A DNA stretch of 55,723 bases from an uncultured Porphyromonadaceae bacterium (GTDB lineage: Bacteria > Bacteroidota > Bacteroidia > Bacteroidales > Muribaculaceae), in assembly GCA_947175545.1 (NCBI GenBank), contig CAMWNI010000014.1, forward strand, positions 1 to 55,723, written 5' to 3'. Below are positions 1 to 55,723 of the stretch, one piece after another. The notes beneath the pieces are model-generated. The model was not told the origin of the DNA. It was given only the letters and a program-made list of their open reading frames with translations, and did not search any database. The position numbers and the translations under genes are program-made. The first letter of the stretch is position 1. Every line of letters starts with the position of its first letter.

Positions 1-884
1 AGCATGTCGCCTACTTTGCGATCCCATTCCTTTGACGTAAATGATCCCATTCCGCTTGCGGGATAGAAGGTTAGTTCTCCGAAGTAGATTTTGCCGTCCA
101 GGTTATAAAGGTCCACCCTAATGAATTTAAAGGGTTGAGACAGGGTTTGAGCAATTTCGAGCATCTTATCGAAGTTCGGGGGCGGCAGGATCTGTTTTTC
201 CGGAACAGGAGGCAGGTTTGCTTCGCCAAAAGGCAGCAGACTCCAATCCGGGGCGAAATAATTTGCCCGGTGAGAAGAGAAACGGTCAAAGTCTACTTTG
301 AAAAACTTTACCTGACCATTAAAGCAAAAGAATTTGTAGTCGTTGATTTCTGCTCCGGCGGGATGTTCCAGCAACTGCTCGGCAATTATTCGGCGAGGTA
401 TGTTTTTGTAGGGCCATTCCCGATATCCGCTATAAATATCAGCCATCATTGCTTTGTTTAGTTTTGCAATAATAGCATCGCGGTCCAGTCTGGATTTATC
501 CGTGCAGATAACGACTCCGTTGCTGCCTCCACCGTGAGTGGTTTTAAGTACGAATTTGTCGGGTAGGGCGGTGAGGTCTATTTCTTCGGGTGAGTTCCAT
601 ACGCCGAGAGTTGGTATGATGTGTTCTTCGCCAATTTTGTTGGCGACATATTTTTTGACCTCTGATTTGTCGACCAGTGAAGTATATTCCGGTTTTCGGT
701 CATATAGCTTAAGCCATTGAATTTTTTCCTGAAACGTTTTCGGATTTTTCAGGTGTAGGAAATCCCCGGTTTCAAAGTAAAAACGTAGCTTGAGATATGT
801 TTTATCAGGAAGCCATTTCATACTTTTTACAAAATATAATGCGATGTATCGGGGGTTTTTAATATAAAAAGAAATGGGTCTCAT
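1..884 (-). CDS. TupA-like ATP-grasp protein (partial, C-terminus off the window)
   Basis: About 294 codons are visible, open to the left edge with no stop, so the C-terminus is missing. The start at 884 (MRPISFYIK...) is the only in-frame ATG after an upstream TAG at 891-893; a second Met at 821 is possible. The pattern matches TupA-type ATP-grasp proteins of polysaccharide loci: NWLPDK-like 'KWLPDKTYLKLR', 'KNPKTFQEKIQWLKLYDR', 'LVDKSEVKKYV', the glycine-rich ATP loop 'KTTHGGGSNGVVI', and 'DYKFFCFNGQVKFFKVD' followed by 'VDLYNLDGKIYFGELTFYP'. Such proteins are thought to modify or extend surface glycans, but their exact substrates are mostly unknown. It is the fourth gene of the leftward polysaccharide operon, 43 bp after capA. 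Family assignment is firm; function is inferred. Confidence 0.85.
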   Translation of the reverse strand, partial: MRPISFYIKNPRYIALYFVKSMKWLPDKTYLKLRFYFETGDFLHLKNPKTFQEKIQWLKLYDRKPEYTSLVDKSEVKKYVANKIGEEHIIPTLGVWNSPEEIDLTALPDKFVLKTTHGGGSNGVVICTDKSRLDRDAIIAKLNKAMMADIYSGYREWPYKNIPRRIIAEQLLEHPAGAEINDYKFFCFNGQVKFFKVDFDRFSSHRANYFAPDWSLLPFGEANLPPVPEKQILPPPNFDKMLEIAQTLSQPFKFIRVDLYNLDGKIYFGELTFYPASGMGSFTSKEWDRKVGDM

Positions 885-927
885 AAAAAGCTATGTAAAG
901 TATATTGGTTATGGACAATAAACCGTA

Positions 928-2046
928 TTACACTTTTTTAAGAAAGTGTTGGACTTTATCAAGATGAGATTCGCACAAAACGTGATTTTTGAGCCTGAGT
1001 AGATATTTATGACTCAGAAATTTGGGCAGTAACCCTTTGTTCCGTAATGCAATCAAATATCTGTTTGTCAGAATATCTAAATTGGAATAGGTCGTTTTAT
1101 CCCAAGAATCATAATAGGCACGTTCTCTATTCTGTAACAGTTCGGTTGATGAAATAATTTTATTAAGATCCTCTAAGTCACTCGAAAATGCATCTTCAGA
1201 TAAAAAATGAACAGCAGGATTATTGTCATAACACTGTTCATAAGGGTGAATTTTGAACTTAATCTTACTTCCTGGCATGAACTCAAGTCCAACCATATAT
1301 CCTTTATACCATGAATCATTCACCTTCCTTCCGGCAGGAAAACAGAGATTGCCTAACCCATAAAAAATAAGGCCTTCATTATACTGTTCATATCCAGAGA
1401 AGCAATGTTGGTGGTGGTTGATTACTACATCTGCTCCTGAATCTATGAAAAAGCGATATAGTTTTTGCATGCGGGTTGAAGGCAGATTATAGTGTTCATG
1501 TCCTCCATGGACGATGACAATAAGGTAGTCAACGTTGGGTTTAAGTTTCCGGATTGCGTAAAATTGACTTATTGGGTCAAGTGGATTTGCTCCTGCGTCA
1601 GTTTCTGTTGCAATTGAAAATTCGTGTTCGCAGCAATTGATAAGTCCGATACGGCAGTTATTTGCCTCTAAAATAAGCGGATTCTGCGCTTGCGAGAGTC
1701 TCTGCCCGACACCGATGGTAAGAATCCCATTTTGTTCGCAAATTGCTTTTGTTCGCAAAAGAGCTTCATGTCCATAATCAAGGATATGATTATTTGCTAA
1801 TGTAACAACGTTTACTCCGGCATATTCTAATGCTTTTACCGTTGACGGCGAGCATTTAAGATTCGGGCCATATTTTTCAATCGGAGCATCGCATGTGTCA
1901 GCAAAAGGACTTTCCAGGTTTATGATTGTTGTATCGTATTCTTTGGACAAATTTTGAAGTTCAGAAAAAAAGGAGAAGTCATTTTTTTCAATCAGTTCAG
2001 TAATGTTTAATTTGGGAGCAACATCTCCTCCGACTAATATTTTCAT
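928..2046 (-). CDS. CapA-family (poly-gamma-glutamate/polysaccharide) metallophosphatase-like protein
   Basis: A 372-residue protein of the CapA/PGA_cap family, which has a calcineurin-like metallophosphoesterase fold. Visible motifs in order: GGDVAP near the N-terminus, NLESPFAD (about 45), LANNHILDYG (about 83), VHGGHEHY (about 178), VINHHQHCFSGYE (about 207) and the glycine-rich GLGNLCFPAGRK that ends the core. In Bacillus CapA supports poly-gamma-glutamate anchoring; in Bacteroidetes polysaccharide loci the homologues are uncharacterised and may act on glycan or lipid-linked phosphate. No signal peptide is evident. It lies 10 bp downstream of the flippase stop. The DNA looks more AT-rich than the genes right of 7 kb, as is usual for capsule loci. 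Confidence 0.85.
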   Translation of the reverse strand: MKILVGGDVAPKLNITELIEKNDFSFFSELQNLSKEYDTTIINLESPFADTCDAPIEKYGPNLKCSPSTVKALEYAGVNVVTLANNHILDYGHEALLRTKAICEQNGILTIGVGQRLSQAQNPLILEANNCRIGLINCCEHEFSIATETDAGANPLDPISQFYAIRKLKPNVDYLIVIVHGGHEHYNLPSTRMQKLYRFFIDSGADVVINHHQHCFSGYEQYNEGLIFYGLGNLCFPAGRKVNDSWYKGYMVGLEFMPGSKIKFKIHPYEQCYDNNPAVHFLSEDAFSSDLEDLNKIISSTELLQNRERAYYDSWDKTTYSNLDILTNRYLIALRNKGLLPKFLSHKYLLRLKNHVLCESHLDKVQHFLKKV

Positions 2047-2056
2047 AATTCGGGGC

Positions 2057-3508
2057 TTATCGTCTGATGAACTTTTTGAGGTTGGACATGATATATCGTT
2101 CCTGAGGGAAACACATTATAATACCGATATACACAGCAATCGCTATAACGATGTATATCAGTGTAATGATTAATGATGTTGATTGCGGAAGCAAAGTAAC
2201 CGATAACGCCATAATCATTGATGCAAATAACTCAGGGCATATGTTGCTACACATTTTCAATGGATTGACCCGTACAAATAATAAGAGTGTGATTAAGTTG
2301 GCAATGACTAATTCTAACCGTACCAATGCTCTTATTGTGCATAAAAAATCAAATCCATATCCAACTGCGAACCAAACTGCGGGGATTAGAACGGCAATAT
2401 GTGATAATTGAACCCAAACAGAAAGTTTTGGTTTCCCGATTGAACGGTATATTTCCGAACTATAGTGGGAGAGTACGATTGTAATAGCACTTGTCAAAGC
2501 CCAAATGCCCATAAAATAGGATGCTTCGTGCCATTGTGACCCTAACATAATGTCTACTACTGCATCTCTGAAGATGAACAGTCCGACGCCAAGAGGGATT
2601 ACGAGCAGGCCAACAGCTTTCTGGAACCGCAGAAATACTTTCATGAACTCTTCGCGGTTATTCTGTAGACGGGATAATGATGAGAACAGCACGGGGGTTG
2701 TTGCGGCGGTTATCAGTCCTGTGAATTGGGCAACAGTTGTCATGGATGTACGATAGATGCCCAGATAGTATTCGTTTAACAATCTTCCAACAATGAAGAT
2801 GTCAATATAACTTGTCAGCCATATTGTAACGGCTTCAAGCATTGACCAGCTTGTGAATGAGAACATTTCCTTGAACAGCCTGAAGCTGTAATCAAGTTTA
2901 GGCTTCCAGCTGGACTTTACGGTCAGGATAATCGCATTTGACAGGTTCAGACCGATCATGCCTATTATCAGCGCCCAGTAGCTTCGCATTATAAATGCAA
3001 GCGGGATTGTTATAACGATAGGAATCGCTACGCCTATTATGCGTACAATAAAGAGCGTTTTGAAGTCGAAATGGCGCCTGTAAAGTGCCATTTGGATGCT
3101 GCTGAAGGCTGCTAAGGGTATGCAGCAGCAGGAAATCGCGATGACATGACCGTAGCCCTTATTGCCGACTAATTCTGCAATCTGGTCTGAGAATATCAGA
3201 ATGAATCCCCATATAATGAGTGACATGATGAGGTTTGACCAGAAGGCTACATTCGTTGACCGGTGAAGATCCTCTTTCGACGAAAATTCGTGTTGAACAA
3301 TGTATTTCTGGAAGCCGGCGTCTGTGAAGATTTCGGCAAAGCTGATGACCATGGTGACTGTGACCAGCACGCCGAAGGCTTCCGGCGTAAGCACGCGGGC
3401 AAGCACCATTGTTGATATCGGCGCAACAAGCTTGGCGGCAATCTCGGTGACCGACGACCACTTGGTCGCCTTGATGATTTTGGAATTCAGTTCTGATTTC
3501 TCACTCAT
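2057..3508 (-). CDS. Wzx-type polysaccharide flippase (lipopolysaccharide biosynthesis protein)
   Basis: A 483-residue polytopic membrane protein with about 12-14 hydrophobic segments, of the MATE/MVF-like Polysacc_synt family (WzxC/oligosaccharide flippase group). It should flip undecaprenyl-linked repeat units across the inner membrane. The N-terminus 'IIKATKWSSVTEIAAKLV...ISTMVLARVLTPEAFGV' and the next segment 'FSSLSRLQNNREEF' are characteristic. The reading frame stays open to 3553, but that start would overlap the upstream gene by 32 bp; the ATG at 3508 (MSEKSELNSK) gives the usual family N-terminus and a 13-bp gap, so I chose it. Second gene of the leftward polysaccharide operon. Confidence 0.88.
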   Translation of the reverse strand: MSEKSELNSKIIKATKWSSVTEIAAKLVAPISTMVLARVLTPEAFGVLVTVTMVISFAEIFTDAGFQKYIVQHEFSSKEDLHRSTNVAFWSNLIMSLIIWGFILIFSDQIAELVGNKGYGHVIAISCCCIPLAAFSSIQMALYRRHFDFKTLFIVRIIGVAIPIVITIPLAFIMRSYWALIIGMIGLNLSNAIILTVKSSWKPKLDYSFRLFKEMFSFTSWSMLEAVTIWLTSYIDIFIVGRLLNEYYLGIYRTSMTTVAQFTGLITAATTPVLFSSLSRLQNNREEFMKVFLRFQKAVGLLVIPLGVGLFIFRDAVVDIMLGSQWHEASYFMGIWALTSAITIVLSHYSSEIYRSIGKPKLSVWVQLSHIAVLIPAVWFAVGYGFDFLCTIRALVRLELVIANLITLLLFVRVNPLKMCSNICPELFASMIMALSVTLLPQSTSLIITLIYIVIAIAVYIGIIMCFPQERYIMSNLKKFIRR

Positions 3509-3521
3509 GTTTCGGTGATTG

Positions 3522-5033
3522 TCAATCAATCGTTTCAAGGAAGCACTCTTCAATGCTGACCTCCCATTTGATTTCGTAATCCTCGTTGAGCCGGATTGTG
3601 AAGATGCGGAGGTCTCCGTTGGTTGATTTTCGCTTGTGTTTGTAAATCGTTCCCTTGTAGCCTTTGAAGACGCCGCCGGTTACGATGACTTTTCGTTCCG
3701 GCACCAGTTCAGGATTCGTCAGGCATTCAACGTTGAGAGTCTTGTCGTTGATTCCGATGACTCTTTGAAAGAGTTCCATTTCCGAGTTCGGGATGCTTGC
3801 ATAGGGCGCATCTGCTTTGTTTGCCGTTTTGAAACACCAGGCTAATTCGCCGACTGAATGAACAATGAGGCGGACTTTGTCCGGTCTTGTTCTGAAGAAA
3901 AGAATGTGAGGAATGAATGGTTCATCGTAGGAACGCAGCTTTCCGCCATTTTTCTCGAAAACTTTGCGCGTCGGGAAGAAGAAGTGTGTTGACTTCAGCA
4001 GGGCCGGCATTGTATTCTCAAGTTTTTCCTTGATTATTTCAGGCGTATTGCAGTTGCGCATGAATAATGCAAACCATCTGGGCGTTGTCGGGTCTATGTA
4101 GTCGGCCACTCGTTGCAGGATGTCAATTCGTTCCATGTCGGACACTTCCACCGGGTTGACAATGTCAAGCCATTTCATGGAGTAGGGGAGTGGCTGAATG
4201 ATTCCTCTGATTTTCTCTGCCGGGATGCCAATGTTTATTGCTGCGCTTATCCAGCTTGTCCTGATTAGTTCGTCTTCGCCGATGCCGTTCAGTTTACAGC
4301 CGTAGTTATTCAGCAGTTCTGTCAGCGATTCGGACAGTTGTCTGACTTGCTGCATTGGCCGATTGTGCCGATTCACATTGAATACGTATGATTTGCGGGC
4401 TGTTGGAATCTGGCTGAAAATTTCCTGAATCTGTACAATGTCATCAATTGGGTCGTTGAGTTTCAGGCTTATGATTGACGACAGGTCTGGATTGCAAGAG
4501 TAAAACTGATATAACAGGATTTTATTCAGTTCCGGCTGATCACAGGAATTTTGGCGCGCTATTTTTTTTAATGCTTTGATGCCTTCATGCGTTTTGTCGA
4601 ATCTGGACGAGTCAATATCGCTGATTTTTTTTCTCAGAATATCGAAAAAACAACAGTCTGTCGACGAATCGGCAGTATATTCTTCGTAAAGGCTTTTAAG
4701 CCGACCAAGGTATCTCCTGACTGTAAGGGCGGTATTCCCTTTGTAGACCAACATGAAGGCCCAGTTACGGATGTTTCGCTCGTCTTCTTCAGGCGAACTG
4801 CCTGCGGCAACTCTTGGCGTTTTAAGAAAGGAACTGATTACTCGTCGCCCAATCGTGTCATTTGGAGGTAAATCATGTCGCGCAGATTCGACGCTGCCGT
4901 AGAAGCTGCTTGCGGTATTTTCTTTTGAATCAGGCAAATGATTGCGCATTTGGACGCGAACATTTTGTGTTCGCAATGATAAATTTCGCTTCCCCCCATT
5001 GACCGGAATTATTTTCTGCCGTGGCGGTTGCAA
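3522..5033 (-). CDS. NusG/UpxY-like antiterminator with integrase-like N-terminal half
   Basis: 503 residues, about three times the length of ordinary UpxY proteins (about 170-190). Residues ~317-425 look like an NGN domain (RWFALFMRN, then FFFPTRKVFEKNGG, FIPHILFFRT). Residues ~443-475 look like a KOW motif (PERKVIVTGGVFKGYKGTI). This is the layout of UpxY-type NusG paralogues, which head Bacteroides capsule operons and let polymerase read through. Upstream of it, residues ~85-118 (WAFMLVYKGN, TVRRYLGRLKSLYEEY) resemble the core-binding domain of tyrosine recombinases. Residues ~150-280 resemble a degenerate catalytic domain, but no box-I Arg, HxxR pair or Tyr nucleophile can be seen. It is the first gene of the polysaccharide operon, matching an antiterminator role. 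Start 5033 is the longest; ATG 4949 (MRNHLPD) is a real alternative. Confidence 0.72.
   Translation of the reverse strand: MQPPRQKIIPVNGGKRNLSLRTQNVRVQMRNHLPDSKENTASSFYGSVESARHDLPPNDTIGRRVISSFLKTPRVAAGSSPEEDERNIRNWAFMLVYKGNTALTVRRYLGRLKSLYEEYTADSSTDCCFFDILRKKISDIDSSRFDKTHEGIKALKKIARQNSCDQPELNKILLYQFYSCNPDLSSIISLKLNDPIDDIVQIQEIFSQIPTARKSYVFNVNRHNRPMQQVRQLSESLTELLNNYGCKLNGIGEDELIRTSWISAAINIGIPAEKIRGIIQPLPYSMKWLDIVNPVEVSDMERIDILQRVADYIDPTTPRWFALFMRNCNTPEIIKEKLENTMPALLKSTHFFFPTRKVFEKNGGKLRSYDEPFIPHILFFRTRPDKVRLIVHSVGELAWCFKTANKADAPYASIPNSEMELFQRVIGINDKTLNVECLTNPELVPERKVIVTGGVFKGYKGTIYKHKRKSTNGDLRIFTIRLNEDYEIKWEVSIEECFLETID
4956..4974. repeat. Small perfect inverted repeat near the antiterminator start
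   Basis: Seven-base arms GCGAACA and TGTTCGC flank the loop TTTTG. If translation begins at the alternative ATG (4949), this hairpin sits just upstream of the start, where it could act as an operator or leader hairpin. If translation begins at 5033 it lies inside the coding sequence. The palindrome is seen directly; the function is a guess. Confidence 0.4.
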
Positions 5034-5235
5034 TTAATGCATTTGTGATGTATGTGGCCGAGATTGGTAACAAAAATTTAATTACAATTGATTCCTGCAT
5101 CAAAATCGTGTCAACTGTTTCAATTGCAAAATTAACTAATAGTTCTGAATAATCAAAATAATTATCAACCTTTCTTCGCTTCCCAGCGGCCAAGTCCCCA
5201 CCGTTACATTTATGATTTTCGCCCATAATCATATA
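5034..5235 (-). promoter_or_regulatory. AT-rich leader/promoter region of the polysaccharide operon
   Basis: About 200 bp between the antiterminator gene and the inverted repeat at 5236-5273. A minus-strand frame is open here (about 100 codons), but its translation has no recognisable pattern, so I read the stretch as promoter plus long leader. Capsule operons headed by NusG paralogues usually need such a leader for antitermination. No clean TAnnTTTG box was found. Confidence 0.35.
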
Positions 5236-5273
5236 ATCCTATGCCCTCGCGAGGTGTCGCGAGGGCATAGGAT
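5236..5273. repeat. Perfect 17-bp inverted repeat with a 4-nt loop
   Basis: Arms ATCCTATGCCCTCGCGA and its exact reverse complement are separated by GGTG. The stem is G+C-rich in an otherwise A+T-rich stretch. No T-run follows on the plus strand; on the minus strand the next bases are ATTATATGATTATGG, a poor terminator tail. It may be a terminator-like hairpin, a protein binding site, or a leader structure acted on by the downstream antiterminator. Confidence 0.6.
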
Positions 5274-5326
5274 CAACGTCATCTACATGAATGACAAGGC
5301 CGGTCGTGGCCTGATCAAGTAGTTTC

Positions 5327-5737
5327 TTAGTCCTTGGTGAGATTCCATCTTGCAAGATTAAACTTGAATTGAAGTACCCCATTTTTAATCGAATATGTCA
5401 CTGTTTTGTCGTATTCAATATGTGGGCGACTTCCTTGGTCACACCATAATCCCTTGATGTGTAGTTTCTTTTTGAAAACAGTGTACTCTCCACTGAAGTA
5501 GTAGGAACACAACAACGGATTGTGATACCACCAGATTTCGCAAGTGCCGTCTTCATAGAATTTCGCGCACATTGGATCGTTTGACGGCTTTTGTGCATCA
5601 GAGTAGCCATGCCATGTGCCGACAATGGAGGATGTTGAATTGGGATCGTCGGGTTCGTTCTCGTCTCCACAGGAGACGAAGCCGGCGCTCAAAACTCCAA
5701 TGAGCATAGCGCAGATGAATTTCAAGAATTTTTTCAT
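5327..5737 (-). CDS. Small lipocalin-like lipoprotein
   Basis: 136 residues with a classical lipoprotein signal: MKKFLKF, a hydrophobic core, then the lipobox AGFVSC with Cys23, followed by the acidic stretch GDENEPDDP. The mature part begins SIVGTWHGYSDA and continues with short beta-strand-like segments (FYEDGTCEIWWY, YYFSGEYTVFKKKLHIKG, TVTYSIKNGVLQF). That pattern fits the lipocalin-like lipoproteins common in Bacteroidales, whose ligands are unknown. It should be lipidated and sit in the outer membrane or be surface exposed. It appears monocistronic. The lipoprotein call is firm; lipocalin-like is a pattern-based guess. Confidence 0.75.
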   Translation of the reverse strand: MKKFLKFICAMLIGVLSAGFVSCGDENEPDDPNSTSSIVGTWHGYSDAQKPSNDPMCAKFYEDGTCEIWWYHNPLLCSYYFSGEYTVFKKKLHIKGLWCDQGSRPHIEYDKTVTYSIKNGVLQFKFNLARWNLTKD

Positions 5738-6059
5738 GTTTAATTAATTTAAATATTATGATTGTATTGTCTCTTTCATGTAGTTAAAATTTTGCGAGTC
5801 TGCATGCTATTCCGAGTTCAAGATTCCATGCGGTCTTGGTGTGATGGTGGTCTTTGCCAAGGTCTTTTATGTCGCCCCAACCTATGCCGGCACCAGTGAA
5901 AACGCCAATACGTTTCCACCGACCAATCCAATAGTTGAACCCCAAAAATGTGGATGCTCGTTATGCTAAGAGCTTTCCAATAAATAATACGGTGTCTAAG
6001 AAAAAACGCTATTTGGAAATACGTGAATTTTCAGGAGTGTAAATTCCATCTAAATCAGG
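5738..6059. other. 322-bp stretch without an intact gene
   Basis: Apart from the decayed C-terminal tail at 5784-5960 (separate entry), I see only A+T-rich spacer, including the presumed promoter of the 5327-5737 lipoprotein near 5740-5780. There is no tRNA-like or transposon-end signal. Confidence 0.5.
5784..5960 (-). pseudogene. C-terminal remnant of an outer-membrane beta-barrel protein
   Basis: On the minus strand, 58 sense codons end in TAA and read like the last strands of a barrel: LGFNYWIGRWKRIGVFTG, AGIGWGDIKDLGK, TAWNLELGIACRLAKF. The C-terminal Phe and alternating pattern fit an outer-membrane protein end. The frame is closed upstream by a stop codon (5961-5963) and there is no start codon or N-terminal part, so it is a leftover fragment. 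The parent gene was probably lost in a rearrangement at this junction. Confidence 0.55.
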
Positions 6060-6425
6060 TTAATCAATTCTGGTAATTTCCGGATTGAGTGTTTTTATTG
6101 TTCGGGGTAATTTTTTCACAACTTCGGCGTAACTGTGTCGAATCAATGATTTTATAAAATCATCGTTCAGTGAGCCTTTAAGACTGACCTCGTTCCAATA
6201 TTTCTTGTTCCAATGCCAAGCCGGTGAGATTTCATTGTATCTGTCTCTCAAGTCAAGAGCATAGTCAGGGTTGGCTTTCAAAACGAAATAATCTTCTCGT
6301 ACAAATCCGTAGCAGGCGAAGATTTTATCGCAGACTCTGAACAGTAGATAATCCCCGCCCAGGCCTGTGTCTTCAGTCGCCAATGGCAGCGACAGGCAAT
6401 AGTTGCGTATTGATTCAATATTCAT
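6060..6425 (-). CDS. MmcQ/YjbR family protein (copy 1)
   Basis: 121 residues matching the MmcQ/YjbR family (CyaY-like fold, often annotated DNA-binding). Typical features are the N-terminal 'NIESIRNYCLSLP' helix, a central beta sheet with the F-x-L-K pattern (YFVLKANPD), the 'SPAWHWNKKYWNEVSL' stretch and a final helix 'IKSLIRHSYAEVVKKLP'. The biological role of the family is not established. The first bases overlap the upstream acetyltransferase gene by 11 bp, suggesting translational coupling. A paralogue lies just upstream at 6984-7340. Confidence 0.88.
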   Translation of the reverse strand: MNIESIRNYCLSLPLATEDTGLGGDYLLFRVCDKIFACYGFVREDYFVLKANPDYALDLRDRYNEISPAWHWNKKYWNEVSLKGSLNDDFIKSLIRHSYAEVVKKLPRTIKTLNPEITRID

Positions 6426-6954
6426 GGCGAGGGGAAATATGTTTGATGAACTTTGCCGGATTTCCGGCTACAATCGTGTCTGCCGGAACATTTTTTGTTA
6501 CGACGCTGGCCGCCCCGATAATGGCGTTGTCTCCGATTGTGACACCCGGCAGAATCGTTGCCCCGGCTCCAATCCAGGCATTTTTGCCGATGTGGACGGG
6601 CTTGCATGTTATGACATGGCGTTCGAATAAATCATGATTGTTGGAAATGAGCTGTACGTTAGCGGCAATCATTGTGTCATCTTCAATAGTAATACCACCG
6701 GCCGACATCATCAGACAGCCGGGCATAATGACGACATTCTTGCCAATATTGACCATGTGGGGTCTGATTGCTGTCAATGGCGCAGAGACTCTGCTGCCTT
6801 CTCCCATTGAGGGGAAAATCTGGTGCATAAGTTCGTCATATTCTGCCGTGCCGGGCATTGTGTGATTGAACTCAAATATGAGCTGAGCCTGTTTTGTGGC
6901 AAGAGATAATTCGTCAGGGGTCTGCTTTGTTACGTCGATTCTAATTTCCTCCAT
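6415..6954 (-). CDS. Maltose/galactoside-type O-acetyltransferase (left-handed beta-helix)
   Basis: 179 residues of the hexapeptide-repeat acetyltransferase superfamily, LacA/Maa subgroup. Isoleucine-rich hexapeptides run from about 70 to 165 (IGKNVVIMPG, IEDDTMIAANVQL, IGKNAWIGAGATILPGVTIGDNAIIGAASVV), ending with the usual VPADTIVAGNPAKFIK. The SNNHD segment near residue 110 carries the likely catalytic His. It should transfer acetyl from acetyl-CoA to a sugar hydroxyl in the cytoplasm; the acceptor is unknown. It is sandwiched between two MmcQ/YjbR genes in one operon. Confidence 0.88.
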   Translation of the reverse strand: MEEIRIDVTKQTPDELSLATKQAQLIFEFNHTMPGTAEYDELMHQIFPSMGEGSRVSAPLTAIRPHMVNIGKNVVIMPGCLMMSAGGITIEDDTMIAANVQLISNNHDLFERHVITCKPVHIGKNAWIGAGATILPGVTIGDNAIIGAASVVTKNVPADTIVAGNPAKFIKHISPRHEY

Positions 6955-6983
6955 ATTATTGATATGACTATGTTTTTATGTGT

Positions 6984-7340
6984 TCAGTTTTTCCGTTTCC
7001 GGGTATATTTTGTCTTGACAATGTCGTATGCTCTTTTGACAAGTGCGTATATATCGCGGTCTGCGATGTCTCCGTCAAGTTCAAGCCGAACCCAATAGCG
7101 CAGATTTTGATTCAATGGATTGTTTACCGATGAATAGGCCATGCGAAGCATCTCAACCTCCTCGGGCGTGGATTTAACCGAGACAGATGAGAAGTCATCC
7201 ATATCCACTAAGCAGAACATGTGGTCACGTACATAGAAAACAAGAATAGTGTCGTAGCGGCGGGCAAACTTCCCAAAAGGAGTTTTTTCCGTCACGCCAT
7301 CCATTGAAAGGCAGTAGTTGCGAAAATCCTCAATATTCAT
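6984..7340 (-). CDS. MmcQ/YjbR family protein (copy 2)
   Basis: 118 residues, paralogous to the 6060-6425 gene: both start MNIE-x2-RNYCLS and share the NQNLRYWVRLEL / WNKKYWNEVSL region and the final helix (IYALVKRAYDIVKTKY). Length and pattern are normal for MmcQ/YjbR. It is the first gene of the three-gene minus-strand operon, 29 bp ahead of the acetyltransferase. A basic tail (KYTRKRKN) closes the protein. Function is not established. Confidence 0.87.
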   Translation of the reverse strand: MNIEDFRNYCLSMDGVTEKTPFGKFARRYDTILVFYVRDHMFCLVDMDDFSSVSVKSTPEEVEMLRMAYSSVNNPLNQNLRYWVRLELDGDIADRDIYALVKRAYDIVKTKYTRKRKN

Positions 7341-7495
7341 GGCGGTTGATTTGTCAAATTTTCATAACAAGCGGGGAGGGTCACCCTGAAAATAGGCGCC
7401 GTTTCCCGGTCGGGAGATAAATGATTTCAATGCAAATTTATAAAAAAGTCTTGATGTTTTTTGGGCATCAGTGTAAAAAATATCATTTTTTTTCG

Positions 7496-7503
7496 TAGAT
7501 TTG
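7496..7503 (+). promoter_or_regulatory. -7 box TAGATTTG for the 7560 gene
   Basis: Matches the Bacteroidetes consensus TAnnTTTG, about 56 bp ahead of the ATG. No convincing -33 TTTG at the right spacing. Confidence 0.45.
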
Positions 7504-7559
7504 CAATACACAATAGGACTCGCTGACAATTATCAAAACAATTGATCTGACAAAACGTA

Positions 7560-8456
7560 ATGAATAAAAGAATCATAGTTACTGCAATTACAGCATGTAG
7601 CACATTCGCATTGTTGTTTGCCCATGAACATCCTGTTAAGCTGGTTGGGGCATGGAGAGGTCCGAACGACCTGATAGTAAACATGTGTGATGACAATCAG
7701 ATGCAACCGTATGTGTGTTATTGCGGAATTTTTCGCGCTTATGGTTGGTCCGATTTTTCGACTGTTGTTGCCGGAGACTCACTGATAATGAAATCTACTG
7801 GCGCAGAAAGTCCGTTTGAAGGTCGCTTCAAGATTGAGTCAGATGACAGATTGGTCGGCTCTTTGACGATGGGTTACCCGGATGCGGCTTGGTATTATAA
7901 TGGCTGCGCCGAACTGATAAGGCAAAAGCCGGAAATGCCTGACAATCTTAATGCGGACCTCGAAGGGACTATCCTTCCGTCGGATTATGGGAGGCTTTCC
8001 GTTAACCGTGAGGCCGCGCGTGAGGTCTTGTCAACCCTTTCTCCTGACTCATATGGCTATGCTGAACGCGAAGACGTCTGGCAATTGCTTGACGCGAAGA
8101 CTTATCCTGTTACGCCTGACGAGATGATGGGCTTCAAGCGAGTCCGTTCCATCCAGATTGCTGCCAATGACGGGATTTTCTCTTATCCTTATTTCAACTG
8201 TCGTTTTCGCAAGGTCGACGGTAAAGTGTTTTTTGAGAAAACGTCAGGCAGCCAGCGTAAATCCGGCTACGTGTATCAGAACACGCCCGAATCGCTCGTA
8301 TTTCTTGGCGGATGGAGTGTAAACAACGAACCGCAGACGTCATATGGGAGCGAAAATTCCGTTGCCGGAATGGTTTACAAGATAGGCCCCGGCAGAGCCA
8401 TAATGATTTTCTCATCTGAAGATAACCGAGTAGAAATATATGAATTCATAAAATAA
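7560..8456 (+). CDS. Secreted DUF4893-like protein
   Basis: 298 residues with a signal peptide (MNKRIIVTAITACSTFALLFAHE; cleavage near 21-23). The first part (~25-125) is a small beta-rich domain with LVGAWRGPNDLIV. The C-terminal ~150 residues match my memory of DUF4893: YPYFNCRFRKVDGKVFFEKT, then SGSQRKSGYVYQ, LVFLGGWSVN and an acidic end VEIYEFIK. The family is periplasmic or exported and of unknown function. The gene is followed after 55 bp by the DUF3472 gene on the same strand, so the two may be co-expressed. The DUF assignment is from pattern memory. Confidence 0.7.
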   Translation: MNKRIIVTAITACSTFALLFAHEHPVKLVGAWRGPNDLIVNMCDDNQMQPYVCYCGIFRAYGWSDFSTVVAGDSLIMKSTGAESPFEGRFKIESDDRLVGSLTMGYPDAAWYYNGCAELIRQKPEMPDNLNADLEGTILPSDYGRLSVNREAAREVLSTLSPDSYGYAEREDVWQLLDAKTYPVTPDEMMGFKRVRSIQIAANDGIFSYPYFNCRFRKVDGKVFFEKTSGSQRKSGYVYQNTPESLVFLGGWSVNNEPQTSYGSENSVAGMVYKIGPGRAIMIFSSEDNRVEIYEFIK

Positions 8457-8511
8457 TCAAAATCCTTTCATTGATTAATGGTCATTAACAAGTAGAAAAG
8501 ATAATATTGGT

Positions 8512-9765
8512 ATGAAAAAAATGGTTTTAGCAGGAGCGCTTCTTTTGACCTCCTCGTTTGCTCAGGCAGAGCAGCTTGTCATTGGCGCAACCGGAAATGG
8601 CTATGTGACAAGCCGGCATGATGGCGCACAGATTTCAAGAGACGGCATTTCCCGTTGGACTAATCCGGAAACCGTTATCAGTCTTTACTTTTATCTACAT
8701 CAGCCGACAACGGCTGACCTTTCGCTCTATGCCAAGGGGCATTCCGAGATTAAAGTTACTTACGGAAAGACGAGTTTTAATGTCAGTCTGAATTCTGATG
8801 ACTATACTGTTGTTCCCGTAGGCCGGATTAATGTGAAGCACCCGGGATATGTCAGAATTGACCTTCAAGGAATCTCCAGGAGAGGGGATGTGTTCGGCGA
8901 TGTCAAAGATCTGATTGTTGACAACGTTACCGGCGAAAGCAATTATGTGAAGGATTTCTCTGACTATTGGGGGCGTCGGGGTCCTTCAGTCCACATGGCC
9001 TATAAACTGCCCGAAGGCGATACCGAGTGGTTCTACAATGAGGTTACCGTGCCGAAGGAGGGCGAAACCATGCATAGTTATTACATGGCGGCCGGATTTG
9101 GTGAGGGCTATTTCGGCATGCAATATAATTCTCCAACCGAACGCCGCATATTGTTCTCAGTTTGGAGTCCGTTTGACACGCAAGACCCCAGGGCGATCCC
9201 CGAAGACCAGAGAATCCAGTTGTTACGGAGAGGCAAAGACGTCCATATCGGCGAGTTCGGTAACGAAGGGTCGGGCGGACAAAGCTATCTGAAATATCCC
9301 TGGAAGGCCGGTCAGACCTATAAGTTTTTGATGCAGGTCCATCCGGACGGAAACGGAAACACAATTTATACGGCATATTTCTACGCCACAGATGAAAAAG
9401 AATGGCGATTAATTGCGAGCTTCTTACGTCCACAGACGAATACGTGGTACACGCATGCCCATAGCTTTCTTGAAAACTTCAATCCGGAGCAGGGCTATTT
9501 GTCGCGCCAGGTTTATTTTGGCAATCAGTGGGCGCGAAGCAAGGATGGCAAGTGGACGCGCGTTACTGACGGGACGTTCACTCACGACGCTACAGCGAGA
9601 GCCGGAGTCCGTCTTGATTATCAGGGCGGCAATGCGAAAAATAATCGGTTTTATTTGAAAATGGGAGGATTTTTTGACGAATCTGTTCCGATGGGAACAA
9701 AATTTCATTGCAAACCGACCGGGAAAGCACCGGAAATTAACTGGGATGCGTTACAGCAGTTATAA
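8512..9765 (+). CDS. Exported DUF3472 (with DUF5077-like N-domain) protein
   Basis: 417 residues starting with a signal peptide (MKKMVLAGALLLTSSFAQAEQ). An N-terminal beta-sandwich of about 120 residues (VISLYFYLHQPTTADLSLYA, VRIDLQGISRRGDVFG) resembles DUF5077. The rest matches DUF3472: VHMAYKLPEGDTEWFYNEV, YYMAAGFGEGYFGMQ, RRILFSVWSP, QSYLKYPWKAGQTYKFL, and FLENFNPEQGYLSRQVYFGNQWA. Such proteins are secreted in Bacteroidetes, may bind or cleave glycans, and have no established activity. A strong hairpin terminator follows. Confidence 0.82.
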   Translation: MKKMVLAGALLLTSSFAQAEQLVIGATGNGYVTSRHDGAQISRDGISRWTNPETVISLYFYLHQPTTADLSLYAKGHSEIKVTYGKTSFNVSLNSDDYTVVPVGRINVKHPGYVRIDLQGISRRGDVFGDVKDLIVDNVTGESNYVKDFSDYWGRRGPSVHMAYKLPEGDTEWFYNEVTVPKEGETMHSYYMAAGFGEGYFGMQYNSPTERRILFSVWSPFDTQDPRAIPEDQRIQLLRRGKDVHIGEFGNEGSGGQSYLKYPWKAGQTYKFLMQVHPDGNGNTIYTAYFYATDEKEWRLIASFLRPQTNTWYTHAHSFLENFNPEQGYLSRQVYFGNQWARSKDGKWTRVTDGTFTHDATARAGVRLDYQGGNAKNNRFYLKMGGFFDESVPMGTKFHCKPTGKAPEINWDALQQL

Positions 9766-9768
9766 AAT

Positions 9769-9815
9769 AAAGAATGTTCGGCCAACGTATAAAAACGGCC
9801 GAACATTCTTTTTTT
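9769..9815. terminator. Bidirectional intrinsic terminator
   Basis: A 13-bp perfect stem (AGAATGTTCGGCC and its complement) with an A-run before and a run of seven or more T after. It serves the DUF3472 gene on the plus strand and, in the other direction, the DUF4249 gene ending at 9825. Confidence 0.88.
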
Positions 9816-9824
9816 ACATCCGAA

Positions 9825-10634
9825 CTATTGGAAAACCGGAATATCGTCAGGGTGGAAGGTTATTGAAGCCGACGAGGGTGAAGTAGCGGTGAAATAACCG
9901 AGACAGCGCGGTCCGGAAAACAGGGCTGGTCCGTTACTGTCGTTTTGGAGTGCTTCAAGATAATCGTGCATGGAACGAGAGATACGCTCGATGGTCATTG
10001 TAATGATGTCTCCGTCAAAGAGAACGGTATCGTCATCCTCCTCTGTTGTGTCTCGTCGGGTAGTAATGGTAAAGAATGTCCCGATGCCGTTAACTGCGCT
10101 GCGGTCGTCCAGCTCTTTCCACATGTATATTTCCCCGTTGCGGTAGAGTTTGATCCAGTAGCAGTCGCCATTGACCGACGGGTTGTCAAGAAACTGGCCC
10201 TGAAGCACGGCAACCTGGTCGTAAGGCATGTTAATCCAATTGAACCGGATATCAATAATTTCCGTCGGTGGATACATTGTCGTTTCGGCTTGAAAGATTT
10301 CGCCGTTTCGTTCAACGCTAAGACGATAAACATGGCCCTCAATGCCGGGAGTCGGGTCTGTGAAGTAGCCGTCGGCATCAGCCATTAGATAATACTGCAC
10401 CCCGTCGGTAATGTCTGTCAGTGTAACGATTGCGTCAGTCAGGAGCGAGCGGTTCATTGGCTCGTCCATTGGTGTGGTCCGCGTTATTCCGGCCCGGATT
10501 CCGTCAGGGGTAAGCTCGGCTTCAATAACCGTCAGAGGCACAATCTCATGATATGTCAGGTCGAAGTCTCTCTGGCATGCTGCCGAAATGATAGCGATGA
10601 CTGTTAAAACAGCAGTCTTGATATATTTTCTCAT
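9825..10634 (-). CDS. DUF4249 lipoprotein
   Basis: 269 residues with a lipoprotein signal (MRKYIKTAVLTVIAIISAAC, Cys20). The body fits DUF4249: VIEAELTPDG near the start, NRSLLTDAIVTLTD, then PTPGIEGHVYRLSVERNGEIFQAETTM-type strands, and near the end ALFSGPRCLGYFTATSPSS. DUF4249 proteins are nearly always encoded next to a TonB-dependent receptor, as here (8-bp gap). They probably act as outer-membrane partners of it, by analogy to SusD-like proteins. The ligand is unknown. Confidence 0.85.
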   Translation of the reverse strand: MRKYIKTAVLTVIAIISAACQRDFDLTYHEIVPLTVIEAELTPDGIRAGITRTTPMDEPMNRSLLTDAIVTLTDITDGVQYYLMADADGYFTDPTPGIEGHVYRLSVERNGEIFQAETTMYPPTEIIDIRFNWINMPYDQVAVLQGQFLDNPSVNGDCYWIKLYRNGEIYMWKELDDRSAVNGIGTFFTITTRRDTTEEDDDTVLFDGDIITMTIERISRSMHDYLEALQNDSNGPALFSGPRCLGYFTATSPSSASITFHPDDIPVFQ

Positions 10635-10642
10635 GATGCGTA

Positions 10643-12706
10643 TCAGAATTTGAGAGTATATGAAACGGAGGGGACGAGGCCATACATTGCCTGGATGACG
10701 GCTTGCGTACCGGATGGTTTTGACGGGTCGTCGCGGAAAAAGACAATATATGGATTATAGCGGCAATAAGTGTTGTAGATTCCGAATGCCCATTCATAGG
10801 AGAATCTCTGACCAATGTGGGTATACGTTGCTGAGATATCAAGCCGATGGGTCGGCGGCGCCTTATATGTGTTGCGTGCTGAATAGTAGTAGCAGGTTTC
10901 GCCGGCTATCTCATATTTGACATCCGGGGCCGTCAGCGGTTGTCCGGAAAGGAAAATCCATGAGCCGGAAAGGTTCCAGCGGTCAGAAATCTGATAAATG
11001 GCAGTAAGCGAGATGTCGTGACGGCGATTATTCGAAGCGTTATACCATTCTCCGTTGTTTATGCCCGGAATTTTGGTTTCAGTTTGTGATATCGTGTAGG
11101 CAATCCACCCCGTCAGTCTTCCGGTGTTTTTCCGCAACATGAATTCTGCTCCATAGCTGCGGCCCTTGCCTCCAAGAATAATGTTTTCAAGCGCTATATC
11201 GGAGAACGAACTCTTGCCGTCGCAATAGTCATATACGTTCGCAATGTCGCGATAATAAAGTTCGGCCGACCAGTCGAGTGTGCCGCTCTCTGTCATGCCA
11301 CAATAGCCGATGGCATATTGCAGAGCGCGCTCTGGTTTAACGTGTGCGGACGTGAGTGCATAGCGGTCAAAGGGGAAAGACGTTGTGGTTGACCGGATTG
11401 CGTGAAGATTCTGAGACGAGGACCCTATGCCGGCCTTAAGATTGTGGAGGCGCGAAATATTATACTTAAGGTTTATGCGCGGTTCAACGTCAATATACGT
11501 TCGACTGTCAAACTGGTTCTGAAAATCATAAATCGAGCTGAAATCATGGAATCGGCTTTGGGACAGGACCGACGAGACATTAAGACGTATTCCTGCCGTT
11601 ATGTCAAACCACTCTGATAAGGTGCCGGTATAGTCCGCCCAGGCGGAATTGCCCCATAACGACCGGATTTCGCGTTCGCGGGCCGAATTGAGAATCCATT
11701 CTGCCGACTTTACCTGAAGCAGTTCGGAGCGCAGCCCAAATTCAACGGAGTGCTTTTCCGCAATCTGCCATCTTATTTTTTCGTTGAGCGAATAATTATG
11801 GATATATGTCCACATTGTCTGGTTTAAATCCATGATGTCCATGTCCATTTTAGGCTCAAAGTAAGTAAGAGCTGCAGTTGTCGTAAACGAGACTTTGTCT
11901 GATGCGCGCGCAATCCAGTTGACAGAGGAGCCGAGATTGCCCCAGTATAGTCCCATCAGGTCGCTGACTGCCATATTGTCATGGCTGATAAAAAATGAAC
12001 CGTCAATGACGTGACGAGTCGAAGGCTGATACTGAATCCGGGCAGAAATATCATAGAAATTCATTACTGTGCTTCGATATTTCGGTATGAGCTTAAGAAA
12101 GGCATCGACATATGAGCGGCGTGCCGCAACGGCGAATGACATCTTATCTTTTATAATCGGTCCTTCCGCCTTCAGTTTTGCAGCGAGAATGCCAATGGTT
12201 GCCGAGCCATGGAACTGCTCCATGTCTCCCGGCGAGAGCGATGTTTCGAGAACGGATGAAGTCGCTCCTCCATACATTGCAGGAATTGGACCTTTATAGA
12301 GTGTCGCGCTCCCGATGGCATCATCGTTGAAGGTGGAGAAGATTCCCATGACGTGCGACGGATTGTAGAGCGAAATACCGTCCAGCAGCACAAGATTCTG
12401 CGACGCATTGCCGCCGCGCACCTCGAAGCCTCCTCCTCCGTCACCCTCGTTGCGCACTCCGGGCAGGAGTGCCAGAGATTTGATTATGTCATTTTCTCCG
12501 CCAAATGATGGAAGAAGAGACATTTTTGTCAGTTCGAGCCGCTCGGCGCCGATTCGTTTGCTTTCTATGCGCTGACGTGCCGAACTGCCGGTAACGATAA
12601 TCTCATGAAGTTCATGAACGGATGATACGGTATCGGCCGGCGTTTGAGCGTTTGTGGCAATAACATTCGACACAATAGCCGGCCATATCAGAAGGATTGC
12701 TTTCAT
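10643..12706 (-). CDS. TonB-dependent outer-membrane receptor
   Basis: 687 residues. A signal peptide (MKAILLIWPAIVSNVIATNAQ) precedes the plug domain at ~25-170 (VHELHEIIVTGSS, LALLPGVRNEGDGGGGFEVRG, NLVLLDGISLYNPSH). A beta-barrel then runs to the C-terminal aromatic end (VSYTLKF). There is no CarboxypepD_reg domain in front of the plug, unlike many Bacteroidetes receptors paired with DUF4249. The frame is open to 12760, but a strong promoter (12730-12761) lies inside that extension, so 12706 is the start. It imports an unknown ligand using TonB energy. Confidence 0.92.
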   Translation of the reverse strand: MKAILLIWPAIVSNVIATNAQTPADTVSSVHELHEIIVTGSSARQRIESKRIGAERLELTKMSLLPSFGGENDIIKSLALLPGVRNEGDGGGGFEVRGGNASQNLVLLDGISLYNPSHVMGIFSTFNDDAIGSATLYKGPIPAMYGGATSSVLETSLSPGDMEQFHGSATIGILAAKLKAEGPIIKDKMSFAVAARRSYVDAFLKLIPKYRSTVMNFYDISARIQYQPSTRHVIDGSFFISHDNMAVSDLMGLYWGNLGSSVNWIARASDKVSFTTTAALTYFEPKMDMDIMDLNQTMWTYIHNYSLNEKIRWQIAEKHSVEFGLRSELLQVKSAEWILNSAREREIRSLWGNSAWADYTGTLSEWFDITAGIRLNVSSVLSQSRFHDFSSIYDFQNQFDSRTYIDVEPRINLKYNISRLHNLKAGIGSSSQNLHAIRSTTTSFPFDRYALTSAHVKPERALQYAIGYCGMTESGTLDWSAELYYRDIANVYDYCDGKSSFSDIALENIILGGKGRSYGAEFMLRKNTGRLTGWIAYTISQTETKIPGINNGEWYNASNNRRHDISLTAIYQISDRWNLSGSWIFLSGQPLTAPDVKYEIAGETCYYYSARNTYKAPPTHRLDISATYTHIGQRFSYEWAFGIYNTYCRYNPYIVFFRDDPSKPSGTQAVIQAMYGLVPSVSYTLKF

Positions 12707-12729
12707 TCGTGGTTTTTGTAAAATTGCCG

Positions 12730-12761
12730 CAAAGTTACGCATTATTCGTTTAGCAAACAAA
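12730..12761 (-). promoter_or_regulatory. Strong Bacteroidetes promoter for the TonB receptor
   Basis: On the minus strand, TTTG (12758-12761) is followed after exactly 20 bp by TAACTTTG (12730-12737), a full match to the TTTG/TAnnTTTG consensus. It places the start of translation at 12706 after a leader of roughly 20 nt. The adaptor gene reads the other way from the same 98-bp interval. Confidence 0.8.
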
Positions 12762-12804
12762 AAAGGGGTTGTGGATGTTTTATTTGCAAAAGAATGTTTC
12801 AGCT

Positions 12805-13866
12805 ATGAAAAAGACAAAGACTCCTGTAATTTATCTTGTGCTTGGCTCACTGTTTGTCTGTGGGCTGAATTCTTGTGGCCTTAAAAAAGAAAAAATCACA
12901 CCGGCCTCGCCCGTGAGGGTTGAGGTAATGGCTGTCAGGTCCTCGGACGTAAGCGACACACGCACCTATTCCGGCACTGTCGAATCAGGCAACGGTTCAG
13001 AGCTAAGCTTCTCTGTGGCCGGCACTATAAAGAATATATACGTGGCGCCGGGTAAGACTGTGACAAAAGGTCAACTGCTTGCTGAACTTAACGACGAAAG
13101 CCTCGTCAATGCCGCCAATATCGCCCAGGCAACCCTTGAGGAAGTTCGCGACGCATATGCCAGACTGCAGAAACTCCACGACGCAGACGCGCTGCCCGAT
13201 ATCAAGTGGACCGAGATGCAGTCCAAGCTCAAGCAGGCTGAAAACGCAGCCGACATCGCAAACCGTGCGGTGAAGGATGCACGGATATACGCTCCCGTCA
13301 GTGGGGTGATTGCCGAAAAAAACGCTGACGCCGGCCAGACGGTCATTCCTGCAATGCCGGTTCTGAAAATTGTCGCATTGGGCGACGTTAAAGTTTCTAT
13401 TTCTGTTCCGGAAAATGAAATTTCGGCAATGAAACCCGGACGCAATGCATCAATTTCGATTGATGCTCTTGGAGGCGAAATCCGTGATGGTGTTCTGACG
13501 GAGCAAGGCGTTGTTGCAAATCCGCTGTCACGCGCCTACGATGTTAAGTTCAGAGTTGATAATGCCGACGGTGAGTTACTTCCGGGCATGCTCTGCTCAG
13601 TAAAGTTGACACCGGTTGTCGATTCCGCGGTCAATTCGCGCGGCGCTATTGTGTTGCCTCCTCAGGCCGTTCTGTTGAGCGCAGATAATCGTAATTTCGT
13701 ATGGCTTGCCAATAGCGGAAAGGCCAGGATGCGTTATATTGAGCAGGGCGGTATCACGGCTGACGGCATTATTGTCAGCTCCGGCATTAATCCCGGCGAC
13801 AGCGTAATTACAGCCGGTATGCAAAAAATAAGCAATGGAACGGAAATCGTTATTTCTGAGAAATAA
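12805..13866 (+). CDS. RND efflux periplasmic adaptor (membrane fusion lipoprotein)
   Basis: 353 residues. MKKTKTPVIYLVLGSLFVCG then the lipobox LNSC with Cys24 shows a periplasmic lipoprotein anchored in the inner membrane. Domains in order: beta-barrel/lipoyl half 'SFSVAGTIKNIYVAPGKTVTKGQLLAELND', alpha-helical hairpin ~95-150, the second lipoyl half 'DARIYAPVSGVIAEKNADAGQTV' and the C-terminal barrel. It links the inner-membrane pump to TolC. The frame is open to 12769, but the signal peptide defines the ATG at 12805. First gene of a complete RND operon (pump 20 bp further on). Confidence 0.92.
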   Translation: MKKTKTPVIYLVLGSLFVCGLNSCGLKKEKITPASPVRVEVMAVRSSDVSDTRTYSGTVESGNGSELSFSVAGTIKNIYVAPGKTVTKGQLLAELNDESLVNAANIAQATLEEVRDAYARLQKLHDADALPDIKWTEMQSKLKQAENAADIANRAVKDARIYAPVSGVIAEKNADAGQTVIPAMPVLKIVALGDVKVSISVPENEISAMKPGRNASISIDALGGEIRDGVLTEQGVVANPLSRAYDVKFRVDNADGELLPGMLCSVKLTPVVDSAVNSRGAIVLPPQAVLLSADNRNFVWLANSGKARMRYIEQGGITADGIIVSSGINPGDSVITAGMQKISNGTEIVISEK

Positions 13867-13886
13867 TCTAAAACTTCGTACACATT

Positions 13887-16800
13887 ATGGCAACTGATCA
13901 CACGACTCCTACCCCTGACAGCCAAGCTCCAAGACCCCTGCAAAAACCGGCTGGGATTGTGGTCGCAGGATTGAAATACAGACGCATAGTCATTTTGCTT
14001 TCAGTAGTGCTGATTTTATTCGGCATCTATGCTCTTGTCAAAATGGATAAGAACGAATTCCCGGACTTTACAATCCGTGAGGGCGTTGTTGCTGCCGTCT
14101 ATCCCGGGGCGACTCCAGAGCAGATAGCTCAGGAGGTTCTGAAACCGTTGGAGGATTACGTATTTTCCTACAAAGAGGTCAACAAACAGAAAACTTACAG
14201 TAACTGTACGGACGGTATGGTTATGATTTTCGTTGAACTGGACGACAACATTCAGGATGCAACTCCATTCTGGAATGAATTCAAACTGGGCATGGATGCC
14301 GTAAAGTTGAAGTTGCCGGCCGGAGTTCTGGCAGTGGAGACAATTTCGAACTTCGGAGATACTTCCGCACTGTTAATTACCATGCAGAGCGAGCAAAAGA
14401 CCTATCGCGAGCTGGAGCAGTACATGGATCGGTTACGTGACCGACTGCGCACAATCGAAAGCGTCGGAACAATGGATGTCTACGGAAAGCAGAACGAGCA
14501 GATTGCCGTTACGTTTAATCCGGAAAAACTGACCCATTACGCGTTGAACGAAAAGACCCTTGGCGCGTTGCTCCTGGCCAAAGGTTTCCAGACTACGGGC
14601 GGTTCGCTCCGTAGCGACACCTATACGCAGCCAATTCATGTCGAACGCTCGATTAATTCCGTCAATGACCTTCAGCAGATGATTATCATGTCGCTGCCTG
14701 ACGGTTCAGTCGTCCGTCTGGGAGATGTCGCAACCGTCAAAAAGGAATATGCGGAACCGACATCTTACATTACAAATAACGGAACGAAGTGTATTCTCCT
14801 CTCAGTGCAGATGAAGGATGGCTACAATATTGTTGAGATGGGACGCGAAGTCAATCGCCAGCTTGATGCATTCAACGCCGAGATTCCGTCTGATGTTACC
14901 CTGTTTAAGATTACAGACCAACCGACGGTTGTCAATTCGTCGGTCAATGATTTTTTGCAAGAACTCGTAATTGCTATTGTTGCCGTTGTTATCGTAATCA
15001 TGTTTTTGCTGCCGTTGAAGGTGGCTTTGATTGCTGCAAGCACAATCCCTATCGCAATATTTATATCGCTCGGTTTGTTCTATATGTTCGGCATTGAGTT
15101 GAACACGGTGACTTTAGCGTGTTTGATTCTTTCGTTGGGCATGATTGTTGATAACTCGGTCGTTATCATTGATGATTATGTTGAGCTGATTTCAGATGGA
15201 ATGGACCATAGGTCGGCTACTTTGCGGTCCGGTACGGAATTCCTAAAGGCTATTTTTTCGGCAACTCTCGCAATTTCGATTACGTTCTTCCCGTTCCTTC
15301 TGACAATGACGGGGATGTTCCGTGACTTCTTGACGGATTTTCCTTGGGCGTTGACCATTATCCTGATGATTTCGCTGATAGTTGCCGAACTGCTTGTGCC
15401 TTTCTTACAATATCAGCTGATTAAAGAGCCGATTTATAAGCAGGAGCAGGAAGCGATTGCCTCGGGTAAGAAAAAATTCTCATTCTTCGTCTCTCTTCAG
15501 AAAGTTTACAATAAGCTGATTGCGGTTTGCTTTAACCACCCGACCGCAACCTTGGTAATTTCGGTTGTCGTGACCCTGGGGGGGATTGCATTGTTTGTGA
15601 CCCGTCCGTTCAAACTGATGCCGATTGCCGAGCGTAACCAGTTTGCCGTTGAGATTTTCCTGCCGACCGGAACGTCGGTCAGCCGGACTTCAGAAGTGGC
15701 GGATTCGCTTGAACGAATCCTGGCCAAGGATGAGCGGGTTGTCTCAATCGCTTCGTTCCATGGTTGTGCCTCTCCGCGCTTCCAGGCAACGTATGCTCCG
15801 CAGGTCGGCGGACCGAATTTCGCGCAATTCATTGTGAACACCAAAAGCGACGACGCGACGATTGATGTCCTCAATGAATACACGAACGCTTACGAGAGCT
15901 ATTTCTCTGATGCGATTGTGCGTTTCAAGCAGTTAAGTTATTCAAATGCAGCTTATCCGATTGAAATTCGCATTGCCGGAGATGATTTTGCGCAGTTGCA
16001 GCAGGTCAGCGACTCAATCATGGCCAAAATGCGAACAATTGATGGCCTTCGCTGTGTCCGTTCGTCGCTTGACAATCCGCTGGTTGCCGCTCATGTGGTT
16101 CCCAATGAGACTCAGACGTCTCGCCTTGGCCTTAACAATCTCGGCATTGAGGCAACGCTGGCAATGCGCTATAGCAGCGGTGTCCCGATAGCCACGGTCT
16201 GGGAAGGCGATTATGGGATTCCGGTTATGCTGAAAACCGGTACTTCAGAGCGCTCTGATGCCGATGACCTCAGAAACGAGCCGATGCCGATTGCCCTTGG
16301 CGCGTCTTCTGCTCCTCTGCGTCAATTCGCACAAGTTGAACCACAGTGGAACCACGGTCAGCTGTCGCATCGCAGTGGCCGCCCGACGATTTCAATTATG
16401 GCCGAGGTCCAGCGGAATGTAAATGTCATTGACCGTACGGAGGCCGTAATGGATGCCATTCATTCAATGGATATCCCTGATGGCGTCACGATTAGCCGCG
16501 GAGGTGACTGGGATAATTCAATGACGATTCTTCCACAGATAATGGAAGCGCTTGCAATCGCAGTCGTGATTATTTTCTTCATTATTCTGTTTCATTACGC
16601 TCAGATTAACACTGCGGTGCTGATGGTTCTGTCTCTTCTGCTTTGTATTCCCGGTGCGGGCATAGGCATGCTGATTCAGGGGACGGACATTTCGCTGACG
16701 TGTGTTCTCGGCATTGTGTCGCTGATGGGCATCCTTGTCCGAAATGCAATTGTTCTGCTTGACTATGCCGAAGAACTCCGGAACCAGGGCGCGACTCTGA

Positions 16801-17060
16801 AGGAGGCTGTTTTCCAGGCATCACAGCGTCGAATGCGTCCGATTTTCCTCACCTCGGCCGCCGCCACGATGGGCGTTGTGCCGATGGTTATCGGCGGGTC
16901 TGCCTTGTGGCAACCTATGGGGGTTGTGATTTTCTATGGCACTCCGATTACGATGATTTTCATTCTGACGACGATTCCTGTCGCATACTGGAAAATGAAA
17001 GCACGCCAGAAGGGGGCAAATTCGCCGCTTGACGAACCGCTGGAAACTCACATGATCTGA
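13887..17060 (+). CDS. RND efflux pump, inner-membrane permease (AcrB/ACR_tran family)
   Basis: 1057 residues, full length for an HAE-type RND pump. The cytoplasmic Pro-rich N-terminus leads into TM1 (RIVILLSVVLILFGIYALV). Two large periplasmic loops follow: PGATPEQIAQEVLKPLED and its repeat PTGTSVSRTSEVADSLERIL. TM2-6 hold the proton-relay segment LGMIVDNSVVIIDDYVEL, and the second half mirrors it (VSLMGILVRNAIVLLDYAEEL). The pump should export drugs, bile acids or lipophilic metabolites by proton antiport; the substrate cannot be read from sequence. There is no repressor gene alongside. Confidence 0.95.
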   Translation: MATDHTTPTPDSQAPRPLQKPAGIVVAGLKYRRIVILLSVVLILFGIYALVKMDKNEFPDFTIREGVVAAVYPGATPEQIAQEVLKPLEDYVFSYKEVNKQKTYSNCTDGMVMIFVELDDNIQDATPFWNEFKLGMDAVKLKLPAGVLAVETISNFGDTSALLITMQSEQKTYRELEQYMDRLRDRLRTIESVGTMDVYGKQNEQIAVTFNPEKLTHYALNEKTLGALLLAKGFQTTGGSLRSDTYTQPIHVERSINSVNDLQQMIIMSLPDGSVVRLGDVATVKKEYAEPTSYITNNGTKCILLSVQMKDGYNIVEMGREVNRQLDAFNAEIPSDVTLFKITDQPTVVNSSVNDFLQELVIAIVAVVIVIMFLLPLKVALIAASTIPIAIFISLGLFYMFGIELNTVTLACLILSLGMIVDNSVVIIDDYVELISDGMDHRSATLRSGTEFLKAIFSATLAISITFFPFLLTMTGMFRDFLTDFPWALTIILMISLIVAELLVPFLQYQLIKEPIYKQEQEAIASGKKKFSFFVSLQKVYNKLIAVCFNHPTATLVISVVVTLGGIALFVTRPFKLMPIAERNQFAVEIFLPTGTSVSRTSEVADSLERILAKDERVVSIASFHGCASPRFQATYAPQVGGPNFAQFIVNTKSDDATIDVLNEYTNAYESYFSDAIVRFKQLSYSNAAYPIEIRIAGDDFAQLQQVSDSIMAKMRTIDGLRCVRSSLDNPLVAAHVVPNETQTSRLGLNNLGIEATLAMRYSSGVPIATVWEGDYGIPVMLKTGTSERSDADDLRNEPMPIALGASSAPLRQFAQVEPQWNHGQLSHRSGRPTISIMAEVQRNVNVIDRTEAVMDAIHSMDIPDGVTISRGGDWDNSMTILPQIMEALAIAVVIIFFIILFHYAQINTAVLMVLSLLLCIPGAGIGMLIQGTDISLTCVLGIVSLMGILVRNAIVLLDYAEELRNQGATLKEAVFQASQRRMRPIFLTSAAATMGVVPMVIGGSALWQPMGVVIFYGTPITMIFILTTIPVAYWKMKARQKGANSPLDEPLETHMI

Positions 17061-17089
17061 AAAACTGCAAATCAAAAAGATTTCTGAAT

Positions 17090-18385
17090 ATGAAAAAGAT
17101 ATTTATTACAATATTGACTTTGGCGGCGGCGATGGGTGTCTTTGCGCAGGAAAATGAATCACTTCGTGATACCATCCTGACGCTCCAGCAATGTATAGAT
17201 ATGGCTGTTGCAAACAATGCGGCGTTGAAGCGTGCCGACAATACTGCTTCGGCTGCGACTCAGACGCGCAAGGAGGCTTTCACGAAGTATTTTCCGGAGA
17301 TTTCAGCAACCGGCTTCGGTTTTCGGTCGCATAACTATATATTCCAGTATAATGCCCTTGACATGCTCAACATTGAATTGGTTAAACATGGTGTCCTTGC
17401 CGGCATCCAGGCGCTCCAGCCAATCTTCATGGGGGGGCAGATTGTCAACGGCAATCAACTTGCGAAGGTAGGCGAGGCCGCCGCTGAACTGCAACGCGCT
17501 CAGACTGAACGCGAGGTCAGACTGACAGCCGAGCAATATTACTGGAAGCTGGCAACACTCCAGGATACAAAAAAGACGCTTGAAGCGGTGATTGCCACAC
17601 TGGACACTCTCGACCGTCAGATTCAGGTTGCAGTAGATGCCGGAGTGGCAATGCGTAATGACCTGCTGAAAGTCCGGCTTAAACGGAATGGCTATAAGGC
17701 CGACATGGTGGATCTTGATAACGGTATTCAGCTTTGCCGTATGGTCCTTTCGCAGTACATTGGAGAGGATTTCGAGCAACCTATCAATATTTCTGCCCCC
17801 GTGCCGGAGACGGTCCCTGCTTATCCTATTGATTTGCATGTCAACCCGGCGGTTGTCCTTGACAATACGATTGACTATCAGCTTTTGGAGGCTAATGTAA
17901 AGGCCAAGAAACTTGAAAAGCGCATGGAGTTAGGTAAGAATCTGCCTCAGATTCTCGGTGGCGTCGGGTGGTATTACCATAATGTGCTTGAGCAGGGCCA
18001 CAATTTTGGCGCGTTGCAACTGGTTGTCAACATTCCTATTTCAGCCTGGTGGGGCGGTTCGCACGCGATTAAACGTAAAAATCTGGAGCTTGAAAATGCA
18101 AAACTTGAGCTTGAAGATTTTGGTCAGATGCTTGAAATCGACATGCAGAACAAATGGGACGAACTGACGGCTGCACATCGAAAGATGGAACTGGCGGCCG
18201 AGGCTATCGGCCAGGCCGAAGAGAATCTGCGTCTCAACCGGGTTTACTACGAAGCCGGTACGTCGACCATCACCGATTTGCTTGAGGCAGAAGCCTTGGC
18301 TCGCCAGGCCCACGACCAATTCTCTACGGTCTACGGCGATTTCCAGACCTCTCGTGCCGCTTATCTCAACGCAACCGCGCGTTGA
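17090..18385 (+). CDS. TolC-family outer-membrane efflux protein
   Basis: 431 residues with a signal peptide (MKKIFITILTLAAAMGVFAQ). Typical OEP features are two related halves with long helices: LTLQQCIDMAVANNAALKRA at the start, the conserved R-x5-G-x10-E-type segment around LKVRLKRNGYK, and the final NRVYYEAGTSTITDLLEAEALARQAHDQFS, close to the conserved YxxG...LL pattern. It forms the outer-membrane channel of the RND system. The last 20 bp overlap the convergent gene at 18366-19133, so both C-termini are encoded on opposite strands of the same DNA. Confidence 0.93.
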   Translation: MKKIFITILTLAAAMGVFAQENESLRDTILTLQQCIDMAVANNAALKRADNTASAATQTRKEAFTKYFPEISATGFGFRSHNYIFQYNALDMLNIELVKHGVLAGIQALQPIFMGGQIVNGNQLAKVGEAAAELQRAQTEREVRLTAEQYYWKLATLQDTKKTLEAVIATLDTLDRQIQVAVDAGVAMRNDLLKVRLKRNGYKADMVDLDNGIQLCRMVLSQYIGEDFEQPINISAPVPETVPAYPIDLHVNPAVVLDNTIDYQLLEANVKAKKLEKRMELGKNLPQILGGVGWYYHNVLEQGHNFGALQLVVNIPISAWWGGSHAIKRKNLELENAKLELEDFGQMLEIDMQNKWDELTAAHRKMELAAEAIGQAEENLRLNRVYYEAGTSTITDLLEAEALARQAHDQFSTVYGDFQTSRAAYLNATAR

Positions 18386-19133
18386 GCGTGTCGCGGAGTG
18401 CCGTGTCAGATTTGCGGAGAATCCAGGGCTGGAACTGGTTGAGGGAGACGGGAACCGAGTAGTTGAGGTTGGGGTAGTCAACCGCAAGTTCGCGGGCAAC
18501 GGATTCGTTTACAACTGCATAATTAACGTTCTCAAGTCCTCTTGCAAGTTCTATGAGCAGTTTTTCGGAAGTCACAGGGCGCTCACTGATAAATATGGGC
18601 GCTCCGATTTCTTTCGACAAGTTTTCAATTCGAGCGGCCATCGGTGAGTTTTCAGCTACACATACGGTATCTCCGCCAAGCTGTACAACCGAGGTAATCT
18701 GAGGCTCTTTGCCGGAATCGACTCTCTGAACAAGAACCTGGCGGTCAACATAGACCGGAGTGGTGAAAATATATTCAGAGGTGCTGTCTGCAATCATCGG
18801 CAAATCGGCGATGACCAGGTCATATCGTCCGTCGTTAAGCCCGTTAAGTCCCTCGGCCGGATTGGTGATGGGGTAGAGGCGATAAGGCAGATCAAGGAGG
18901 TTTAGCCTCTCAAAATCAATGCCTCCAAGGGTGTCTCCTTCCATGTAAAATGACCCGGGAGCATATTGTATGGCCACTCTGATTGTGTCGCCGGTTGCGG
19001 AGTCTTGTGAGTTGACGTCGAAGTGCTGACATCTTTTTAACGAGAACATCAGACCGAGGGAGAGTGCAAGGAGAAGAGCGTAAAGGAGCAGGCGGCTCTG
19101 TGGTTTTCTTTCGTTAGAGTTTTTCATGGTCAT
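18366..19133 (-). CDS. Membrane-anchored solute-binding-like protein (SBP_bac_3 type)
   Basis: 255 residues. A basic start and one hydrophobic segment (LLLYALLLALSLGLMFSL) then KRC suggest an anchored periplasmic protein, perhaps a lipoprotein. The rest looks like an extracellular solute-binding protein family 3 fold: IRVAIQYAPGSFYMEGDTLGGIDFERL, GLNDGRYDLVIADLPMIAD, EYIFTTPVYVDRQVLVQ. It resembles the N-terminal part of MltF-type lytic transglycosylases, but no SLT domain follows. No ABC transporter genes are adjacent. It sits 15 bp from the porin gene and may be co-transcribed with it. Start at 19133 or 19127. Confidence 0.75.
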   Translation of the reverse strand: MTMKNSNERKPQSRLLLYALLLALSLGLMFSLKRCQHFDVNSQDSATGDTIRVAIQYAPGSFYMEGDTLGGIDFERLNLLDLPYRLYPITNPAEGLNGLNDGRYDLVIADLPMIADSTSEYIFTTPVYVDRQVLVQRVDSGKEPQITSVVQLGGDTVCVAENSPMAARIENLSKEIGAPIFISERPVTSEKLLIELARGLENVNYAVVNESVARELAVDYPNLNYSVPVSLNQFQPWILRKSDTALRDTLNARLR

Positions 19134-19148
19134 GAGAGAGTGTGGGGA

Positions 19149-21149
19149 TTAATTTGCAAAGTCAATGCTAAGGCCGAACATGAATCGCCGCGGATTCAGC
19201 GGATAGTGAGCTGCGGAGAAGTAGTTCGAACCGCCGAACAGTCCTTGGTTGAAGTGGGATACGAGCAGGTAGAAACGGACTTTGCTGAGTTTCATATTAA
19301 GGTAGGCGTCCATCATAGGATAGTTGCCTACGTAGATTTCATCCTGATTGTGGAAGGTCATGGTTGCCGGCTGATAAGCCATGGCCCGATAACGGGTCAT
19401 GTAATTACAGTCCACTCCGAACTGCACGCGCAGTGTTGCGATGCGGAAAAGCAGGAACATATTGGAGTAGATGCTGAACGTAGGCATTGCAAGCACTTCA
19501 GAATTGCTTGATGTTTGATAGGTCAGCGAATTTTGCCAGTTGAATATGCCAAACTTCAGATCCTGGCGTAAAGATGCGGAGAAGACCTGAATGTTGCCGC
19601 TATGCTGAATCGGACGCGAATCATTGCCGAAATAGATAAGGTTCTGTATGGTTTCCATCCCGGCAGAAAGATTCGTATTTGTCTGCGGGATATCAATTTC
19701 TCCCCCAAATCGGAGGCGACGTGTCTTTCCGAACTCATTTTTCCAAATGAAATGGTTGCTTACGTACTCGTCTACAAAAAAGGACGGGTTTAGGTTGTCG
19801 AATTCGGCGTAGGCCCGAATGGAAGCTGTGTCACGTCGGATTGGAACTCGGAACTGAGCCTCGCCGCTGACTTCAACTTCGCCAATATTCTGTCCGGCAA
19901 TGCCAATTCGTGCATCGGCATTGTATCGCAGTAATGCACCTTGTTCCTTGCTGAGTTTCCCGCCGATGTAGAGAGATTGTTCCTTGGTGATTCGTCTGAT
20001 GCCCAGTTCGCGATAGTCACATAGCTGACGGTAGCGGTTAAATTCATGCTGGGCGTATGCTGTCAGTCCGAATTTCGCCCATTTGTTAAACCCTTCGAGC
20101 AGAGAGAGGCCAACCGTGTTTCTGACAGTCAGAGAGCGGGCATCGTCGTGAGTTTTCGAAGTGTCGAAAAATGTGTTGTCCCAGAATGTTAGGTCCTGGG
20201 CGTTCCGGGTTCGGAACTGGTGGCGATGTTCGTTAAAGTCAAAAGTCCAGAAAACCTGGCTTACAGGGACGAAAGTACGCGTTGAATCTTCAGGATTCTC
20301 GCGGTAGAAACCGAACCGATAGCGATTATTCATCCAGAATTCGCGCCCGTTGACCTGAGAGTGCGCATTGGCAAGATTGACCGGGATATTTTTCGGCGTA
20401 ATCTTTGAGTTCCCGCCTTGAATTTCTGCCGGATCAGTGATGTACATGTCATCTTGGATTCCACCGTTTTCCTTGTTGAGTGAGTAGTACTGGTTAAACA
20501 AGGCGATGACTTGATAGTGATCTCCGTAATAGGAACCATTGACACCGAAATTGAAATGTTTATCGGCCTGGTTTTCATAGCTGCCTTTTGAGTAGATATA
20601 TTCGGTCCATGCACCAATCTGGGCCTGACGGTTGATGTTGCCGTTAAATACGGCTTTCAATCTGTCCTGAGCTTGCTCTGTGCCATATCCGGTGTTGTAG
20701 GTCAGCAGAGTCATTGGCACACGGTTGTTATAGAAAGGCGTGGACTCTACGGTCGGGATGTAAGGAGCCAGAGCGTCATTGAAGAAAAACGGTCCGGGAC
20801 GCGATCTGTTGAAATAGTGCATGGATATGCCTTCTGCTCCATAATTGCCGGTGATGGCAGACGCATAGCCATATTGTAACGACGGAATTGCCACTTCTTG
20901 ACAATAATTTTCAAACACGGTGTCAACCTCACGCATTGTCTTGTCTCCAAGAAACTCGCTGATGTTCCAACTGGTTATGCGTGTAATTGCTTCAGCCCAC
21001 TGTGCTGACTGGCCTGTTGATTCGGTTTTTTCCGACTTTTTAGCGTTGGAAGAGGCCGGAGATGATGCAATACGGTTTTGGCCGGACATTGCTAACGATG
21101 TCGGCAAAAACAGAGCAAAAACGAGTAATATGCGAAAAAACTGCTTCAT
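19149..21149 (-). CDS. Putative porin (Porin_10 type)
   Basis: 666 residues with a signal peptide (MKQFFRILLVFALFLPTSLAMSGQ). A long beta-barrel follows, rich in aromatic and alternating residues, ending in LSIDFAN. Characteristic segments: LQYGYASAITGNYGAEGISMHYFNRS, PFFFNDALAPYIPT near residue 125, LTYNTGYGTEQAQDRLKAVFNGN, and PLNPRRFMFGLSI near the end. These match the Bacteroidetes 'putative porin' family, an outer-membrane diffusion channel of unspecified substrate. A -7 box (21159-21166) sits just upstream, so 21149 is the start rather than the longer TTG frame at 21161. Confidence 0.85.
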   Translation of the reverse strand: MKQFFRILLVFALFLPTSLAMSGQNRIASSPASSNAKKSEKTESTGQSAQWAEAITRITSWNISEFLGDKTMREVDTVFENYCQEVAIPSLQYGYASAITGNYGAEGISMHYFNRSRPGPFFFNDALAPYIPTVESTPFYNNRVPMTLLTYNTGYGTEQAQDRLKAVFNGNINRQAQIGAWTEYIYSKGSYENQADKHFNFGVNGSYYGDHYQVIALFNQYYSLNKENGGIQDDMYITDPAEIQGGNSKITPKNIPVNLANAHSQVNGREFWMNNRYRFGFYRENPEDSTRTFVPVSQVFWTFDFNEHRHQFRTRNAQDLTFWDNTFFDTSKTHDDARSLTVRNTVGLSLLEGFNKWAKFGLTAYAQHEFNRYRQLCDYRELGIRRITKEQSLYIGGKLSKEQGALLRYNADARIGIAGQNIGEVEVSGEAQFRVPIRRDTASIRAYAEFDNLNPSFFVDEYVSNHFIWKNEFGKTRRLRFGGEIDIPQTNTNLSAGMETIQNLIYFGNDSRPIQHSGNIQVFSASLRQDLKFGIFNWQNSLTYQTSSNSEVLAMPTFSIYSNMFLLFRIATLRVQFGVDCNYMTRYRAMAYQPATMTFHNQDEIYVGNYPMMDAYLNMKLSKVRFYLLVSHFNQGLFGGSNYFSAAHYPLNPRRFMFGLSIDFAN

Positions 21150-21158
21150 TCGTGGACG

Positions 21159-21166
21159 CAAAGTTA
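21159..21166 (-). promoter_or_regulatory. -7 box TAACTTTG for the porin
   Basis: Consensus TAnnTTTG, 9 bp upstream of the ATG at 21149, and close to the divergent box at 21179-21186. No clear -33 element. Confidence 0.45.
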
Positions 21167-21178
21167 CGAAAAATTCAT

Positions 21179-21186
21179 TAACTTTG
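21179..21186 (+). promoter_or_regulatory. -7 box TAACTTTG only 4 nt before the regulator's ATG
   Basis: Perfect consensus box. At the usual box-to-start-site distance, transcription would begin at or inside the first codons, implying a leaderless mRNA or a slightly later translation start. Confidence 0.45.
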
Positions 21187-21190
21187 CGCT

Positions 21191-22132
21191 ATGAAAATAG
21201 AACATTATGATGCAAAGATGAAGATGCGTGACGCCATTGCGGACACTCCGGTGCTTCTGATGGCGTTGAGCCGTTTCAACATTCCGCTTGGTTTCGGTGA
21301 CGATTCGATTGACGAGGTCTGTTGTAATGCCGGGGTAGATACAGATACGTTTATTGCTGTTGCGTCGCTCATTGCCGGACGTAAATTGCCAATGAAAACG
21401 GTCTCGCTTCCAACTCTTATGGCGTATCTGAGAAGCGCCCACTCGTATTTTATTGATTACCATTTGCCGCAGATACGGCGCAAACTTATTGATGCCATAA
21501 ACTATACCTCGGGAGAGGCTGTCGCCCTTGTCATTCTGCGTTTCTTTGATGATTATGTCAACGAGGTTAAGCTTCACATGGAGCATGAGAATACCGGAGT
21601 GTTCACTTACGTTGACCGTCTTCTCGGTGGGAAACGCGATCCGGAGTATTCAATAGACCGCTTTCTCAGTACTCACGCCCCGATTGCAGCAAAACTGCAC
21701 GAACTGAAGGATATTTTTATCTGCCACTATCACGGTCAAGGGGCAGACATCAACCGGCTTAACTCTGTTCTGTTCGATATTATTAACTGCGAGACGGACC
21801 TGATGAGCCATTGTGAGGTCGAAAACCGTATTTTTGTGCCTGCGGTAAGGGAACTGGAACGTACGGTCGGCCAGGGTGTTGAAGCGGATGCTGAGCCGGA
21901 AGGAGAAAAAGATCCGGAGGTGCATAACCTGACTGAGCGTGAAAAGGAAATTGTCAGGAACATTGCGCGCGGCATGTCGAACAAGGAAATAGCCGAACAA
22001 CTGTTTGTTTCGGTCCATACCGTTGCCACTCATCGTCGCAACATCTGTGCAAAGCTGGATATCCATTCAGCTGCCGGACTGACGGTTTTTGCAATCATTC
22101 ATGGACTGGTCGATATGACTGAAGTGCATTAA
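21191..22132 (+). CDS. Hemerythrin/RIC-like sensor fused to a LuxR-type DNA-binding domain
   Basis: 313 residues. ~10-60 resembles the ScdA/RIC N-terminal domain (FGDDSIDEVCCNAGVD). ~75-225 is a hemerythrin-like four-helix bundle with likely metal ligands: H84 and H91 (AHSYFIDYH), H129/H132/E133 (LHMEHE), H162, and H207 with E209/E211 (SHCEVENRIF). ~245-310 is a LuxR/GerE helix-turn-helix (LTEREKEIVRNIARGMSNKEIAEQL, SVHTVATHRRNICAKL). It probably senses oxygen, nitric oxide or iron status through a di-iron site. It is divergent from the porin. ATG 21191 is only 4 nt from its -7 box; Met10 or Met12 are alternatives. Confidence 0.88.
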   Translation: MKIEHYDAKMKMRDAIADTPVLLMALSRFNIPLGFGDDSIDEVCCNAGVDTDTFIAVASLIAGRKLPMKTVSLPTLMAYLRSAHSYFIDYHLPQIRRKLIDAINYTSGEAVALVILRFFDDYVNEVKLHMEHENTGVFTYVDRLLGGKRDPEYSIDRFLSTHAPIAAKLHELKDIFICHYHGQGADINRLNSVLFDIINCETDLMSHCEVENRIFVPAVRELERTVGQGVEADAEPEGEKDPEVHNLTEREKEIVRNIARGMSNKEIAEQLFVSVHTVATHRRNICAKLDIHSAAGLTVFAIIHGLVDMTEVH

Positions 22133-22170
22133 AATTAAGCCGAACCGGCGGAAAAATCAAAAAAATTGCG

Positions 22171-22178
22171 TAAATTTG
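22171..22178 (+). promoter_or_regulatory. -7 box TAAATTTG for tdk
   Basis: TAnnTTTG match 20 bp ahead of the ATG at 22199. It lies inside the longer open frame from 22166, which excludes that longer start. Confidence 0.5.
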
Positions 22179-22198
22179 AAGCCGATTTTTTAGAAACC

Positions 22199-22825
22199 AT
22201 GGAAAGAAAAGGCAAACTTTACTTCAGATACGGCACGATGGGTTCTGCAAAAACAGCCCTGCTGCTGACAACCGCTTACAATTTTGAGGAGCGCGGAATG
22301 CGTTACATCTGCATGAAGCCGGTAATTGATACGCGTGACAACAAGAACGTTATTCGATCCCGAATTGGCATTGAACGTGAGTGTCAGTGGATTATGGCCG
22401 ATACAGACCTCTATCTCGCAGCCGTTGATCTCTGCGAGAAAGCCGGTTGTCTGATTGAGTGGTTTCTGATTGACGAGGCGCAGTTCCTGACCTCCGAGCA
22501 GGTCGATCAGCTTGCGAGGCTGGTCGATGATTATGGAATCAACGTTTTGTGCTACGGGCTGCGGACGGATTTCCGTACGCGTCTGTTCGAAGGGTCGCGT
22601 CGTCTCTTTGAAATCGCCGATACGATTGATGAAATCAAAAGCACATGTACCTGCGGACGCAAGACGATTGTCAACGCACGCATTGGTGCCAATGGCGATT
22701 TCGTGCAGGAAGGCGCTCAGGTTGAAATCGGCGGCGACGATAAATATATTGCAATCTGTCGTAACTGTTGGCGTAACAAGCGTATCGAGCAGGCTGCGAG
22801 AAACACCTTGCCGTTTGACGTATGA
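22199..22825 (+). CDS. tdk: Thymidine kinase
   Basis: 208 residues; phosphorylates thymidine with ATP in nucleotide salvage. The P-loop is GTMGSAKTALLL (the SAKT variant occurs in this TK type). It is followed by YNFEERGMRYICMKPVIDTR, the Walker B-like FLIDEAQFL with catalytic Glu, LCYGLRTDFRTRLFEGS (lasso region) and zinc-binding pairs CTCGRK and CRNC. Length is normal for type II TK. Start 22199 is chosen because a -7 box lies between it and the longer frame's start. The stop overlaps the next ATG by 4 bp, so the DUF3108 gene is coupled to it. Confidence 0.93.
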   Translation: MERKGKLYFRYGTMGSAKTALLLTTAYNFEERGMRYICMKPVIDTRDNKNVIRSRIGIERECQWIMADTDLYLAAVDLCEKAGCLIEWFLIDEAQFLTSEQVDQLARLVDDYGINVLCYGLRTDFRTRLFEGSRRLFEIADTIDEIKSTCTCGRKTIVNARIGANGDFVQEGAQVEIGGDDKYIAICRNCWRNKRIEQAARNTLPFDV

Positions 22826-23592
22826 TTCGGCGGCTACTTATATATATAGCGTTTGTTTTTGCAGTAACGGCTTCTGCTGTTGCTTCTGACCTGGCGTTTG
22901 ATAACGAAGAACTAAGCTTTCGCGTAACATACAAGTGGGGGCTGATTCATAAGGTTGCAGGCTCGGCGGGGATTAAACTGACGCGCGAGGCAGACGGATA
23001 TCATGCGATGTTGACGGCGCGGACACAGCCGTGGGCTGACCGTATCTTCATGGTACGTGATACCCTCAGCGGCATAATGAGATTGGGCGATATGTCTCCG
23101 TTGCTTTATGACAAATCGACCCATGAGGACAGACAGTATCGCCACGATATTATCCACTACTCATATCATGGCAACCGCGCTATTGCAAACGTTGAGCGAT
23201 TCAAGCGAGACCGCAAAGGAAAAATCGAAACGGCCGATACGACCATGTCGGCCCTGTTGCCGGCCGTTGACATGCTGAGTGTCTACTATTTTGTCCGGCG
23301 ACTTCCGTTTGAAAACATGAAGCCACGCACTGTCAGTCGCGCCAATATCTTTTCCGGCAAGAAAATAGAAAAGCTGTCGATCACCTACGACGGTGACGAG
23401 CGCATTGAACTGAATGGCAAGAAATATGACTGCTATCGGATTCATTTCATGTTCAGTTCGGAGCGGATAAAGAATTCCTCCAAACCGATGAAAGCGTGGA
23501 TTGTCAAGACTGGCAGTCGGATTCCGATTAAGCTTGAAGGCGAGTTGCCAATCGGCAAAATCCAGATTCTATATAATGAACCAACGAAATAA
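22822..23592 (+). CDS. DUF3108 exported protein
   Basis: 256 residues with a signal peptide (MIRRLLIYIAFVFAVTASAVAS). The mature protein fits DUF3108: FDNEELSFRVTYKWGLIHKVAGSAGIKL, then PLLYDKSTHEDRQYRHDI, VDMLSVYYFVRRL, and a C-terminal WIVKTGSRIPIKLEGELPIGKIQI. The family is periplasmic, beta-rich and of unknown role. ATGA overlap with tdk shows translational coupling, although no functional link to thymidine salvage is obvious. Confidence 0.87.
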   Translation: MIRRLLIYIAFVFAVTASAVASDLAFDNEELSFRVTYKWGLIHKVAGSAGIKLTREADGYHAMLTARTQPWADRIFMVRDTLSGIMRLGDMSPLLYDKSTHEDRQYRHDIIHYSYHGNRAIANVERFKRDRKGKIETADTTMSALLPAVDMLSVYYFVRRLPFENMKPRTVSRANIFSGKKIEKLSITYDGDERIELNGKKYDCYRIHFMFSSERIKNSSKPMKAWIVKTGSRIPIKLEGELPIGKIQILYNEPTK

Positions 23593-23616
23593 TCATTCAC
23601 ACTTCAACTGATAATA

Positions 23617-24828
23617 ATGAACAAAATTTTTTCCGCAGCTGCACTGCTGATTGCATTCGGTGCTTCGGCTCAGACCGAATTGACTGATTCTGTCGCAACC
23701 GACTCTATTCAGGGGTTCGTATTCACTGACGTTATTTCCCTACCGACGACTTCCGTCAAGGACCAGAATAAGTCCGGTACCTGCTGGTGTTTCTCAGGCA
23801 CCTCGGCAATCGAGGAGGAGGTGCTTCGTCAGGGAGGCGATTCGCTTGACCTCAGCGAGATGTACACTGTCCGTCAGTGCTATCTTGATAAGGCAAAGCG
23901 CTTTGTTCGCCTTGGAGGTGTTGGCAACTTCTCTCAGGGTGGTTCGATTGTTGACGTCGCATACGTCATGGAACGTTACGGAGCCATTCCCGAGAGTGTT
24001 TACTCTGGTCTGAACTATGGCGAGGACGCTCACGACCACTCCGAACTTGAAAAGGCTCTGACATCCTACATCAAAGCTGTTGCCGGTAGCCGCAAAATGA
24101 GTACGGCATGGCTGAAGGGCTTCGAGGGGATTCTCGATGCCTATTTCGGTCCGGTTCCCGAAACTTTTGAGGTCAATGGCAAGACATACACTCCGAAGAC
24201 TTATGCCGAAAGCCTTGGCGTCAAGTTCAATGATTTCGTTCCGTTCACGTCGTTCACTCATCAGCCTATGTACTCTGCCTTCCCGCTGGAAGTTTGTGAC
24301 AACTGGCTCTGGGAGGACTACTACAATGTTCCCCTTGACGACTTCAAGCGCATTATTGACGAGGCTCTTAAAAATGGGTATACAATTAACTGGGCTGCCG
24401 ACGTATCGGAAAAAGGCTTCAAATGGAATGACGGATATGCGGTCTTGCCTGAAAAGAAGACTGAGGCAGACATGCAGGGTACGGAACTGAGCCGTTGGGT
24501 TGCGCTTAGCGATGCTGACAAGGAAAAAGAGGCATATAAATTTACCGGTCCGAAGGACTTGAAGGAAGTGACTGTAACTCCCGAGGTGCGTCAGCAGATG
24601 TTTGATAACCACGAGACAACGGATGATCACGGAATGGTCATTGTCGGAACCGCTACCGACCAACTCGGAAACCGTTTCTATAAGGTTAAGAATTCATGGA
24701 ACACAAACCAGAAGTATAATGGTTACTTCTATGTTTCAGAACCGTATCTGCTGGCAAAAACCCTTAGTTTTTCGGTCAACAAGAATGCAGTGCCTAAAGA
24801 TATTCGCAAAAAACTCAATCTTATATAA
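23617..24828 (+). CDS. Exported C1-family cysteine peptidase (bleomycin hydrolase/PepC type)
   Basis: 403 residues with a signal peptide (MNKIFSAAALLIAFGASAQ). Papain-like catalytic elements are seen: Gln and Cys in DQNKSGTCWCFSGTSAIEEE, His in DDHGMVIVGTA, Asn in VKNSWNTN. The length and DLSEMYTVRQCYLDKAKRF suit the C1B (PepC) subgroup, which in cytoplasm trims peptides. This one is exported, probably to the periplasm or surface, as in other Bacteroidales. The final tail is short (PKDIRKKLNLI). The SPOR-like lipoprotein gene follows after 8 bp. Confidence 0.9.
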   Translation: MNKIFSAAALLIAFGASAQTELTDSVATDSIQGFVFTDVISLPTTSVKDQNKSGTCWCFSGTSAIEEEVLRQGGDSLDLSEMYTVRQCYLDKAKRFVRLGGVGNFSQGGSIVDVAYVMERYGAIPESVYSGLNYGEDAHDHSELEKALTSYIKAVAGSRKMSTAWLKGFEGILDAYFGPVPETFEVNGKTYTPKTYAESLGVKFNDFVPFTSFTHQPMYSAFPLEVCDNWLWEDYYNVPLDDFKRIIDEALKNGYTINWAADVSEKGFKWNDGYAVLPEKKTEADMQGTELSRWVALSDADKEKEAYKFTGPKDLKEVTVTPEVRQQMFDNHETTDDHGMVIVGTATDQLGNRFYKVKNSWNTNQKYNGYFYVSEPYLLAKTLSFSVNKNAVPKDIRKKLNLI

Positions 24829-24836
24829 TAATACGG

Positions 24837-25361
24837 ATGCGTAAATCGCTGTATTTATTGGCTCTGGGGGCATTCGCCCTCGGAGCCTGTCATACTACTG
24901 AGGCCAATTATAGGGCTGCTTATGATGTCGCTAAGGCGCGCGCTGCACAGCGTGCGGCTGACGCTGATGATGTCGACCCCGAGATTCAAGCGAAGCTTGA
25001 CGCTGTCAAGCGTGGGCGACAGAGTGTTTATATTGTCGGGAAAGACACTCTGACTGTGACTACACGTTTTTTGTCGCGTGTGGATTCCGTTGACGCTGTA
25101 CTTCCGGAGTTTTCGGTTGCCGTTAATGGTTTCGAACAGAAGTTCAATGCTATGGCAATGATGAGGCGCTTGCGCGATAACGGCTTCCCCGGCGCATACG
25201 TCGCCCGCAACTCAGACCAGGTTTTCTACGTTATAGCCGCCGGAACCGACACGGTTGGCCGGGTGCCGATGCTGATAAATAATGCCACAGAGGGAACTGC
25301 CGGACTTGGGCTTGCCGCCGGTTATCCAATTGTGCTTCGTAATCCGAACCGTCGCAAATAG
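24837..25361 (+). CDS. Lipoprotein with SPOR-like C-terminal domain
   Basis: 174 residues. Lipobox ALGAC gives Cys18. A charged, Ala-rich helix follows (YDVAKARAAQRAADADDVD). The C-terminal ~75 residues look like a SPOR (peptidoglycan-binding) domain: FSVAVNGFEQKFNAMAMMRRLRDNGFPGAYVAR...FYVIAAGTDTV. SPOR domains bind denuded glycan strands, often at the division site. Co-directional with the C1 peptidase 8 bp upstream. The family call is from pattern, not from search. Confidence 0.72.
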   Translation: MRKSLYLLALGAFALGACHTTEANYRAAYDVAKARAAQRAADADDVDPEIQAKLDAVKRGRQSVYIVGKDTLTVTTRFLSRVDSVDAVLPEFSVAVNGFEQKFNAMAMMRRLRDNGFPGAYVARNSDQVFYVIAAGTDTVGRVPMLINNATEGTAGLGLAAGYPIVLRNPNRRK

Positions 25362-25437
25362 TCATTGGTCTGGTCATGATTTGGCGTTATTGTTGGTAAA
25401 TTTTAGAACCGCACGACGAATATTCGGATTTTTTGTC

Positions 25438-25445
25438 TAAATTTG
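25438..25445 (+). promoter_or_regulatory. -7 box TAAATTTG for mlaE/mlaF
   Basis: Consensus TAnnTTTG, 28 bp before the mlaE ATG. No clear TTTG 20 bp further up. Confidence 0.45.
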
Positions 25446-25473
25446 TGCAATTTAATCACTGAATACAATCCTT

Positions 25474-26223
25474 ATGTTTATCAATAAAACGTTAGGGGCA
25501 GTAGGTCAATATTGCCTTTTTATTAAAAGTGTGTTGACTGTGCCTGACAAATGGAAGGTGTTTTTCCGCCGTACCGGAGCGGAAATCTGTAAGTTGGGAA
25601 TCGACTCGATTCCGCTGGTAGTAGTCATCTCGCTGTTTATCGGTGCGGTCATCACAATCCAGATGCAGATTAATATCGAATCCCCGATAATTCCGGCCTA
25701 TGCGGTTGGCCTTGCAACGCGTGACATTGTGTTGCTTGAGTTCTCGTCGTCAATTCTCTGTCTGATTCTTGCCGGTAAGGTCGGCTCGAGCATCGCGTCT
25801 GAAATCGGGACAATGAGGGTGACGGAGCAGATTGACGCGCTTGATATTATGGGGGTGAATTCCGCTAATTATCTTGTCCTGCCGAAGTTAATCGGGTTCC
25901 TTGTCTATATTCCGATTCTCTGTGTGCTTTCGATGTTCACGTCAATGATTGGCGGATGGGTAATCGCTCAGTTTACGGATATTATCTCCGTTAGCCGCTA
26001 TGTATATGGCCTCCAGGCATTTTTTAATGAATGGTATGTATGGTATGGCCTGATAAAGTGTCTTGTATTCTCAATAATTATAACGACGGTGGCCTCGTTT
26101 GAGGGATACTATGTTGATGGCGGGTCAATCGAGGTTGGCAAAGCAAGTACCCGTGCCGTTGTCAACTCCTCGATTCTGATTCTGCTTTTTGACGTCATAC
26201 TGACTAAACTGCTGCTGCAATGA
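25474..26223 (+). CDS. mlaE: MlaE-type phospholipid ABC transporter permease
   Basis: 249 residues, five or six hydrophobic segments. The MlaE family hallmark is clear: FLIGAVITIQMQ (as SLFIGAVITIQMQ), LEFSSSILCLILAGKVGSSIASEIGTMRVTEQIDALDIMGVN, then LVLPKLIGFLVYIPILC. It is the membrane part of the MCE/Mla lipid-transport complex of the inner membrane. ATGA overlap couples it to the ATPase gene; an MlaD-type protein is encoded about 8 kb downstream at 34795. Confidence 0.92.
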   Translation: MFINKTLGAVGQYCLFIKSVLTVPDKWKVFFRRTGAEICKLGIDSIPLVVVISLFIGAVITIQMQINIESPIIPAYAVGLATRDIVLLEFSSSILCLILAGKVGSSIASEIGTMRVTEQIDALDIMGVNSANYLVLPKLIGFLVYIPILCVLSMFTSMIGGWVIAQFTDIISVSRYVYGLQAFFNEWYVWYGLIKCLVFSIIITTVASFEGYYVDGGSIEVGKASTRAVVNSSILILLFDVILTKLLLQ

Positions 26224-26987
26224 TTGAAGTAAAGAATGTTATCAAGTCGTTTGATGGCAAGACGGTGTTGCATGATGTTTCATGCAAGTTTGACACGGGA
26301 AAGACCAATCTTATTATCGGTCAGTCCGGCTCCGGTAAGACTGTGCTGATGAAATCAATTGTGGGCCTTGTGCGTCCTGACTCAGGCCATATTCTTTTTG
26401 ACGGTCGTGACCGCCTGACGATGTCGACAAAGCAGATTAAGGAGTTACGAAAGGAAATCGGCATGTTGTTTCAGGGTTCGGCACTATTTGATAGTGAGAC
26501 GGTCATGTCGAATGTCATGTTTCCGCTCGTCATGTTTTCAGACATGTCGCAGGCTGAGATGGTCGACCGTGCTAATTTCTGTCTTGAGCGTGTCAACCTG
26601 AAAGGCCAGGGCCATAAATATCCGTCGGAGCTTTCCGGAGGTATGCAGAAGCGAGTTGCGATTGCGCGCGCAATCGCCCTTAATCCGAAATATCTTTTCT
26701 GCGATGAACCTAATTCCGGCCTTGACCCTAAGACTTCAATCCTGATTGACGAATTGCTAAGCGACATCACGCATGAGTATAACATCACTACCATTATTAA
26801 CACTCATGATATGAATTCAGTCCTTGGCATTGGAGAAAACATTGTTTTTCTTAACAAGGGGCATGTTGACTGGGTTGGCAATAAGGACCAGATTTACCGT
26901 TCTGAAAACGAAAGCCTGATTGATTTTGTTTTTGCAACAGACCTTTTCCGCAAGGTAAGAGATTATCTTGTTGACCGTTCTAAATAG
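26220..26987 (+). CDS. mlaF: MlaF-type phospholipid ABC transporter ATPase
   Basis: 255 residues. Walker A GQSGSGKT, Q-loop MLFQGSALFDSETV, signature LSGGMQKRVAIARAIAL, Walker B LFCDEPNSGLDP, and switch His in NTHDMNS. The FQGSALFDS segment is typical of MlaF. It energises lipid movement between membranes together with MlaE and an MCE protein. The start codon overlaps the mlaE stop (ATGA). No obvious terminator follows before the blaI promoter region. Confidence 0.94.
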   Translation: MIEVKNVIKSFDGKTVLHDVSCKFDTGKTNLIIGQSGSGKTVLMKSIVGLVRPDSGHILFDGRDRLTMSTKQIKELRKEIGMLFQGSALFDSETVMSNVMFPLVMFSDMSQAEMVDRANFCLERVNLKGQGHKYPSELSGGMQKRVAIARAIALNPKYLFCDEPNSGLDPKTSILIDELLSDITHEYNITTIINTHDMNSVLGIGENIVFLNKGHVDWVGNKDQIYRSENESLIDFVFATDLFRKVRDYLVDRSK

Positions 26988-27037
26988 AAATTTTTGAAAA
27001 AAGAAAAGATTTAGTTGGAAAATTAAATTTTTTAGTT

Positions 27038-27045
27038 TAACTTTG
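27038..27045 (+). promoter_or_regulatory. -7 box TAACTTTG for the blaI-like operon
   Basis: Consensus box 31 bp ahead of the ATG, with a weak TTGG near 27015-27018 at about 19 bp spacing. AT-rich surroundings and the nearby repeated CGCAAAGTTTATG suit an autoregulated BlaI promoter, but no clear BlaI dyad was identified. Confidence 0.45.
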
Positions 27046-27076
27046 CGGCGTAAAACTAATTTATGTCGCAAAGTTT

Positions 27077-27454
27077 ATGAATAACTATATCCAACTGACC
27101 GAACGTGAAGAAGAATTGATGCGCCTTTTTTGGCAGCATGGACCTATGTTTGTCCGCGAGTTGCACGCATTGCTTCCTGAACCGCGCCCACATGTAAATA
27201 CCATTGCAACTTTTGTCCGCATTCTGGAGCAGAAAGGGATGTTGGCACACGAATCTTTTGGCCACAACCATCGGTTCTATCCTGTTGTCAGTGCTGCCGA
27301 ACATTCGCGGTCAGCTCTTCGCAGTGTGGTAGACCGCTATTTCGATAATTCTTTGCGTGGTGCAATAAGCGCGCTGATTTCAGAGGAACGGCTGACCGAC
27401 GAAGAGGTACGCGAACTGATTGAAATGGTCCAACGTCCAAACGATAAAGATTAG
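27077..27454 (+). CDS. BlaI/MecI/CopY-family repressor
   Basis: 125 residues, normal for BlaI. Winged helix at the N-terminus: LTEREEELMRLFWQHGPMFVRELHALLPEPRPHVNTIATFVRILEQKGMLAHE, then the dimerisation part FYPVVSAAEHSRSALRSVVDRYFDNS and a C-terminal acidic helix. Such proteins repress their operon until a paired BlaR1-like membrane sensor triggers their cleavage. Here the sensor gene follows after 5 bp. No beta-lactamase gene is nearby, so the inducer is probably different. Confidence 0.93.
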   Translation: MNNYIQLTEREEELMRLFWQHGPMFVRELHALLPEPRPHVNTIATFVRILEQKGMLAHESFGHNHRFYPVVSAAEHSRSALRSVVDRYFDNSLRGAISALISEERLTDEEVRELIEMVQRPNDKD

Positions 27455-27459
27455 GTGCC

Positions 27460-28950
27460 ATGTTTCTTTCTTCTTTGTTAATTTATTCGCTGTGTTGCAG
27501 CGTTGGACTTCTGCTGATGTATGGTGCAATCCGTTTTAGCCGGGTTGGAATGATGCGTTATGGGCGTGTTGCGATTCTTGCCAGTGTGTTGTCGGTTGCG
27601 GTTATTGCGGCCTTACCGTTGGTTTTCGGATGGCAGTTGCGTCCGGTTATATTGGTGGAGATGCCAATGGCACTCATACCCGTTACGATGCCGGCAGATG
27701 CACTTTCTGCTGACGTTATGCAATATCCTGAGAGGACTGTTAACGGACTTATATTGTTTAGGGCGATTTACCTTGTCGGCGTTATAATTGCATTTGTCCG
27801 TATGGCAGTGACTACCGGACGTATTGTCTTTGTAATTTTACGTTCTGAACGGCGTTCCGGAGTCTTATTGTCTTTAAATAAGAATATTGTCCCCTTTACG
27901 TGGGGAGGCATGATCGTAATGAGTCGATCTGACTATGAGGCGGATAATGGTATGCTTCTGGCGCATGAGTCGGCTCATAAGATCGCTCACCACTGGATTG
28001 ACCTCTTGATGTTGAATCTGCTTGGCTGTCTGACGTGGTATTGTCCGGCCGCGTGTCTCATCAGGCGCGAGTTGCAGTTAAACCATGAGTTTACGGCCGA
28101 TCGCGCTGTGCTGGCCGCAGGCTTTGACGCCAAAGAATATCAGATGTTACTTATTTCGAAAGCATCCGGACGGAGGTTCGCGAACTCTGTTGCCGACTGC
28201 ATAAATAATCATTCACTTAAATCACGCATAATTATGATGCAGAAAAAATCACCAATTCGCCACGGTCTGCTCCGCAGCATGGCGTTCGTACCGGCAGGTT
28301 TGATTGTTCTAACTCTTGCCTCCTCTCAGGAAATCGCATCGAAGATCGGTTCAACAATGCCGTCTATCAGGTATGTTGCGAATGAGACTCCGGCTCCAGT
28401 TCCGACTCACGTAGATGACGAAAAAATCGAGATAGAAGTTTCGAATACGGCTTCGGTCAAAGTTGTTGAGCGAGCAAACGTTATTGACACAGCCAAAGTC
28501 GCGGCAACACCTGTCCCTGTTGCGGATACTAAATTAAAGAATGTTGACGATGATAAGGTTAGGACTGAAAATCAGACCGAGGGCAAGGAAAAGACTTTTG
28601 GTCCAGTTGAGAAAGCTCCTGGTTTCCCGGGCGGTGAAGTTTCAATGTATTCCTACTTGTCAAAAAACCTACGTTATCCCGAAGAATGTGCCAAGAGAGG
28701 AATCCAAGGTCGTGTTGTGGTTCAGTTTGTGGTTAAGAAGGACGGTTCAATCGGAGCGGTAAAGATTGTCAGAGGTGCAGATCCGCAACTCGACGGAGAA
28801 GCAGTCAGGCTTATCCGCTCCTTCCCGAAATTTGAGCCTGGAAAGATGAATGGCGAGCCGGTCAACGTGTGGTATACTATACCGGTCATGTTTAAATTAT
28901 CTGATGATGCGCTCGACGTTAAGGACAATCGCGCCGAAGAAGTCAAATAA
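27460..28950 (+). CDS. BlaR1-like M56 metallopeptidase with C-terminal TonB domain
   Basis: 496 residues. The N-terminal half has about four membrane segments around the M56 zinc site: AHESAHKIAHHW (HExxH) and ELQLNHEFTADRAVLAAG. In BlaR1 a periplasmic penicillin-binding domain would follow. Instead there is a TM near 265-285, a Pro/Val-rich periplasmic linker (~300-385), and a TonB C-terminal domain at ~385-485 (GGEVSMYSYLSKNLRYPEEC, GRVVVQFVVKKDGSIGAVKIVRG). It pairs with the upstream BlaI-like repressor as a membrane sensor-protease, with TonB perhaps reading outer-membrane state. A strong terminator follows. Confidence 0.9.
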   Translation: MFLSSLLIYSLCCSVGLLLMYGAIRFSRVGMMRYGRVAILASVLSVAVIAALPLVFGWQLRPVILVEMPMALIPVTMPADALSADVMQYPERTVNGLILFRAIYLVGVIIAFVRMAVTTGRIVFVILRSERRSGVLLSLNKNIVPFTWGGMIVMSRSDYEADNGMLLAHESAHKIAHHWIDLLMLNLLGCLTWYCPAACLIRRELQLNHEFTADRAVLAAGFDAKEYQMLLISKASGRRFANSVADCINNHSLKSRIIMMQKKSPIRHGLLRSMAFVPAGLIVLTLASSQEIASKIGSTMPSIRYVANETPAPVPTHVDDEKIEIEVSNTASVKVVERANVIDTAKVAATPVPVADTKLKNVDDDKVRTENQTEGKEKTFGPVEKAPGFPGGEVSMYSYLSKNLRYPEECAKRGIQGRVVVQFVVKKDGSIGAVKIVRGADPQLDGEAVRLIRSFPKFEPGKMNGEPVNVWYTIPVMFKLSDDALDVKDNRAEEVK

Positions 28951-28960
28951 TGTATTTGTA

Positions 28961-29011
28961 TTAAAACAGAAAAAGCCGGGCATATGTGTGGCCCGGCTTT
29001 TTCTGTTTTAA
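28961..29011. terminator. Strong bidirectional intrinsic terminator
   Basis: Perfect 21-bp arms (28961-28981 and 28991-29011) with a 9-nt loop and built-in A/T tracts on both sides of the GCCGGGC core. It serves the BlaR1-like gene and the convergent lipoprotein gene ending at 29021. Confidence 0.93.
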
Positions 29012-29020
29012 TAGATTCGG

Positions 29021-29881
29021 TTAGTCAATAAATGCGGCGCAAAGGTCAAGCGCCCCGCGTGCTTTGACATAAGCCGCGATTGCAGCCTTGATTTGAGCTT
29101 CGGTGGGCGAGGTGTGCAGGGCATTAACTGTTACGAGCAGTTCGTCAGCAGCCGTTTGGGCTGCAGTTACGGAGGGAGTTACAACTTCGTCGGCATATTG
29201 AGTCACGATTGCACGTTGTTCTGCCTCTTTGCCTGTCATTGTGCGGAAAAGCGGTTTCAGCTCGTTGCGCAATGTCCGTTCAAGGGTCAGGCATGCCGCT
29301 GATGCGGCTTTTGCTTCGGTTGAACCGGCATTTTGGCGAAGGGGTTTCGGAATTGCTTGAATCTTCATGGTTGCATCTGAAAGCTGAGACGATAGTTTTT
29401 GGGCCAGAGCGGAATTCTCCAGGGCAGTAACGGCCATGATTGATGATTCATTTACACTACCGTCAAGCGATCCGAAGAGAACATTGCGGATTGAGGCTAT
29501 ATTGGCGAGACAGTCATCGCCGGTTGTGAAAATTGCGAGCGGCGATGGAATGTTTTCGGTTGCTATTTCGTTTGCTTCTTCCGCGCATTCATCAATGATT
29601 TCACTGATGCTCCGGGATGGCGCTTGAGTTTTGAGTTTGATGGATTCTTCAGTTATCCAGTCGCTGAGTTGCTCGGCTGCGTCCTCTCTGAGTTCAGCGG
29701 CTGCTTTTTTCGCAATCGCAGCCCATTTTTTCGGGTTTTTAATCGTCAGGGAAATATTGCCGTTTTCATCTTTTATGACGATTGAATTATCCGGGGTGTC
29801 ATCCTTGTCGGAGCAGGCAGTCAGACCTCCACCGATGCCTGCGGCAATGAGTGCGAGGCCTAAAAATCGGGTAAGCTTCAT
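29021..29881 (-). CDS. Helical lipoprotein, possibly imelysin-like
   Basis: 286 residues. MKLTRFLGLALIAAGIGGGLTAC is a lipoprotein signal (Cys23) followed by an acidic linker. The rest is helix-rich and Ala-rich. The last ~60 residues (YADEVVTPSVTAAQTAADELL, IKAAIAAYVKARGALDLCAAFI) look like the N-terminal helices of imelysin/M75 proteins (V-x-P-x-Y-x-x-L, A-W-x-x-A-R-x-x-W-E-x-x-E), but come at the very end. Middle helices (KKWAAIAKKAAAELREDAAEQLSDW) resemble a later imelysin segment. A circular permutation or an unrelated helical protein are both possible. The GxHxxE iron motif is not seen. Confidence 0.6.
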   Translation of the reverse strand: MKLTRFLGLALIAAGIGGGLTACSDKDDTPDNSIVIKDENGNISLTIKNPKKWAAIAKKAAAELREDAAEQLSDWITEESIKLKTQAPSRSISEIIDECAEEANEIATENIPSPLAIFTTGDDCLANIASIRNVLFGSLDGSVNESSIMAVTALENSALAQKLSSQLSDATMKIQAIPKPLRQNAGSTEAKAASAACLTLERTLRNELKPLFRTMTGKEAEQRAIVTQYADEVVTPSVTAAQTAADELLVTVNALHTSPTEAQIKAAIAAYVKARGALDLCAAFID

Positions 29882-29973
29882 TTTTTTATTAGTTTTTTAG
29901 AAAAAAAGGGTTGTATCCATAAAACGCTCAAGGTGTGAAGATGGTTTAATTTAGGGCCTTTTTCATAAAAAAA

Positions 29974-30005
29974 CTTGCCAAAACCAGGATAAATACTTAC
30001 ATTTG
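29974..30005 (+). promoter_or_regulatory. Promoter of asnA
   Basis: CTTG at 29974-29977 and TACATTTG at 29998-30005, with 20 bp between, fits the Bacteroidetes consensus (TTTG/TAnnTTTG) with one -33 mismatch. The ATG follows 31 bp on. Confidence 0.62.
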
Positions 30006-30035
30006 CACATTATCAATCGGCAATTCGTTATCATT

Positions 30036-31055
30036 ATGGCCTTAATTATTCCTGAGCGTTACAAGCTTAAACTCCTTCCGGAGACAACGGAAGTTGCAAT
30101 CAAACAGATAAAAGATTCCTTCCAGATGTCTTTGTCAGAGGCTCTGAATCTGCGCCGCGTAACGGCTCCGCTGTTTGTCTTGTCCGGCACCGGCATTAAT
30201 GATGACCTGAACGGCATTGAACCCCCGGTTTGCTTCAATGTGCCTGCAATTGATGACGCTCGGGCCGAGGTTGTCCATTCGCTTGCAAAGTGGAAAAGAA
30301 TGAAGCTTGGCGATTATGACATAGCTCCCGGCTACGGGATCTATACGGACATGAACGCGATTCGCACAACCGAGGAACTTGATAATATACATTCGCTATA
30401 TGTTGACCAGTGGGATTGGGAGCAGACAATACGCCCGAACCAGCGTACGGTCGAGTATCTTTATAACACGGTGAGAAAGATTTATGCAGCGATAAAGCGG
30501 ACCGAAACCGACGTTTATCGCACGTATCCTCACATAACGCCTTTCCTGCCTGATGAAATCACGTTCATAACGGCACAGGAACTTCTTCATCGTTATCCGT
30601 CTTTGGGAGCAAAGGAGCGCGAGCGCGAAATCGCGCGTGAGTTTGGCGCAGTGTTTATTCGCGGCATTGGTGGAAAACTCTCAGACGGTCGCAAACATGA
30701 CAGCCGTGCGGCTGACTATGACGACTGGACTACCGGTGGTGGTCTGAACGGTGATATCATTGTTTGGAATCCGGTGCTGAACATTCCGTTTGAACTGTCG
30801 TCGATGGGCATAAGAGTCAATGCCGAAGCTCTTCGCCTACAGCTTACACTTGAAGGCAAAGGGCATTATTCCGAACGTGAATTCCATAAGAGATTGTTGA
30901 ACGGAAAACTGCCCCAAAGTATTGGTGGCGGCATCGGTCAAAGCCGTCTCTGCATGCTTTTGCTTCAGAAGGCCCATATTGGAGAGGTGCAGGTCAGTCT
31001 TTGGCCTCAAGAGCAGATTAAACGCTGCATGGCCGCCGGAATTCAACTGCTTTAA
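30036..31055 (+). CDS. asnA: Aspartate-ammonia ligase
   Basis: 339 residues. AsnA makes asparagine from aspartate, ammonia and ATP in the cytoplasm (class II aaRS-like fold). Motifs: LSEALNLRRVTAPLFV, GINDDLNGIEPPV, HSLAKWKRMKLGDY, GIYTDMNAIR, LDNIHSLYVDQWDWE, and near the end GGGIGQSRLCMLLLQKAHIGEVQVS. Length matches the family. A longer TTG-started frame from 30003 exists, but the -7 box at 29998-30005 overlaps it, so ATG 30036 (MALIIPERY) is right. Confidence 0.96.
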   Translation: MALIIPERYKLKLLPETTEVAIKQIKDSFQMSLSEALNLRRVTAPLFVLSGTGINDDLNGIEPPVCFNVPAIDDARAEVVHSLAKWKRMKLGDYDIAPGYGIYTDMNAIRTTEELDNIHSLYVDQWDWEQTIRPNQRTVEYLYNTVRKIYAAIKRTETDVYRTYPHITPFLPDEITFITAQELLHRYPSLGAKEREREIAREFGAVFIRGIGGKLSDGRKHDSRAADYDDWTTGGGLNGDIIVWNPVLNIPFELSSMGIRVNAEALRLQLTLEGKGHYSEREFHKRLLNGKLPQSIGGGIGQSRLCMLLLQKAHIGEVQVSLWPQEQIKRCMAAGIQLL

Positions 31056-31102
31056 GAATTAAATTTGGATATCTGTCCCGGATTAGTTAAGCCGGCATTT
31101 TC

Positions 31103-31146
31103 AGACCCCGTTCCCCAGCGTTAATAAATATTGGGGAACGGGGTCT
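31103..31146. terminator. Convergent hairpin between asnA and dnaB
   Basis: Perfect 15-bp stem (AGACCCCGTTCCCCA and its complement) with a 14-nt loop. T-tracts are poor (TAGTATAATT follows), so it may act as a weak intrinsic or protecting hairpin for the two converging genes. Confidence 0.65.
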
Positions 31147-31164
31147 TAGTATAATTCTCGATGC

Positions 31165-32712
31165 TCAAAATGGCGCGTCTTCACTCGGCGACGGAGTAAT
31201 GTCCGCAGTGCCGCCTCCCGGTTTTGTCGGAGTCGCAAACGGGTCGGCGTCACCAAGATCAGCGTTGAGAGCTGACGCAGCGGTCGACTGCGAGAATTCA
31301 GACGCGTTTTCTTTCCAGTTTTCGAAGCGTGCATATTTGGCGCGAAAGCGAAGGTTAACATCGCCAACCGCACCTGAACGATGTTTGGCTATGATGAACT
31401 CGGCCAGGCCGCGCTTGTCAACTGCTTCATCATAGGCCGCTCCGTGAAGATAATACTCCGGGCGGTGGATAAAGCAGACAATGTCAGCATCCTGTTCGAT
31501 GGCACCCGATTCGCGAAGGTCGCTAAGTTGCGGACGCTTGTCTTCCGAGCGCGATTCAACCGAACGGTTGAGCTGGGAAAGGGCCACAATCGGAATGTTC
31601 AACTCTTTAGCAAGTTCCTTAAGCGAGCGGGAAATCATTGAAACCTCCTGTTCGCGTGAGCCGAAGCGCATGCCCGAGGCGTTCATCAACTGGAGATAGT
31701 CAATCACAATAAACTGCACGCCTTTCTCACGCACAAGTCGGCGCGCTTTGGTTCTCAATTCAAGGATGCTCAGACCGGGTGAATCATCAATGAAAATCGG
31801 AGCGGAGTAGAGGTTCTTGATACGCGTCATCAGCTGTTGCCATTCCAACTCGCTCAGACGTCCGGATTTGATTTTCTCACCCTCGATTTCGCAGACGTTC
31901 TGAATCAGACGGTTGACAAGCTGGAGTTTCGACATTTCAAGAGAGAAAATCGCTACGTGAGTGCCGAAATTCACAGCCATGTTCTTACACATTGACAGCA
32001 CCATTGCGGTCTTACCCATTGCCGGACGGGCGGCAATGATTATGAGGTCCGAATTTTGCCATCCGGAGGTCATCTTGTCCAGTTCCGTATAGCCGGAACT
32101 CAGGCCGCTCAGGCCTGTTTCGCGGTTTGCAGCCGTCTGGATACTCTCGATTGCCTGCGCAATGACTGGGTCAATCTGTACAACTTCTTTTTTGACATTG
32201 CGTTGACTTAATTCAAAGAGCCGGCCTTCGGCCTGCTGGAGAACGTCATCTACGTCAAGGCTTGCGTCGTAAGCATTGTTGGTGACCGATGAGGCGAATG
32301 AAATCAGCTCGCGGGCCAGGTACTGCTGAGCAAGGATTCGCGCATGCCATTCAATATTGGCTGCTGAGGCTACTCGCGATGTCAGTTCGGCAATAAACGG
32401 AACACCGCCGACTTCATCCAGGGTGTTAGTTTGTCTAAGTTGGTCCGTTACGGTCAGCATGTCAATCGGTAGCTGGGCCGCGCCGAGTGCCTGAACCGCT
32501 TCGTAGATTTTCTGATGGGCCGGTTCGTAGAACGATTCGGGGCGTAGCAGGTCGCACACTGCCGGAAATGCGTCTTTTTCAAGCATGAGTGCGCCGAGAA
32601 CGGCCTCTTCAACATCCTTGTCATGAGGCGGTACGCGTCCGCCAACCTCCTGTGAGGCGACGTGGGTCGGTTTGTTGCGATTGAACTGTCGATTATTGTC
32701 GAACGGGGGCAT
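31165..32712 (-). CDS. dnaB: Replicative DNA helicase DnaB
   Basis: 515 residues. N-terminal domain from about 28 (VPPHDKDVEEAVLGALML) through LPIDMLTVTDQL and a linker; RecA-like ATPase from ~200 with LSSGYTELDKMTSGWQNSDLIIIAARPAMGKTA (Walker A), FSLEMS, FIVIDYLQLM (Walker B), and GSREQEVSMISRSLKELAKELNIPIVALSQLNR. No intein. The C-terminal tail is Ser/Pro-rich. It unwinds DNA at the fork. The last bases of the GldB-like gene overlap its start by 20 bp, so the two are likely co-transcribed. Confidence 0.96.
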   Translation of the reverse strand: MPPFDNNRQFNRNKPTHVASQEVGGRVPPHDKDVEEAVLGALMLEKDAFPAVCDLLRPESFYEPAHQKIYEAVQALGAAQLPIDMLTVTDQLRQTNTLDEVGGVPFIAELTSRVASAANIEWHARILAQQYLARELISFASSVTNNAYDASLDVDDVLQQAEGRLFELSQRNVKKEVVQIDPVIAQAIESIQTAANRETGLSGLSSGYTELDKMTSGWQNSDLIIIAARPAMGKTAMVLSMCKNMAVNFGTHVAIFSLEMSKLQLVNRLIQNVCEIEGEKIKSGRLSELEWQQLMTRIKNLYSAPIFIDDSPGLSILELRTKARRLVREKGVQFIVIDYLQLMNASGMRFGSREQEVSMISRSLKELAKELNIPIVALSQLNRSVESRSEDKRPQLSDLRESGAIEQDADIVCFIHRPEYYLHGAAYDEAVDKRGLAEFIIAKHRSGAVGDVNLRFRAKYARFENWKENASEFSQSTAASALNADLGDADPFATPTKPGGGTADITPSPSEDAPF

Positions 32713-33556
32713 ATTGTGATTTAATTAGTGTTTGATTGTCGTTATAAAGTTTTTTCTCAAGGATTTCGCGTGGAGAAAACCCGGTTTTATCAACGAAGGC
32801 GCGCACAAGTCTGACGGCTGTGAAAAGAGCCGCCTGGCCGGGCGCGTTGGCGTTAATCAGATTTGTGTTGGCTGCCGGTGAAAGCAGACGCTCGGCAACA
32901 GTCGGGTCGGTCGAGTAGAGTAGGTCACGGTCAATCATTGTCAGCCAGATGTTTCCTTCATTTTCTTCACACCATTTTATCTCATCCGGCGTAAGTCCGA
33001 GGAGAGTGGCGTCTGGCGCACGCATACGCTCGTTAGCCGTTTCAAGAAGTGCGCCTTGATAAATCAGACGGTTGAGCAGGGTGGGTGACGGGCCGAATTC
33101 AGTCGGATAGAGGGCTGCAATCCGGGCCTGCATTACATCGGTTGGCAGTCGTTCAATTGATTTACGATGTCGCACGAAACTTGGGAAAATGCCCCGATAG
33201 CCTTCGTAGTCCGCTCCGAGATAATGGTTGAGTCCAATGAAGATGTCACCCCCGGGAGTTGTTATGACGCTCTGGCGATAAGGAATAATCACGCCATAGA
33301 GCCTTACGCCACTGTTTTCGCCAAGAGCCTGGCCAAGCACGCGCTCAACCGAGTCGAGCGGCGGAAGCAGCCGGGCAATGTCAGGTGCGAATGCCGAGTC
33401 AGCCCGTTCCGTGTCGCCTATAATCAGACGAAGTTCAGCGCGTGTGGCCGAATCCGGATTCTCAATTCTATGAGGCTTCGATTGTGGCTTGCCGACGCAA
33501 CCAAGGAGCATGACGAAGGCGAAAAAAAGTGGATGAAATGGCAGATTTTTTGGCAT
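32693..33556 (-). CDS. GldB-like lipoprotein
   Basis: 287 residues. Start 33556 (MPKNLPFHPLFFAFVMLLGC) gives a lipoprotein with Cys20; the longer frame to 33601 would include a -7 box at 33585-33592. The body resembles GldB-related lipoproteins: GGDIFIGLNHYLGADYEGYRGIFPSFVRHRKS, then ALYP, NRLIYQGALLE, and EENEGNIWLTMIDRDLLYSTDP, PGQAALFTAVRLVRAFV. GldB is needed for gliding and type IX secretion in flavobacteria; non-gliding Bacteroidales keep homologues of unclear role. It overlaps dnaB by 20 bp. Confidence 0.78.
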   Translation of the reverse strand: MPKNLPFHPLFFAFVMLLGCVGKPQSKPHRIENPDSATRAELRLIIGDTERADSAFAPDIARLLPPLDSVERVLGQALGENSGVRLYGVIIPYRQSVITTPGGDIFIGLNHYLGADYEGYRGIFPSFVRHRKSIERLPTDVMQARIAALYPTEFGPSPTLLNRLIYQGALLETANERMRAPDATLLGLTPDEIKWCEENEGNIWLTMIDRDLLYSTDPTVAERLLSPAANTNLINANAPGQAALFTAVRLVRAFVDKTGFSPREILEKKLYNDNQTLIKSQYAPVRQ

Positions 33557-33584
33557 TTTTGGCAATTTCAGTTGTTTTAGAGTG

Positions 33585-33592
33585 CAAATATA
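33585..33592 (-). promoter_or_regulatory. -7 box TATATTTG for the GldB-like gene/dnaB
   Basis: TAnnTTTG match on the minus strand, 28 bp ahead of the start codon. No TTTG at the right spacing. It decides against the longer frame to 33601. Confidence 0.5.
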
Positions 33593-33615
33593 GCGATTCA
33601 ACCGCCAAAAATTAC

Positions 33616-33623
33616 TAATTTTG
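33616..33623 (+). promoter_or_regulatory. -7 box TAATTTTG for the amidase
   Basis: TAnnTTTG match, 22 bp ahead of the amidase ATG, divergent from the box at 33585-33592. Confidence 0.45.
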
Positions 33624-33645
33624 CCAAAACTTTTTTCAACAAGTT

Positions 33646-34758
33646 ATGATTTGTATGCCCCGGAGGGTACGATTCCTATATATAATAATGTGTGTTGTCG
33701 CGACTATGTCGGCCGCGGCAAAGGATTTTACTGTCGTTCTGGATCCGGGTCATGGTGGCCGCGACTATGGAGCGGTCGGTGCGCTGACTAATGAGAAGAC
33801 TATTAATCTTGATGTTGGCCTTGAACTGCGCAAACTGTTGAATCAACATGATGGACTGAAGGTTGTCATGACGCGTGAGGATGACCGCTTTATTGAACTT
33901 CGCGAGCGCGCTGCTATTGCCAATAGAAATCATGGAGACCTGTTCGTTAGTATTCATGTCAATTCCGTAGACAAAAAGAACCGTAACCGTCAGAATGTAC
34001 GAGGGGCATCGGTCTATGCGCTTGGCCTTCATCGGTCGGCGTCAAACTTCGAAGTGGCCAAGCGTGAAAACTCCGTTATTGAACTTGAGGCAGACCATTC
34101 GGCCAGTTATCAAGGTTTTAATCCGAACTCAACGGAGAGCTATATAATTTTTGAACTGAGCCAGAATAAACACCTGGATCAGAGCATCAGTTTTGCGGAG
34201 ATGGCACAGGGTGAACTCGTTTCGACCGCCGGACGTGCTGACCGCGGTGTGCTTCAGGCCGGATTCTGGGTGCTTCATGCGTCGGCCATGCCTGCTGTGC
34301 TTGTTGAACTCGACTTTATATGTAATCCGACTGTCGAGAAGTATCTCCATTCCCAGAAGGGTAAAAAAGAGATGGCCAGGGCGCTTGCCAATGCCATTTG
34401 TCAATATGCCGGTCTCGGTGGCAATAAGTCGTCGGCATCTGCCGGCGATGATAACCATGACGCCACCGAGTCAGAAAGTGATGATTCGGAGGCTTCGGAG
34501 ACCTCTGCTGCTGAGGCGGACTGTCCGGACTCGCTGACCTATCGTGTACAGTTCATCGCGTCGGACCGCCAGTTGCCATCAACCTCATTTAAGGGAGTAG
34601 AGCGTGTTGAGTATTACCGCCATGGCGGCATGTATAAGTACACATCCGGTGGCGATTTCCGCACTGAGGCGGAGGCAGAACAGCATGCAAAAAAAGTCAG
34701 GGCGAAATTTCCCGAAGCATTTATCATCAAATGGCAGAATGGAGCCAGAGTTTTATGA
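33646..34758 (+). CDS. N-acetylmuramoyl-L-alanine amidase with SPOR-like C-domain
   Basis: 370 residues. A signal peptide (RRVRFLYIIMCVVATMSAAAK) leads into the Amidase_3 domain: VVLDPGHGGRDYGAVG (zinc His), NLDVGLELRKLL, VMTREDDRFIELRERAAIANRNHGDLFVSIHVNS (zinc His and Glu region), and the final VLVELDFICNP with catalytic Glu. An acidic Ser/Glu linker at ~260-295 leads to a SPOR-like end (YRVQFIASDRQLP...YKYTSGGDFRTEAEA). It cuts the peptide stem from murein in the periplasm, typically in cell separation. The mlaD gene follows after 36 bp, a pairing common in Bacteroidetes. Confidence 0.92.
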   Translation: MICMPRRVRFLYIIMCVVATMSAAAKDFTVVLDPGHGGRDYGAVGALTNEKTINLDVGLELRKLLNQHDGLKVVMTREDDRFIELRERAAIANRNHGDLFVSIHVNSVDKKNRNRQNVRGASVYALGLHRSASNFEVAKRENSVIELEADHSASYQGFNPNSTESYIIFELSQNKHLDQSISFAEMAQGELVSTAGRADRGVLQAGFWVLHASAMPAVLVELDFICNPTVEKYLHSQKGKKEMARALANAICQYAGLGGNKSSASAGDDNHDATESESDDSEASETSAAEADCPDSLTYRVQFIASDRQLPSTSFKGVERVEYYRHGGMYKYTSGGDFRTEAEAEQHAKKVRAKFPEAFIIKWQNGARVL

Positions 34759-34794
34759 CCCGGATTCAAGACTATAAATAAAACTATTATAATT

Positions 34795-35688
34795 ATGAAA
34801 TCAAAGAAACTTGTCTATATTGGCATTTCCGCAATTGTCGCCCTTATTATTCTGATTGTCGGCGTGAATTTTCTTAAGGGAATAAATCTGTTTCATACGT
34901 CGAACTATTATTTTGTCAGCTATGAATCTGTTACTGGGCTGAACATCTCTGCTCCGGTTACGGCCAACGGATTTAAGGTCGGTCAGGTCCGCGAAATGAA
35001 ATATGAGTATGACAATCCCGGCCATATCAAGGTTGAACTTGCGTTAGATCCTGCTTTAAAGATCCCTGAAGGCACGGTTGCGGTCCTCGGCGCGGATCTT
35101 CTCGGCACTGCGACTATTGCGCTTGAAATGCCAAAGTCGACTCAGTATGCAAAAGTCGGTTCAAATCTGGAGGGCCGGCAGTCTGGTGGTCTTATGGATA
35201 ATGTTCAGGCTGATTTGATGCCCGGACTGGTTGCTGTCCTTCCTAAAGTGGACTCATTGCTTCAGGCGTTGACGGCTGTAGTTACCGACCCGTCGCTTCA
35301 TGCTGCGCTTGATCGTCTTGATAATATTTCGGCTGATTTGAACGTGCTTTCGTCCAACTTGGCAGCCGCCGCCAAGCCCCTTCCCGGAGTAGTCAATCAG
35401 GCGTCAGTCACCATGAATAATCTGACAGATATGTCGGAGCGGCTTGATTCTCTCTCTGCCACTGTCAACCGTCTGCCGCTTGAACAAACAATGGCTAATG
35501 TAGAGAGTGTCTCGGCCAATCTCAAGGAACTTACGGCGCAGCTTCAGTCGAAGGACTCTTCGCTTGGCATGCTTGTTAATGATCCGGGGCTGTACAATAA
35601 TCTGAATGCAACGGTCGCATCGCTTGATTCTTTAATTGTTGACGTGAAGCGCCAACCTAAAAGGTATTTGAAATTCAGCGTTTTCTAA
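34795..35688 (+). CDS. mlaD: MlaD/MCE-family lipid-binding protein
   Basis: 297 residues. One TM at the N-terminus (YIGISAIVALIILIVGVNFLKGI), then the MCE domain (~40-120): YYFVSYESVTGLNISAPVTANGFKVGQVREM, VLGADLLGTATIALEM. The C-terminal part is a long helix-rich region with heptad-like leucines (DRLDNISADLNVLSSNLAA, LNATVASLDSLIVDV). It forms the periplasmic ring of an MCE transporter, most likely the partner of MlaE/MlaF encoded at 25474-26987. A hairpin terminator follows. Confidence 0.92.
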   Translation: MKSKKLVYIGISAIVALIILIVGVNFLKGINLFHTSNYYFVSYESVTGLNISAPVTANGFKVGQVREMKYEYDNPGHIKVELALDPALKIPEGTVAVLGADLLGTATIALEMPKSTQYAKVGSNLEGRQSGGLMDNVQADLMPGLVAVLPKVDSLLQALTAVVTDPSLHAALDRLDNISADLNVLSSNLAAAAKPLPGVVNQASVTMNNLTDMSERLDSLSATVNRLPLEQTMANVESVSANLKELTAQLQSKDSSLGMLVNDPGLYNNLNATVASLDSLIVDVKRQPKRYLKFSVF

Positions 35689-36017
35689 CAATAGACTAAG
35701 TCTAAATAATGGGGCGATTGGTGAAACAATCGCCCCATTACTTACAAATGCCGATTATTATAAGGAATTTACGTGTTAAAAGTTAGATAATAGGTTTAAT
35801 TTGTTTCACGATTATTTTTGTGTTAACTTGCTTTGAATCAGATTGTTGGGTCTTTTAAAGGTGTTAATTGCGTAAGTTGCTGATATTCAGGGATGTTAAC
35901 GATATTTACAAAAACCAAATTTTTTTCGTGTTGTTTTTTTTCTTTTTTTGCGCGTAATTTGCACTTGATATAAACCACCATTAACAGTATAATCGTCTTA
36001 TCCCGTATTAACCACCA
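35689..36017. other. 329-bp interval before dnaA: terminator, spaced TGTTAA repeats, promoter region
   Basis: Holds the mlaD terminator (35707-35740), then an A+T-rich stretch. The hexamer TGTTAA occurs four times (from about 35774, 35821, 35862 and 35894), followed by T-tracts and a GTAATTTGC that is close to a -7 box. No convincing DnaA box (TTATCCACA) cluster is visible, so an origin is not supported. Confidence 0.45.
35707..35740. terminator. Hairpin terminator after mlaD
   Basis: Perfect 14-bp stem (TAATGGGGCGATTG and its complement) with a 6-nt loop. The tail after it is only moderately T-rich. Confidence 0.7.
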
Positions 36018-37406
36018 ATGGAATTATCCATTAATGAGCAGTGGGAGAAATGTCTGCGCAAGTTTCAGGACAATCTCCCTCCCGAACAGTTCAACAGCTG
36101 GTTCCGTCCGATTACTTTTCTGAAGTATGAAGACGATACCCTGCATTTGGGTGTGCCGTCTGAGTTTTTCAAGGAGTATCTTGAAACGAATTATCTGCGT
36201 CTGCTTACGCTGACCCTACGTAATGTCTATGGGCCGGCGATTAAACTGTTCTATCATTTTCAGGTGGTCAAGGATCAGCCCGATTCTTCGGTGGTTATGT
36301 CCGGTTCGAATCCTTCGGCAGCCGTAACTGCGCGCGGAAATGCCGCTAATCCTTTTGTGAAATCATCGGCTGCCGATGAACTTGACTCGCAGCTGAATCC
36401 ACGATATAATTTCGAGAACTACTGTCAGGGAGAGTGTAACCGCCTTGCTGCCACAATTGGGCAGGCAATATGCAAGGACCCGCGCACGCAAACATATAAT
36501 CCTTTATTCGTGTTTGGCCCTCCCGGAGTTGGTAAGACCCATCTGGCTCAGGCAATCGGTATCGGCATCAAAGAGTGCATGCCATCGCGTCGCGTTCTGT
36601 ACGTAACCGCCCGCCTGTTTGAGAGCCAGTATACAGCAGCTAACGCGCGCGGTAAAATCAACGACTTTATTGCATTCTATCAGGGCATAGACACTCTGAT
36701 TATTGACGATATTCAGGACTTCATTGGTAAGCCAGGCACTCAGCGTACGTTCTTCCATATCTTTAATCACTTGCATCTGAATGCCAAACAGTTGATTCTG
36801 ACCTCAGATGTGCGTCCGTCTGAGATGGACAACATGGAGGAGCGTCTGCTTTCACGTTTCAAATGGGGCATGACTTGCGAACTCTTCCGTCCGGACTATG
36901 ACATGCGCGTGAAGGTTCTGACCCGTAAATCAGAGCAGGATGGACTTGACCTGCCTGCGGATGTGATTGAATTTATTGCTGAAAATTGCACTTCGTCGTT
37001 TCGCGAGCTTGAGGGCATAGTCGTTTCTCTGATGACGCACGCTACTGTTGAAAATAGACCGATTGACGTAGAACTGGCGCGCTATGTTCTAAAGAATGCG
37101 GTTAAGATTCGCCGTCATTCCGTCAATTTTGAAATGATTGCCGAGCAGGTCAGCAGCTATTATAAAATTGAATCGGACGCGCTGTTTACCAAAAGCCGTC
37201 GTCGTGAAATAAATGATGCGCGTCAGATGGTCATGTATATCACGAAAAAACTGACCTCACTGCCGCTGACTTCGATTGGTGCGCGACTGAGCCGCACGCA
37301 CGCAACCGTGCTTCATGCTGTTCATAACATAGAGAATCGACTCGCTACTGAGCCGCAACTCCGTGCCGATTTGACTGCGATAGAGTCAGCTCTTGCACCA
37401 CGCTAA
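36018..37406 (+). CDS. dnaA: Chromosomal replication initiator DnaA
   Basis: 462 residues. Domain I ~1-75 (WEKCLRKFQDNLPPEQFNSWFRPI), a variable linker, then AAA+ domain III with Walker A FGPPGVGKTHL, Walker B LIIDDIQDF, sensor 1 LILTSDVRPSEM and box VII LLSRFKWG. Domain IV ends the protein with the DnaA-box reader (TKSRRREINDARQMVMYI, IGARLSRTHATVLHAVHNIENRL). It opens the origin and also regulates genes. The stop TAA shares an A with the ATG of queA (TAATG), so the two are translationally coupled. Confidence 0.97.
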   Translation: MELSINEQWEKCLRKFQDNLPPEQFNSWFRPITFLKYEDDTLHLGVPSEFFKEYLETNYLRLLTLTLRNVYGPAIKLFYHFQVVKDQPDSSVVMSGSNPSAAVTARGNAANPFVKSSAADELDSQLNPRYNFENYCQGECNRLAATIGQAICKDPRTQTYNPLFVFGPPGVGKTHLAQAIGIGIKECMPSRRVLYVTARLFESQYTAANARGKINDFIAFYQGIDTLIIDDIQDFIGKPGTQRTFFHIFNHLHLNAKQLILTSDVRPSEMDNMEERLLSRFKWGMTCELFRPDYDMRVKVLTRKSEQDGLDLPADVIEFIAENCTSSFRELEGIVVSLMTHATVENRPIDVELARYVLKNAVKIRRHSVNFEMIAEQVSSYYKIESDALFTKSRRREINDARQMVMYITKKLTSLPLTSIGARLSRTHATVLHAVHNIENRLATEPQLRADLTAIESALAPR

Positions 37407-38626
37407 TGAATCCGCAGGTCATAGCAATCGAGGAGTTTGATTATCCTCTCCCCGACGAGCGCATTGCACGCCATCCGCTGGAAGAACGAGATTGCTGTAA
37501 GCTTCTTGTCTGTCGCCCTGACGGCACGATGGAAGACCGCATTTTCCGCGAGCTGCCGTCGCTGTTGCCGGAAGGGTCAATGCTTGTATATAATAATACG
37601 CGTGTAATCAACGCGCGGATGCGTTTTGCGAAAGAGTCTGGCGCGCTGATTGAGATTTTTTGTCTTGAGCCGGTTGCCCCGTCGGACTATGCGGTAAATT
37701 TTGCTTCCGGGGGTAATGTTGGCGTTGAATGGCTCTGCTTTGTGGGCAACAGCAAACGTTGGAAGCAGGGAGAGCTTCGCGGAATCGTTACGTTGCCGTC
37801 AGGTGCTGAGATTATTCTGAGTGCTGAGCGCGTAGAGCGTCGCGGAAATGCCTCGGTTGTCCGGTTCAGCTGGACCGCTGATGCTGTTTCTTTTGCCGAG
37901 GTAATTGCCGCGGCCGGGGAATTGCCCATCCCGCCGTATCTCAACCGCCCGACTGAGCAGACCGACATTAAGGACTATCAGACCGTTTTTTCGGCTGTAG
38001 ACGGATCTGTTGCGGCTCCGACCGCCGGATTGCATTTTACGCCGGAATTGCTTGAGCGGATTGACCGCGCCGGATTTGAACGTCGCGCCCTTACGCTTCA
38101 CGTCGGCGCAGGAACGTTCCAACCGGTTAAGTCTGACCTTATCGGTGATCATCCGATGCACTCTGAGTTTATTTCTGTTTCGCGCGCGCTGATTGAGGAG
38201 CTTGCGTCTCGCAATGGTCGGCCTGTCATTGCAGTCGGAACTACTTCAGTCCGCACTCTTGAGAGTTTGTATCATCTCGGCTGTCGTGCGGCTGCGGGAC
38301 TTTCGGTTGACGAGCTACCGCAGTGGTATCCGTATGATTCGGCTCATCCGAGGCTATCTGTACAAGAGGCCCTTGAGGCTCTGCTCGGTGCATTTTCCGG
38401 CCAGCAGTTCATTGCTTCGACCCGTGTCATTATTGCTCCTGGCTATGACTATAAGGTTGTGGATGGCATTGTCACTAACTTTCACCAGCCACGTTCGACC
38501 CTGCTTCTGCTCGTCAGTGCTTTCTTGGGTGATGAGCATTGGCGCGATGTTTATGCTCATGCGCTTGCCACTCCTGACTATCGTTTCTTGAGCTACGGCG
38601 ACGCCTGCCTGCTTCTGCGCCATTGA
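37406..38626 (+). CDS. queA: S-adenosylmethionine:tRNA ribosyltransferase-isomerase QueA
   Basis: 406 residues. QueA moves the ribosyl part of SAM onto 7-aminomethyl-deazaguanine in tRNA, forming epoxyqueuosine. Motifs: FDYPLPDERIARHPLEERDCCKLLV, MLVYNNTRVINARM, LPIPPYLNRP, PTAGLHFTPELLERI, LHVGAGTFQPVKSDLIGDHPMHSEF, AVGTTSVRTLESL, TNFHQPRSTLLLLVSAF. The full family length is kept. Directly downstream of dnaA with a one-base overlap. A QueD-like gene lies about 13 kb away. Confidence 0.96.
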   Translation: MNPQVIAIEEFDYPLPDERIARHPLEERDCCKLLVCRPDGTMEDRIFRELPSLLPEGSMLVYNNTRVINARMRFAKESGALIEIFCLEPVAPSDYAVNFASGGNVGVEWLCFVGNSKRWKQGELRGIVTLPSGAEIILSAERVERRGNASVVRFSWTADAVSFAEVIAAAGELPIPPYLNRPTEQTDIKDYQTVFSAVDGSVAAPTAGLHFTPELLERIDRAGFERRALTLHVGAGTFQPVKSDLIGDHPMHSEFISVSRALIEELASRNGRPVIAVGTTSVRTLESLYHLGCRAAAGLSVDELPQWYPYDSAHPRLSVQEALEALLGAFSGQQFIASTRVIIAPGYDYKVVDGIVTNFHQPRSTLLLLVSAFLGDEHWRDVYAHALATPDYRFLSYGDACLLLRH

Positions 38627-38638
38627 ACTTCGAGGCCG

Positions 38639-38671
38639 GAGAGTGTGTTATTATTGAAAAAACACGCTCTC
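38639..38671 (+). promoter_or_regulatory. Hairpin just before the VKOR-family gene
   Basis: Arms GAGAGTGTGTT and AACACGCTCTC pair with one G-T wobble; the loop is A/T-rich. No T-run follows, and the next ATG is 8 bp away. It could be a weak queA terminator or a leader hairpin for the 38679 gene. Confidence 0.35.
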
Positions 38672-38678
38672 TCAAACT

Positions 38679-39692
38679 ATGCCTGACCACAATATATTGT
38701 CTGATTTTCTTGCAACGCTCGGAGTTGAACATACTTTGAGCTATTCTGCCGCGAGTTTGCAAAAAATGCCGTTTCAGAGTCTTTTCGGGTTCTCGAAACT
38801 GCTTGAAAAGTATGGAATTGAGTCAGAGGGCATCAGAATCAGTGACAAGTCGGAATTCACAAAGCTGCCTGTGCCGTTTCTGGCGCAGACCCGGCAAGGT
38901 TTTCTGATTGTTACGGATACCCGAAACGGTATGATTTCGTATCTTAGCGCCGGAGTCCCGGAGAAATGCGATGCGGATGCATTTACCAATGCCTGGACCG
39001 GGATGGCTTTTCTTGCTTATCCGACCGAAGTATCAATTGAACCGGACTATATGGCACATTTGATTGCTGAGAAGGGCAATCGGATAAAACGGTTGTTACT
39101 CCCTCTATTGGCGATTACTCTTTTTGTCTGGATTTTTATTGCAAACGGATTGTGGAGACATGCAAGCGCCTGGTTTCTGACTGGATTTAATCTTCTCGGA
39201 CTTTATCTTACCTATCTTTTGGTTCAAAAGTCGGCCGGTTTTGCAAGCAAGCATGCCGATGCAGTTTGTGGAGTGTTACAAAAAAAAGGGTGTGACATGA
39301 TTCTGGAGTCATCGGCTGCCAGGTTTTTCGGACTTTTTGGTTGGGCAGAGGTCGGATTCACATATTTCAGTGTTTCCTTGTTGACATTGCTGTTCTTTCC
39401 GCAGTTTACCCACTGGTTAGCGCTTTGTAACCTGTGCTGCCTGCCGTTTACGTTGTGGAGCATCTGGTATCAGAAATACCGTGCGCGTCACTGGTGTACG
39501 CTTTGTGTCGGCGTACAGGCGACGCTCTGGTGTCTGTTTTTCAGCTATCTCGGCGGTGGGTGGATTTCAGGCCTGTTGCCGTTGCGCGCGCCACTCTTTT
39601 TCCTTGCTTTAACTTATGTGACGGTACTTCTTGCCTTGAACCGTCTGATGTCATTAATTGAAAACCCTGATATGGATGAAACAGATAGTTAA
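38679..39692 (+). CDS. VKOR-family membrane thiol oxidoreductase with degenerate C39-like N-domain
   Basis: 337 residues. ~1-125 resembles the C39-like N-domain of Bacteroidetes VKOR proteins (FQSLFGFSKLLEKYGIESEGIRI, FVWIF follows after a loop) but has no catalytic Cys near the start, so it is not a working peptidase. ~138-325 is a VKOR-like four- or five-helix bundle with CGVLQKKGCDMILES (cysteines of the loop), FGLFGWAEVGFTYF, and the active-site pair CTLC followed by VGVQ. The thioredoxin-like domain that often follows is missing. It may re-oxidise DsbA-type partners in the periplasm. Confidence 0.82.
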   Translation: MPDHNILSDFLATLGVEHTLSYSAASLQKMPFQSLFGFSKLLEKYGIESEGIRISDKSEFTKLPVPFLAQTRQGFLIVTDTRNGMISYLSAGVPEKCDADAFTNAWTGMAFLAYPTEVSIEPDYMAHLIAEKGNRIKRLLLPLLAITLFVWIFIANGLWRHASAWFLTGFNLLGLYLTYLLVQKSAGFASKHADAVCGVLQKKGCDMILESSAARFFGLFGWAEVGFTYFSVSLLTLLFFPQFTHWLALCNLCCLPFTLWSIWYQKYRARHWCTLCVGVQATLWCLFFSYLGGGWISGLLPLRAPLFFLALTYVTVLLALNRLMSLIENPDMDETDS

Positions 39693-39695
39693 ACC

Positions 39696-39731
39696 CGCAC
39701 TGACGTCAGCAACACTGCTGACGCCGTGCGA
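39696..39731. terminator. Imperfect hairpin after the VKOR-family gene
   Basis: CGCACTGACGTCAGCA pairs imperfectly with TGCTGACGCCGTGCG across a short loop. No T-run. It separates the converging genes ending at 39692 and 39784. Confidence 0.4.
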
Positions 39732-39783
39732 ACTCAATTCAATTCATTTTCTCAACCCGTCAGTTCCAATCCGTTTGTCTTGC

Positions 39784-40473
39784 TCAGGCCATGAGCAGGA
39801 CGCTGAGTGACGGAATCTGGCTTGGATGGGTCTGCGCATCTTCATCGGCCGTCCAGCCTTTGCCTTTTATCCATGCGGTATGACACCCGATAGATTCCGC
39901 CGGAATAATATCCTTTTTGAGGCTGTCGCCAACAACGAGGACCTGGTCAGCCGGCAGTCCGAGTGCGTCAACGCCAAGCTGAAAAATCGCAGGGTCCGGT
40001 TTCCGTACACCAACAACAGCGCTCTCGATTATTTTGGGGAAGTAGCGAAGCAAATCGAAGTCGGCCAGTACGGCCGCGACGTTACCATAGAAATTGCTGA
40101 CAAGTACCAGCGGATAGTCTTTCGATAGAGAGTCAAGTACCGGGCGGGCTTCTTCGACACAATGGCGTGCCGCATCGTAACAATAGCCTGCGATTGATTC
40201 GACGGTCGTTTCGTTTTCGATGCCGAGAACGCTCAATTCAATTCTGACCTTTTTGCGAAGCAGTTCAAGGAAATTATCAGTTGGCGCAATAATCGGATTT
40301 TTGGCAAGTTCGCGTTCTGCGTGAACGTAAGCCTCGCGAAAATCTTCTTTGCTTACCTCAACTCCGGCGTGTTGCCAACCTTCCCAAAGCACTTCGCTCC
40401 AGTGAACTCCGCGACTGTCAATTGTGCCGCCATAGTCAAAAATAACTCCTTTTATACCTTTAAGCCAGTTCAT
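39784..40473 (-). CDS. HAD-superfamily hydrolase with altered DxD motif
   Basis: 229 residues of the HAD-IA group. Motif I is FDYGGTIDS, so the usual second Asp of DxDGT is Gly. Motif II is LVSNF (Ser), motif III the Lys of RKPDPAIF, and motif IV VVGDSLKKDI. The cap domain lies between ~20 and 110. Without the second Asp a standard phosphatase cycle is doubtful; a hydrolase with a different leaving group is possible. The gene overlaps the CDP-alcohol phosphotransferase gene upstream by 14 bp and closes the four-gene operon. Confidence 0.85.
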   Translation of the reverse strand: MNWLKGIKGVIFDYGGTIDSRGVHWSEVLWEGWQHAGVEVSKEDFREAYVHAERELAKNPIIAPTDNFLELLRKKVRIELSVLGIENETTVESIAGYCYDAARHCVEEARPVLDSLSKDYPLVLVSNFYGNVAAVLADFDLLRYFPKIIESAVVGVRKPDPAIFQLGVDALGLPADQVLVVGDSLKKDIIPAESIGCHTAWIKGKGWTADEDAQTHPSQIPSLSVLLMA

Positions 40474-41380
40474 TGGTCATTCTTTTACAGATTGATTCAT
40501 GACGACATACCATGTAAACCAGTATGCCGTTAAAAATTGTGAGTTCCGCGGCGAAATAGAGCCAGGGCATTCCAAGGAAAAGAGAGATAAAAAGAGTGAT
40601 GGAACGCCAGTTGAATGATAGAATGTTCGTATATTTCATTAGCGGCAGGCTCAATGGGCGGAATTGAGAGCGAAAGGCCTGTGGCAGATTGCCGTCGGGA
40701 TACTTCTTGCTAAGAGCGGTACGCATGCATTGCATGGCCGGTGTGCGTTTCTCCTGATTCATAGTATAACCAAGATAGACCCGCTGAACAAGCAGAGACA
40801 GCCACCCGGCACCTTCCTTGCGGCTCTGCTCGAGTTTTTGGCGAAGCAAATCGGAGTTTTCAAGTTCGCTCTTACCATTGACACACAACAAGTGCATTTG
40901 TCGGTAATAATCAGCCATCGCGGCCTGAATGGAATGGCAGAGGCCGGCGCCGACAGCCAGAGTCCAGATAAGCCACGGACGTTCTGCAAACCAGGCGGAT
41001 GTTGCATTGACGCGTAAACAGATGCATACGTAGATCGAAATGAACCAAAAATCACCGGCCATTCCGTCAAGAATGCGTCCAAGACGCGAATATTGCCTGG
41101 TCATGCGGGCAAGTTGACCGTCAGCCGAGTCAAATGCGTCGGCTATAATCAAGAGCAACATTCCGCAGACATTCACAAGAATATCGGCGGGATAAAAACA
41201 GATTCCGGCGGCTATTCCGATGAAAATGGAAGCAATGGTGATTGCATTCGGCGAAATGTGCATTTCGCGGGCTAAACATGCAAAAAAATAGCCGAGCCGA
41301 CGGTAGAAATATATATCAATATGTTCTTCCGTGTCCGGACTCTTCAGTGTCGATTCAAATTCTTCTTTGCTATACTTCAT
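40460..41380 (-). CDS. CDP-alcohol phosphatidyltransferase family enzyme
   Basis: 306 residues. The family signature is seen near ~85-115: DSADGQLARMTRQYSRLGRILDGMAGD. DG-x2-AR and G-x3-D are intact; the last Asp is spaced one residue further than the textbook pattern. Six or so TM segments (IASIFIGIAAGICFYPADIL, VCGMLLLIIADAF and later ones) place it in the inner membrane. Such enzymes join a CDP-activated alcohol to a second alcohol, as in phospholipid or di-inositol phosphate synthesis. It overlaps neighbours on both sides (4 and 14 bp), so it belongs to one operon with the nucleotidyltransferase, which could supply its CDP-substrate. Confidence 0.9.
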   Translation of the reverse strand: MKYSKEEFESTLKSPDTEEHIDIYFYRRLGYFFACLAREMHISPNAITIASIFIGIAAGICFYPADILVNVCGMLLLIIADAFDSADGQLARMTRQYSRLGRILDGMAGDFWFISIYVCICLRVNATSAWFAERPWLIWTLAVGAGLCHSIQAAMADYYRQMHLLCVNGKSELENSDLLRQKLEQSRKEGAGWLSLLVQRVYLGYTMNQEKRTPAMQCMRTALSKKYPDGNLPQAFRSQFRPLSLPLMKYTNILSFNWRSITLFISLFLGMPWLYFAAELTIFNGILVYMVCRHESICKRMTNELA

Positions 41381-42225
41381 AAAATAGATTCAATGGATTG
41401 GATAATTGCTTGGGCGCCATCCTCGCGGCATGGTGAGAAACTGGGCCAGTCATTAAAGTCAATCAGGCGGATGGTGCCATTGTCGGCAACAACTGCATCT
41501 CCGCCGTAGATTCTCACACCGAGAGTGCGGGCTGCGGCAGAGCAGACGCGCCGAAGGTCGCTGACGTCGAAACGTAATCCTTTGGATTTTCCGTTTACTT
41601 CCTCATAGCCGAACTTGGAGTGGCCGCGGTCAAATGGATAGAACCAGCAGAAGAAATCGGAGTCCTCGACGGCATAGAATTTGACCAGGTCGCCTTCAAG
41701 GTGTTTGCTTATGACTGCACGGCCGATGCCGCGGTGGCTGTAATCGTTGAGCGCACGCTCGACATCCTCAGGATTATTGCAGAAAACAACGTCGTCTTTC
41801 TGCATTGTCTGACAATCGCCACGCTTTACCCAGCATTTGTGGTAATCGCCTTGCAGTAAAGATTCGCGCACAGAATCAGTTGGATTGACTATCAGGGAAT
41901 CAGGGTGGGGGACTCCGGCGTCAAGCAGCATGCGGGTTAAGGTTTCGCGATTGCAGTTCGCAATACCGTCGGGCGAGTTGACAACGATGACTCCTGATTG
42001 TTCCATGGTTCGCAGGCACTCAAGCGAACGCCGGTCGCGACACATATTGACAATAAGTCCGACTCCCTGAGGTATGCGCCCCTCGATAAGGTCTCCTTCA
42101 GTTATGGTCGTTACATCATGGCCACGGTCACGCAGACCGTCAGCAACAGCCGCAAGAATCTTTGCGTCGTTGTCAACCAGATTCGGCGAGAAATTCTCGC
42201 CACGTGAAACGGCAAGTACGTTCAT
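41377..42225 (-). CDS. ATP-grasp ligase-like protein (paralogue 1)
   Basis: 282 residues, paralogous to the gene at 45983-46807. Shared blocks: VNMCRDRRSLECLRTME, VVNSPDGIANCNRE, CWVKRGDCQ (ATP-binding Lys region), ISKHLEGDLVKFYAVE, RIYGGDAVVADNGTIRLIDFNDWPSFSPCRE (metal-binding D/N residues). The fold is ATP-grasp (RimK/glutathione-synthetase-like), so it probably ligates a carboxylate to an amine; the substrate is unknown. Overlaps both neighbours by 4 bp, inside the minus-strand operon with the nucleotidyltransferase and the CDP-alcohol phosphotransferase. Confidence 0.85.
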   Translation of the reverse strand: MNVLAVSRGENFSPNLVDNDAKILAAVADGLRDRGHDVTTITEGDLIEGRIPQGVGLIVNMCRDRRSLECLRTMEQSGVIVVNSPDGIANCNRETLTRMLLDAGVPHPDSLIVNPTDSVRESLLQGDYHKCWVKRGDCQTMQKDDVVFCNNPEDVERALNDYSHRGIGRAVISKHLEGDLVKFYAVEDSDFFCWFYPFDRGHSKFGYEEVNGKSKGLRFDVSDLRRVCSAAARTLGVRIYGGDAVVADNGTIRLIDFNDWPSFSPCREDGAQAIIQSIESIL

Positions 42226-42926
42226 CGAATAAGACTCTTGGCGGTTTCAATATCACTCAGATGGTCAACATCAATCACTTTGCCGAACGGGAATGCCTTT
42301 AACATCAAACCGTCGGCAACCAGTGCGCGCTGATAGTTTCTCATACGGCTGACGCCTTCGTCCAGACAACGGCTGAGAACGTCAATCGCGCTTGGGGTCA
42401 ACCCATAAATGCCGGCGGAGATATATTTCGCTCCGGGATAAGTTGCATCCTTGAATGCCATTATGGTCATGTCGGCCGGATCAACTTCAACATAGAGAGG
42501 CTTTTCGTCATCAATGAATGCGGTTACACCCATCATTCCGTCGATGTTGTCGCTTTTCGCAAATTCATTGATGTAGGCGCGAAACTCGTCCGGACGGAAA
42601 ATCGTGTCAACGGTTGTCAGCACAAATTTGTTTGCATCGGCCGGGAATATGCGGCTGACCTCATAGAAAGAGTGCATTGACGAGGGGGTTGATTTGACAA
42701 CCAGACGGAACGGAACCGGCAATGAAAGCGATTCAAGATACTCGCGTACCGCAGTCATCTGCTCGTTGACTATGACAGATAGTGACTCGGCATCGCACTC
42801 AATCATAATGTCAATCAGACGTTTTATCATCGGGCGCCCGTCAAGATCAACCAACGGCTTCGGAATATTCAGACCTTCACCGGCAAGACGCGAGCCTTCG
42901 CCCGCTGCAATTATGGCATAATGCAT
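42222..42926 (-). CDS. Sugar/polyol-phosphate nucleotidyltransferase
   Basis: 234 residues with the NTP-transferase signature IIAAGEGSRLAGEGLNIPKPLVDLDGRPMI at the N-terminus (G-x-G-x-R-x-PK). The metal-binding FVLTTVDTIF and the C-terminal VIDVDHLSDIETA complete the fold. It should transfer a nucleotide from NTP onto a phosphorylated sugar or polyol. Because a CDP-alcohol phosphotransferase is in the same operon, CTP use with a polyol-phosphate is the most natural guess, by analogy to the CTP:inositol-1-phosphate cytidylyltransferase half of archaeal DIPP synthases. First gene of the operon; a -7 box is at 42960-42967. Confidence 0.86.
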   Translation of the reverse strand: MHYAIIAAGEGSRLAGEGLNIPKPLVDLDGRPMIKRLIDIMIECDAESLSVIVNEQMTAVREYLESLSLPVPFRLVVKSTPSSMHSFYEVSRIFPADANKFVLTTVDTIFRPDEFRAYINEFAKSDNIDGMMGVTAFIDDEKPLYVEVDPADMTIMAFKDATYPGAKYISAGIYGLTPSAIDVLSRCLDEGVSRMRNYQRALVADGLMLKAFPFGKVIDVDHLSDIETAKSLIR

Positions 42927-42959
42927 AGATTTCTTTGCAGGATTATATTAATTATAGCG

Positions 42960-42967
42960 CAAATTTA
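42960..42967 (-). promoter_or_regulatory. -7 box TAAATTTG for the nucleotidyltransferase operon
   Basis: TAnnTTTG match on the minus strand, 33 bp ahead of the ATG at 42926. It shares a 161-bp divergent interval with the box at 43034-43041, so both arms of the cluster fire from one region. Confidence 0.5.
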
Positions 42968-43033
42968 CGAAAAAATCCGAAATAAGGGTAGGAGTGTATT
43001 TAAAAATGGTTGTTTTTATTGTGCATTATTCTG

Positions 43034-43041
43034 TAACTTTG
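43034..43041 (+). promoter_or_regulatory. -7 box TAACTTTG for the DXS-like gene
   Basis: Consensus box 46 bp ahead of the ATG; a TTG near 43010-43012 gives about the right -33 spacing (roughly 20 bp). Confidence 0.55.
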
Positions 43042-43087
43042 CAACATGAATCCGAATAGATAAATCTTTAATACGTTAATCAAGTGT

Positions 43088-44827
43088 ATGGAATTGGAGA
43101 AAATATCCTCACCGGCTGATATCAGAAAACTGGATATTAAGGATCTGAACAATCTTTGCGATGAATTGCGCAAGGTTTTCCTTGTCAAGATTTCCGCTCG
43201 AGGCGGACATGTAGGGCCGAATCTCGGACTGGTTGAGGCAACCGTTGCGTTACATTATGTTTTTGATACTCCGCAGGATAAGATTGTTTTTGACGTATCA
43301 CATCAGACGTACATCCATAAAATGCTGACGGGACGCATTAATGCCTTCCTCTATCCTGAGGCTTATGATGACGTGACCGGATATACGAACCCGAGCGAGT
43401 CTGAGTATGATCTGTTTACAATTGGTCATACATCAACAGCCGTCAGCCTTGCCGGCGGCATTGCCAAGGGGCGAGACCTGAGCGGAGAAAAGTATAACGT
43501 TGTCGCATTGGTCGGCGATGGTTCGCTTAGCGGCGGTGAGGCCTTTGAGGGTCTCGACGAGGGCGCTACGCTTGGCAGTAACTTCATTGTAATTGTCAAC
43601 GACAACGAAATGTCAATTGCAGAAAACCATGGCGGACTCTATGGAAATCTGGCCCGACTGCGAGAGACTAATGGAATGGCTGACGATAATTATTTTACCG
43701 CACTTGGGTATGATTACTTTTATGTTGAAGAGGGTAATGACGTTGCTGCTCTTGTCGAAACTTTCCGAAAGGTAAAGAATTCGGTCCGTCCGGTTGTTGT
43801 TCATATCCATACGGATAAGGGACACGGTTATGCTCCGGCCGAAGAGCATAAGGAACAATTCCATTACACCGGACCGTTCGACCTGACTACCGGAAAGTCT
43901 ACCCCGGATTCCGGGAGCGAGAATTATGCTGACATTTTCGCAAATGAAATGCTTGCCCAGATGAAGGCGAATCCTAAAGTGTGTGTGCTTACCGCAGGCA
44001 CCCCCGGAGTACTCGGTTTCGGTCCCGAGCGACGCAAGGAGGCCGGTCGTCAGTTTATTGACGTCGGCATTGCAGAACAGGAGGCCGCCGCGATGGCTTC
44101 CGGCATTGCCAAGGCCGGTGCGCGTCCGTGTTTCGGCGTTGTCAGCTCATTCCTTCAGCGAGCCTACGACCAGTTCTCGCAGGACATAGCCATAAACGGC
44201 ATGCCGGTTGTGGTCAATATCTTCTATGGCTCACTCTTTGGAATGACTGATGTCACTCATCTCGGCTGGTTTGACATCGCTCTTATGTCAAACATTCCCG
44301 GATGGGTATTTTTAGCGCCAACCTCAGTAGAGGAATATGTCGCCATGCTTCGATGGGCAATGGCCCAGACAGATTATCCGGTAGCTATTCGTATCCCGGG
44401 AGGTGCTATCCGCCACGAATCCGGTCCGGTTGATACGGACTATTCCGCTCTTAACCGTTATAAGATTACCCGTCGTGGCAGCGGTGTCGCTATTATTGGC
44501 TCTGGTACGTTCTATGAACTGGCGGAGCAGACGGCCGACTTGCTGGCCGCGCGGGGCATTAATGCGACGGTGATTAATCCTCGTTATCTGTCCGGAGTAG
44601 ATTCTGAAATGCTTGAAACTCTTAAGAATGACCACCAGACTGTCATCACACTTGAAGACGGAGTGCTTGACGGCGGATTCGGCGAAAAAATTGCCCGTTT
44701 CTACGGCTCGTCGAATATGAAGGTACATTGCTATGGTATTGAAAAGAAATTCCTTGACCGTTATAGACCAAAGGAGTTGCTTAAGGCATGTGGACTGACC
44801 GCTGAGAGCATTGCAGCCTCTCTTTGA
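43088..44827 (+). CDS. DXS-like TPP-dependent transketolase-family enzyme
   Basis: 579 residues, shorter than normal DXS (about 620-640). The N-half matches DXS closely: ISARGGHVGPNLGLVEATVALHYVFD, DVSHQTYIHKMLTGR, and the TPP/Mg motif GDGSLSGGEAFEGLDEGATLGSNFIVIVNDN. However, the DXS motif GPIDGHD after the Y-x-Y stretch is missing (YFYVEEGNDVAALVETF). The C-half has DVGIAEQEAAAMASGIAKAG (catalytic Glu) and VVVNIFYGSLFGMTDVTH. DXS joins pyruvate and GAP to DXP, the precursor of isoprenoids, thiamine and PLP. The changed motif could mean a different acceptor. It is divergent from the nucleotidyltransferase operon and directly precedes pdxA. Confidence 0.8.
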   Translation: MELEKISSPADIRKLDIKDLNNLCDELRKVFLVKISARGGHVGPNLGLVEATVALHYVFDTPQDKIVFDVSHQTYIHKMLTGRINAFLYPEAYDDVTGYTNPSESEYDLFTIGHTSTAVSLAGGIAKGRDLSGEKYNVVALVGDGSLSGGEAFEGLDEGATLGSNFIVIVNDNEMSIAENHGGLYGNLARLRETNGMADDNYFTALGYDYFYVEEGNDVAALVETFRKVKNSVRPVVVHIHTDKGHGYAPAEEHKEQFHYTGPFDLTTGKSTPDSGSENYADIFANEMLAQMKANPKVCVLTAGTPGVLGFGPERRKEAGRQFIDVGIAEQEAAAMASGIAKAGARPCFGVVSSFLQRAYDQFSQDIAINGMPVVVNIFYGSLFGMTDVTHLGWFDIALMSNIPGWVFLAPTSVEEYVAMLRWAMAQTDYPVAIRIPGGAIRHESGPVDTDYSALNRYKITRRGSGVAIIGSGTFYELAEQTADLLAARGINATVINPRYLSGVDSEMLETLKNDHQTVITLEDGVLDGGFGEKIARFYGSSNMKVHCYGIEKKFLDRYRPKELLKACGLTAESIAASL

Positions 44828-44847
44828 TTAGCAAAAAGACTCTTTTA

Positions 44848-44889
44848 TCCTCATTTCCTGCATGTGAGTTGCGGGAAATGAGGATTTTT
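44848..44889 (+). terminator. Intrinsic terminator after the DXS-like gene
   Basis: 14-bp stem (TCCTCATTTCCTGC with GCGGGAAATGAGGA, one wobble pair), 9-nt loop, and a TTTTT tail. It overlaps the pdxA promoter, so pdxA is at least partly separately transcribed. Confidence 0.8.
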
Positions 44890-44899
44890 GTTAACTTTG
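44868..44899 (+). promoter_or_regulatory. Promoter of the pdxA-ATP-grasp-acyltransferase operon
   Basis: GTTG at 44868-44871 and TAACTTTG at 44892-44899 with a 20-bp spacer, close to the TTTG/TAnnTTTG consensus. The ATG follows 21 bp after the box. Confidence 0.68.
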
Positions 44900-44919
44900 C
44901 GAAATAAATCTGATTTGAA

Positions 44920-45990
44920 ATGGAAGAAACTAAGATAAAAGTGGGAATTACCCACGGCGATATAAACGGAGTTGGATATGAGGTGATTCTTAAGGCGTTT
45001 GAAGATTCTCAGATATTCGACCTTTGTACCCCGGTTGTTTACGGCTCGCTGAAACTTGCGTCACATTATCGCAAGTTGCTTAACCTGGCTTCGCTTCCTT
45101 ACCAGCGTGTCGATTCGGGCGCGCAGGCGAAGGAGGGAATGTTAAATTTTATTAACGTAATTGGCGAGGAGGTTTCTGCCGAACACGGCAAGCCGACTGA
45201 GGTTGCCGGTGCTGCGGCGCTTGCGGCTCTCGAACGAGCAACCGAGGAGTTGAAGTCAGGGGCGATTGACTGTCTCGTCACGGCTCCAATCAATAAATCG
45301 AACATCCAAGGCCCGGATTTCCGTTTTGCCGGCCATACGGAGTATCTTCAGGACCGACTGGGAGGCGACAATGACCGTGCGCTTATGATAATGGCCGATA
45401 ACAGGGGGCTGCGTGTTGCGCTCGTGACCACTCATTTGCCATTGAAGGATGTTGCGTCGGCTCTTACCGTTGAGTCAATCGCTACGAAGATTCAGGATTT
45501 CCACACCTCGCTCATGCGCGACTTTGGAATACATGCGCCGCGCATTGCCGTGCTTTCTCTTAATCCTCACAACGGTGACGACGGCCTGCTCGGAGATGAA
45601 GAGAAAGACATGATTGTTCCTGCAATAGAGGAAATGCGCAAAAACCGGATTCAGGTTTATGGTCCGTATCCTGCCGACGGATTTTTCGGCGCCAATCATC
45701 AGTCGAAGTTCGACGGTGTCCTTGCAATGTATCATGACCAGGGTCTGACTCCTTTTAAGGCACTGAGCGGTTCAGAAGGCGTAAACTTCACCGCCGGATT
45801 ACCTTATGTGCGGACTTCGCCAGATCATGGAACGGCCTTTGACATTGCCGGCAAAGGTGAGGCTGACGCTCAGTCGATGCGTTCCGCAATCTATATGGCT
45901 ATTGATGCGTTGCGCAGTCGCCGAAACCATAGCGAAGCATTTGCCAATCCGCTTCGAAAACTATATCAGGACCGTCCGAGCCGTGACTAA
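44920..45990 (+). CDS. pdxA: 4-hydroxythreonine-4-phosphate dehydrogenase PdxA
   Basis: 356 residues. PdxA oxidises 4-phosphohydroxythreonine with NAD in DXP-dependent vitamin B6 synthesis. Metal and substrate motifs are seen: VGITHGDINGVGYEVILKAF (Bacteroidetes variant), CLVTAPINKSNIQ, FAGHTEYL (His), LNPHNGDDGLLG (His; the family more often has HAGxxG), MYHDQGLTPFKAL (His) and SPDHGTAFDIAG. It follows a DXS-like gene and is translationally coupled to the ATP-grasp gene (8-bp overlap). PdxA-like paralogues can also act on other hydroxy acid phosphates, so a non-B6 role cannot be excluded. Confidence 0.92.
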   Translation: MEETKIKVGITHGDINGVGYEVILKAFEDSQIFDLCTPVVYGSLKLASHYRKLLNLASLPYQRVDSGAQAKEGMLNFINVIGEEVSAEHGKPTEVAGAAALAALERATEELKSGAIDCLVTAPINKSNIQGPDFRFAGHTEYLQDRLGGDNDRALMIMADNRGLRVALVTTHLPLKDVASALTVESIATKIQDFHTSLMRDFGIHAPRIAVLSLNPHNGDDGLLGDEEKDMIVPAIEEMRKNRIQVYGPYPADGFFGANHQSKFDGVLAMYHDQGLTPFKALSGSEGVNFTAGLPYVRTSPDHGTAFDIAGKGEADAQSMRSAIYMAIDALRSRRNHSEAFANPLRKLYQDRPSRD

Positions 45991-46807
45991 TTCATCAATA
46001 GCCGCAGTTTTCCGCTCACCGGCTTATTCGCCGAACCACATTGCAAACGATGCTGCGATTCTGAATGCCGTCTGCACTTATCTGCGACGTCGCGGACGAA
46101 CCGTTAAGGCCTATACTGAGAACGAACTGCAGCAAGGTTTAGTGAAGGAACCGGTTGTGATTTCAATGTGTCGGGGGAGAACTTCGATTGCGTTGCTTCA
46201 GGAAATGGAGGACGCAGGGAGGTTAGTTGTCAATTCCGCATATGGAATCGAGAACTGCAAGCGGGAATTACTTGGTCGGCGGTTGGCGGCGGCTGGTATC
46301 GGTTATCCGGAGAATATTGTGACGCGTACCGACCGTAATATAGTTCCTGAACTGACTGCAATGGGAATAGAGCGTTGCTGGGTCAAACGTGCCGACTCAC
46401 ATTCGCAGCATAAGGAGGACATCACCTTCGCATCATCGGCCACCGAGGCGCAGGAGATTGTCCATGAATATTTTATGCGCGGAATCATGACTGCGGTTAT
46501 AGAAAGGCATATTGAGGGTATTCCCGTTAAGTTCTACGGCGTTGCCGGCACTGGTTTTTTCTATTGTTATCACCGGGATGATCGAGAATCCGCCAAAGGA
46601 ATTGATTCAGAAGCTCTGTCGTCACTCTGTTTGCGTGCAGCAGAGGTTCTGAACCTTAAAATTTACGGTGGTGATGCAATTATTGATGCAGAATCCGGCG
46701 AGACTGTGATTATTAACATTAATGACTGGCCGAGTTTTGCGCCATGCCGACAAGAGGCTGTCAAGCCCATTGCCGGACTCATTTTAAGTCTTATAAAAAA
46801 GAAATGA
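45983..46807 (+). CDS. ATP-grasp ligase-like protein (paralogue 2)
   Basis: 274 residues beginning at GTG 45983 (VTNSSIAAVFRSPAYS); the frame upstream of this is only a shadow of pdxA, and the start overlaps the pdxA stop by 8 bp. It parallels the 41377-42225 protein block for block: ISMCRGRTSIALLQEME, VVNSAYGIENCKRE, CWVKRADSHSQHKEDITF, IERHIEGIPVKFYGVA, KIYGGDAIIDAESGETVIININDWPSFAPCRQE. So the pair arose by duplication and is split over two divergent arms of one cluster. An ATP-grasp carboxylate-amine ligase of unknown substrate. The final TGA overlaps the next ATG (ATGA). Confidence 0.82.
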   Translation: MTNSSIAAVFRSPAYSPNHIANDAAILNAVCTYLRRRGRTVKAYTENELQQGLVKEPVVISMCRGRTSIALLQEMEDAGRLVVNSAYGIENCKRELLGRRLAAAGIGYPENIVTRTDRNIVPELTAMGIERCWVKRADSHSQHKEDITFASSATEAQEIVHEYFMRGIMTAVIERHIEGIPVKFYGVAGTGFFYCYHRDDRESAKGIDSEALSSLCLRAAEVLNLKIYGGDAIIDAESGETVIININDWPSFAPCRQEAVKPIAGLILSLIKKK

Positions 46808-47667
46808 CAGACAATAGCGAACTCCAATCTATCCGCCCGGAGGTTCTGACAACCGACGATGTGTTGGAGATGGTTCCGCGTTTGCAGGGCCATCGTAAAC
46901 TCGTAAATCGTTTGATGCGCTGGCTGAAGCTTGACCAGATTAATGAAGTACACAGGGTCGCATACAATACTCCGGGACCAAGGTGCGCTACCAGACTTTT
47001 GTCAGAGGCCTTGAATATTAAAGTTGAGGTCTCGGGTGCGGAAGTCCTTGACCGACTTCCGGAAGGGGCTTTCATTACCGTAAGCAATCACCCGCTCGGG
47101 GCGCTTGATGGGATTGCTCTGGTTTCCCTAATCGGAGAGCGTAGACCTGATTTCAAGGTGATGGTCAATATGATTTTGAACAGAGTAGGGGGAATGGCTC
47201 CCAATTTCATCGCGGTTGATCCTATGGCTCAGAAAGACCCTGCGAAGCGTGCGGTCAGCATCAACGGAATCAGGCAGTGTATCGCGCAGATCCGAGGTGG
47301 TCACCCGCTGGGTTTTTTCCCGGCAGGAGCAATGAGTAAAACGACGTGGCGAAGGGGGAATATTCAGGATCGCCCGTGGCAGGATTCGGTTCTACAGCTT
47401 ATATATAAGTCGAAGGTCCCTGTTATTCCGGTCTATTTCGGCGACAGAAATTCGCGACTATGTAACATCATGGGGCATATCTGTTGGCCTGTGCGTTCAA
47501 TCATGCTTCCGCGTGAGGTGATAAGGAAGAAAAATTCAACGCTCCATGTTGTAGTCGGTGAGCCGATAACGGTTGACCAACAAGAGTCGTATCGTGAAAG
47601 CCCTGAGAGTCTCGGAGCTTTTCTCCGAGAGCGGACCTATGCGTTAAAAAACGCTTTACGGAAGTAA
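46804..47667 (+). CDS. Lysophospholipid/1-acylglycerol-3-phosphate acyltransferase-like protein
   Basis: 287 residues; start 46804 (MTDNSELQSI) through an ATGA overlap with the ATP-grasp gene. PlsC-like motif is SNHPLGALDGIALV (H-x5-D, the form seen in the lipid-acyltransferase/hemolysin-like group), then FKVMVNMILNRVGGMAPNFIAVDP, GHPLGFFPAGAMSK, PVIPVYFGDRNSRL and a final VVVGEPITV. It acylates a lipid or amino-lipid precursor from acyl-ACP or acyl-CoA. Its coupling to ATP-grasp and PdxA is odd for plain phospholipid synthesis and suggests an unusual lipid; Bacteroidetes glycine-lipid acyltransferases (GlsA) are a related example. Confidence 0.86.
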   Translation: MTDNSELQSIRPEVLTTDDVLEMVPRLQGHRKLVNRLMRWLKLDQINEVHRVAYNTPGPRCATRLLSEALNIKVEVSGAEVLDRLPEGAFITVSNHPLGALDGIALVSLIGERRPDFKVMVNMILNRVGGMAPNFIAVDPMAQKDPAKRAVSINGIRQCIAQIRGGHPLGFFPAGAMSKTTWRRGNIQDRPWQDSVLQLIYKSKVPVIPVYFGDRNSRLCNIMGHICWPVRSIMLPREVIRKKNSTLHVVVGEPITVDQQESYRESPESLGAFLRERTYALKNALRK

Positions 47668-47692
47668 TTTTGAGGTTAATTTTTTTTGAAAA

Positions 47693-47724
47693 TTTGTCAC
47701 ATATAATATATTTGACTATATTTG
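47693..47724 (+). promoter_or_regulatory. Strong Bacteroidetes promoter for the M16 peptidase
   Basis: TTTG (47693-47696), exactly 20 bp, then TATATTTG (47717-47724): a full consensus match. A leader of about 70 nt follows. Confidence 0.8.
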
Positions 47725-47802
47725 CGCAGTAATACATAACTATTACTCCGTAACATTAAAAAAAAGAAAAATCATAATTAATCAATTCACACTTCAATTT
47801 TT

Positions 47803-50613
47803 ATGAGAAAGTTTCTAATGGGACTTTTGGCTGCAATGGCCATTATCCCGGCCGCTAAAGCTCAGCAATTGCCGACGCTTCCGGTCGATACTGCGGTAGT
47901 AAGGGGCGTCCTTCCGAATGGATTGACCTATTATATTCGCCATAACGAATATCCTAAAGGTCAGGCAGATTTTCATATTGCCCAAAAAGTAGGTTCAGTG
48001 CTTGAGGAAGATAATCAGCGCGGTCTGGCTCACTTTCTGGAGCATATGTGTTTTAACGGCACCAAGAATTTCCCCGGTAATTCTCTGATTTCTTATCTGG
48101 AGAGTATCGGAGTTAAGTTCGGTTCTCACCTTAATGCCTATACCGGCACTGACGAGACCGTTTATAAAATTACGAACGTGCCGACAGCCCGTACGGAGGT
48201 TACAGACTCTGTTTTGCTGATTCTTCACGACTGGGCCAACGAGCTGCTGCTTGAGCCGGAGGAAATCGACAAAGAACGCGGTGTGATACATGAGGAATGG
48301 CGAAGTTCTAACGTCGGCCAGATGCGAATCCTCGAACAGCTTCTTCCGAAGATTTATCCCGGATCGCGTTACGGCGAGCGCCTGCCAATAGGCACTATGG
48401 AGGTTGTTGACAATTTCCCTTACCAGGCTCTTCGTGATTATTACGAGGCATGGTATCGTCCCGACCAGCAGGGCATCATTGTTTGCGGCGACATCGATCC
48501 CATCCGTACGGAGAAGGTAATCAAAGAGATGTTCTCGGACATTGAGATGCCGGAGAATGCACCGACCCGAGTTTCGTATCCCGTTCCGGACACTCCCGGA
48601 ACAATCTATGCAATCGGCTCAGACAAGGAACAGACTAACTCTATTGTTTATCTAATCTTTAAACATGAGGTTGTGCCTGCCGAGTTGAGAAATACCGGTT
48701 ACTATCTGACTCTGGATTATGTAACCGATATGATTGATATGATGCTTTCATCGCGCTTTAAAGATATGATGAGTAATCCGTCGACTCCTTTCGCGCTGGC
48801 TCAGCCTATGATTGAAAATTATATTCTCAGCAACACCGAGGATATGTTTGCTGTGATTGCCGCTGCGAAGGATAACGACATCGTTCCGACAATCGAGAGT
48901 GTCTATCGCGAAGTTTTACGCGCTGCTCGTGGCGGATTCACCGTTACTGAATATGAGCGCGCACGTGCCGAATGGGTCGCATCGCTTGAGAAACACTTTA
49001 ATAACCGCAATAATCTTGAAAACAGCGAGCTTACGAACGGCATGATTCGTCATTTTATTGACGGAGTTCCGATGATGAGCATTGCTGACTATCACGATAT
49101 CATGAGTCAGGTTGCTCCGATGATTGATGTCAAGATGATTAATCAGGCATTTGCCGAAATGATTACTGATGATAATCGTGTGGTTCTCTGTATGCTGCCT
49201 GAATCGGCTGAAATCCCGACCGAATCTCAGCTTGCAGATGTGATGAAAGCCGTCGATGCTGAGGATATCGAAGTGTTTACTGACAATGTACGCGAGGATC
49301 CGCTGATTCCTTCTCTTCCTGCTCCCGGTTCAATCCTTGGCTCACGTCCATCCGATGAGTTTGAAGGAACCGAAGTTCTGACCCTTAGCAATGGCGCTAA
49401 GGTTTATCTGAAGCAGACTTCGTTCAAAAATGATGAAATCGTGATGGTCGCTTCAGCTCCGGGCGGCATCTCGCGCCAGTTTGGCAAGGCTTTGCCTGCT
49501 GATGTACGCACTCTTGAACTTTTTGAAGGTGTTTATGGCGTTGGAGCTTACTCGAATGCCGAGCTTGAAAAATACTTTGCGGGCAAGAAGGTTGTCATGA
49601 ACCCTTCGTTCACTATTTCACACAGTACCCTGTCCGGCGCAACCACTCCGAAGGATTTGTCTTCGCTGATGGAACTGGTATACGCTTACTTTACCTCGGT
49701 TACATATCCGGAGGATGAGTTTGCTGCCACACAGAGCCTTTACTACGGTCTGATTCAGAATCAGGAGGCGAACCCCCGATATGTATTCAGTTGTGATGCC
49801 GCTAAGAGTTTCTACTCGTCTCCTTATCTTCAGCCAATGTCTGCTGAGGACGTAAAGAATGCTACCCGCGGTGGGATTGAGTCGCTTGTGCGTTCGCAGT
49901 TGAACAATGCCGCCAACTGGTCGTTTGTGTTTGTGGGCAACTTCGACCCCGAACAGATTAAGCAGCTGTGCGAACAGTATATTGCCACTCTCCCGGCTGA
50001 TCCGAGCCAGCCCCTGGAATTTTTCGTAGGTGACCCGGCTCTGGGTGTTATTCCCGGAAGCGGAGTTGACACGTATACGACCAAGATGGAGACTCCGCAG
50101 ACGTGGTGCTATGTCAAGGAGTCGGCCAATGTGCCTTACAACTCTGTGAACGCAAAGTTGGTTTCAATCGTTGGTCAGATCCTGTCGGCTCGCCTGCTGA
50201 AGAGTGTACGCGAGGAAATGGGTGCTGTATATTCTATCGGTGCTTTCTCCGAAATTGAGCCTCAGACCGGCCTGAACGCTTCGGTCAACGTTCCGTTCCC
50301 GATGAACCCGGAACAGAAGGATGCCGTACTTGCTGCGATTGCAAAGGAGTTTGAAAGTATGGCCGATAACATCACCGAAGAAGAACTTGCCAAGGTGAAA
50401 GAATTTTTGGTAAAGTCATATATTGAACGTGGCGCTCAGAATGAGCCGTGGGCTAACTATATTGACAACTGGACCCTTACCGGAGCAAATAATTTCTCAC
50501 ATGCAGTTGAAGAAGTTAACGCCATTACAACTGCTGATGTGCAGAATTTGGTGAAGCATATGAACGAACAGGGGAACTACCGTGTTGTTATTTTGGATCC
50601 CCAAAATGATTGA
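47803..50613 (+). CDS. M16-family zinc metallopeptidase (insulinase/PqqL type)
   Basis: 936 residues with a signal peptide (MRKFLMGLLAAMAIIPAAKAQ). The inverted zinc motif HFLEH is in GLAHFLEHMCFNGTKNFPGNSLISYLESIGV, with the downstream Glu region (ELLLEPEEIDKERGVIHEEW). Four M16 domains over two halves are expected: 1-2 with the active site, 3-4 inactive and closing the chamber (VREEMGAVYSIGAFSE). It should degrade peptides up to a few kDa in the periplasm. The META-domain lipoprotein gene follows after only 5 bp. Confidence 0.95.
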   Translation: MRKFLMGLLAAMAIIPAAKAQQLPTLPVDTAVVRGVLPNGLTYYIRHNEYPKGQADFHIAQKVGSVLEEDNQRGLAHFLEHMCFNGTKNFPGNSLISYLESIGVKFGSHLNAYTGTDETVYKITNVPTARTEVTDSVLLILHDWANELLLEPEEIDKERGVIHEEWRSSNVGQMRILEQLLPKIYPGSRYGERLPIGTMEVVDNFPYQALRDYYEAWYRPDQQGIIVCGDIDPIRTEKVIKEMFSDIEMPENAPTRVSYPVPDTPGTIYAIGSDKEQTNSIVYLIFKHEVVPAELRNTGYYLTLDYVTDMIDMMLSSRFKDMMSNPSTPFALAQPMIENYILSNTEDMFAVIAAAKDNDIVPTIESVYREVLRAARGGFTVTEYERARAEWVASLEKHFNNRNNLENSELTNGMIRHFIDGVPMMSIADYHDIMSQVAPMIDVKMINQAFAEMITDDNRVVLCMLPESAEIPTESQLADVMKAVDAEDIEVFTDNVREDPLIPSLPAPGSILGSRPSDEFEGTEVLTLSNGAKVYLKQTSFKNDEIVMVASAPGGISRQFGKALPADVRTLELFEGVYGVGAYSNAELEKYFAGKKVVMNPSFTISHSTLSGATTPKDLSSLMELVYAYFTSVTYPEDEFAATQSLYYGLIQNQEANPRYVFSCDAAKSFYSSPYLQPMSAEDVKNATRGGIESLVRSQLNNAANWSFVFVGNFDPEQIKQLCEQYIATLPADPSQPLEFFVGDPALGVIPGSGVDTYTTKMETPQTWCYVKESANVPYNSVNAKLVSIVGQILSARLLKSVREEMGAVYSIGAFSEIEPQTGLNASVNVPFPMNPEQKDAVLAAIAKEFESMADNITEEELAKVKEFLVKSYIERGAQNEPWANYIDNWTLTGANNFSHAVEEVNAITTADVQNLVKHMNEQGNYRVVILDPQND

Positions 50614-50618
50614 AAGAA

Positions 50619-51467
50619 ATGAATAAAACTCCCCTATTGACGATTGCGGCCATATCGGTCGCTGCAACTCTTACCGGATGCTCCCTGCTGAAAAAGCAGG
50701 AAGCATCCACTGTTAAATCTCAGGATGCGATGCCGTTATTCCCGGTCACTGTCTATTCTGATGCGTCAATTGACGGGCATTGGTTTATCCGTACCGTAGG
50801 AAATATCAAGGTGAGCGGCTATGACGATGAATGGCCTTTCATTGAATTTGTGCCGGCCGAAGCTCGGTTTTATGGAAACAATGGCTGCAATATAATCAAT
50901 GGCTCATATCAGATTGGCAGCGCCCAGACTCTTGAGTTGAGCAATGTGGCGGCTACGATGCGCATGTGTCCGTCAGACTCGCTTGAGTTCCCGATTGCGC
51001 GCGCATTGGATGCCGTCAAGTCCTATTCGGTTACGACCGGAAAGGATGGCTCGACCATTCTGAATTTGCATAACGACAAAAATCTAACAGTCATGACCTT
51101 GTTCAAGAGTGATATTGACTTCCTCAACGGAGCGTGGAAGGTGGCTGAGATTAAAGGGAAGGCAGTTGATAATCCAGACTGTCGTCTTATTTTCGACGTA
51201 CCGGAGCGTCGCGTAAGCGGAGACACGGGATGCAATATCCTGAACGGACAGTTGACCCGTGAGGCTTCGGTCAGCGGATCGCTCGGATTCAGCCATCTGG
51301 CAACGACGCGCCGCATGTGTCCTGATCTGTCGACGGAGCAGGCTCTGTTAATAGCCCTTGAAGAAGTAACTGCCGCCCGACATTCATCGGGTAAGACCGT
51401 GGACCTTCTTGACAATTCCGGCAATGTATTGATTCATCTGACGCCTCTTTCAAAATCGGAACTCTAA
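50619..51467 (+). CDS. META-domain (HslJ-like) lipoprotein with two META domains
   Basis: 282 residues; start at ATG 50619 (an earlier TTG frame is not needed). Lipobox TLTGC gives the lipid Cys at residue 20. Two META-like repeats: residues ~50-150 with FIEFVPAEARFYGNNGCNIINGSYQ, MRMCP; and ~165-270 with RLIFDVPERRVSGDTGCNILNGQLT, TRRMCPDLSTEQALLIALEEV. The pattern G-x3-C-N-x2-N-G and MCP are family hallmarks. HslJ-type proteins link to heat shock or novobiocin resistance in E. coli; here function is unknown. Co-transcribed with the M16 peptidase. Confidence 0.88.
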   Translation: MNKTPLLTIAAISVAATLTGCSLLKKQEASTVKSQDAMPLFPVTVYSDASIDGHWFIRTVGNIKVSGYDDEWPFIEFVPAEARFYGNNGCNIINGSYQIGSAQTLELSNVAATMRMCPSDSLEFPIARALDAVKSYSVTTGKDGSTILNLHNDKNLTVMTLFKSDIDFLNGAWKVAEIKGKAVDNPDCRLIFDVPERRVSGDTGCNILNGQLTREASVSGSLGFSHLATTRRMCPDLSTEQALLIALEEVTAARHSSGKTVDLLDNSGNVLIHLTPLSKSEL

Positions 51468-51484
51468 TCTGATTGCCTTTTATA

Positions 51485-51534
51485 GAAGAAAACGCTACGG
51501 CCCTCTTGTTTTTCGGGGTCGTAGCGTTTTTCTT
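51485..51534. terminator. Bidirectional intrinsic terminator
   Basis: Stem between GAAAACGCTACGGCCC and GGGGTCGTAGCGTTTTTC (one mismatch), with A- and T-runs on the two sides. It ends the META gene and, on the other strand, the gene ending at 51547. Confidence 0.85.
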
Positions 51535-51546
51535 AATCAGATTCTT

Positions 51547-52119
51547 TTATGCTTTCTTTTTTCGGTAACCGCACTTGTGGCATACGCCGTCAGCGTCGAG
51601 TGCTATGCCGCACAGAGGGCAGCGGTCAATGTCGTTGTGAGTGTCAAATTCCATAGAGGCTGCGTTCTCGCCACTGGTGAATGTTATCTTTGCAATGTTT
51701 AGTTTGTCTTTGAGCAGGTCATAGACAATTTTAATCATGCCCTCGACAGTCAGTGTCTCTTTTGTCACGACCAGTCGGGCATCAGGATAGGCTGTTGCAA
51801 GCTCGGTTTTGAAAGCTTCACCTTTCAGCGTGTTCTGAGGATGGCCGTTCAATATGCCTTGCTTTTCATATACGCCGATTATGGCCGGGAGCAGAGGATC
51901 ATCTTCGCGAAGAACGAGAGAATGGTCGAAGTTTTGCAGCAGGTTCCATGCTGTTTTGCGGACTTCATTACATGGGAATACCATATTTACACCTTCATTT
52001 ATGGTGTCTTCCACTTCGATGGTCATGGTTCCGGTGTGTCCGTGAAGGTACTGTGCCTCGCCCTTGAATCCGTAAAAACGGTGGGCATACTGAAGCTCAA
52101 AAGTTGTTATACTTCTCAT
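51547..52119 (-). CDS. 6-pyruvoyl-tetrahydropterin synthase/QueD-like protein with C-terminal zinc ribbon
   Basis: 190 residues. QueD/PTPS core at ~1-155: AHRFYG (zinc His), YLHGHTG (two zinc His), MVFPCNEVRKTAWNLLQNFDHSLVL (with the DH pair), then KETLTVEGMIKIVYDLL (catalytic-type E). QueD normally stops at 120-140 residues. This one adds a rubredoxin-like ribbon CPLCGIALDADGVCHKC at the end. Most likely it makes a queuosine or deazapurine precursor, since queA is also in the window; pterin synthesis is the alternative. Monocistronic. Confidence 0.84.
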   Translation of the reverse strand: MRSITTFELQYAHRFYGFKGEAQYLHGHTGTMTIEVEDTINEGVNMVFPCNEVRKTAWNLLQNFDHSLVLREDDPLLPAIIGVYEKQGILNGHPQNTLKGEAFKTELATAYPDARLVVTKETLTVEGMIKIVYDLLKDKLNIAKITFTSGENAASMEFDTHNDIDRCPLCGIALDADGVCHKCGYRKKKA

Positions 52120-52281
52120 AGTGTGTGTTATTATTATAGGTTAAAATTGTGGGTCTTGTTCTGTTAGACTAACATGTTGACGACCATGAAAGTTCATTTT
52201 AGGCGAACAGATAATATAAACAATTGATTGTTTTGGGGTGTTACTGAATGTGGAAAACATTCACCGATTACATTTAATGAA

Positions 52282-53157
52282 ATGGGCAAACTATTAGACA
52301 GACGTAAGGTGGCAAGCCGTTTCGGAAATTTACCGGGTTGCGGGCGCATTGAATACTGCGTGATGAGCAGCGACATATTGGGCGTTGAAAAGAACTTCTC
52401 GGTTTATCTGCCTGACGGCTACGGAGACAGCTCTCGCCGTTATCCGGTACTCTATTTGTTACATCCGGCGGGAGGGACGCATGAAGCATGGATCAAAGTC
52501 GGCAATCTTTCTCAGATTGCCGACGATGCGATTCGTTCGGGAATGGCTCTTCCAATGATTATAGTTATGCCGGATGCAAGCGGCTCCGATGAGTTTAATC
52601 TTGGAAAACGATTAGGTTTTTTCTCAGTAGCGGGATGGGATTATGAAGCGTACTTTCATGAAGAACTGATTCCATTGATTGAATCAACTTATCAGACGTT
52701 GACCGACAAGGCCCATCGGGTCATTGCGGGTGCTTCAATGGCCGGAGAGGCAGCTGTTGCTTACGCACAGAAACGTCCGGAAGTTTATGGTGCAGCTTGC
52801 GCCCTGTGCGGAATAGTCGGCCATCCGGAGCAAAGTCAGTTGACTAAGACTGACGGGGACTATGCCCGATCTCTGATCGATAATGACCCGACAAAATTTC
52901 TTGAGCAGGCCACACCTGAATGTGTCGAACGGTTAAAAAGCGTCCGATGGTACGCGGATTGCGGCGATAACGACTTTTTCTATGAAGGAAATGTTGAATT
53001 TTTCCTTGCAATGAAGCGAAAGTCAATCCCGATTGCTTTCAGGATGAGGAGTGGAGTCCATGGATGGTATTATTGGATTTCCGGACTGGCGCCGATTCTG
53101 CAGTTTCTGTCGATTGGCTTCGCAAACAATCCGGAGGGGGCAAAATCAACAATCTGA
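52282..53157 (+). CDS. Esterase-fold (esterase D/feruloyl-esterase-like) alpha/beta hydrolase
   Basis: 291 residues; ATG 52282 (MGKLLDRRKV) preferred over the longer frame from 52228. ~35-280 fit the putative-esterase family: KNFSVYLPDGYGDSSRRYPVLYLLHPAGGTHEAW, LIPLIESTYQTL, the nucleophile elbow GASMAG (Ser present; the last Gly of GxSxG is Ala), Asp in YADCGDNDF and His in GVHGWYYW. No signal peptide, so probably cytoplasmic or, less likely, moved by another route. The substrate may be an acyl-sugar or phenolic ester. Confidence 0.82.
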   Translation: MGKLLDRRKVASRFGNLPGCGRIEYCVMSSDILGVEKNFSVYLPDGYGDSSRRYPVLYLLHPAGGTHEAWIKVGNLSQIADDAIRSGMALPMIIVMPDASGSDEFNLGKRLGFFSVAGWDYEAYFHEELIPLIESTYQTLTDKAHRVIAGASMAGEAAVAYAQKRPEVYGAACALCGIVGHPEQSQLTKTDGDYARSLIDNDPTKFLEQATPECVERLKSVRWYADCGDNDFFYEGNVEFFLAMKRKSIPIAFRMRSGVHGWYYWISGLAPILQFLSIGFANNPEGAKSTI

Positions 53158-53272
53158 TATTATTTGGCCTGCGCATTGAGAATGAACTTTGCTGCGGGAT
53201 GATTTGTTGAATTCAATGAGTATAGACTCATTGTTTTTAACTAAAGTTTTAATATCTAATAACTTCACTTTT

Positions 53273-54271
53273 ATGAATTACTTATCGAGTGAGAAACTGG
53301 TCATTATCGGTGCAGCCGGAATGATTGGCAGCAATATGGCTCAGACGGCCATTATGAAAGGCTTGACGCCCAATATCTGTCTGTACGATCCTTACGGACC
53401 CGGACTGGAGGGAGTCGCCGAAGAGTTGAAACACTGTGGTTTTGAAGGGTTAAACCTCACTTACACAACAGATATCGCAGAGGCGCTTCATGGCGCAAAG
53501 TTTATTGTTAATTCCGGAGGTGCTGCGCGTAAGGCCGGCATGACCCGTGAAGACCTTTTGAAGGGAAATGCCGAAATCGCCGAGGAATTCGGTAAGAATG
53601 TGAAGAAATATTGCCCGGATGTGAAACATATTGTAGTAATCTTTAATCCGGCCGATATCACAGGTCTCATTACATTGCTTTACAGCGGCCTCAAGCCCGC
53701 TCAGGTGTCAACTCTTGCCGCCCTTGACAGCACCCGCCTGCGCAATGAGCTTTCAAAGCAGCTCAACGTTAATCCTGACAATATTGTCAATTGCCGAACA
53801 TACGGCGGACATGGTGAGCAGATGGCCGTCTTCGCCTCAACCGCAACGGTCAATAACCGGCCTCTGGCTGACATCCTCGGAACTGATGCTCTTCCGCAGG
53901 AGGCCTGGGAGGAACTTAAGCAGCGTGTTGTTCAAGGCGGCAAGCGAATCATCGAACTACGCGGACGCAGCTCATTCCAGAGTCCTGCTTTTCTCTCAAT
54001 TGAGATGATCGAGGCTGCTATGGGCGGCGCTCCGTTCCGCTGGCCGGTCGGCACGTATGTTAATAATGAACGGTTCAAACATATCATGATGGCGATGGAG
54101 ACCCGGGTTGACAAAGACGGAGTGACGGTGCTTCCTGTCAGCGGTACTCCCGAAGAGGAGAAAGAGCTGGATCAGAGTTATAAGCATCTTTGTGCGCTAC
54201 GCGACGAGGTGATTGCTCTCGGCATCATGCCTCCTGTCTCTGAGTGGAGTAAGATTAATCCGAATCTTTAA
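53273..54271 (+). CDS. mdh: Malate dehydrogenase (Bacteroidetes type)
   Basis: 332 residues from ATG 53273 (MNYLSSEKLVIIGAAGMIGSN); the longer frame from 53189 adds an unsupported N-terminus. NAD-binding GAAGMIGSN, Asp at the end of strand 2 (CLYDPYG), substrate Arg in GGAARKAGMTREDLLKGN, Asn in FNPADI, and catalytic His in YGGHGEQM. It belongs to the LDH/MDH superfamily and should convert malate to oxaloacetate with NAD. Malate versus lactate preference rests on the pattern, not on assay. Confidence 0.88.
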   Translation: MNYLSSEKLVIIGAAGMIGSNMAQTAIMKGLTPNICLYDPYGPGLEGVAEELKHCGFEGLNLTYTTDIAEALHGAKFIVNSGGAARKAGMTREDLLKGNAEIAEEFGKNVKKYCPDVKHIVVIFNPADITGLITLLYSGLKPAQVSTLAALDSTRLRNELSKQLNVNPDNIVNCRTYGGHGEQMAVFASTATVNNRPLADILGTDALPQEAWEELKQRVVQGGKRIIELRGRSSFQSPAFLSIEMIEAAMGGAPFRWPVGTYVNNERFKHIMMAMETRVDKDGVTVLPVSGTPEEEKELDQSYKHLCALRDEVIALGIMPPVSEWSKINPNL

Positions 54272-54289
54272 GATAATCGCTTAGACAAG

Positions 54290-54330
54290 GCGGTCAGACC
54301 AATGCTATGTTCAGGCATTGATCTGACCGT
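54290..54330. terminator. Hairpin after mdh
   Basis: GCGGTCAGACCAATGC and GCATTGATCTGACCGT pair over 16 bases with two wobble pairs. Only a weak T-stretch follows. Confidence 0.55.
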
Positions 54331-54444
54331 CATCCTTATTCCCGCGAGTCTGCTAATAACCCTCAGGACGTAGTCTCTCTATTGGCAACCGATCATAATA
54401 TAGATAAAATGAAGGTTACTGCGCCAAAAATGCGAAAAAATTAT

Positions 54445-54452
54445 TAACTTTG
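54445..54452 (+). promoter_or_regulatory. -7 box TAACTTTG for the 54481 gene
   Basis: Consensus box 28 bp before the ATG; no TTTG 20 bp above it. Confidence 0.5.
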
Positions 54453-54480
54453 CAATCAAAGGCATAAGTTATAATAATAT

Positions 54481-55608
54481 ATGAAGAGATTAGTGTCGCT
54501 TGATGTTATGCGCGGACTCACTGTCGCGTTGATGATATTGGTCAATACGGCCTTGTGGGGAACTCCGGTCTATGGTCAGCTCCAACATTCGCTCTGGAAC
54601 GGCATGACGGCTGCTGACCTTGTGTTTCCGATGTTCATGTTTATTATGGGCGTGAGCGTCAGTTTCTCGCTCAAACGGTTTGATTATTCGCCCGGAAAGG
54701 CTGTCGTAGGCAAGATTGTGAAGCGTACGGCCCTTATATATATTATAGGAGTAGTGCTTGACCTTGTCGAGAAAGGAATCTCGGGTGCGATTGACGGATT
54801 AGACTTCAGCACGCTGCGTTTTACGGGTGTGTTGCCGCGACTGGCGTTCAGCTATGGCATTGCGTCGCTGATGGCTCTCTGTTTCAGCCGTCGGGCTTTG
54901 TGGCGTTTAGTTGTCGTGTCGCTTACCGTATATGCGGCCGTATTGCTGGCCTTCAATGGGTTTGAGCCTACGGTTGAGAATATCGTATCACGGGTCGACG
55001 TAGCGGTGTTTGGCGAAGGACATATCTATCACGACTGGGTGCCGGGCGGACGTATACCCCTTGATCCCGAGGGCCTGCTCGGGCTTTTACCGTCAGTTGC
55101 CCACGTTCTGATCGGTTATTTATGCGGTAGACTTCTGCTTGAACGTTCGGGCATGAATCTGACTCCGCTGTTGCTCGTCGGAGCTATGCTGACTATTCTT
55201 GGACTCGGGCTTGACTGCATTGTGCCAATCAACAAAAAGGTATGGTCGCCGACCTTCGTACTGATTTCATGCGGCCTTGGCATTCTGTTGCTCGGATTGC
55301 TCATATATGCCGTCGACTTCAAGAAAATAGGGGTTCACAGGCTTAACCGCGCGTGGATGCAGCCTGCTGAGGTATTTGGCGCCAATCCGCTGTTTTTGTA
55401 TATTCTGAGTTCTATCCTCGGCTGCGTTATGTGGCGCATAGATGTGGGCGGTATGGTATTGCCTCACTATCTCTATGTCAACATTCTTGAGCCGATGTTT
55501 GGTTCGGAATCGGCGCTGCCATCGCTGATTTATGCCGTTGGCATCACCGCTGTTTGTTATCTTGTGGGGCTTCCGCTATACCTCAGGAAGATTTACATCA
55601 AGATTTAG
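54481..55608 (+). CDS. HGSNAT-like membrane acyltransferase (DUF5009 group)
   Basis: 375 residues, about 10 TM segments. It starts with the family hallmark RLVSLDVMRGLTVALMILVN, followed by HSLWNGMTAADLVFPMFMFIMGVSVSFSL and a conserved FTGVLPRLAFSYGIASL. Later segments (LLGLLPSVAHVLIGYLCGRLLL, EVFGANPLFLYILSSIL) fit heparan-alpha-glucosaminide N-acetyltransferase homologues. It probably moves acetyl groups across the inner membrane onto an amino sugar. Function in Bacteroidales is not established. The rest of the window (to 55723) shows no further gene. Confidence 0.86.
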   Translation: MKRLVSLDVMRGLTVALMILVNTALWGTPVYGQLQHSLWNGMTAADLVFPMFMFIMGVSVSFSLKRFDYSPGKAVVGKIVKRTALIYIIGVVLDLVEKGISGAIDGLDFSTLRFTGVLPRLAFSYGIASLMALCFSRRALWRLVVVSLTVYAAVLLAFNGFEPTVENIVSRVDVAVFGEGHIYHDWVPGGRIPLDPEGLLGLLPSVAHVLIGYLCGRLLLERSGMNLTPLLLVGAMLTILGLGLDCIVPINKKVWSPTFVLISCGLGILLLGLLIYAVDFKKIGVHRLNRAWMQPAEVFGANPLFLYILSSILGCVMWRIDVGGMVLPHYLYVNILEPMFGSESALPSLIYAVGITAVCYLVGLPLYLRKIYIKI

Positions 55609-55723
55609 CCCCGGCTTTAACAAATATCGCGGGAATGATCACTGCCTCTATTGGTGGCGATATTTTGCGCGTGAATTTATGTTTTTCAGCATAGTAGGCT
55701 CAAAATCTCAGGAATTATTACTA

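Follow-up and report, generated by a model that had tools for sequence, protein, structure and literature searches.

The window (the whole stretch of DNA that was analysed, 55,723 nucleotides) contains on its minus strand a gene in which a degenerate tyrosine recombinase is fused, in one frame, to a UpxY/NusG-type antiterminator. The first-pass annotation had proposed such a fusion of an integrase-like half and a NusG/UpxY half without giving a strand. The features of the locus are as follows.

3522..5033, minus strand: fusion gene, 503 codons from the TTG at 5033 (CDS 3525-5033; stop codon 3522-3524)
4674..4793, minus strand: residues ~81-120, core-binding (SAM-like) helices of a tyrosine recombinase (hhalign; Phage_int_SAM_5 in relatives)
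4089..4607, minus strand: residues ~143-315, degenerate recombinase catalytic domain (structure and alignment)
3738..4088, minus strand: residues ~316-432, NGN domain, the NusG N-terminal domain (UpxY profile, predicted structure)
3525..3737, minus strand: residues ~433-503, KOW-like C-terminal part (UpxY profile, predicted structure; low model confidence)
2057..3553, minus strand: Wzx-like flippase, the next gene after the fusion (PF13440, 260.7 bits)
928..2046, minus strand: PGA_cap capsule-synthesis-type protein (185.1 bits)
5127..5157, minus strand: fixed Bacteroidales-type promoter, TTTG-N19-TAATTTTG, facing the fusion gene

The fusion is the first gene of a polysaccharide operon, as had been claimed at the outset: the flippase and PGA_cap genes follow directly on the same strand, after which the contig ends. 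An ATG at 4949 (Met29) is another possible start and would give a protein of 475 aa. Residues 1-38 are predicted to be disordered and F44 is the first nearly invariant position in the family alignment, and the match of the protein to G200 starts already at residue 12. The promoter was called from the Bacteroidales consensus. Between the upstream gene and this promoter, positions 5236-5273 form a perfect inverted repeat with 17-bp arms and a 4-bp loop; considered as an operator or a terminator, it is positioned upstream of the promoter. It has no second copy in its own genome (≤2 mismatches) and is absent from the 40 other fusion upstream regions scanned. Rfam gave no match at gathering scores in 4800-5900, and the two hits of a consensus scan of 4900-5400, one resembling a promoter and the other a terminator, were on the opposite strand. 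Folding of the RNA from 4946-5121, run without a control, gave a minimum free energy of -33.9 kcal/mol and a short hairpin immediately before the ATG. The fusion is present as a single copy in its genome (2.23 Mb, 34 contigs), which has two further UpxY-profile matches: one of 200 residues, preceding a gene that by eye looks like a polysaccharide exporter, and one among genes resembling translation genes, which is probably NusG itself.

The UpxY/NusG-type antiterminator occupies residues ~316-503. NF033644 (UpxY) was the top NCBIfam match of the window's fusion, covering residues 320-470 with 63.8 bits, which is below its curated cut-off of 100, and the same profile matched 29 of 29 aligned members of the family (E≤0.1). 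The NGN fold of a UpxY protein was found in the predicted structure of the window's fusion, and RfaH chains occur among the structural matches of the predicted fold; the LoaP profile gave 38.4 bits. Pfam returned no match for the window's own fusion protein. The Pfam KOW domain was found in 2 of 29 aligned members, and the window's UpxY match extends to residue 470, where model confidence is low. Because plain UpxY frames are 165-265 aa long among the matches listed, the ~300 additional residues that the first reading had placed ahead of the UpxY part are real.

Most of these additional residues, ~40-315 (about 275 residues), are a degenerate tyrosine recombinase. A profile of the N-terminal half (N-half) matched the recombinases of its own genome in profile-profile comparison (hhalign) with an E value of 1e-8, compared to at least 0.013 for the controls, and these controls ruled out chance helical similarity as the source of the match. 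In the predicted structure, the fold of the core-binding and catalytic domains is kept almost whole. The core-binding domain initially placed at residues ~85-118 was thus recovered at around 81-120 (hhalign, predicted fold), and the proposed catalytic domain without catalytic residues (~150-280) was found as a degenerate domain at ~143-290 that has lost its active site. Phage_int_SAM_5 passes the Pfam cut-off in the relatives L071, L062, L066 and L073, although not in the window's own protein, and in two relatives both halves reach Pfam cut-offs within one frame. When the PDB sequences were searched with the profile, the best match was 9i5v_14 (E 5e-4), a chain that carries the name RaiA and resembles a recombinase over part of its length, followed by four matches with E values of 0.14 or worse.

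The active site was evaluated by aligning three live recombinases with the N-halves of 41 fusions, among them the window's. In the window's protein the box I arginine, the hairpin lysine, the box II histidine, the second histidine and the tyrosine are gone, and an arginine is still present at the box II position, as in 3 others of the 41 (4/41 in total). Across the alignment the column of the hairpin catalytic lysine is a gap in 40/41 N-halves, the second histidine is aligned in 4/41 and the nucleophilic tyrosine in 1/41. Fossils of the active site are seen as 'GLR' in L059 and L070 and as 'LGH' in L060, L064 and L070. Because no aligned row (0/41) retains the complete catalytic set R, K, H, R, H, Y, the fusions are expected to be inactive as recombinases. 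The identity of both domains is near certain.

Counting the window's, 80 uninterrupted loci span both halves, and they are spread over 66 of the 397 Muribaculaceae genomes. This rules out that the frame consists of two genes joined by a sequencing error, and two of the records, titled as isolates and not as MAGs, also count against that reading. A total of 120/397 same-family genomes matched at E≤0.001, many through the UpxY part alone. A single fusion protein used as a query against genome contigs retrieved no relatives, and one scan of viral contigs with the family alignment A6 gave no match. The alignment A7 was made without five near-duplicates and L072, which contains unread bases. An order-wide search with the N-half covered 393 genomes, including 6 from the same family, and gave matches in 66; outside the family the matching frames were 287-383 aa long, except for one of 471 aa (G550), and all 29 of the outside-family loci fetched contained an Xer-profile frame, with a UpxY match in 0/29. 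The order-wide search with UpxY gave no frame longer than 265 aa among the matches listed.

For 40 fusions, distances in the tree of one half were correlated with those in the tree of the other (r = 0.91), and the highest value among 500 permutations was 0.23; the halves share one history, as expected if they travelled together. In a tree that included a few plain UpxY proteins these 40 fusions clustered, and the 41st, L188, was placed elsewhere, so that a single clade for all 41 fusions failed; L119 in this tree was a wrongly picked frame. L188 (2468-3736, minus strand, genome G117) is a second fusion, separate in appearance; its likeness to the recombinase L079 (described below) is 1.8e-9, and it lies behind a single recombination-type site. 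A broken copy of the fusion was seen in L046 (6093-7783, G219), where the frame is split into pieces of 402 and 161 residues.

Selection was evaluated in six chosen pairs of relatives, three of which had usable dS. The dN/dS of the N-half was 0.08, 0.15 and 0.11 at dS of 0.49, 0.97 and 2.30, respectively, and that of the UpxY halves of the same pairs was 0.01, 0.12 and 0.06. The recombinase half is therefore under purifying selection in these three pairs. Live tyrosine invertases adjoin upxY genes in other Bacteroidales, according to PMC12118408, and dN was higher in the N-half than in the UpxY half in 6/6 pairs; both would fit an adjoining recombinase gene that was fused to upxY by a deletion and is now tolerated as ballast. 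We consider such a leftover very improbable in view of N-half dN/dS values of 0.08-0.15 and the retention of both halves at 80 loci.

The fold of the N-half is better established than the recombinase from which it arose. With the 41-member N-half profile, the top match among five recombinases of the window's genome was L079 (8.5e-17), followed by L075 (2e-10); L079 is a 412-residue enzyme of the Phage_int_SAM_5 type with intact catalytic residues, and it retrieved the fusion L071 at 3.9e-14. A profile of the 29 members nearer the window gave 5e-7 for the Xer-type L075 versus 0.099 for L079. When the 41 members were compared one by one, the best own-genome recombinase was L079 for 10, L075 for 10, L074 for 3, L076 for 1 and none for 17. 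The flat statement that the N-half derives from the L079 type was rejected, because L079 is best in 10/41 and L075 is better in 10/41 and in the window's branch. The window's own N-half matched L075 best (0.006) and resembles Xer-type enzymes slightly more than L079.

To characterise the operons of the relatives, we scanned 83 downstream genes from 29/40 relative loci, leaving out six orphans, L061, L066 and three loci at contig ends. Flippases, aminotransferases, nucleotidyltransferases and UDP-sugar dehydrogenases top the list (first 25 of 73 families). A polysaccharide operon is missing at the six orphans, and L061 is also without an operon on its strand. The orphan fusions (L038, L042, L044, L047, L048 and L050) are closely related and stand alone beside pectin-degradation genes, which are a rhamnogalacturonan lyase and GH88 at L038 and were assigned by likeness at the other five; their upstream regions contain conserved blocks.

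A search for exact inverted repeats upstream of the fusions found eight pairs that share a motif, with arms of 15-27 bp located 146-179 bp apart; 0.34 loci with any such pair were expected from shuffles, which preserve single-base composition only, and the upstream region of L047 is a run of N. Two weaker repeat pairs, at L037 and L044, are without the common motif. The motif is ATCTCTT-NNN-AAGAGAT, i.e., ATCTC-N7-GAGAT, and in all eight pairs the NNN is identical between the copies, read in opposite directions. Allowing ≤1 mismatch within 600 bp, the site was present in 12/41 fusion upstream regions (as an inverted pair in 8 and singly in 4) compared to 1/473 other upstream regions, and the reversed pattern was found in 0/41. 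The 29 upstream regions scored as site-less include L046, which was read from its second piece and has a site pair directly before its first piece; the regions of L059, L039 and L041 were limited to 190-350 bp. The window's fusion has no site within 600 bp upstream and hence no inverted site pair. The early suggestion of an invertase-linked regulator is thus strengthened by invertible-promoter-like sites upstream of part of the family, and not for the window's own gene.

A strict forward promoter was found in 0/12 site-bearing fusions versus 18/29 others (P 0.0003; the loci are related, and the value is a guide only). In the intervals enclosed by the eight pairs, a -7 element was directed away from the gene at 7 loci and towards it at 3, and a strict full promoter was directed away at 2. 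Each locus was seen in one orientation only, and the simplest reading of these sequences is that the paired-site promoters likely flip and were assembled mostly in the OFF state. Plain UpxY genes are also located behind ATCTCTT-N3-AAGAGAT sites, so that the presence of a site does not depend on a fusion. UpxY-like frames of ~340 residues, longer than plain UpxY, lie behind such sites in L181 (4175-5206) and L186 (4281-5303). A site pair of the same type was also seen in L182 (4053-4244; G222, C14), with a DUF4007 gene on one side and a divergent gene on the other.

The 20 fusion-bearing genomes contained 103 sites, compared to 3 for the backward pattern, and an L079-type recombinase (E≤1e-60) was present in 20/20 fusion-bearing genomes checked. 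In a survey of L079-type genes (loci were available for 30/35 matches, and L217 could not be placed), a site with ≤1 mismatch was found within 1.2 kb on the 3′ side in 10/29 readable loci and on the 5′ side in 0/29; the 3′ side of L204 and L220 was only 37 and 191 bp long, respectively. The window's own genome has a site pair downstream of L079, at distances of 221 and 418 bp, and this pair is followed by a gene for a BspA-type leucine-rich-repeat protein. The stretch from L079 to the BspA-type gene, L161 1-3017 (C16, about 26.4-29.4 kb), contains a likely invertible promoter with site starts 197 bp apart. Because sites were found on the 3′ side of some readable L079-type genes and on the 5′ side of none, these enzymes are the best candidates for the invertase that would flip ATCTC-N7-GAGAT sites. 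The sites are built like the published Bacteroidales sites GTTAC...GTAAC of tyrosine DNA invertases located beside CPS promoters, with 5-bp inverted arms and a 7-bp centre (PMC12118408). Unlike the fusion, those invertases and L079 are encoded by separate genes, and L079 has its catalytic residues.

One interpretation of the sites is that the dead half modulates inversion, by competing with or joining a live L079-type recombinase at them and so blocking or biasing the flipping, such that an operon in the ON state would lock itself ON. The pairs that flank the promoter region in 8/41 fusions and the L079-type enzymes and sites present in all 20 fusion-bearing genomes checked are in its favour. 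We nevertheless regard it as quite unlikely, given the 29/41 upstream regions without a site (the window's among them, and the misread L046) and the plain UpxY genes that have sites and no dead recombinase. It is also unlikely that the recombinase fold has given up DNA binding altogether and has become a domain that binds the RNA leader, oligomerises or acts as an autoinhibitory lid on the NGN domain. The low net charge of the N-half, the absence of sites from most loci and the orphan group, which suggests action in trans, would agree with this; the almost complete preservation of the recombinase fold would not.

Our preferred reading is that a retired recombinase has been reused as the DNA-binding, locus-targeting module of a UpxY-type antiterminator, and we consider this probable. 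MrpR (YopR), the master repressor of the SPbeta prophage, demonstrates that an inactive recombinase fold can serve as a DNA-binding regulator (PMC10516654). The fusion family resembles it in that the fold is kept and the activity residues are lost; MrpR differs in being a stand-alone protein that retains Lys and Tyr and is without an elongation-factor fusion. Beyond the identity of the domains, every step of the mechanism is what we infer, including DNA binding and locus targeting by the N-half. By analogy to MrpR at its sites, the dead recombinase half would still bind DNA near its own promoter and would thereby tether the antiterminator to the locus. RNA polymerase initiating there would then take over the NGN domain, and the polymerase loaded in this way would elongate through both the leader and the long operon. 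Since the window's promoter is fixed and no site is present there, whatever may be bound at this locus is not an ATCTC-N7-GAGAT site in intact form.

Elsewhere in the family, the fusion half might recognise the ATCTC-N7-GAGAT sites of its L079-type cousin and so couple inversion to antitermination: the protein would be made only with the promoter facing its gene, would bind the flanking sites and load the NGN domain, and may also protect these sites against a reversal of the inversion. We offer this tentatively, as something possible that falls well short of probable, and a resemblance to L079 that is strong in only some of the members makes it slightly less likely.

The family shares with the UpxY proteins encoded in capsule loci of Bacteroides and Parabacteroides (NF033644) a body with an NGN domain and a putatively KOW-like part, a position as the first gene of polysaccharide operons and, for part of its members, a location behind invertible-promoter-like sites. 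It differs from them by the dead recombinase of ~275 residues at the N terminus and by a score under the UpxY cut-off. RfaH and LoaP are likewise operon-specific NusG paralogues, but their recruitment involves no recombinase domain; RfaH is recruited by ops DNA and LoaP by leader RNA. To our knowledge, the way in which a NusG paralogue is directed to its own operon and no other is unsolved outside these two. Titles and abstract openings in the open literature (on UpxY/NusG, integrases, recombinases and Muribaculaceae inversion) described no such fusion, and a mention deeper in the texts is possible. A natural fusion family in gut bacteria thus provides a testable answer to the targeting of NusG paralogues, in which a retired site-specific recombinase would serve as the address label. 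For Muribaculaceae, the survey also supplies a candidate invertase, together with the recombination sites on which it would act. If the coupling to inversion is true, part of the family would unite promoter inversion and antitermination, each a layer of phase variation, in one polypeptide.
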